From Chloroflexota bacterium (lineage in GTDB: Bacteria; Chloroflexota; Dormibacteria; Aeolococcales; Aeolococcaceae): DNA of 32,532 nucleotides. Where the stretch lies: NCBI GenBank assembly GCA_005880445.1, contig VBGJ01000028.1, forward strand, positions 1 to 32,532. The letters run 5' to 3'. How positions within the stretch are numbered: the stretch's first letter is position 1; the number at the start of each line of letters is the position of its first letter. The notes under the pieces were generated by a model. The model was not told the DNA's origin. It was given only the letters and a program-made list of their open reading frames with translations, and made no database searches. Shown piece by piece: positions 1 through 32,532 of this stretch. Both the position numbers and the translations under genes were made by a program.

Positions 1-256
1 GGGTCTGCGCGCGGTACACCTCCAGCAGGGTCCGGAGCTTGCGTTGCTTGCGCGCATCCACGGCCTCCTCGGGGAGACCGAACGACGTGCCTCGTCGGGC
101 CTTGACCTCGACGAGGACCAGCGTTTCGCCGTCCTCGGCCACGATGTCGATCTGGCCCAGCCGCGTGCGCCAGTCGCGGGCGAGGATGCGAAACCCCTGC
201 CCCTCGAGGTGACGCAGCGCCGCGACCTCGCCCGCGTGTCCCACCCGCTCGCGCAT
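1..256 (-). CDS. yraN: YraN/UPF0102 family endonuclease-like protein (3' end cut by window)
   Basis: The reverse strand encodes 85 residues before the window ends. They match the N-terminal part of the UPF0102 (YraN) family, which has a Holliday-junction-resolvase-like nuclease fold but an unclear function. Visible family marks are GHAGEVAALRHLEGQGF near the start, then LGQIDIVAEDG, then LVLVEVKARR and FGLPEEAVDARK. The Asp in QID and the E-x-K of VEVKAR are the expected metal-site residues. ATG at 256 places the family N-terminus sensibly. An in-frame GTG at 295, only 4 nt after the rplS stop, would add 13 proline-rich residues and is the alternative start. It is the last visible gene of the rplS/trmD cluster. 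No rnhB lies between rplS and it. Confidence 0.88.
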   Translation of the reverse strand, partial: MRERVGHAGEVAALRHLEGQGFRILARDWRTRLGQIDIVAEDGETLVLVEVKARRGTSFGLPEEAVDARKQRKLRTLLEVYRAQT

Positions 257-299
257 CGGTCGCGCCGGCGGAAGCGGCTCCGGGGCGCGCTGCACGACG

Positions 300-857
300 T
301 TACCCGCCGTCCTCGCGTTCGGCGGCCTCGGCGGCAAGCTCCGCCTCCGACCGACCCGTCTCGCCGGCCGTGTCCGCGTCTTCCACAGCCTCTGGCTCAA
401 CCGCCGGTGGCTCCTCGTCCGGCGCGAGCTCGGGCTCGGCCAGCGCCGCCTCCTCAGCGGCGGCCTCCGCGTCGTCGGTTCGCAACAGCACCATGTCCGG
501 CCCGCCGACCGGGCTTCTCCGCTCGCGGATCCGGGCGCGCCGGCCCACCTTCTCGCGGAGATAGAAGAGCTTGGCGCGGCGCACCTGCCCATGCCGCAGC
601 ACATCGATGCGGTCGATGCGCGGCGAGTGCACCAGAAACGTGCGCTCCACTCCGACACCGTGCGACATGCGGCGCACGGTGAACCGTGTGTGCAGCCCCG
701 TCTTCCCCCGAACCGCGATCACCACTCCCTCGAACACCTGGATCCGCTCGCGCGTGCCCTCGACGACCTTGACGTGCACGCGTACGGTGTCGCCTGGGCG
801 CAGCACGGGGACCTCGCGCTTCTCCTGCTCACGTGCGAGCAGATCGATGACATTCAT
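300..857 (-). CDS. rplS: 50S ribosomal protein L19 with long acidic C-terminal tail
   Basis: This encodes bL19, at the 30S-50S interface. The conserved core fills residues 1-115: [47 protein letters not shown] and [19 protein letters not shown]. The family is usually about 115 residues, whereas this protein is 185. The extra 65-70 residues are rich in Ala and Glu with many Asp and almost no Lys, so they are probably disordered and acidic. The ATG overlaps the trmD stop as ATGA, which suggests coupled translation. rimM-trmD-rplS is the standard order. The core assignment is certain; any role for the tail is unknown. Confidence 0.97.
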
Positions 858-1561
858 TCCTTCTCTCCGGCTTTTCGACTCGACCGTAACAGATCAGGGC
901 GGACCCGTCTCGTGCGGTGCTCGCCTTCGCGGACTCGCCAGGCTTCGATCTGCGCATGGTCTCCGCCGCGCAGCACCGGCGGCACGTCGTGGCCTTCGAA
1001 CGATGCCGGACGCGTGTACAGCGGCGCCTCGAAGCCGCCGCGCGCGCCCTGCGAGAACGTCTCGCCGATCAGCGACTCCGGTGAACCGACCACGCCGTCG
1101 ACCAACCGGGCCGTCGCTTCGAAGATCAGCATGGCGGCGACCTCGCCGCCGCTCAGAACGAAGTCGCCAACCGAGAGCTCCTCGCCGATCTCGTCGCGAG
1201 CACGCGCATCGACTCCTTGATAACGGCCGCACACGAGCAGAAGCGAGTCCTCGTGCGCGAGCTCGCGCGCGACGTCGTGCGTGAATGTTCGCCCCTGCGG
1301 CGACAGCAGGATCGAACGCACACGCGGGTCCGTCTCACGAACGGTTCGCACCGCGCGAACCAACGGTTCTGGCTTGAGCACCATGCCCGCGCCGCCGCCG
1401 AACGGCTCGTCGTCGACCTGCCGGTGCCGCTCCTGCGCCCAATCTCGCAGGTCGTGCACGTGCAGCGAAATGAGCTCTGCGTCGAGCGCCCGTCCCACGA
1501 CGCCGGCTCCGAGCGGGCCGGGAAACAGCGACGGAAAGATGGTGAGCACGTGGAAGCGCAT
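854..1561 (-). CDS. trmD: tRNA (guanine-N1-)-methyltransferase TrmD
   Basis: TrmD makes m1G37 in tRNAs using S-adenosylmethionine and prevents +1 frameshifting. Visible family motifs are the N-terminal [26 protein letters not shown], the trefoil-knot loop [10 protein letters not shown] and GDFVLSGGE, followed by a C-terminal domain with PLYTRP and RGGDH. The knot motif has RYQG where many homologues have RYEG. I chose ATG at 1561 because it gives the family's usual MR-start and overlaps the rimM stop as TGATG. A GTG codon directly before it (1564) is also possible. The 235-residue length is slightly short but the protein looks complete. It is followed by rplS with an ATGA overlap. Confidence 0.96.
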
Positions 1562-2085
1562 CACGCCGCATCCTCGGGCACCGGTGCCAGTGTGATCGTG
1601 CCCGCCGGGATGTCAACGTGCCGCACGAACTCACGCACCATCGGAAATCTGCGCTCACCGGCCGCGGATTCGATCACCACGACATCCGCCGCACGCGCCG
1701 GTTCGACGTCGCGCACCGTGCCGAGCTCGTCCCCGTCAGGAGTGACGGCGCGCAGTCCGATGAGCTGCCAGACGAACCACTCACCGCTTCCGAGCTCTCG
1801 TGCTTCGTCGCCGCTGACGCACAGATACGCGCCGCGAAGCGCAGCGGCGTCCACGACTGTGTTGACTCCCTGGAATGCGAGCAGCACCGTGCCGTCGCCA
1901 CCGTCTCGGGAGGAGCGCACCACGAGTTGCGCCCCGCTGCGCTCCACCCGCAGGCGGAGACCGCTGCGGAACCGTCGTGCGTCGCCCCCGAGCATCTCGG
2001 CGCGCACCTCGCCCTTCACCCCGTGCACACGCCGCACGTGCGCGGCGCGCAGGCTGGCTGGCGAGGCGGGAGCAGGCTGTGTCAC
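1561..2085 (-). CDS. rimM: 16S rRNA processing protein RimM
   Basis: RimM helps mature the 30S head and binds ribosomal protein S19. The 174-residue protein has the family layout. An N-terminal barrel carries RRVHGVKGEVRAEML and ALRGAYLCV. A PRC-barrel follows with GEWFVWQLIGLRAV, DGDELGTVRDV and the closing FPMVREFVRHVD. The GTG start overlaps the khpA stop as GTGA. Its position between khpA and trmD is the common bacterial arrangement and supports the call. Confidence 0.95.
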   Translation of the reverse strand: MTQPAPASPASLRAAHVRRVHGVKGEVRAEMLGGDARRFRSGLRLRVERSGAQLVVRSSRDGGDGTVLLAFQGVNTVVDAAALRGAYLCVSGDEARELGSGEWFVWQLIGLRAVTPDGDELGTVRDVEPARAADVVVIESAAGERRFPMVREFVRHVDIPAGTITLAPVPEDAA

Positions 2086-2327
2086 GCGCGATCTTTCAAC
2101 TCCACTTGGACACGCTCGTGATGGCGCAGTCCTGCGGCGCGAACCACCGCGCGGATGGCTTCGACATTGCGACCGTTCTTGCCGATGATCTTGCCCATGT
2201 CCTCGTCGGCCACGTGCAGGCGCACGATGGTGCTCCGCCCCCGCGGCTGCGACTGCACCTCGATCGCCTCCTTGTTGCTGACGATGCGCTCGGCGATGAA
2301 GTGCGTGAGATCCACGTAGTCGGTCAC
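2082..2327 (-). CDS. khpA: KH-domain RNA-binding protein KhpA (YlqC)
   Basis: This is an 81-residue single KH-domain protein. The GxxG RNA-contact loop is visible as [17 protein letters not shown], preceded by the strand [12 protein letters not shown]. The family (KhpA/YlqC) binds small and messenger RNAs and, in Firmicutes, acts with KhpB in cell elongation. GTG at 2327 overlaps the rpsP TGA by 4 nt, and the gene ends in a GTGA overlap with rimM. This position between rpsP and rimM is typical. Confidence 0.95.
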
Positions 2328-2770
2328 GGTTCCTCCTCCTCCGCCACGGCCCCGGCCGCAGGTTCGTCTTCTGTTGCCGGGGGCTGCTCTTCCGCTGGCG
2401 CGGGCTCTGCCGCCGCCGCGGGTTCTGCCGCCGCCGCGATCTCGGCCACCGGTGGCGTCGCAGGCGCGCTCACCGGCGCTGCCTCCTCTTGCCGCGCGGG
2501 CTTCGGAGCTCGCTGCACGCGTGGCGGTGCTGCGAGGATTCCCTGCTGCACGAGCAGATCGCGTGCACTGTCACTGGGCCGCGCGCCGCGACGCATCCAC
2601 ACCCGCACCTTGTCCTCGTCGATGCGAACGACCGCAGGATCCGGGAGCGGATCGTAGAAGCCGATCGCCTCGATGAACCTGCCGTCACGCGGGCTCCGCG
2701 AGTCCGCCACCACCAGTCGGTACACAGGCCGCTTCGTCGTGCCCATGCGCTTCAGCCGGATCTTGACCAC
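2324..2770 (-). CDS. rpsP: 30S ribosomal protein S16 with Ala/Pro/Glu-rich C-terminal extension
   Basis: bS16 is recognised from [38 protein letters not shown] and the segment around [17 protein letters not shown] start it at GTG 2770 because a strong AAGGAG lies 5 nt upstream and the family begins with this sequence. A longer open frame reaches back into ffh but has no S16 character. The protein is 148 residues against the usual 80-90. The last 55-60 residues are almost only Ala, Pro and Glu and end in a run of Glu. Actinobacterial S16 proteins often have such tails. A GTGA overlap couples it to khpA. Confidence 0.96.
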
Positions 2771-2810
2771 ATGCTCTCCTTGTATCGCCGTTGATTCGTA
2801 CGTGTGAGTG

Positions 2811-4187
2811 TCACCCGATGCCCAACTGTGTCGTGTCGAGCCCTTTGAGCTGCCGCAGCATTCGCGCCTTGCCGCGCATCCCCTTGCCGGGCTTGCCACC
2901 AAGGGCCTTGAACACGGTCTGCATCTGGTCGAAGCCCTTGAGCAAGCGGTTGACATCGGCGAGCGTGGTGCCACTGCCGGCGGCGATGCGCTTGCGTCGC
3001 GATCCCTTGATCACCTCGGGATGGCGGCGCTCCTGCGGCGTCATGGACAGCACGATCGCCTCCATGCGCCCGATGTCTTGCTCCGACGGCAGCGAGTTTC
3101 CCGCCTGCTGCATCAGCTTGCGACCGCCCGGCATCATACCGAGCACGTTCTCGATGGGCCCCAGATTGCGCACCTGGCGCAGCTGGTCGACGAAGTCGTC
3201 CATGGTGAGCCGGCCCGCGAATGAGCGCTCCATGAGCTCCTGTGCCTGCTTCTCGGACACGTGCTCCTGTGCCCGCTCCACCAGCGTGAGCACATCGCCC
3301 ATGCCCAGAATCCGTGACGCCATGCGATCCGGCGCAAACGGTTCCAGGTCGGACAGCTTCTCGCCGGTGCCGGAGTACATGATCGGCTTGCCGATCGTCT
3401 CGCGCATGGAGAGCGCGGCACCACCGCGTGCGTCGCCGTCGAGCTTGGTGAGGATGACTCCGTCCACGCCGACCGCATCCTCGAAGCCGCGGCCAACGTT
3501 GACCGCCTCTTGCCCCGTCATCGAGTCGACGACGAGCACGGTGTCGTTCACCCGGACGGTCTGACGAATCCGTTTGAGCTCCTCGAGTAGCGCGTCGTCC
3601 ATCTGCAGGCGGCCTGCGGTGTCGATGATGACGACGTCGCAGTTGAGCTTTCGCGCCTCGTCGAGGCTCCGCTTGCAGAGCTGCGGCACATTGGCCTTGC
3701 CGTCGGGCGACACGACGGGCGTGTTGATGTCGCGGCCAAGCTTCTCCAGCTGCTGGACGGCGGCCGGCCGGCGCACGTCGGCGGCGACCAGCAGCGGGCG
3801 ATGCCCGTCGCGCCGCACCGCCACGGCCAGCTTCGCTGCGGTCGTCGTCTTCCCGCTTCCCTGCAGCCCCACGAGCATGATCACCGTGGGAGGCTGCGGC
3901 GCGTATGTGATCTTGCGCAGCTCGCCGCCCAGGAGCGCGGTGAGCTCCTCGGCGACGATCTTGACGATCTGCTGCCCCGGCGTCAGCGACTCGAGCACAT
4001 CGCTCCCGACGGCGCGCTCACGAACCCGGTCGACGAAGGCGCGCGCCACGCGGAAATTGACGTCGGCCTCCAGCAGCGCGACTCGCACCTCGCGAAGCCC
4101 AGCCTCCACGTCCTCCTTGCTCAGGCGACCGCGCCCGCTGAACCGTCGCAGCGCGGTGGTCAGGCGGTCGGTGAGGGAATCGAACAT
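2811..4187 (-). CDS. ffh: Signal recognition particle GTPase Ffh
   Basis: Ffh (SRP54) binds signal sequences on translating ribosomes and delivers them to FtsY at the membrane. In the 458-residue protein the N domain (residues 1-90) is followed by the G domain. The G domain has [10 protein letters not shown] (107-116), [23 protein letters not shown] and [11 protein letters not shown]. The methionine-rich M domain follows with LGMMPGG, an arginine-rich SRP-RNA segment ([12 protein letters not shown]) and the final [13 protein letters not shown] at 4187 lies 1 nt after the ylxM stop and fits the family N-terminus. Upstream in-frame codons belong to another frame of ylxM. Confidence 0.97.
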
Positions 4188-4188
4188 G

Positions 4189-4506
4189 TCAGCGGCTCGC
4201 CGTGAACCGCAGACGTGCGAGGAGCTCGGCTTCGATCGCATCGCGACGACGCAGCTCGGCTTCGTGGCCGAGACGCTCCTCAAATCGTGTGAGCTGCGCC
4301 GTGGCCCTGCGCACCAGGTCGTGCGCGGCGCTTCGCGTGCACCCGAAGCGCTCGGCGATCTCGCTGTACGACCAGTCCTCGTCCAGGTGAAGCCGGCAGG
4401 CCTCGCGCTGATGCGCGGTGAGCAGCGGGCCGTAGACGTCGAGCAGGCGCTGGTGTCGCGGGCGGCCACTTGGCGCGTGAGTCCAAAGAGAAGCTGTCAA
4501 GGTCAA
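4189..4506 (-). CDS. ylxM: YlxM/p13-like helix-turn-helix protein
   Basis: This small protein of about 100 residues resembles sigma-factor region 4. YlxM proteins sit between ftsY and ffh and are thought to modulate SRP function. The diagnostic stretches are RLLDVYGPLLTAHQREACRL, EDWSYSEIAERFGCTRSAAHD and LVRRATAQL. There is no ATG or GTG at the right place. TTG at 4506 or TTG at 4500 must start it, and the latter has AAGG 8 nt upstream. The MFS gene ends 20 nt upstream and a TAGAAT hexamer (4516-4521) lies in the gap, so a private promoter is possible now that ylxM-ffh is separated from ftsY. Confidence 0.82.
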   Translation of the reverse strand: MTLTASLWTHAPSGRPRHQRLLDVYGPLLTAHQREACRLHLDEDWSYSEIAERFGCTRSAAHDLVRRATAQLTRFEERLGHEAELRRRDAIEAELLARLRFTASR

Positions 4507-4526
4507 GGCCTTGACATTCTACCCTC

Positions 4527-5846
4527 TCACGCGGCGATAACCTCGACGGCGGCCTCCGACACCGTGACACGACGACGTCCCGGTATCAGCGCGGCGGCCA
4601 GGGCACCCACCGCGACCACGATGCTCCCGACGGTGATCGCCGGCACCACCCCCGCGACGAACGCGTGGCTGGAGGTGTATCCGCCGCTGTGGGCGAAGAT
4701 CGACGCGAGCACGGCCACGCCGAGCACACCGCCCAGCTCGCGAATCGCATTGTTGGCGCCCGAAGCCTTGCCCTCGTTCTCCCGGCGCACCGAGCTCAGC
4801 ACGAGGTTCGCCACCGGCGCGAAGAAGAGTCCCATGCCGATGCCGCTCAGGACGAACGGGATGACCAGGGAGCTGTACGGCGTCGTCGCGGTGGTGACCT
4901 GGGCGATCCAGAAGAGACCGGCGGCCTGGAGCGCGAGCCCGAGCGCCAGCAAGGTGCGTCCGGAGATCCGATCCGAGAGCGCACCGGCGGTCGGCGCGAC
5001 CAGAAGCGGCATCGCCGTCCACGGAAGGATGCGCATACCCGCGCCCAGCGGCGACAACCCCTGCACCGTCTGGAAAAACTGTGCCAGCAGGAACACCGAC
5101 CCGAACATGCCGAAGAACATCAACATCGATGCAACATTCGCCCCGCTGAACGTGCGGTTGCGGAAGAAGCGCATCGGCAGCATCGGCGCACGTGCACGGA
5201 ATTCGTACGTGACGAAGATGGCAAGAACGAGCACGCCCGCGGCGAGGCTGGACAAGATCTCCGGGCTCGTCCACCCCTGCGAGTTGGCGCGCACCAGGCC
5301 CCACACGACGGCGAAGAGCCCAGCGCTGGCGAGTGCAAGTCCGGCGAGGTCGAGGTGGCGATCCGGTCCACGGCTCTCGGTCAGGCGCACCCTTGCCAGC
5401 GGCGCAAGCGCAAGGCCGATGGGGACATTGAGCCAGAAGATGAGCGCGAGCCCGCGTCGCTCTGGGCGAACGGCCGCGCTCAGCAGCGTGAGCGTCAGCG
5501 GCGTGACCATGGCCGCCCCCGCCCCCTGAACCGCCCGGGCCGCGATCAGCCAGGTTGCGCTCGGCGCCAGCGCGGCCGCGGCCGACCCGAGGCTGAACAC
5601 GGCAAGGCCGAGTGTGAAGATGCGCCGGCGGCCGAACCGATCACCTAGGGCGGCCCCGGTCAGGAGCAGCACGGCGAAGGTGAGCGTGTACGCGTTCACC
5701 GTCCACTCGAGCTGCTGCAGGTCGGCGTGGAGGTCGCGCCGGATCACGGGAAGGGCGGTGGTCACGACCAGGTTGTCGAGCGTGACCATGAACAACGCCA
5801 CCGCGGTGATGAGGAAGGTCCACGTGGTCCGTGCTCTCGCTGTCAT
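4527..5846 (-). CDS. DHA2-type MFS drug/proton antiporter lacking the motif-C helix region
   Basis: This 439-residue multi-span membrane protein belongs to the EmrB/QacA (DHA2) branch of the major facilitator superfamily. It shows the family's LDNLVVTTALPVI, EWTVNAYTLTFAVLLLTG and GDRFGRRRIF (motif A), and RAVQGAGAAMVTP. After RPERRGLAL the sequence jumps directly to IFWLNVPIG, at about residue 135. In relatives these pieces are separated by about 30 residues containing the GxxxGPxxGG motif C of helix 5. The protein therefore appears to lack that helix by an in-frame deletion, and its transport activity is doubtful. A strong AAGGAGG lies 6 nt before the ATG. The tetR gene and an operator-like dyad lie upstream. 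Confidence 0.85.
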   Translation of the reverse strand: MTARARTTWTFLITAVALFMVTLDNLVVTTALPVIRRDLHADLQQLEWTVNAYTLTFAVLLLTGAALGDRFGRRRIFTLGLAVFSLGSAAAALAPSATWLIAARAVQGAGAAMVTPLTLTLLSAAVRPERRGLALIFWLNVPIGLALAPLARVRLTESRGPDRHLDLAGLALASAGLFAVVWGLVRANSQGWTSPEILSSLAAGVLVLAIFVTYEFRARAPMLPMRFFRNRTFSGANVASMLMFFGMFGSVFLLAQFFQTVQGLSPLGAGMRILPWTAMPLLVAPTAGALSDRISGRTLLALGLALQAAGLFWIAQVTTATTPYSSLVIPFVLSGIGMGLFFAPVANLVLSSVRRENEGKASGANNAIRELGGVLGVAVLASIFAHSGGYTSSHAFVAGVVPAITVGSIVVAVGALAAALIPGRRRVTVSEAAVEVIAA

Positions 5847-5888
5847 GGTTGTCCTCCTTGCGCCTGGTTTCGACTGGTGCCGTCTTCT

Positions 5889-5908
5889 CTTAGTGATTAC
5901 TCACTCAC
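5889..5908. promoter_or_regulatory. Candidate TetR operator upstream of the MFS gene
   Basis: A dyad with core GTGATTACTCAC lies 43 bp before the MFS start codon. It matches the dyad in front of tetR at 16 of 20 positions, with one mismatch in the 12-bp core. Two copies, one at each gene of the pair, are what an autoregulating TetR repressor would need. That the neighbouring TetR protein binds here is inference. Confidence 0.7.
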
Positions 5909-5935
5909 TTCGCGGCTTAAATTTTTTTCGACGGG

Positions 5936-6496
5936 CTATGCGTCGCTCGCGCAGCCGACGATGAGCTCCGACGCCCAGCGCTGCGGCTTGGTGAACTGCC
6001 CCATCATCGCCAGCACGTTCAACAGCATTCCGTTGGCGAAAAACCGGCTCACCTGAGCCGCGTCGGCGCCGCTGAGCCGTCGCACCAGATCCCACAGACC
6101 GCCGAACCCCGTCGCCATCAGCTCCCGGATCTCGGGGTCGTCGCACGCCGCGTATCCTTGCAGCTGCGCTCGAACCCGGTCGTGGTCCGCCTCGATCATC
6201 TGCCGGTAGGCATCTCCCATCGCGGTCAGCGCGGCGTCGCCGGACAGACCACCAGCGGCGCGCGTGAACGCCGCCGCGATCTCTTCGTAGCAGCGATCGA
6301 TGCTCGCCAGCACCAGCTCACGCTTCGTGCCGAACAGCCGGAACACGTATGGCTGGGAGATGCCGGCACGCCGCGCGATCTCCTCGGTCGACGCCGCCTC
6401 GTACCCGTGCTCGGCGAAAACGCCGATGGCTGCGCGAAGGATCTGCTCGCGCCGCTCGGCGGCGGTCAGGCGCTCGGCGGTCAGCGTGGGTGGCAT
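5936..6496 (-). CDS. TetR family transcriptional regulator
   Basis: This 186-residue protein has a typical TetR N-terminal DNA-binding domain at residues 12-60: RREQILRAAIGVFAEHGYEA, then STEEIARRAGISQPYVFRLF and GTKRELVLASID. The rest is an all-helical ligand-binding domain of ordinary length. It is encoded 89 nt upstream of the MFS exporter on the same strand, and matching dyads precede both genes. It is therefore most simply the local repressor, released by an exporter substrate. The ligand cannot be told from sequence. The pair interrupts the usual ftsY-ylxM-ffh order. Confidence 0.92.
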   Translation of the reverse strand: MPPTLTAERLTAAERREQILRAAIGVFAEHGYEAASTEEIARRAGISQPYVFRLFGTKRELVLASIDRCYEEIAAAFTRAAGGLSGDAALTAMGDAYRQMIEADHDRVRAQLQGYAACDDPEIRELMATGFGGLWDLVRRLSGADAAQVSRFFANGMLLNVLAMMGQFTKPQRWASELIVGCASDA

Positions 6497-6506
6497 CGCC
6501 TGTCGA

Positions 6507-6535
6507 ATGTTAGTGAGTACTCACCAACTTGTCAA
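6507..6535 (-). promoter_or_regulatory. tetR promoter with operator dyad in the spacer
   Basis: On the minus strand TTGACA (6530-6535) and TAACAT (6507-6512) are 17 bp apart, ending 10 nt before the tetR ATG. The 12-bp perfect palindrome GTGAGTACTCAC (6513-6524) fills most of the spacer. It extends to a 20-bp dyad (6509-6528) with one mismatched pair. A repressor bound there would block RNA polymerase directly. The ftsY stop codon lies inside the -35 hexamer, so the cassette promoter abuts the upstream gene with no spare DNA. Confidence 0.8.
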
Positions 6536-7530
6536 GCACCCGCACCCGGCTCTCCGGGGCTAACCGCCTCCTCCTCACCCTCGACGCCGAACAGGGCGTC
6601 CAGGTACGCCTCAGGATCGAAGACGTTGAGGTCATCGATGTCCTCGCCCAGGCCGACGAGCTTCACCGGCACCCCAAGCTCCTCCTCGATGGCGATGACG
6701 GTCCCGGCGCGGGCGGTGCCGTCGAGCTTCGTCACCACCAGGCCGGTGAGCTGCAGCACCTCATGAAAGGCGCGCGCCTGGTTGCCAGCGTTCATGCCTG
6801 TCGTCGCGTCGAGCACGAGGAGGGTCTCGTGCGGTGCCTCCGGGATGATCCGCTGCACGACGCGGCGCACTTTCGCCAGCTCGGCCATCAGGTTCGCCTT
6901 CGTGTGCAGCCGGCCCGCCGTGTCCACCAGCACACAGTCCGCCCGGCGGGCGATCGCCGCTTGGACCGCGTCGTAGGCGACCGCGCCGGGATCACCTCCC
7001 GGTTGATGCGCGACGAACTCACTCTCTGCGCGGTCGGCCCAGATCCGCATCTGGTCGATGGCGGCGGCGCGATACGTGTCGGCGGCCGCGATGATCGGTG
7101 TTCGGCCTTCCTCTCGCAATCGATACGCCATCTTTCCCACGGTGGTCGTCTTGCCGCTACCGTTGACTCCCACGACGAGCACCACGCTCGGGAACGCATC
7201 GAGGTGCAGCGCGCGATCACGCTGCTCCAACATCGCCAGCATCTCTGCATGCAGCGCGGCCACTGCGGCGCCGGCATCGCGGATGTGCTCAGCCCGAGCG
7301 CGCTCGCGCAATGCTGCAACGAGGCGCTCCGACGTCGCCACGCCGCAGTCGGCGGTGATTAGGACCTCCAGCAGGTCGTCGTAGAACGCATCGTCGAGCG
7401 ACCGACCCAAACCGATGGCGCCGCGCACACCGGAGCCGAAGCTGCCGGTCGCGCGTCCCATGCGTCGCGACATGCGCCGCCACCACGCCTTCCTGCGCGG
7501 TGCCGCTACGACCTCGGCGTCTTCGGGCAT
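6532..7530 (-). CDS. ftsY: SRP receptor FtsY
   Basis: FtsY is the membrane-associated SRP receptor GTPase that pairs with Ffh. The 332-residue protein has a short basic N-terminus (RRKAWWRRMSRRMGR) and an NG domain. The NG domain shows GVNGSGKTTT (121-130), ADTYRAAAIDQ (150-160), VDTAGRLHTKAN (202-213), DATTGMNAGNQA and TKLDGTARAG (267-276). The long acidic A domain of E. coli FtsY is absent, as in many Gram-positives. ATG at 7530, 16 nt after the smc stop, is preferred. An in-frame extension would run into smc. No good Shine-Dalgarno precedes it. Confidence 0.96.
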   Translation of the reverse strand: MPEDAEVVAAPRRKAWWRRMSRRMGRATGSFGSGVRGAIGLGRSLDDAFYDDLLEVLITADCGVATSERLVAALRERARAEHIRDAGAAVAALHAEMLAMLEQRDRALHLDAFPSVVLVVGVNGSGKTTTVGKMAYRLREEGRTPIIAAADTYRAAAIDQMRIWADRAESEFVAHQPGGDPGAVAYDAVQAAIARRADCVLVDTAGRLHTKANLMAELAKVRRVVQRIIPEAPHETLLVLDATTGMNAGNQARAFHEVLQLTGLVVTKLDGTARAGTVIAIEEELGVPVKLVGLGEDIDDLNVFDPEAYLDALFGVEGEEEAVSPGEPGAGA

Positions 7531-7546
7531 CGGGCGGTGGGCGCCG

Positions 7547-10500
7547 CTATCCGGCGGCGCGAGACTCCGCGCGGCGCAGCCCGACGACGACGCCGCCCTC
7601 GAGCTGCACGTCAGCCTCGAAGCGCACACCGAGCACCGAGCTGACGCCGTCTGCATCGATGGTGACGCCCCACAGGATGTCCGCTGCGGCCATCGTGATG
7701 TGGTTGTGGGTGACGATGATGAACTGCTGCAACTCCGCGAGCCGGCGCAGCAGGCGGGTGAAGCGCACCACATTGCTGTCGTCGAGCGCAGCGTCAACTT
7801 CGTCGAACACGTAAAACGGGCTCGGGTTGACCTGCTGAAGGGCGAGCACGGTGGCGAGCGCGGTCATCGACCGCTCACCGCCCGACAACAGCCGCAGCGG
7901 GCACAACCGCTTTCCCGGCGGTTGCGCGAGGATCTCGACCCCTGGGCGGCGCTCCGCGACTTCCGCGATCGACTCCTCGTCTGCATCATCGACCACCGGC
8001 TCCTCGAGCCGCAGCGTCGCCTTGCCGCCCGGAAAGAGCTCGGCAAACAGTTGCTGAAAGTGGAAGGAAACTGCGCCGAAGACGGCATCGAACCGCCGCT
8101 CCAGATCTCCGGCTAGCCGGCGCGTGAGCGTGTGGATGTCATCGCATGCGGCGCCGATGTCGTCGCGATGAATGCGCACCGCGGTAACGCGCGCTTCTAG
8201 CGAAGCGTGTTGCTCGGGCGCGAGCGCGTTGACCAGACCGAGCGCGGTAATGCGTCGCTCGAGGCGCACGATCTCGCGCTCCGCCCGATCCATCGCCTGC
8301 GGATCCCACTCGACGGCATCGTCGTCGGCCTCGCCGCGCACCGCCTCGGCGAGCCGCGCGACGCTAGCCTCGGCGTCCGACACCTCGGCGAGCGCAGCCG
8401 TTCGCTCGTCCTCGGCGCGAGCCACGCTCACCGCGACCTCCGCGTGCTCCGCCTCGAGGGCGATCACCGCCCGCTCCAGGTCCGGCAGCGGCACCGAGCT
8501 TGCGTCGAGCGCGGCGCGCGCGACGTCGACTGCCGCCCGCTCGACCACGGCAGACCCACGGGCCGCACGACCCATGACCAGCGCGGCCAGTGCATACGAC
8601 TCGGCATCCACCACGCGAAGCTCGGCGGCCGCGACGCGAGCTCGGGCGCTCTCCATGAGGCGATCGGTGTCCTGCGACGGCTGCGCGAGGGATCCGCGTC
8701 TGCGAGCCGCGTCGATCTCGATCAGGACTCGCTGCCGGGTCTCCGCGGCCGCACCGCCGGCGGCGCGAGCCGCCGCTGCAGCCTGCTCCAGGCGCCGCCT
8801 CGCATCACCCGCGCCGGCGATCGCGGCCGAGGCCTCGGCTGCCGCCGACTCGGCACGACGCTTCGCTTCTCGCTCCCGGGCTGCGAGCTCGAGCGGCTCA
8901 GCCGGCCTTCCACCACCGCGTATCCCCGCCACGCTCACCACGCGTCCGTCGGGAAGCACGGCGACTCTGGCGCCGGCGGCGAGTGCGGCTCGCCCCGACT
9001 CGAGGCTGTCCGCGAACCACACGCCGTCGAGCAGACGGATGATCGCGTCGAGTGCATCCGGGGAGGCATCGATTGCCGAAGCCGCGCTGCGCCACGGCGC
9101 GGGGACCCGCCCGGCGGCACCGGGCAGGGTGTGGCTCAGGGCAAAGAGCTCCTCGCGGGGGCCGGCGGTGTCGAGATACTCGGCGGCGCCGTCCACGTCG
9201 TCCACGAGCCACGCACCGAGGTGGCCCTCGAGCGCCGCGGCCACCGCGGTCGCGTCGCGTTCATCGCGGACCGAGATGCTGTCGACCAGTCTGCGACCGT
9301 TGAGCGAGCCCTCGGCGACAGCACGTGCCACACCTCCCTCGGCGCCGATGGCGCCGGCGACGAGCCCGCGCAGCATCGCCGCCTCGGCCAGCGCGCTGCG
9401 AGCTTTCTCTGAGGTCGCGTCCACGTCCGCTTGTGCCGCGTTGACCTCGTCCCATGCGTGGTCGACGGCCGCCTGAGTCCGCGCGAAGGCGTCGTCGGCG
9501 TCCGCGGCGCTGGGGCCCGGGCCGTCGTCGCTTGCAGGAGCTGCTCGTTCCCCGTCCGGCTCCGATGGCGGGACGAGCTGCGCCGGTTCGACCGCCAACA
9601 GGTCGGCACGGGCGGACTCGAGCTCCGCGTTCGCGATCGCGCGCTGCAGGACCGCGCTGCGCAACCTGTCTGCCAGGCGGCGCGCCTCGCCGTCGGCGCG
9701 CTCGACCGAGAGACGGGCCTCCTCGAGGCGAGCAGCGGCATCGTCGCGGGCAGCCCGCGCCTGCTCGAGCCTTTGCCGCTCGCCCCCGGCGCGACCGGCG
9801 AAGGCAGCGTCTGCCTCGGTGGCGGCCTCGAGCCGTGACGAGGCTTGCTCCAGCCGCCGGCGCGCCTGCTTCAGGCCGCCGCGAGCCGCCCGCCACTCCT
9901 CGCGAGCCAGGCTGCCCCTCAGCTCCGCCAGGCGCGTGGTGGCGTTCCGCTGCTCCAGAGCCGCCGTCGCTTGCTGAGCGAGCTCCTCGAGACGCGGCTC
10001 CGCGTCACCGAGCAGATCGTGCATGCGGCTCAGGGCGATCTCGGCTCGGCCCAGCCGGCTCAGCGTCTCCTCGCACGCCGCTCGCAAGCCGCGAACCCCG
10101 GCGGCTTGCTCGACCAGCGCCCGGCGTTGCGCCGGCGACGCCTCGATGATGGAGTCGATGTCGTTCTGGGCGACGACCGCATATCCGTTCTGGGTCAGCC
10201 CGGTGTTACCCAGGAGCCGCTCCAGGTCGCGGAGCCGGACGCGCTCCCCATTGATGCGAAATTCGGTGTCGTGGGCCGCGCGCACGACGCGGCGGGTGAC
10301 CGCCACCTCCGGATCCTCGGTGGCAAGCCTTCCCTCCTCGTTGTCGATGACGATCTCCACCTCAGCCAGGTTGACGCGCTGCCGCCGGCCCCCGCCGGCG
10401 TACACCACCTCGTCCATGCGCTGGCCCCGGAGCTCGCGGGCATTCGTCTCCCCGAGCGCCCACCGCACGGCATCGACGAGATTGCTCTTGCCACTGCCGT

Positions 10501-10597
10501 TGGGTCCGACGATGGCAGTGATCCCGCGGTCGAACGTCACCTCGGTACGCGACGCGAACGTCTTGAACCCGGAGACGACGACGCGGCGCAGTCTCAT
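7547..10597 (-). CDS. smc: Chromosome segregation ATPase SMC (short form)
   Basis: SMC forms condensin-like complexes with ScpA and ScpB that organise the chromosome. The head is split as expected. The N-terminal part has FKTFASRT, Walker A GPNGSGKSN (about 31-39) and a Q-loop region AVVAQNDIDSIIEASP. The C-terminal part has LSGGERSMTALA (904-915) and Walker B FYVFDEVDAALDD (926-938). Between them are two coiled-coil arms, very rich in Ala, Arg and Glu, and a hinge around residues 420-580. At 1016 residues it is shorter than the usual 1150-1190, chiefly in the arms. It has its own candidate promoter and lies in the common rnc-smc-ftsY order. Confidence 0.95.
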   Translation of the reverse strand: MRLRRVVVSGFKTFASRTEVTFDRGITAIVGPNGSGKSNLVDAVRWALGETNARELRGQRMDEVVYAGGGRRQRVNLAEVEIVIDNEEGRLATEDPEVAVTRRVVRAAHDTEFRINGERVRLRDLERLLGNTGLTQNGYAVVAQNDIDSIIEASPAQRRALVEQAAGVRGLRAACEETLSRLGRAEIALSRMHDLLGDAEPRLEELAQQATAALEQRNATTRLAELRGSLAREEWRAARGGLKQARRRLEQASSRLEAATEADAAFAGRAGGERQRLEQARAARDDAAARLEEARLSVERADGEARRLADRLRSAVLQRAIANAELESARADLLAVEPAQLVPPSEPDGERAAPASDDGPGPSAADADDAFARTQAAVDHAWDEVNAAQADVDATSEKARSALAEAAMLRGLVAGAIGAEGGVARAVAEGSLNGRRLVDSISVRDERDATAVAAALEGHLGAWLVDDVDGAAEYLDTAGPREELFALSHTLPGAAGRVPAPWRSAASAIDASPDALDAIIRLLDGVWFADSLESGRAALAAGARVAVLPDGRVVSVAGIRGGGRPAEPLELAAREREAKRRAESAAAEASAAIAGAGDARRRLEQAAAAARAAGGAAAETRQRVLIEIDAARRRGSLAQPSQDTDRLMESARARVAAAELRVVDAESYALAALVMGRAARGSAVVERAAVDVARAALDASSVPLPDLERAVIALEAEHAEVAVSVARAEDERTAALAEVSDAEASVARLAEAVRGEADDDAVEWDPQAMDRAEREIVRLERRITALGLVNALAPEQHASLEARVTAVRIHRDDIGAACDDIHTLTRRLAGDLERRFDAVFGAVSFHFQQLFAELFPGGKATLRLEEPVVDDADEESIAEVAERRPGVEILAQPPGKRLCPLRLLSGGERSMTALATVLALQQVNPSPFYVFDEVDAALDDSNVVRFTRLLRRLAELQQFIIVTHNHITMAAADILWGVTIDADGVSSVLGVRFEADVQLEGGVVVGLRRAESRAAG

Positions 10598-10604
10598 CCG
10601 CCCG

Positions 10605-10634
10605 ATTCTGCCCGCGATCGTGTGGTCACGTCAA
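10605..10634 (-). promoter_or_regulatory. Candidate smc promoter, possibly leaderless
   Basis: TTGACG (10629-10634) and CAGAAT (10605-10610) are separated by 18 bp on the minus strand. The -10 box ends 7 nt before the smc ATG, so transcription would begin at or next to the start codon. No Shine-Dalgarno sequence is visible, which fits a leaderless message. The -35 overlaps one of two identical palindromes. The -10 matches consensus at 4 of 6 positions. Confidence 0.55.
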
Positions 10635-10673
10635 CATGTTGCGCCACGCGCGTCTCCTGCATACAACATGTTG
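10632..10673. repeat. Tandem identical 10-bp palindromes in the rnc-smc gap
   Basis: CAACATGTTG occurs at 10632-10641 and again at 10664-10673. Each is a perfect palindrome, and on the plus strand each is followed by GCG. The centres are 32 bp apart, close to three helical turns, so dimers on both would face the same side of the DNA. The copy nearer smc overlaps the candidate -35 box. This looks like a binding-site pair for an unidentified regulator or chromosome-associated protein. Confidence 0.65.
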
Positions 10674-10676
10674 CGA

Positions 10677-11780
10677 TCATTCCGCCGGCCGCGGTTTGCC
10701 GCCGCGGCCACGACCACCACGCCGTCCACGGCGGGTCCGCTTCTTCACCGCCGGCTGCGGCGGCGGCGGTGGCTCTGCGGTGCGACGGCCCACCAGGGCC
10801 TCAGCCGCCGAGCGGAGCGCCGCCACGAGTCCCCGTCGCAGCGGCACCGCGGTGGGAGAGGCAGCCTCCGTCGGCGCCCGGGCGGCAGGTCGTCGCGACG
10901 CGCCCCCGCGCCGGCGCCCTTGCTGCACCGCGCTTGCGCCGCGATCGGCGGCGACTTCGGCGACGCGGCGGCGTACGCGGGCGGGCTCTTCCGCGGCGCC
11001 GCGGGCCGCGGCGCGTGCCGCACCTGCCGCCGCAGCCGCCGGAGCGGGCTTGCGCAGCTTGGCGATGCGTTCCAGCGCGTCATGCGCGGCGGACTGCTCG
11101 GCTGCCTGCTTGGTTCGCCCCCTCCCGGTACCGGCCACCTTGTCCCCGAGCACCGCTTCGGCCTGGTACTCACGGTTGTGCCCCGGCCCGGCGAGTGGGC
11201 TAACCCGGTAACGGGGGGTGTCGCCGGTCCGCTCCTGAGACACCTCCTGCAGGCGGCCCTTGAAGTTCTCGTCGCTCCATTCGGCCAGGTCGCCGATGTT
11301 CTGCAGAAACACCTTCGACGCCGCGCGGTAGCCCTGGTCGAGGAAGATCGCGCCGATCAGAGCCTCGAAGGCATTGGCCAGAAGCGACGGCAGGGCGCGC
11401 GCCCCGGTCTTGGCCGCGCCGCGGCCGACGAGGAGCGTCGACCCCAGCTCGAGACGTTCCGCGAGACGCGCGAGCGACGTCGTGTTGACCAGCGCAGCCC
11501 GGAGCTGTGTCAGCTGCCCTTCGTCGTAGACCGGGAAACGGCGGAACAGGTAATCGCCGACGACGAGCTCGAGCACCGCGTCACCGAGATACTCGAGGCG
11601 CTCGTTGTCGTGCCCGGGGCCGCTCGGCTCTCCACGCTCGTTGTTCCACGACGCGTGGGTCATAGCCTCACGAAGCAACTCGGGCCGCCGAAAGCGGATG
11701 CCGGCGCGCTCCTGCAGGGCGTCGAGCCGCGCCGACTCCTCGGGTGTGAGCCCAGGTGGGGCGGACCCTACCGGGGCCAG
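10677..11780 (-). CDS. rnc: Ribonuclease III with long basic C-terminal tail
   Basis: RNase III cuts double-stranded RNA during rRNA and mRNA processing. The catalytic domain shows LREAMTHASWNNE, the signature NERLEYLGDAVL (59-70) and LLANAFEALIGAIFLDQG (133-150). Here Asn136 stands where the metal-binding Asp is normally found; Glu139 is present. A dsRNA-binding domain fills about 172-242. A further 125 residues of Ala, Arg and Pro end in RGG-type repeats; the family is normally 220-250 residues. No ATG, GTG or TTG precedes the conserved core after the acpP stop. I use CTG at 11780, 2 nt after that stop. TTG at 11678 would cut into the domain. Confidence 0.9.
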   Translation of the reverse strand: MAPVGSAPPGLTPEESARLDALQERAGIRFRRPELLREAMTHASWNNERGEPSGPGHDNERLEYLGDAVLELVVGDYLFRRFPVYDEGQLTQLRAALVNTTSLARLAERLELGSTLLVGRGAAKTGARALPSLLANAFEALIGAIFLDQGYRAASKVFLQNIGDLAEWSDENFKGRLQEVSQERTGDTPRYRVSPLAGPGHNREYQAEAVLGDKVAGTGRGRTKQAAEQSAAHDALERIAKLRKPAPAAAAAGAARAAARGAAEEPARVRRRVAEVAADRGASAVQQGRRRGGASRRPAARAPTEAASPTAVPLRRGLVAALRSAAEALVGRRTAEPPPPPQPAVKKRTRRGRRGGRGRGGKPRPAE

Positions 11781-11782
11781 CG

Positions 11783-12031
11783 CTACGACGCGGCCCCCAC
11801 CTTCTCCTGGATGTAGTCCCAGGCCTGCCCCACCGTTGCGATCTTCTCGGCGTCCTCGTCGGAGATCTCCATCTGGTACTCCTCCTCGAACGCCATGATC
11901 AGCTCGACCAGGTCGAGGCTGTCCGCGTTCAGGTCCTCGACGAACGACGCCTCCGGAGTCACCTGCTCCGGCTCGACGCCGAGCTGGTCGGCGACGATCG
12001 CCTTGAACCTGTCGTAGCTGAAGTCTGGCAT
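11783..12031 (-). CDS. acpP: Acyl carrier protein
   Basis: This acidic 82-residue protein carries the DSL motif (residues 37-39 in [19 protein letters not shown]). Ser38 receives 4'-phosphopantetheine and carries growing acyl chains. ATG at 12031 is preceded by AAGGA at a normal distance. fabD-fabG-acpP-rnc is a classic order. Longer in-frame extensions upstream have no ACP character. Confidence 0.97.
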
Positions 12032-12313
12032 CGGGGTTTCCTTCTTTTGTCGCAGCGGCTTCCGTGGAATTCTGACTGGAAACGATAGCGTCGGGTTTGG
12101 GGGGGCGCCACGCAAACGGACCAGACGCACCGTCGACGACCGGGGCGGCCTCCGGCGGGCGCGCCTGGGGTCCTGCCTCCGGATTCTTCGCGGCCGGCGG
12201 GCGCCGTCCGCTGCGCCGTGGTGGCTGACGCACATCCGCTCCGGCATCGGCATCGACCGGGGCAGACGTGGGGTCGGGTCTCGGAGGCGGCACGATCTCG
12301 TCCAATTCTATGG
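12032..12313 (-). other. fabG-acpP intergenic stretch without a convincing gene
   Basis: These 282 bp separate fabG from acpP in an otherwise tightly packed cluster. A minus-strand open frame begins at TTG 12305, 9 nt after the fabG stop, and encodes a Pro/Ala/Arg-rich sequence. It continues through acpP in another frame into rnc. It has no recognisable family, poor start signals and a composition expected from GC-rich non-coding DNA. The stretch probably holds the acpP leader and perhaps a promoter, but no clear -35/-10 pair was found. Confidence 0.5.
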
Positions 12314-13066
12314 TCAGGCTCCCAGCCCGCCATCAACGTGCAGCACATGCCCGGTGATGTACGACGCCCCGGGTGAGACGAGGAACGCGATCGCCGCGGC
12401 GACTTCCTCTGCCGTACCCATCCGTTGCATGGGCACCGCGGCAACCGCCGCCTGACGCGCCGGCTCGGCAAGCGACGCTGTCATCTCCGTTTCGATGAAG
12501 CCCGGCGCCACACCGTTGACCGTGATGTCGCGCGTCGCCACCTCGCGGGCGAGCGACTTGGTGAGACCGACCAACCCGGCCTTCGCCGCGGAGTAGTTCA
12601 CCTGACCGGCGTTGCCCATCACACCTGACACGCTGGACACGTTGACAATGCGCCCGAAGCGCTTGCGAAGCATCGGGCGCAACGCGGCGCGGCATATGTA
12701 AAAAACCGCGGTGAGATCGACTGCAATCACGTCGGCCCAATCGTGATCACGCAGCCGAACGGCGAGGCCATCGCGAGCGATTCCCGCATTGTTGACAACA
12801 ATGTCTAAAGCTCCCAGCTCGGTCACTGTCCGTTCCACCAGTCCGGCAGCCGCCGTGGCGTCGCTCAGGTCCGCCGCAAGCAGGACGGCGCGCGCACCAT
12901 GTTCGCGCACCTCGGACGAAACCCGCTCCACCTCTTTGATACCGCTGCCATACGCGAGCGCGACATCCGCCCCGGCCGTGGCGAGCGCTACGGCCGTTGC
13001 GCGACCGATACCACGGGAGGCGCCGGTTACGAGCGCCGTCCGCCCCGACAGAAAGCGCTCGCTCAC
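12314..13066 (-). CDS. fabG: 3-oxoacyl-[acyl-carrier-protein] reductase FabG
   Basis: FabG reduces 3-oxoacyl-ACP with NADPH in fatty-acid elongation. The 250-residue short-chain dehydrogenase has TGASRGIG near the N-terminus, DIVVNNAGIARDGL, the catalytic Ser in VNVSSVSG, the catalytic Tyr-Lys pair in YSAAKAGLVGLTKSLARE and the C-terminal YITGHVLHVDGG. These are FabG-type details rather than generic SDR. GTG at 13066 overlaps the fabD stop (GTGA) and gives a normal length. Confidence 0.95.
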   Translation of the reverse strand: MSERFLSGRTALVTGASRGIGRATAVALATAGADVALAYGSGIKEVERVSSEVREHGARAVLLAADLSDATAAAGLVERTVTELGALDIVVNNAGIARDGLAVRLRDHDWADVIAVDLTAVFYICRAALRPMLRKRFGRIVNVSSVSGVMGNAGQVNYSAAKAGLVGLTKSLAREVATRDITVNGVAPGFIETEMTASLAEPARQAAVAAVPMQRMGTAEEVAAAIAFLVSPGASYITGHVLHVDGGLGA

Positions 13067-13998
13067 GACGCGGTCGTCTCCACCGCCGCAAGACCGCGCG
13101 CGCCATCCAGCGTTCCGACCGACACGGCGCGTACGTCGGGGGAGATGCGCCGAGCCAGCCCGGTGAGGACGGTTCCCGGCCCGAGTTCGACGAGAGACTC
13201 TGCTCCGAGTCCGACCATGCGGCGAACAGAATCGTCCCAACGAACCGGTTCCGTCAGCTGCCGCCGGAGCCGCTCCCGAAGCGTGTTCGCGTCGTACGCC
13301 GGCTCGGCGTCCACGTTGCAGACGACAGGAACACGCGGATCGGTCAGCGCGATGGCATCGAGTGCCGCGGCGAAACGTTCGGCCGCTTCGGCCATGAGCG
13401 GGGAATGGAACGCACCGCTGACGTTCAGCGGCACCACCCGACGCACACCGCGTTCTCGGGCCAGCGACGAGGCAGCAGCAACGCCGTCCTTGGTGCCACT
13501 GACCACGACCTGTCCTGGTGCGTTGAAGTTGGCGAGCACCACCACCTCACCGGTCGCGCGTCGCGCTTCGTCGCAGACCTCCATGACATCTGCCGCGTCC
13601 ATGCCGAGGAACGCGCTCATCGTCCCGTGGCGCATCGCCGCCATGGCACGCCCGCGCTCCACGACGAGCCGCATGGCGTCTCCGGCCGGCAGCGCGTCCG
13701 CGGCGACACACGCGGCATACTCGCCGACGCTGTGACCGGCGACGGCGACGACGTCAGAGCCGGATGAGAGCTCTGCTTGGAGCACGCACTCGACTGCCAG
13801 CAGTGCCGGCTGTGCGACTTCGGTCGGTCGCAGCGATGCATCGTCCCCGTGCGCGAGAACGTCCGACAGCTGAAGGCCGAGACGCGATGCCTCGTCGAGA
13901 AGCTCGCGCGCAAGAGGTGTCTCGAGAATGCCGCCGGACGCCATTCCCGCCGCTTGGCTGCCCTGCCCTGGAAAGCAGAGAGCGATGCGCGCGGTCAG
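13063..13998 (-). CDS. fabD: Malonyl-CoA:ACP transacylase FabD (apparent CTG start)
   Basis: FabD loads malonate onto ACP. Counting from CTG 13998 the 311-residue protein contains FPGQGSQ (9-15), the nucleophile elbow GHSVGE with Ser90, and the catalytic His198 in GAFHSPLM. The first ATG, at 13944, would remove the conserved GQGSQ oxyanion motif. The frame is closed by TGA at 14020-14022, and no ATG, GTG or TTG lies between that stop and 13944. CTG at 13998, 7 nt after the rpmF stop, is the best candidate and restores the usual length. The gene overlaps fabG by 4 nt. No fabH or plsX lies nearby. Confidence 0.92.
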   Translation of the reverse strand: MTARIALCFPGQGSQAAGMASGGILETPLARELLDEASRLGLQLSDVLAHGDDASLRPTEVAQPALLAVECVLQAELSSGSDVVAVAGHSVGEYAACVAADALPAGDAMRLVVERGRAMAAMRHGTMSAFLGMDAADVMEVCDEARRATGEVVVLANFNAPGQVVVSGTKDGVAAASSLARERGVRRVVPLNVSGAFHSPLMAEAAERFAAALDAIALTDPRVPVVCNVDAEPAYDANTLRERLRRQLTEPVRWDDSVRRMVGLGAESLVELGPGTVLTGLARRISPDVRAVSVGTLDGARGLAAVETTAS

Positions 13999-14005
13999 AC
14001 GCTGC

Positions 14006-14182
14006 CTACTCGGTCTCGATCACCTCGCGCCCGTGATAGTGGCCGCAGTTCGGACAGACGCGATGCGGGGGTCGCGGCTGGCGGCACTGCGGGCAGGGCA
14101 CGAGTGCGGGCAGTGACAGAGCGTGGTGGGAGCGACGGAAGTCGCGGCGGCGCTTTGAGATGCGTTGTTTGGGGAGCGGCAT
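14006..14182 (-). CDS. rpmF: 50S ribosomal protein L32 (zinc-ribbon type)
   Basis: This 58-residue bL32 starts MPLPKQRISKRRRDFRRSHH, and two CxxC pairs (CPQC and CPNC) form a zinc ribbon. It closes with CGHYHGREV, as in the family. GGAGG lies just upstream of ATG 14182. In many bacteria rpmF follows a DUF177 gene and precedes plsX. Both are missing here, and fabD follows directly. Confidence 0.95.
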   Translation of the reverse strand: MPLPKQRISKRRRDFRRSHHALSLPALVPCPQCRQPRPPHRVCPNCGHYHGREVIETE

Positions 14183-14251
14183 GATGCCTCCGGGAGAATC
14201 GCCCGCAATCGCGAGAGCGCGCGCGAGCACGGGGCCAGTATACCGGCTTCG

Positions 14252-14791
14252 TCACCGCCGCTCTCGACGCTCACGATGCCGAGCGTCCGGCGGCACCGGG
14301 AGCGTCTCGATACCCTTGCGCACGGTCGTGACCGCGCGCATCAGGTGCTCCTCCAGCCGCAGCATCACGTCGCGTGCGTAGGTGTCGGCTTCAGCCCGGG
14401 TCACGGAAGCGCGCTCCTCGGCCTCGGCGACAAGGGCGTCTGCATGCGCCCTGGCTTGAGCGGTGACGGCGTGCTCAGCGACGAGTGCGGCGGCGCGGTC
14501 GCCCGACTCGCGGAGCAACCGCTCAGCCTCTTCCTCGGCGTGCCGAAGCGTGCGCTCCGCCTCCTCCTCCGCGGTGGCGATGATGCGCTCGCGGTCCTCC
14601 AGCGTGTGCCGCGCCTGCACCAGCTCGTCCGGCAGGCCCAGGCGAATGCGATCGACGAGCTCGAGTGTCTCGTCCTCGTTGACGACGACATTTGCGCTCA
14701 GCGGCAGCCGCCGGGCGGCGGTCACCACGTCCTCGAGCTGGTCGACCAGCTCGAGCACACTCACCGGTTCGTGGACTTCCATGGTTGTCAT
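14252..14791 (-). CDS. SepIVA/DivIVA-like coiled-coil protein
   Basis: This 179-residue protein resembles the mycobacterial septation protein SepIVA. The N-terminal segment (VLELVDQLEDVVTAARRLPL, then ETLELVDRIRLGLPDELVQAR) matches the start of that family. A long Ala/Glu/Arg coiled coil follows (about 58-150, AEEEAERTLRHAEEEAERLL). The C-terminal DTYARDVMLRLEEHLMRA resembles SepIVA's YVDNKLAEFEEFL region. It is shorter than mycobacterial SepIVA (about 245), mainly in the coiled coil. The ATG overlaps the coaD stop as ATGA. A role in cell-envelope growth or septation is inferred from the family. Confidence 0.75.
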   Translation of the reverse strand: MTTMEVHEPVSVLELVDQLEDVVTAARRLPLSANVVVNEDETLELVDRIRLGLPDELVQARHTLEDRERIIATAEEEAERTLRHAEEEAERLLRESGDRAAALVAEHAVTAQARAHADALVAEAEERASVTRAEADTYARDVMLRLEEHLMRAVTTVRKGIETLPVPPDARHRERRERR

Positions 14792-15288
14792 CTGCTGCTC
14801 CCATCGAGACCGAATTTTCGTCGCATCGCCGCCACGCTGACGGGTGGTGCCACGTCGTCGACGCTGCCGCCCAGACGGCAGACTTCCTTGATGATCGACG
14901 ACGAGATGAACACATTGGAGAAGGACGTCATCAGGAACACCGTGTTCACGTCCGCGTTGAGCCGGCGATTCATCAGCGCCATCTGAAACTCGGACTCGAA
15001 GTCCGAGATCACTCGCAGACCTCGCACGATGGCGATCGCGCCCATGGAGCGAGCGAAGTCGACCGTGAGACCTTCGAAGCTGGTCACTTCGACCGAGGGC
15101 CGCTCGCCGATGGCGGCACGCAGCAGGTCGACCCGCTCCCGTGCGCTGAAGAGCGGCGCCTTGTCAGGGTTCTCGAGCACGCCCACGACCACGTGATCGA
15201 ACATCACCGACGCACGGTCGAGGATGTCGAGATGACCCAGGGTGACGGGATCGAAGCTCCCTGGATAGACCGCGACACGCCGGCTCAC
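14788..15288 (-). CDS. coaD: Phosphopantetheine adenylyltransferase CoaD
   Basis: CoaD adenylylates 4'-phosphopantetheine in coenzyme A synthesis. The 166-residue protein has the nucleotidyltransferase motif YPGSFDPVTLGHLDI (T/HxGH at TLGH), RGLRVISDFESEFQMALMN and the C-terminal signature FISSSIIKEV. The GTG start overlaps the rsmD stop (GTGA), and the rsmD-coaD pairing is very common. CoA and phosphopantetheine also serve the acpP and fabD products of the same cluster. Confidence 0.97.
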   Translation of the reverse strand: MSRRVAVYPGSFDPVTLGHLDILDRASVMFDHVVVGVLENPDKAPLFSARERVDLLRAAIGERPSVEVTSFEGLTVDFARSMGAIAIVRGLRVISDFESEFQMALMNRRLNADVNTVFLMTSFSNVFISSSIIKEVCRLGGSVDDVAPPVSVAAMRRKFGLDGSSR

Positions 15289-15857
15289 GATGCGGGCTCG
15301 GCTCCGTCTGTGGTTCGTTGCAAGAATGTGAGGGTGGTGAGACCGTGACGGACCTCACGCAGCTGCGCAAGTGCGCCGATGCGCGCGGCCAGACGATGCT
15401 TTGCGTGATGTTCGCACACGACGAGCTTCGGTGGGCAGGAACCGAGGATCTCGAGCACACGATCGAGCTCTTCCTCGCGATACGGCGGGTCGATGAAACA
15501 CAGATCTGCAGCGACGAGGTCAGCGCCACTTCTTCGCGCCCAGGCGATCACACTGCCCCGCACCAAGCGGCAGCGGTCGCGGCAACCCAGACGGTCCGCC
15601 GTCGCCGCGATGAGCCGGAGCGCGGCCGGGTCGCGGTCGACGAACGTCGCCGTTGCCGCCTGCCGCGACAGGGCCTCGAACCCGAGCGTGCCGGCGCCGG
15701 CGTACAGGTCCAGCACACGGGCTCCGTCGACGCGACCACCGAGGATGTTGAAGAGGGATTCACGCACCATCGAGCGGGTGGGCCGGATGCGCATGCCGGT
15801 CTGTGTGCCCACGATCCGTCCACGCCATTGCCCGGCGGTGATGCGCGTCTGCGCCAT
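15285..15857 (-). CDS. rsmD: 16S rRNA (guanine966-N2)-methyltransferase RsmD
   Basis: This 190-residue SAM-dependent methyltransferase has RPTRSMVRESLFNIL, the SAM loop VLDLYAGAGTLGFEALSR, the acidic FVDRDPAAL and the base-binding DPPY motif in LCFIDPPYREEELD. RsmD modifies G966 of 16S rRNA. The ATG overlaps the recG stop by one base (TGATG), and the gene overlaps coaD by 4 nt. Confidence 0.95.
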   Translation of the reverse strand: MAQTRITAGQWRGRIVGTQTGMRIRPTRSMVRESLFNILGGRVDGARVLDLYAGAGTLGFEALSRQAATATFVDRDPAALRLIAATADRLGCRDRCRLVRGSVIAWARRSGADLVAADLCFIDPPYREEELDRVLEILGSCPPKLVVCEHHAKHRLAARIGALAQLREVRHGLTTLTFLQRTTDGAEPAS

Positions 15858-18001
15858 CAGTCCAGGTCGAAGACGGTGCGGTATTCCCGCATCGCATCGG
15901 CGAGCGGCGGGTATGCGGTAAGCACGGGGTCGCGATCCAGCACCAGCAGCGCGGCCGCCCGCGCTCGCTGCGCCAGTGCGACATCGAGCAGGTCGGCCGC
16001 GAGCATCTCCGGCAGTCCGTGCTGACGCAAGCCGACGACGTCGCCGGCGCCACGGAGCCTGAGGTCGAGCTCGGCAAGGTCGAACCCACTCCCCGTCTGC
16101 GCGACCGCTTCCAGCCGGCGCGAGCCCTCCTCGTCGACGCCGCCCTGGAACAGCAGGCAGTACGACTGGTGCTCGCGACGGCCGACTCGCCCGCGGAACT
16201 GATGCAGCTGCGCGAGCCCGAACCGCTCAGCGCCCTCTACCAGCATGACCGTCGCATTGGGAACATCGACGCCCACCTCCACGACGCTTGTCGAGACCAG
16301 CAGGTCCGCGTCTCCCCGCATGAACCGTGCCATCCGTTCTTCCTTCTCGCGTGACGGCATGCGTCCGTGCAGGAGCTCGATGCGCAGGTCGGGAAACACG
16401 TCGCCGCGAAGGCGCTCGTACTCGGCGGTCGCACTCTTCGCTCCGAGCTTGTCGGATTCTTCGATGAGCGGGCAGATGACGAACGCCTGACGGCCCGCGT
16501 TCACCTGCTCGCGCACGAATGCGTACGCATCGGCACGGTCGTGCGGCGCCACGACACGCGTCGCCACCGGGAGCCGCCCGGGAGGCATCTCGCGCAGCTC
16601 GCTGAGGTCGACGTCGCCGTACAGCGTCAGCGACAGCGAGCGCGGGATGGGGGTCGCTGTCATGGCAAGAAAGTTCGGCATGTCACCGGATTTCTGTCGC
16701 AGTCGCTGCCGCTGCGCAACGCCGAAGCGGTGCTGCTCGTCGACAATTGCGAGCCCGAGGTTCTCCATCACCACGTCGTCCTCGATCAGCGCGTGCGTGC
16801 CCACGACCAGCGCATCATGGCCTGCCGCAAGCGCCTCGATCACCTCGCGTCGCGCCTTGGCAGCCGTGCTGCCGACGAGCATGCGGGGCGGCAGCCCGTG
16901 CCGTGTCAGGAGCTGATCGAGGGTGGCCGCATGCTGCCGCGCCAAGATTTCCGTGGGCGCCATGACCGCCGTCTGCCGCCCTGCGTGGTGCGTCATCAGC
17001 GCAGCCATCGCCGCCACGACCGTTTTGCCGCTGCCCACATCGCCTTGCAGGAGCCGGTTCATCGGGCCCGGTCCGGCGAGGTCGGTGAGAATCTGATGAG
17101 CCGCCATCCGCTGGCCATCCGTGAGCTTGAATGGCAACGACGTTGCGAATCCACGAGCGACGTCGACGCCGTAGCGGATCACGACGCCGGTGGCCTCCCG
17201 TCGCCTGCGACGCGCACGCTCCGCAGCGAGCTGTAAGAGAAAGTGCTCCTCGAACGCGATGCGCTCACGAGCACGATCGGCTGACTCGAGACTGTCGGGG
17301 AAGTGGACCTGCCGCAACGCTTCGGCGATCGGCATGAGATTCTCTTTGGCACGGACGTCGTCGGGGATCGGGTCGGGCAATACATCGGCGGTGGTCAGTA
17401 GCGGCTCGATCCATTCACGGAGGAGCTTCGATGTGATGCCATGGGTCTCGGGATAGACCGGTGCGAGCGCGCCAACGTGATGCTGCTCGGCGGATACGGG
17501 CTCATAACTGGGATTGCGAAACTGGAGGCCGGTGCGTCCTCGCTGAACCTTGCCACTGACGACAAGCTCTATCCCTGGGAACACCTGACGCTCGACAAAC
17601 TGGGGCCCGAACCACACCGCCCCTACCACGGTTCCGTTGTCCTCGAACGATGCCTCGACAAGCTTGATGTGCTTCTTCGGGCTGTATCGCTGCGTGATGT
17701 TGCGCACCCGAACGCGCGACGTCTGCACCTCCCCGGGTATCAACGCCGAGAGTGGCGTCAGGTCGCGCGTGTCAGCGTATCGCCGTGGCAGGTGGAGCAG
17801 CAGATCACGAGCGGTGACGACGCCAAGCTTCCGCAATAGAGCGCCACGCTTGTCGCCAATTCCATGGATCAACATGACCGGAGTGTCAGGCGCTGTGGGC
17901 CGAAGCGGCAGGACTTTTGCCTTCACGTCGGTGGCCGTGTAGCCCTCATACAGAACATTGTCCTTTGCCCGCCGATCCTCGCCGGCCACGACCTCTGCCA
18001 T
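15857..18001 (-). CDS. recG: ATP-dependent DNA helicase RecG
   Basis: RecG remodels stalled forks and branched DNA. The 714-residue protein has a wedge/OB domain (about 40-250) with GIGDKRGALLRKLGV and HLPRRYADTRD. Walker A is GDVGSGKT (320-327), the DEQH box DEQHRFGV begins at 421, and MTATPIPRSL follows. The C-terminal helicase half has VSTSVVEVGVDVPNAT, QLHQFRGRVGR and DLRLRGAGDVVG, with the family's closing QHGLPE. It is complete. The SOS-linked HNH gene lies 27 nt upstream. Confidence 0.97.
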   Translation of the reverse strand: MAEVVAGEDRRAKDNVLYEGYTATDVKAKVLPLRPTAPDTPVMLIHGIGDKRGALLRKLGVVTARDLLLHLPRRYADTRDLTPLSALIPGEVQTSRVRVRNITQRYSPKKHIKLVEASFEDNGTVVGAVWFGPQFVERQVFPGIELVVSGKVQRGRTGLQFRNPSYEPVSAEQHHVGALAPVYPETHGITSKLLREWIEPLLTTADVLPDPIPDDVRAKENLMPIAEALRQVHFPDSLESADRARERIAFEEHFLLQLAAERARRRRREATGVVIRYGVDVARGFATSLPFKLTDGQRMAAHQILTDLAGPGPMNRLLQGDVGSGKTVVAAMAALMTHHAGRQTAVMAPTEILARQHAATLDQLLTRHGLPPRMLVGSTAAKARREVIEALAAGHDALVVGTHALIEDDVVMENLGLAIVDEQHRFGVAQRQRLRQKSGDMPNFLAMTATPIPRSLSLTLYGDVDLSELREMPPGRLPVATRVVAPHDRADAYAFVREQVNAGRQAFVICPLIEESDKLGAKSATAEYERLRGDVFPDLRIELLHGRMPSREKEERMARFMRGDADLLVSTSVVEVGVDVPNATVMLVEGAERFGLAQLHQFRGRVGRREHQSYCLLFQGGVDEEGSRRLEAVAQTGSGFDLAELDLRLRGAGDVVGLRQHGLPEMLAADLLDVALAQRARAAALLVLDRDPVLTAYPPLADAMREYRTVFDLD

Positions 18002-18028
18002 GCGTCAGGCTTACTAGGTCGCTCACCC

Positions 18029-19243
18029 TCAGACGACAGCCGGTTCGTTCGGAGCTCGCGCGCGGGATCCGAACTCAGGCATAGGCGGGACTGTGACCAC
18101 GCCTTGGTCTCGACTGCGTACCAGCTGCCAACCGCCCTCATGCACTTTCCAATGATGGCGATGGCACAGCAACGCGAGGTTCTCAAGAGTTGTGTCCCCG
18201 CCGTCGGCCCAGTGGCGAAGGTGGTGGGGCGCGGTCCACGAGGCTGGCCGCTCACAACCGGGCCAAACGCAGCCACGATCCCGCGCCCGCAGGGCCCTGC
18301 GAGTGGCCGCTGAGGGCACGCGACGCGCCCGTCCAATGTCCAAAACCGCGGAGTCGGCGTCCAGGATCACCCGGGTGACGCTCGCATCGCAGGCAAGGCG
18401 TTGCACAGTCGCCGCAGCGATCGGCGAGCAGAACTCCAGCTCCCCGGCGGGGGCGCCGTCGAATCCACGCAGCGTCTCGAGCGTGGCGGTGACCTGGAGC
18501 TGGGCACTGCCTCCGTGGCGGGCCAGCTCGACGAGAGCATCAGCCCAGCGCTGCTCCTTCGTACGCTCATCGCTGGCACCGTTTCGCCGCGCCAATGGCT
18601 CCAGCGCGCTCCGCAGCATGGCCCCACCCACCGGATCGAGGAAGCCCCGCAGTACCAGGGCTCCGTCCTCGCATGGCAGCAGCTCCAGGCGCCGCCACTC
18701 TTCCATCTGGGTCTGTTCCTCCAGGAAGCGGCGCGCGTCGGCGGCATGGCGGGCATGGGTGCATTCACGCCGGAAGCGACTCAGGGAGTGGGCCAGCGCC
18801 TTCCGCAAAAGCGGGGCCTCGTCGAACTCATCCCCGCCGGGCGATTCTTTGATCGACGCAGCAGTGCCGGCCAGGAGCGCGAAATGCGAGAAGCCGAGCT
18901 TGCCCGCACGCAGAGCCTGCGTGCTTTTGGGCAGCGCCGGCTCTTGCTCCCCCACCGTAATCGCGGCCGCTGCGGCATGCCCGGTCATCCGGCACTCCTG
19001 GCGGATCCATTGGATCGGACTTACAAAGCCCAGCTCGTCGTACTCGTTGGAGGCAGCAAATACGGCGGCCTCTCTCGCGAAGGCAAGCTCCAAGAGGTCC
19101 GCTGCGTGCCTCAGCCGGATCAACTCTTTGGTTTGTTCGGACGAGCCCAAATCCGGCCGGGGCCTTTCCAGCAGACGCTCGATGGCGACGATGACGGCGG
19201 ATGTCGCATCTCCATTTGTCGTCTTGCCTTCGCCATCACACAT
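18029..19243 (-). CDS. DUF222/HNH endonuclease-domain protein (13E12 repeat type)
   Basis: This 404-residue protein has an N-terminal DUF222-like helical region and a C-terminal HNH nuclease motif. Cys325 and Cys330 (CVWPGC), His340-His341 (APHHLRHW), Asn355 (TLENLALLC), Cys360 and His364 are as expected for a zinc-supported HNH fold. Such proteins are abundant in actinobacteria. Mycobacterial 13E12 members belong to the DNA-damage regulon, but their biochemical role is unclear. ATG at 19243 is chosen because a clear promoter ends 6 nt upstream; the earlier TTG at 19279 lies inside the -35 box. The gene interrupts the usual fakA/fakB-recG spacing. Confidence 0.9.
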   Translation of the reverse strand: MCDGEGKTTNGDATSAVIVAIERLLERPRPDLGSSEQTKELIRLRHAADLLELAFAREAAVFAASNEYDELGFVSPIQWIRQECRMTGHAAAAAITVGEQEPALPKSTQALRAGKLGFSHFALLAGTAASIKESPGGDEFDEAPLLRKALAHSLSRFRRECTHARHAADARRFLEEQTQMEEWRRLELLPCEDGALVLRGFLDPVGGAMLRSALEPLARRNGASDERTKEQRWADALVELARHGGSAQLQVTATLETLRGFDGAPAGELEFCSPIAAATVQRLACDASVTRVILDADSAVLDIGRARRVPSAATRRALRARDRGCVWPGCERPASWTAPHHLRHWADGGDTTLENLALLCHRHHWKVHEGGWQLVRSRDQGVVTVPPMPEFGSRARAPNEPAVV

Positions 19244-19249
19244 CCTCGT

Positions 19250-19279
19250 AGTATATCGAACTAATGTTCGCCACGTCAA
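19250..19279 (-). promoter_or_regulatory. Strong sigma-70-type promoter of the HNH gene, leaderless
   Basis: TTGACG (19274-19279) and TATACT (19250-19255) are 18 bp apart on the minus strand. The -10 box ends only 6 nt before ATG 19243, so the transcript should begin at the start codon. ACGAGG sits immediately against the ATG and would not serve as a ribosome site. This is the best promoter in the window. Confidence 0.8.
19256..19271. promoter_or_regulatory. LexA (SOS) box in the HNH promoter spacer
   Basis: CGAAC-TAAT-GTTCG (19257-19270) matches the Gram-positive and mycobacterial LexA site CGAAC-N4-GTTCG at every fixed base. It fills the spacer between -35 and -10, where LexA binding would block RNA polymerase. 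Known mycobacterial 13E12 genes carry such boxes, which agrees with the downstream gene. The lexA gene itself is not in the window. Confidence 0.85.
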
Positions 19280-19357
19280 GCGCCGCCACGCGAGAGAACG
19301 AGGCCGGCGGTAGCAACCGCGCGCCTCTGCCCCGCGCTCGCTCAGCGCAGGCGTGGA

Positions 19358-20194
19358 TCAGTCGGCCGACAACCCCGCGAGCCCGATGCCCCCCGGCCCG
19401 GTGTACGCACCGACGACCGGCCCCACCTGACCGGTGATGATCTCCGTCTCCGCGGCCAGCGCCTTCAACCGGGTCACCAAGTCTGGGAGCAGCTCGGGCG
19501 CACCGCAATGAAACGCCGCCAGGTACCGCATCGGCAGCTTTGCGCGGAGCAGCTCGAGCATCCGGTCCACACCCTGGCGCCGGCTCCGCACCCGCGCCTC
19601 GGGCAACACCTCGCCGTCTTGCACCTTCAGCAGCGGCTTGACGTTGAGCACGGCTCCCACTACCGCCTGTGTCCGCCGGATACGGCCTCCCCGTTGGAGG
19701 TAGGTGAGCGTGTCGAGGAGCACATAGATCGTCACCTTGTCTCGGCGCGCGATTGTTCGCGCTGCGACATCGCGGGCGTCGCGACCGGCAGCCACGTCCT
19801 CGAGCGCGGCGCGCAGGAGCAGCTGAAGACCCGCGCTGGCGCTCTCCGTGTCGACCAGGTGAATGCGTTCCGGACCGACCTCCTGCGCCGCGATGTGTGC
19901 CGACTGCAGCGTGCCACTCAGCTTCGCCGAGATGTGCAAGCCCACGACCGAATCATCGGCGTGCTGCAGCAGCGAGTGGTACACGTCGGCAAACTGCTCC
20001 GGCGTCGGCTGTGACGTCGTCGGATGCGTCGTATTCTTCTGCAGCTGCGCGTAGAACGCGGCTGAATCCATATCGATGCCGTCGCGAAACTGCTGTTCGC
20101 CAAAGCGCACGGTGAGCGGAACGACGGTGATGCCCATCACCGCTGCGTCCTTCTGCGTGATGTCGGACGTGCTGTCCGTGACGAGATGGATCAC
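19358..20194 (-). CDS. fakB: DegV family fatty-acid-binding protein (FakB-like)
   Basis: DegV/FakB proteins bind a fatty acid and present it to the kinase FakA. The 278-residue protein shows HLVTDSTSD at the start, TSQPTPEQF, ISAKLSGTLQSA, LDTLTYLQRGGRI and GPVVGAYTGPGGIG, in family order. The GTG start is 3 nt after the fakA stop, so the two are surely co-transcribed. Which fatty acid it binds cannot be read from sequence. The 114-bp gap to the HNH gene holds that gene's promoter. Confidence 0.92.
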   Translation of the reverse strand: MIHLVTDSTSDITQKDAAVMGITVVPLTVRFGEQQFRDGIDMDSAAFYAQLQKNTTHPTTSQPTPEQFADVYHSLLQHADDSVVGLHISAKLSGTLQSAHIAAQEVGPERIHLVDTESASAGLQLLLRAALEDVAAGRDARDVAARTIARRDKVTIYVLLDTLTYLQRGGRIRRTQAVVGAVLNVKPLLKVQDGEVLPEARVRSRRQGVDRMLELLRAKLPMRYLAAFHCGAPELLPDLVTRLKALAAETEIITGQVGPVVGAYTGPGGIGLAGLSAD

Positions 20195-20197
20195 GGC

Positions 20198-21958
20198 CTA
20201 TTCAAGCGACAGCACGTATGGGTAGTGCTCCTGGCCTCCGATCTGCAGCTCGAACTCCATTCCCGGATGCCGCTCTCGCAATTCGGCAACGAGGCGCTCC
20301 GCATCTTCACCGGACACATCGCCGCCGCGATAGACGGTCACCAGCTCGGGTGCAGGGGAAGCGCCCGCCAGGACACCTTCGATGACGGGGAGGTGCGCGT
20401 CGCCGACCTGCACGATGTGGTCGTCCACGATGGCGATGATGTTGCCCGTTTTGATCTCGCGATGGTCGGCCGTGCTGTCGCGCACCGCTCGCGTTATCTC
20501 GACACCACGCACGGACTGGATCGCTTCACGCATGCGCTCGGCATTGGTCTCGGCCGGCGCGCCCGGGTCGTACGCGAGCATCGCGCTGATGCCCTGGGGC
20601 AGGTTCTTCGTGGGCACGACGTGCACGGTGCAACCGTCGGCCAGGTCGTTCACCTGTTCAGCGGTGAGGATGACATTGCCGTTGTTGGGCAAGAGGATCA
20701 CCGCGCGTGCATTGGCAGAGCGCACACCGTTCAGCAGATCCTCTATGGAGGGGTTCATCGTCTGGCCGCCGAGCACGACGGCGTCGGCTCCCAAGCCGAC
20801 GAGGATGTCACGGAACCCCGCCGCAGGCGCTACCGACACGATGCCCACCTGTTTCGGCGCTCCTTCAGCAACCTCGTCGCCAGGCGTGGGAGCCGCAGCC
20901 TCTGCGGCGCCGGCGCGTTCCAGCACTTCGTGGTGCTGAGCGGTCATGTCCTCCACCTTCAGCTTGCTGAGGCGGCCTCGCTGGGCCGCGGCCCCGATGA
21001 CGGCAGTCGGATCGCTCGTGTGGACATGGACCCGGACCAGGTCCGGCCCGCCGACGACAAGGGCGGACTCACCGAGCCGGCCAAGCTCGACACGCAGCGC
21101 ATCGACGTCGAGGCTGTTGCCGCTGATGATGAATTCCGTGCAATAGCCGAAGCCCTCTTCGCGTGGCGCCACCGCGGCTGCTCCGCGGCGCCCCTGCAGC
21201 GCCAGCAGCGGCTCACCACTTGCGGATCCGGGAACGCGCACGGCGGGCTCGCCCGGACGTCGCTGCGTCGACGGCTCGGCGGTCCGCGCCATCGACTCGC
21301 TCAGCGCGCGGGCAAAGCCCTCGATGACCACGGCCAGCCCGAAACCGCCCGCGTCCACCACGCCTGCTTCGCGCAGCACCGCAAGCTGATCGATGGTTCG
21401 CTCCACCGCGGCGTGCGCGTCACGCACCACGCGATTGAGCAGGACGCGGATGTCGTCGGTTTCCGCCGCCGCTGCGGCCGCCGACTCCGCGGCCTCACGC
21501 ATCACCGTGAGGATGGTTCCTTCGGTGGGCTTCATGACCGCGCGGTACGCGACTGCGGAAGCCTCGGCAAATGCGCGAGCCACGCCCTCCACGTCGACAC
21601 GTGCGCGACCGGACAAGCCTTGTGCAAGACCGCGAAAGATCTGCGACAGGATGACGCCACTGTTGCCGCGCGCGCCCATCAGTGAGCCGTGCGCCGCCGC
21701 CGCCATCACAGACTCGGCGGACTGCGGTTGCGGCGCGTGCTGCGCCTCTTCCACCGCGGATCGCAGCGTCAGGTACATGTTCGACCCGGTGTCGCCGTCC
21801 GGCACCGGATACACGTTGAGGTCGTTGATCTCCTGCTGGTTTGCCTCCAGCCACGCCAACGCGCTGCGCAGACCGATGAGCACTTGTTCGCCGTCGGCCT
21901 CACGGAGGGGCTCACGCAGGATGGTCAGCTCGGACGCCGCCTCAGTGCCGGGCACCAT
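20198..21958 (-). CDS. fakA: Fatty acid kinase catalytic subunit (FakA/YloV, DAK2 domain)
   Basis: This is a 586-residue DhaL/DAK2-type kinase. The N-terminal domain carries NDLNVYPVPDGDTGSNMYLT (Asp residues that bind Mg-ATP), GSLMGARGNSGVILSQI and VVDAGGFGLAVV. A middle domain (YCTEFIISG, DLVRVHVHTSDP) and a C-terminal DegV-like domain (NNGNVILTAEQ, TKNLPQGISAMLAYDP) follow, as in FakA. FakA phosphorylates FakB-bound fatty acids to acyl phosphate for phospholipid synthesis. ATG at 21958, with GGAG 5 nt upstream, overlaps asp23 by 17 nt. Confidence 0.93.
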   Translation of the reverse strand: MVPGTEAASELTILREPLREADGEQVLIGLRSALAWLEANQQEINDLNVYPVPDGDTGSNMYLTLRSAVEEAQHAPQPQSAESVMAAAAHGSLMGARGNSGVILSQIFRGLAQGLSGRARVDVEGVARAFAEASAVAYRAVMKPTEGTILTVMREAAESAAAAAAETDDIRVLLNRVVRDAHAAVERTIDQLAVLREAGVVDAGGFGLAVVIEGFARALSESMARTAEPSTQRRPGEPAVRVPGSASGEPLLALQGRRGAAAVAPREEGFGYCTEFIISGNSLDVDALRVELGRLGESALVVGGPDLVRVHVHTSDPTAVIGAAAQRGRLSKLKVEDMTAQHHEVLERAGAAEAAAPTPGDEVAEGAPKQVGIVSVAPAAGFRDILVGLGADAVVLGGQTMNPSIEDLLNGVRSANARAVILLPNNGNVILTAEQVNDLADGCTVHVVPTKNLPQGISAMLAYDPGAPAETNAERMREAIQSVRGVEITRAVRDSTADHREIKTGNIIAIVDDHIVQVGDAHLPVIEGVLAGASPAPELVTVYRGGDVSGEDAERLVAELRERHPGMEFELQIGGQEHYPYVLSLE

Positions 21959-22337
21959 CCCGCTCCGTGTGGATGCCCTGCACGTTGACGTTGACAGCGA
22001 GCACCGGGAGGCCGAGTGTCTTTTCCACGTGATAGCGGACCCCACTCATGAGGTTGTGCGCCACTTCGCTGATGCGTGTGCCGTACTCGGCGATGATGTA
22101 GAGCTCGATGACGATGCCATCGGGAAGGACCTGCACCTGGACGCCACGGTGCGCGCTCTCACGATTGAGCAGCTCGGCGATGCCGTCGCGCAGCCCGCGC
22201 GCGGCCATGCCAACCACGCCATAGCACTCGCTCGCCGCGTGGCCGACGATGGAGGCCACCACTCGCGGTGACACTTCGATGCGGCCCAGCGACGCCGTGC
22301 GGGTCAGCGCGTCAGGCGCTTTGACCTTTCCTTTCAC
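21942..22337 (-). CDS. Asp23/Gls24 family envelope-stress protein
   Basis: This 131-residue protein of the Asp23 (DUF322) family has [47 protein letters not shown] and [14 protein letters not shown]. Family members are membrane-proximal proteins linked to envelope homeostasis. asp23 directly upstream of a DAK2 kinase gene and opposite rpmB is a conserved arrangement. The start is GTG 22337. It is the first gene of the long minus-strand cluster. Confidence 0.93.
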
Positions 22338-22492
22338 GTGTTCTCATAAGCGGAGCGAGGGGGCTGTGTTATCCTCGCCGCCGGCTTCCCGAGCGGCGGG
22401 GACCACGTTTTTGCCGCCTCGTGCCGCAGCGGGCGCATTCTAGTACGGGTGACCCGGCGCGGCCAAAACCGGACCAATCCAGAGAGCATCCC
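22338..22492. promoter_or_regulatory. Divergent control region between asp23 and rpmB
   Basis: These 155 bp separate the two divergent starts and must contain both promoters. Candidate elements are weak. A TTGCCG at 22411-22416 and an ATTCTAG stretch at 22437-22443 lie on the rpmB side, and a GGATAAC-like -10 near 22370 reads toward asp23, but none has a good partner at 17-18 bp. No riboswitch or terminator was recognised. Confidence 0.35.
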
Positions 22493-22681
22493 ATGTCGCA
22501 GCGCTGTGAGATCTGCGGAAAGCGCCCGATGACCGGGCACAACGTGAGCCACTCCAAGGTGCACACGCGGCGTCGCTTCCTGCCCAACCTTCAGCAGGCC
22601 CACATCACGGTCAAGGGCCGCGTGGTGAAGGCGCGGGTCTGCACCCGCTGCCTGCGCACCCAGGCGAAGGCGGCGCGCTAG
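22493..22681 (+). CDS. rpmB: 50S ribosomal protein L28 (zinc-binding form)
   Basis: This 62-residue bL28 carries the family stretches [27 protein letters not shown] and [12 protein letters not shown]. Cys5/Cys8 and Cys50/Cys53 form two CxxC pairs, so this is the zinc-containing version. ATG at 22493 is the family start. Its TAG overlaps the stop of the convergent BtuF-like gene (CTAG shared), leaving no room for a terminator between them. Confidence 0.97.
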
Positions 22682-23607
22682 GAGGTCGACCCCACCCAGG
22701 CGGCGCCTCTGGGCAGCATGCCGCCAGGCAGGGCGCGGGCCGCAGCGGCCAGGATCTCGAGGCCCGCGACGATGCGCGGCCCCGGCCTGTTGAAGAAGCT
22801 CGAGCCGTCGACGGCGATCACCCGGCCACTCCTGGCGCACGGCAGATCACCGAATCCCGGACGCGACGTCACCTCGTGGGCCACCCCGAGCGTTTGATCG
22901 AGGCTGAGGCCACAGGGCATCAGCACCATCACCTCGGGTTGGGACTCGAGAACGCGCTCCCACGGCAGGTCGGTCGACGGAAGCCCTGACGTCCCCAGCG
23001 GGTCCGTGCCCCCGGCAAGGGTCACCATCTCGGGCACCCAGTGCCCGGCCGCGAACATGGGGTCGGTCCACTCGATGCACGCGACCCGTGGCCGCGGTTC
23101 GGGCGGGGCCAGGGACGCGATCACGCCGAGGCGCTCCCGCATCGACGCCTCGACAGAGCTCGCCTGCCGTTCGCGGCCGGTCGCCTCGCCCACCGCCACG
23201 ACGGTCGCGCAGATGTCGTCGAGCGTCTCGGGCTCCAGCGAGATCACCGGCACGTCGCCCGGTAGCTGCCGGACGGCCTGCTGCACCTGCGCATAGGCCA
23301 CCGCGCAAACCTCGCACAGCTCCTGGGTGACGATCAGATCCGGCCTGAGCGCCGCCAGCGCCGTTTCGTCGAGGTTGTAGATGCTCGACCCCTCGTGGCG
23401 CGCGCGCCGGATGTGCGTGTCGATGTCACGCGATGTGGCGCCCTCGGTCGGCAGCGCGCTCGCGGTGACACGCGGCAGGCGCGCAACTCCCTCCGAGGGA
23501 TGGTCGCACTCGTGCGTGACTGCGACGACATCACCGCCGGCGCCGACCGCGAAGAGAATCTCGGTAGCGCTGGGAAGCAGCGAGACGACGCGCTGCGGTA
23601 CGGGCAT
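22678..23607 (-). CDS. BtuF-like cobalamin-binding domain protein without signal peptide
   Basis: This 309-residue protein is of the helical-backbone metal-receptor/BtuF fold. It has [65 protein letters not shown] and a C-terminal [15 protein letters not shown]. Close relatives are annotated as cobalamin-binding proteins. There is no signal peptide or lipobox at the N-terminus (MPVPQRVVS), so it is probably cytoplasmic rather than an ABC-importer subunit. No permease or ATPase gene adjoins it. It follows ribH by a few bases, at the end of the riboflavin cluster. The real ligand is uncertain. Confidence 0.8.
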
Positions 23608-23609
23608 CG

Positions 23610-24107
23610 TCAGGAGGCAGCGCGACGCGTCGAAGCGCGAGGACGGCGAAGGGAGCGCAGCAGCGACGCCATCTCGACGGCCGCCATGGCGGCCTCGGCG
23701 CCCTTGTTGCCGTGCTTGCCACCGGCGCGGTCGAGTGCCTGTTCGACGCTGTCCGTGGTGAGGATCCCGAACCCCGACGGGATGCCGGTGATGGCGTGGA
23801 TCGACGCGACGCCCCGGGCCGCCTCTCCGGCGACGAGGTCGAAATGCGCAGTCTCGCCCCGGATCACCGCTCCGACGCACACCACGGCGTCGACGGACCC
23901 GTGCTCGGCGAGCTCGCGTGCGGCGACGGGGATCTCGAAGCTCCCAGGCACCCACACGACGGTGATGTCGTCCTCGTCCGCCCCCAGCCGGAGCAGCGCG
24001 CTGATCGCACCATCGAGCAGGCGCTGCGTGACGATCTCGTTGAAGCGCCCGGCGACGACGCCGATACGCATCCCCGTTGCGTCGAGCTTGCCCGCATGCA
24101 CGGTCAT
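23610..24107 (-). CDS. ribH: 6,7-dimethyl-8-ribityllumazine synthase RibH
   Basis: RibH condenses the ribityl pyrimidine with dihydroxybutanone phosphate to give lumazine, the substrate of riboflavin synthase. The 165-residue protein has [51 protein letters not shown] (active-site His in TAHFD), [18 protein letters not shown] and [16 protein letters not shown] at 24107 or the adjacent GTG 24110 is the start. Its product would feed ribE, which is broken in this sequence. Confidence 0.96.
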
Positions 24108-24144
24108 CACGACGATCGTCGCACGGGCGTGGGCCTGGCGTTGG

Positions 24145-25368
24145 TCACGATCCGCCGTGCGGGTCGAGCACGTCGAGCAGGTGACCGAGCTTCTCCCGCT
24201 TCGCCCGCAGATAGCGCTCGCTGTGCGTGGTGGCCGGAATAACCAACGGCGCCTGGTCGGTCACCTCCAACCCGTAGCCGCCGAGGCCGTAGTACTTCTT
24301 CGGATTGTTCGTGAGCACGATGATGCGCCGCGCTCCCAGATCCGCGAGGATCTGCGTCCCGATGCCGTAGTCACGCGAATCGACGGGAAGGCCCAGACGA
24401 ACGTTGGCCTCGACGGTGTCGAACCCGTCGTCCTGCAGCGCATAGGCGCGGAGCTTGTCCATCAGACCGATGCCCCTGCCCTCCTGTCGCAGGTACACCA
24501 GCACGCCGCGTCCTTCGGTGGCGATGATCGTCATCGCTTTTTGCAGCTGCGCCTGGCAGTCGCAGCGCTGGGAGCCGAAGACATCGCCGGTGAGACACTC
24601 GCTGTGTACGCGCACCAGCACCGGCTCGCCGTCGTCCACCCTCCCCCACACCAGCGCGATGTGCGTCGCGTGCGTGATCAGATCCTCGTAGCCGTGCGCC
24701 GTCACCGTGCCGAACTCGGTGGGCAGCATGGTCGTGGCGCCACGCACCACGAGACGTTCTGTTCGCCGCCGGTATGCGATGAGGTCGTTGATCGCAACGA
24801 TCTTCACATCGTGTTCCGCGGCGAAGTGGTCGAGGTCGGGGCGGCGTGCCATGCGCCCGTCCTCGCGCATGATCTCGCAGATGACGCCGCCGGGAAACCG
24901 TCCGGCGAGCTTGCAGAGGTCGACGATCGCCTCGGTCTGACCGGCGCGCTCGAGGACTCCGCCGGTGGCGGCGCGCAGCGGAAAGGTGTGACCCGGCTTG
25001 GCGAAATCGCTCGGCTTCGCGTGCTCGTCGCAGAGCATGCGGATGGTGGTGGCGCGGTCGAATGCGGAGATCCCCGTGGTGACGCCATGTCCGACGCCGT
25101 CGACGCTCACGGTGAACGCGGTGCCGAACCGCGACGTGTTCTGGTCCACCATGGCGCTGAGTCCGAGCTCGTCCAGGCGCCATCCCTCTGTGGAAACGCA
25201 CACGAGCCCGCGCGCATGCGTGGCCATGAAGTTGACCGCTTCCGGGGTGATGCGATCCGCAGCGACGGCCAGGTCGCCTTCGTTCTCGCGGTCCTCGTCG
25301 TCCACGATGATGACGAAGCGACCGGCCCGGACGTCCGCAATCGCGTCGTCGACGGCTGCCAGGGGCAT
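24145..25368 (-). CDS. ribA: Bifunctional DHBP synthase / GTP cyclohydrolase II RibBA
   Basis: This 407-residue fusion supplies both starting branches of riboflavin synthesis. The N-terminal 3,4-dihydroxy-2-butanone-4-phosphate synthase half has [11 protein letters not shown] (22-32), [16 protein letters not shown] and GHTFPLRA. The C-terminal GTP cyclohydrolase II half has zinc ligands Cys258, Cys269 and Cys271 ([18 protein letters not shown]), [10 protein letters not shown] and [11 protein letters not shown]. Both active sites look intact. It starts 6 nt after ribE and ends 37 nt before ribH. Confidence 0.96.
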
Positions 25369-25374
25369 TTGCGC

Positions 25375-25897
25375 TCAGCCCTTCCGAACCACTGCGCCGG
25401 CCGGCGCGGTGACCGAGTCACGACCGGCGAGTGCGCGCTGCACGTAGCGAGCCACCAGGTCGGCCTCGATGTTGACGCGTGAACCTGCGGACCAGCTTCC
25501 GGCCGTCGTGTGCGCGAGCGTGTGCGGGATCAGCGACACGGTGAACGATGCGCCAGCGCGCATTGCCGTCGTCACGGAGCATCGTGATCGTCCCCACGGC
25601 ATCGACATGGCCGGCGAGGAGATGGCCGCCGATGGGATCGCCCAGCGCGAGGCTGGCCTCCAGGTTCACCGCGTCACCCGGCCGCAGGGATCCGAGCGTG
25701 GTCCGCCGCTCTGTCTCCGGCATGACATCGGCGACGAACGCGCCGTCGGGCAGGTCCACCACCGTGAGGCACACGCCATTCACGGCGACGCTGTCACCGG
25801 TGTGCAGGCTGCCGGACACCGCGCGCGACTCCACCGCGAGGCGGCCGCTGCCGTTGGCGGTCACCACGCCCATCTCGCTGACGATGCCGCTGAACAT
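25375..25897 (-). pseudogene. ribE: Riboflavin synthase alpha chain, disrupted by internal deletion and frameshift
   Basis: The first barrel is normal. It begins MFSGIVSEMGVV and has GDSVAVNGVCLTVV, DVMPETERRTTLG and VNLEASLALGDPIGGH. The second begins with AGHVDAVGTI and then, near 25545-25556 (after NARW), the reading frame shifts. ASFTVSLIPHTLAHTT and VNIEADLVARYVQRAL continue in another frame. Relatives have about 30 more residues between these points, including the second KGS...VDGxSLT motif, and that part is missing. The segment is 523 nt, not a multiple of three. The ribD-ribE-ribBA-ribH order confirms identity. Either the gene is truly broken or the assembly lost about 95 nt here. Confidence 0.85.
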
Positions 25898-25916
25898 CTG
25901 AGTCAACTGCCCTGCT

Positions 25917-27020
25917 TCACCACACACAGTACCCCGAGACGACGAGATCGGGCCCGCAGCGCTCCACCATGACATCGCTCAACGACACGGCGTCGGCGAT
26001 GCGAGCAGCCCCGTGCCCGGCAACCGCGGCCGGAGCTTCCCGACCGCCGAAGACGCGCGGCGCGACCATGGCCACCACCTTGTCCACCGCTCGCGCGTCG
26101 AAGAATGCGCCGTGCACGGTCGCACCGCCTTCGACGAGGACGCTGCCGACGTCGCGCCGGCCCAGCAGCCGCAGCAGCGCATCGACGTCTACGTGGTCGT
26201 CATGCCCGTCGACTACGGCGACGTCACATCCTGCCTGTCGCAGCCGCGCCAGGCGTTCGGGATCGGCGCGCTCGGTCGTGGCGATGAGCGCGGCCCCTTC
26301 CGTCGTGGAAAGCACCCGAGCCTCCGGCGGCACGCGCAGGGTGCTGTCCAGGATCACGCGGAGCGGTGAGCGTCCGCCGTCTAGGCGCGTGGTGAGCTGC
26401 GGGTCGTCGCGCAGGACCGTGTTGATGCCGACCATGACAGCATCGTGCGCGTGGCGCAGCTCGTGAGCACGCTGCCGCGTCGCGTCCGACGTGATCCATT
26501 GGGACTCGCCGGTCGGCGTGGCCGTGCGACCGTCGAGCGACATGGCGAACTTGGCGGTGACGAAGGGCATCCCGGTGATGGCGTGCTTGACGTAGAACTC
26601 GTTGAGCCTTCGCGCGTCCTGCTCACGTAGCCCTACCTCAACACGGATGCCCGCGTCGCGAACGGCGGCCACACCGCGACCGTTCACTACCGGGTTCGGA
26701 TCGTGCATGGCCACCACAACGCGACGTGGCCTCGCGGCGATCACGACAGGCGCGCACGGCGGCGTCCGTCCCTGGTGTACGCACGGTTCGAGCGTGATGA
26801 ACAGGTCGGCATCTCGCGCCGCGTCACCCGCCAGGCGCAGCGCCTCGATCTCGGCATGCGGCTCGCCGGCCCGGCGATGCACGCCGCGCGCGACGACCTC
26901 ACCATCGCGTGCGACGACGCAGCCCACCATGGGGTTGGGACTTGTCAGGTGGTTTGCGGTCGCGGCGAGGCGCAGAGCCTCCGCCATGAGATCGCTGTCG
27001 GTCGCGACGGACCCGCTCAC
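25917..27020 (-). CDS. ribD: Bifunctional diaminohydroxyphosphoribosylaminopyrimidine deaminase / reductase RibD
   Basis: This 367-residue two-domain enzyme carries out steps two and three of riboflavin synthesis. The N-terminal deaminase zinc site is His55 (HAEIEAL) with Cys80 and Cys89 ([12 protein letters not shown]). The C-terminal reductase has [46 protein letters not shown] and [16 protein letters not shown] at 27020 overlaps the rlmN stop (GTGA). A second possible start, ATG eleven codons later, would also keep the domain. No FMN riboswitch is seen upstream. Confidence 0.96.
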
Positions 27021-28132
27021 ACTCGCGCGACGCGCCGGTGCGGGCCCAGCGTGCCGTCGGGGCGCAGCTCGCGCCGCGCCTCGAGCAGTGCCCGGAGTTG
27101 CCCACACGCCGCGTCCGCGGCGTTGCCACGTGTGTCGCGCACCGTGACGCGCACGCCGTGCAGCTCTCCCAGGAAGGCGCGGGCCCTCGCCGGATCCGGA
27201 GGTCCCCATGGGCTGTCGCTGATCCGGTTCATGGGAATGACGTTCACGTGAGCGCGGGCCCTCGCCGCAAGGTCGCGGAGCGCACGCGCCTGCTCGGTCG
27301 AGTCGTTGACGCCGGCGATCAGGCACCACTCGAATGTGATCCGCCGCCCGGTGCGGCGCGCATATCGCTCGCCCGCAGCCACGAGGTCGTGTATCGGATG
27401 GGCGCGGTTCAGCGGCACCAGGCGGTCTCGCAGCGCATCGGTAGCGGCGTGGAGCGAGATCGCCAGCGTGACCGGCGGGCCCTCCGCGGCAAGGCGGTCG
27501 ATCGCCGGGACGACGCCGCTCGTCGACACCGTGATGCGACGGGCGCTGATCCCTCCGTGCACGGTGAGGACTCGCACCGATTCGAGGGTCGCGTCCAGAT
27601 TGGCAAGCGGCTCGCCCATCCCCATGTACACCACGTGTGTGACGGGGCCGAGATCGCGGTGATGCAGCGCAGCCGCAGCGGCGCGCACCTGGTCGACGAT
27701 CTCCGCGGCCGTGCAACTGCGCCGTAGACCCATGTGCCCCGTCGCGCAAAACGGGCAGCCGACGGCGCAACCGACCTGGCTGCTCACACACACGGTCGAT
27801 CGCCGGCGTATGCCGCGCCTGGCGACTGTCTCCATCGCGACGGTCTCCACGGCGAGCCCGTCGGCCAGCCGGCACAGCAGCTTGACGGTGGCGCCCGCGT
27901 CTGCCTCCGATGCGCCGGCGACGTCGACGGTCGAGAATGTCAGCGTCTCGGCGAGGCGCTCGCGCAGCGGCGCCCCCAGCTGCCGGATGTCCACGAAGCC
28001 GGTCACGAACGGCTGCCACGCCGCCAGCCGCAGCTGGCCTGCGCGCCAGGCCGGCTCGCCCAGCGTCGCCAAGGTCAGCCGTAGCGAGTTGTCATCGATG
28101 GTGCTGATCGGTGGCGCGGTCACGTCTCCCAT
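27017..28132 (-). CDS. rlmN: Dual-specificity RNA methyltransferase RlmN
   Basis: This is a radical-SAM methylase of A2503 in 23S rRNA and A37 in some tRNAs. In the 371-residue protein the cluster motif is Cys122-x3-Cys126-x2-Cys129 ([12 protein letters not shown]). [45 protein letters not shown] and the C-terminal catalytic Cys in DAACGQL complete the family picture. It heads the riboflavin cluster, with a 4-nt overlap into ribD. The ATG shares bases with a divergent tiny plus-strand ORF. Confidence 0.96.
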
Positions 28133-28217
28133 GGTACGGACTGGCGGGCGAGCCCACTGGCTGTTGCTGCCGATGGTGCTGGGAACCGCCTACATCTTCA
28201 CCACCGGGGTGCGCTGA
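28131..28217 (+). CDS. Possible 28-residue membrane peptide
   Basis: The tiny frame encodes [10 protein letters not shown] followed by a hydrophobic stretch (LLLPMVLGTAYIFTTG) long enough for one membrane span. Its ATG lies on top of the rlmN start codon in the opposite direction, and no ribosome-binding site is visible. It sits 22 nt before another small membrane-protein frame. It may be chance. Confidence 0.25.
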   Translation: MVRTGGRAHWLLLPMVLGTAYIFTTGVR

Positions 28218-28227
28218 GCCGGGCTGC

Positions 28228-28233
28228 TAGGCT
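28228..28233 (+). promoter_or_regulatory. -10-like box of the small membrane protein gene
   Basis: TAGGCT ends 6 nt before the GTG at 28240, with no Shine-Dalgarno between. The same hexamer at the same distance precedes the gene at 30579. No -35 match was found at 17-18 bp. Confidence 0.45.
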
Positions 28234-28239
28234 CGGCGT

Positions 28240-28452
28240 GTGCAGCAGGTCCTCGGTGCGCTCATCGGCGTACCGGCCACGATCCTGGTTGCGGGCGGGC
28301 TGGGACTCATCGGAGTGACGATCTTCACCAGGCTGATCGCGCGGCGCGGCCGCGAGCCCATCGGCTGGGCGCAACTCGCACTGGGCCTCCTGATGTTTGC
28401 CGCGGGCGCGCTGCTGGTCGAGCTGGACATCGTCCTGTTTGGCGCCGCTTGA
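28240..28452 (+). CDS. Small two-span membrane protein, unknown function
   Basis: A 70-residue protein starts at GTG. Residues about 4-28 (LGALIGVPATILVAGGLGLIGV) and 45-66 (LALGLLMFAAGALLVELDIVL) are hydrophobic. A positively charged loop (RLIARRGREP) lies between them, as in a helical hairpin with the loop inside. I do not recognise the family. It converges on folE, with 6 nt between the stops. Confidence 0.55.
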   Translation: MQQVLGALIGVPATILVAGGLGLIGVTIFTRLIARRGREPIGWAQLALGLLMFAAGALLVELDIVLFGAA

Positions 28453-28458
28453 CGCCGG

Positions 28459-29070
28459 TCAGCGCGCCAGCAGCGACGGCCGATCGATCAGGCTGAGGAA
28501 CTCGGCGCGGCACTTCTCGTCGGTGCGATACACGCCGGTGAGCGCGGACGTGACGGCGGCGCTGTTCTGCTTCTGGACTCCTCGCATCATCATGCACAGA
28601 TGCACGGCCTCGATGACGACCGCAACGCCGTGCGGCTGCAGCACGTGTTGCACCGCGTCGGCCACCTGCGTCGTGAGCCTCTCCTGCACTTGCAGGCGAC
28701 GCGCGTAGACGTCGACGACGCGCGGTATCTTGCTGAGCCCGATGATCTTGCCGTTCGGCAGATAGGCAACATGCGCCCTGCCATAGAACGGAAGCAGGTG
28801 GTGCTCGCAGAGGCTGTACACCTCGATGTCCTTCACCACCACCATCTCCTCATACGCCTCCGCGTACACCGCGCCGTTGACGACGTGCTCGACATCGAGC
28901 TCGTACCCGCTGAGCAGGAAGCGGAGGGTGTTTGCCACGCGCTGAGGGGTGCGGCGCAGGCCCTCGCGTGAGGGATCCTCTCCAAGCGCTTCGATGATGG
29001 CGCGCGCGTGCGGAACAATCCGCGCGTCCGGCACGGCGTCGTCGTCGAAGAGAGGGCGTGCGTCGACCAT
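28459..29070 (-). CDS. folE: GTP cyclohydrolase I FolE
   Basis: FolE turns GTP into dihydroneopterin triphosphate, the first step of folate or pterin synthesis. The 203-residue protein has [18 protein letters not shown], zinc ligands Cys88, His91 and Cys159 ([12 protein letters not shown] and HLCMMMRGV), [20 protein letters not shown] and [14 protein letters not shown] at 29070 gives the family length. No other folate gene is nearby. Confidence 0.97.
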
Positions 29071-29129
29071 GGAGCCGGCCTCACTATGCCACCCTCGCTG
29101 GGAGCGGGGCAGTGATGCGAAGCCGCCCT

Positions 29130-29828
29130 CTACGCGTTGCTGAATATGGGGATGTTCGTGCCCGAGAGCCACGCAGCCTCCGGCCGCACGAGAAACGCGA
29201 TGATCGCGGCGATGTCATGAGGCGCCATCTCGGTCTGAAGCCGCGGATTCGCCCGCTCGAGCATGGCAGTGGCGACCGCACCCGGGCTGAGGCACATGCA
29301 TCGCACCCCGCGGTCGCGACCCTCGAGGGCGACGGCCTCGGTGAGGGCGATCACTCCGGCCTTGGCGACGTTGTACGCCGCGAGTCCGGGGAACTTCTCG
29401 ACGTGTACGACGCCGGAGAGCGATGCGATGTTGACGATGACGCCACCTCCGCCACTGGTCATGCGGCGGTACGCCTGATGACAGCCGAGAAAGACGCCAT
29501 CGAGGTCCACAGACATGGTCTCGCGCCACGCCACGAGGTCGAGCGCTGCGAATCGTGTGGGGACGAGGATCGCGGCATTGTTCACCCATACCTGGAGGCG
29601 CCCGAGCTCATCCGCGGTCGTGGCGAGCCGCGCGACGTCCACGTCGCTGGCCACGTCCATGGTGCACGGGGTGACGCCGGGCGTGTCGATCGCGAGACGC
29701 TCGAGCTCCGCCGCGGTTCGCGCAGCGGCGACCACCTGATAGCCGTCGGCCGCAAGCCGGCGAGCCGTGGCTTCGCCGATGCCGCGGCTCGCGCCGGTCA
29801 CCACTGCGACGTCCGTGGCATCCATCAT
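29130..29828 (-). CDS. Short-chain dehydrogenase/reductase
   Basis: This 232-residue classical SDR has [13 protein letters not shown] (NADP-type loop), [12 protein letters not shown], the catalytic Ser in [27 protein letters not shown] with the Tyr-Lys pair, and [10 protein letters not shown]. The substrate is unknown. The ATG overlaps the stop of the upstream dinucleotide-binding oxidoreductase gene (ATGA), so the two redox proteins are made together. Confidence 0.9.
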
Positions 29829-30481
29829 TTGCCCCGGACCACTCGGATACCGAACGGAACCTGGCCGAACACACCAAACAGGCGCAACCACAGCGGCACC
29901 AGCATCTCGGGGCCTCGTGCTGTTGTGATATCGCCAAGATCGACAATATCATTATCGGACCAGCCGAATTCTCGGAGTATGCCCGCTGTCTCCTGCTTGG
30001 CGTCGGTATCGTTGCCACTGAGAAAGATGCTGCTGCCTCCGGGAATCAGACTCGGGTTCACCATGACGAAGGCGTTCACCGTGTTCAGAGTCTTCACGAC
30101 GCGAGCCGCCGGGAATGCGCGCTGAATCTGTTCACCAAGGCTGTCCGTGTTGCACACCGCAAGCGTGGGTGGGAACCCCGCCGAGAAATCAAGGGGGTTC
30201 GTGACGTCGATGAGCAGCTTGCCGGAGAGGTTGTCGCCGCCTGCCGCTCGAAGGGCCGCGACAGCGTGTCCGCCGTTGGTGGCGCTGACCACCACTTCGC
30301 CGAATGCGGCGGTGTCGCTGAATGATCCGTGGCGCGCGTTGTCCCCGGCCGACGCCGCCCAAGCCGCTGCCTTCTCGTTTCCGGCCTGACGCGCGCCGAC
30401 GGTGACCTCATGGCCGAGCCCGACGAGCTTCGTGGCGATGGTCGTGCCGACCGTGCCCGTGCCGAGCACGCCGAATCGCAC
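29825..30481 (-). CDS. NADP/F420-type dinucleotide-binding oxidoreductase (COG2085-like)
   Basis: This 218-residue Rossmann protein begins VRFGVLGTGTVGTTIATKL with LGHEVTVGAR next. It then has VVVSATNGGH, LLIDVTNPLDFSAGF and VVKTLNTVNAFVMVNP. This resembles F420H2:NADP oxidoreductases and related predicted dinucleotide-binding enzymes, and F420 use is only a possibility. GTG at 30481 is chosen because GGAGG lies 7-8 nt before it. Operon with the downstream SDR. Confidence 0.8.
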   Translation of the reverse strand: MRFGVLGTGTVGTTIATKLVGLGHEVTVGARQAGNEKAAAWAASAGDNARHGSFSDTAAFGEVVVSATNGGHAVAALRAAGGDNLSGKLLIDVTNPLDFSAGFPPTLAVCNTDSLGEQIQRAFPAARVVKTLNTVNAFVMVNPSLIPGGSSIFLSGNDTDAKQETAGILREFGWSDNDIVDLGDITTARGPEMLVPLWLRLFGVFGQVPFGIRVVRGK

Positions 30482-30527
30482 AGCTGCTACCTCCGTCAGC
30501 TTCTTGCTGGGCCGATCATGCCGCCTC

Positions 30528-30548
30528 GCCACCGGCTCATGCGGTGGC
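30528..30548. repeat. Inverted repeat in a divergent gene gap
   Basis: GCCACCG and CGGTGGC form 7-bp perfect arms around a 7-nt centre. The repeat is midway between two divergent genes (starts at 30481 and 30579). It could be an operator or a cruciform or hairpin; no T-run follows, so it is not a terminator. Confidence 0.4.
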
Positions 30549-30566
30549 CGGCGGCCCGCGGTGCGG

Positions 30567-30572
30567 TAGGCT
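30567..30572 (+). promoter_or_regulatory. -10-like box of the secreted-protein gene
   Basis: TAGGCT ends 6 nt before the GTG at 30579, the same arrangement as at 28228. The message would be leaderless, although GAGG lies just before the GTG. No -35 match was seen. Confidence 0.45.
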
Positions 30573-30578
30573 GAGGCG

Positions 30579-31028
30579 GTGCTGAAGAACGTCTTCCTGG
30601 CCGTACTCGGCGCCGCAGTGCTTGGGTTGGGCGCGGTCGTGGCCGTCGACCACACGGTGGGGACGTCGCAGCCCGTGCGCCCGGCATCGCTCGTCGCGTC
30701 AACCGCGACCACCTCGCCGCGCGATGCGCTGCTTGGAGCGTCAATGGATCCCGCGCGCATAGCGGGCATGATCGCGACAGAGCTCGGTGTGACCCCCGAT
30801 GCGCTGAAGGCGGATATCAGGAAGGGAGAGACGCTGGATCAGATCGCCGGAGCGAGAGACGCGAAGGTCAAGGCCGATGCGTTCGCGGCGCTGACGGCAG
30901 TGCTCGACAAGCTTGTCTCCAAGGGCGTCATCACGCGCGACCAGGCGAAGAGCCTGTCGACGGACGCGCAGGACGCCATCAACCAAGTGTTTGCGGCGAA
31001 GCTGGGCAAGCTCTTCCATCCGGGCTGA
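30579..31028 (+). CDS. Alanine-rich exported protein of unknown function
   Basis: A 149-residue protein has one N-terminal hydrophobic segment (NVFLAVLGAAVLGLGAVVAV) after MLK, either a signal peptide or an anchor; no lipobox cysteine is present. The rest is polar and helical, with a LGVTPDALKADIRKGETLDQIA stretch. That stretch is similar to a short helical module repeated in many exported actinobacterial proteins. The function is unknown. The start is GTG. Confidence 0.75.
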   Translation: MLKNVFLAVLGAAVLGLGAVVAVDHTVGTSQPVRPASLVASTATTSPRDALLGASMDPARIAGMIATELGVTPDALKADIRKGETLDQIAGARDAKVKADAFAALTAVLDKLVSKGVITRDQAKSLSTDAQDAINQVFAAKLGKLFHPG

Positions 31029-31050
31029 CTCCGCGAGTCGAGGCTGCGCG

Positions 31051-31770
31051 GTGGACATCGACCAGCAGATCGCCCGGATCGGCATCGATGCCGAGGGTCT
31101 CGCCCGCGCCGCTGAGACTGGGCCACTGGATGCGGCAGTCCCCACATGCCCAGACTGGGACGTGGAAACCTTGCTACGCCACATCGGTTCCGTGCATCGG
31201 TGGGCGGCGGCGATCGTGCGCGAGCGACGGGTCGATAGACCGCAGCGTGGACTCGACGGGCCATCTGAGCGCGGCGCGCTCCTCGATTGGTACCGCGCGG
31301 GCTACCGGGTGCTGATGGCGGCGCTCGAAGGCGCATCACCAGAGGACGAGTTCTGGTTCTGGGGTCCCGCACCCAATGCGCTCGCGTTCTGGTCGCGCCG
31401 ACAGGCGAATGAGACCGCGGTGCACCGGCGTGACGCCGAATCAGCCCGCGGCGCGATCACTCCGTTGACGACACGGGATGCCCTCGACGCTCTCGACGAA
31501 TGGCTTGGTCTCGCCGCCCTTCGCGCCCAGGCTGACGACGGCCGGGGACGCATCATTCGATTCATCCCGACCGACGGCGACGGCACCTGGTGCGTCGCGC
31601 TGGGCGAGCGCGTTGAGGTGATTCGCGACCTGGGCAGGGGCGACTGTGAGCTCACCGGACGTGCGTCGGATCTCTTTTTGTGGTCGATGAACCGTCGCGA
31701 CGCCGGCGGTATCGACGTATCCGGCGACGCCACGCTGCTGCGGGTCTGGGCCGACAACATGCGCTTCTAA
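31051..31770 (+). CDS. Maleylpyruvate isomerase family mycothiol-dependent enzyme
   Basis: The N-terminal DinB-like four-helix domain of this 239-residue protein shows VPTCPDWDVETLLRHIGSVH (a likely metal-site His) and WSRRQANETAVHRRDAE. The C-terminal domain carries GRIIRFIPTDGDGTWCV and GRASDLFLWSMNRRD. Together these are the MDMPI layout seen in actinobacterial mycothiol-dependent enzymes and many uncharacterised relatives. GTG at 31051, 22 nt after the previous stop, fits the family N-terminus. The substrate is unknown. Confidence 0.85.
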   Translation: MDIDQQIARIGIDAEGLARAAETGPLDAAVPTCPDWDVETLLRHIGSVHRWAAAIVRERRVDRPQRGLDGPSERGALLDWYRAGYRVLMAALEGASPEDEFWFWGPAPNALAFWSRRQANETAVHRRDAESARGAITPLTTRDALDALDEWLGLAALRAQADDGRGRIIRFIPTDGDGTWCVALGERVEVIRDLGRGDCELTGRASDLFLWSMNRRDAGGIDVSGDATLLRVWADNMRF

Positions 31771-31792
31771 CCACGGGATTCACGACGCCGAC

Positions 31793-32532
31793 ATGCCGAT
31801 CCCGTTGATGCTGGCCACCCTCTCCGATCGTCGTGATTTTGGCGACGACTGGCTCCTGGAGCGCAAGCTCGACGGCGAGCGCTGCATTGCGCGCAAGGAG
31901 GGCAGCGAGGTGTGGCTCGAGTCGCGCACCGGCAAGGACCTCACGGGCACCTACCCGGAGGTTCGTATCGCTGTGGCCGCGCAGCGGGCCCGGTCGGTTC
32001 TGCTCGACGGCGAGGTGGTGGCGTACGCCGGTGAACAGACGTCCTTCAGCCGGCTCCAACAGCGGCTCGGGGTGAGCAAACCCTCGGTGCAACTGACCGC
32101 GGCGTACCCAGTTGTGTATTGCGTCTTCGATCTTCTCGAAGCCAACGGCGACCATCTCAGGGCCCGGCCGCTCGTCGAGCGTCGCGCCCGGCTGGCGACG
32201 GTGATCCGGCCGAGGGCTGCGCTGCAGCTGACCGAGGCCTGGCGCGGCGATTCCGAGCGCCGGTTCGCAGAGGCCTGCAGCTCCGGCTGGGAGGGACTCA
32301 TCGCCAAGCGGATCGACGCGCCGTATGCATCGGGGCGCTCGAAGGACTGGTTGAAGCTGAAGTGTGCCTGGGAGCAGGAGCTCGTCATCGGCGGGTACAC
32401 CGATCCCGCGGGCAGCAGGACGGACTTCGGTGCCCTGCTCGTCGGCTACTACGAGGACGGCAGGCTACAGTACGCCGGGAAGGTCGGCACCGGCTACGGG
32501 GCGGCGACGCTCCGCGACCTCGGCGCCAGGCT
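31793..32532 (+). CDS. ATP-dependent DNA ligase (3' end cut by window)
   Basis: 246 codons are visible and no stop is reached. The adenylation domain shows motif I ERKLDGER with the expected AMP-accepting Lys25, motif III LLDGEVVAY, motif IV WEGLIAKR and motif V SKDWLKLKC. An OB-fold begins with LVIGGYTDPAG. The sequence resembles the ligase domain of bacterial LigD/LigC, used in non-homologous end joining or repair. No polymerase or Ku gene lies in the visible part. ATG at 31793 follows the previous stop by 22 nt. Confidence 0.93.
   Translation, partial: MPIPLMLATLSDRRDFGDDWLLERKLDGERCIARKEGSEVWLESRTGKDLTGTYPEVRIAVAAQRARSVLLDGEVVAYAGEQTSFSRLQQRLGVSKPSVQLTAAYPVVYCVFDLLEANGDHLRARPLVERRARLATVIRPRAALQLTEAWRGDSERRFAEACSSGWEGLIAKRIDAPYASGRSKDWLKLKCAWEQELVIGGYTDPAGSRTDFGALLVGYYEDGRLQYAGKVGTGYGAATLRDLGAR

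Follow-up and report, generated by a model that had tools for sequence, protein, structure and literature searches.

The riboflavin synthase gene (ribE) of the window, by which we mean the whole 32,532-nt stretch of DNA analysed, lacks 98 nt relative to most relatives and changes reading frame where they are missing; sequence comparison indicates with high confidence that the contig was locally misassembled, within a metagenome bin built from short reads. The riboflavin synthase of the living cell is most likely of the ordinary two-barrel kind. The bin comprises 251 contigs (2.2 Mb, 86% complete), of which the window is C2, and losses of similar size recur in unrelated genes across it.

The ribE gene as assembled

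The features of the rib operon that bear on this finding are the following.

25554..25897, minus strand: 5' part of ribE, with the whole N-terminal barrel and the beginning of the linker to the C-terminal barrel (Lum_binding positions 1-85/86; NCBIfam riboflavin synthase 1-120/192)
25544..25553, minus strand: ribE junction, with about 98 nt gone and a frame switch (paired tblastn matches of relatives)
25375..25543, minus strand: 3' part of ribE in the other frame, with the end of the C-terminal barrel and the stop (Lum_binding 47-86/86; NCBIfam riboflavin synthase 145-191/192)
24145..25368, minus strand: ribBA, intact (NCBIfam PRK09311, 599.9 bits, cut-off 569)
23610..24110, minus strand: ribH, intact (TIGR00114, 173.8 bits, cut-off 84.6)

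On the minus strand, the N-terminal frame of ribE begins with the ATG at 25897, translates as MFSGIV...VDAVGTITMLRDDGNARW and tracks the relatives as far as DDGNARW, after which the frame switches inside 25544-25553 to give ASFTVSLIPHT. The second frame reads ASFTVSLIPHTLAHTTAGSW...VNIEADLVARYVQRAL, this C-terminal part running separately from ASFTVSLIPHTLAHTTAGSW to RYVQRAL, with its stop at 25375. When relatives are aligned by tblastn, the left match stops at 25553 and the right one restarts at 25545-25551, and the exact break point can be placed no more finely than 25544-25553. Most of the relatives that span the junction have 98 nt more there (92-107 with a few references), and the frame change across it is -3 to -1. 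In the relatives, the block that is gone carries the KG(S/C)(I/V)AVDG(I/V)SLTVV motif of the C-terminal barrel, and the KG(S/C)xAVDGxSLT signature of riboflavin synthases is absent at the junction. The original prediction, which had described a loss of about 95 nt, a jump from NARW to ASFTVSLIPHT in a different frame and the disappearance of the KGS...VDGxSLT motif, was therefore close in size and right on the other two counts.

RibE (TIGR00187, PRK09289) is characterized by having both lumazine-binding barrels complete and in the same frame. The assembled gene resembles it in its complete N-terminal barrel (Lum_binding 1-85/86), its C-terminal end and its place in a rib operon, but differs in lacking 98 nt of the C-terminal barrel, of which only positions 47-86/86 are matched, in a different frame; neither piece scores above the curated riboflavin synthase cut-off. 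The adjoining ribBA and ribH are both full length and above their curated cut-offs, as had been proposed. Rfam and tRNA scans over the window returned no matches, and among named genomes there is no close relative (best RibBA identity, 62%).

Unmarked losses elsewhere in the bin

Local errors in metagenome bins, with effects on protein-coding genes, have been described (Chen et al. 2020, PMC7111523). Genes of the well-assembled relative G008 and of other genomes were compared with about 560 kb of the bin, 238 kb of it covered by homologues. This survey yielded seven candidates, ribE included, for unmarked losses of 87-116 nt in unrelated genes; five are clear, and the count spans about a quarter of the bin. 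The six candidates besides ribE are listed below; for magnesium chelatase, TANGO2 and HtrA, the name comes from our own reading of the sequences, not from a family search.

Window, 4530..5900, minus strand: EmrB/DHA2-type MFS gene, 87 nt lost in frame at about 5441/5442, between RGLAL and IFWLNVPIG
Contig C38: response regulator, 91 nt lost with a frameshift (Pfam receiver positions 47-80 gone)
Contig C33: magnesium-chelatase-like ATPase, 92 nt lost with a frameshift
Contig C25: glycosyltransferase family 4 gene, 93 nt lost in frame, 21/25 identical residues either side
Contig C11: TANGO2/NRDE-like gene, 116 nt lost with a frameshift (less certain)
Contig C44: HtrA-like PDZ domain, 114 nt lost in frame (less certain)

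The internal deletion that had been noted in the MFS gene is thus present, removing about 29 residues at the expected position of motif C, and probably has the same technical cause as the ribE loss; the suggestion of a cause common to both genes gains support from the recurrence of same-size losses across the bin. Three of the seven losses are in frame and four shift it, about as expected by chance, so that the six further candidates strike unrelated genes without selection on frame. No clear case of a small frameshift was found in the surveyed 560 kb, which counts against ordinary gene decay. The five listed losses on contigs other than the window, of 91-116 nt and unmarked, lie at L122 (about 8283), L189 (about 930), L239 (about 527), L236 (about 8250) and L242 (about 19930). 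Candidates in L125, L117, L114, L131, L174, L251 and L252 were dropped by inspection, judged after viewing, as shadow frames, gene borders, low similarity or natural variation.

The reverse comparison, which spanned 265 kb of homologous sequence, turned up no loss of this kind in the better-assembled G008; its secA-like gene differs by 96 nt, but this was left out of the count, as it resembles an insertion in the query. Were the seven events distributed randomly in proportion to covered length, the chance of all of them landing in the bin (G000) would be about 0.005, a rough figure because the sorting was done by eye and the query sets for the two genomes were not identical.

Marked gaps and the riboflavin pathway in relatives

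Marked N gaps interrupt ribE in three relatives. In G031 and G022, NN replaces 100-104 real bases relative to siblings, and in G016, NNNNN replaces 66 bases at about the same place as the ribE junction of the window; NN gaps elsewhere in the relatives replace 59, 63 and 155 bases. These lengths, taken from the measurable gaps against siblings of about 85-96% identity, indicate that gap sizes in the relatives' assemblies are often underestimated by roughly 60-150 bases. Matches to ribH are partial or split in G016 (C315, about 8154-8285) and G017 (C75, about 27715-28039), possibly reflecting gaps of the same kind as that of ribE.

Across the 61 genomes compared (the bin's own and relatives), ribE was found in 44 and DHBP synthase/ribBA in exactly the same 44, showing that the two are kept or absent together. 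The compact form of ribE, for which relatives were inspected, was seen in none of the set. Six genomes of one family in the same class (G050, G052, G054, G056, G058, and G060; 89-95% complete) are without riboflavin synthase, lumazine synthase, and DHBP synthase, and this family is possibly dependent on outside riboflavin.

Origin of the ribE break

Because similar-sized losses occur in unrelated genes of the bin and relatives have marked gaps in ribE itself, the ribE loss is almost certainly technical. That bases are missing, and that this recurs across the bin, is directly seen; we infer that two pieces on either side of an unread stretch were joined without Ns, the distance between them being underestimated by about 100 nt; a scaffold join, gap closing, or graph simplification would each be a candidate for the step at fault. 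As with the local assembly errors and scaffolding gaps of metagenome-assembled genomes (Chen et al. 2020, PMC7111523), a wrong join sequence would here break a protein-coding gene, but the ribE join differs from these in having no Ns and in being judged from the contig, not from reads. Counted against an assembly error are that the window is free of N characters, that in relatives the lost stretch stands out neither in GC nor in structure, and that the 114- and 116-nt losses are less certain.

Several more specific causes were considered and set aside. The lost ribE segment has below-average GC in 20 relatives (mean rank 0.25), contrary to GC-driven dropout, and is not unusually structured in 20 relatives (mean rank 0.69, where 0 is most stable), contrary to hairpin-driven dropout; in five other genes, the segments lost show no GC or hairpin trend. 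The joins in the MFS, glycosyltransferase, and response regulator genes are nearly blunt when read by codons, so that joining by way of a 10-base overlap is unsupported for these three.

On the other hand, the contig itself reads as though a 98-nt deletion had recently inactivated ribE, in a cell that would need imported riboflavin and whose operon has not yet decayed, and related families do show absence of the whole pathway. Such an inactivation is improbable: losses of the same size affect unrelated genes of the bin, the sampled relatives keep or lack the riboflavin pathway as a unit, and the remainder of the operon is undamaged. The ribE loss would have to be an isolated event merely resembling the others in size in an otherwise intact operon, which is unlikely. 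A broken synthase had been taken to imply a second ribE, flavin uptake or an assembly error. Neither of the first two found support: the window copy is the sole ribE of the bin (251 contigs, 86% complete), the piece gone from it was not found elsewhere there (one weak match, E 0.36), and ECF-type and PnuC-type transporters, the two uptake types searched, were not found in the bin at the search cut-off. A loss of ribE by the organism itself is thus unsupported, given the same-size losses in unrelated genes and the marked ribE gaps of relatives.

Metagenome bins can mix strains, and a real deletion in a minority strain that entered the consensus while other strains remained intact would be compatible with the contig; this is very improbable, since it alone would not explain why unrelated genes show several losses of 87-116 nt. 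Equally far-fetched is the idea that ribE works in its assembled form, by frameshifting or as a compact single barrel complemented by a second polypeptide: its N-terminal barrel is intact, but 98 missing nt are beyond repair by frameshifting, nothing else in the bin encodes the C-terminal barrel motif, and no relative has a compact form.

An assembly error carries consequences beyond this gene. In the part of the bin examined, a loss of roughly 100 nt damages a gene about once every 80 kb with no N to show it, and unmarked losses at such a rate would yield false pseudogenes and false calls of auxotrophy; such events can be recognized by their narrow size range and by their striking unrelated genes irrespective of frame. 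Were the ribE loss real, a broken riboflavin synthase in an otherwise full operon would be a very recent step toward dependence on outside flavin; as it stands, the break is almost certainly not a real biological feature of this organism.
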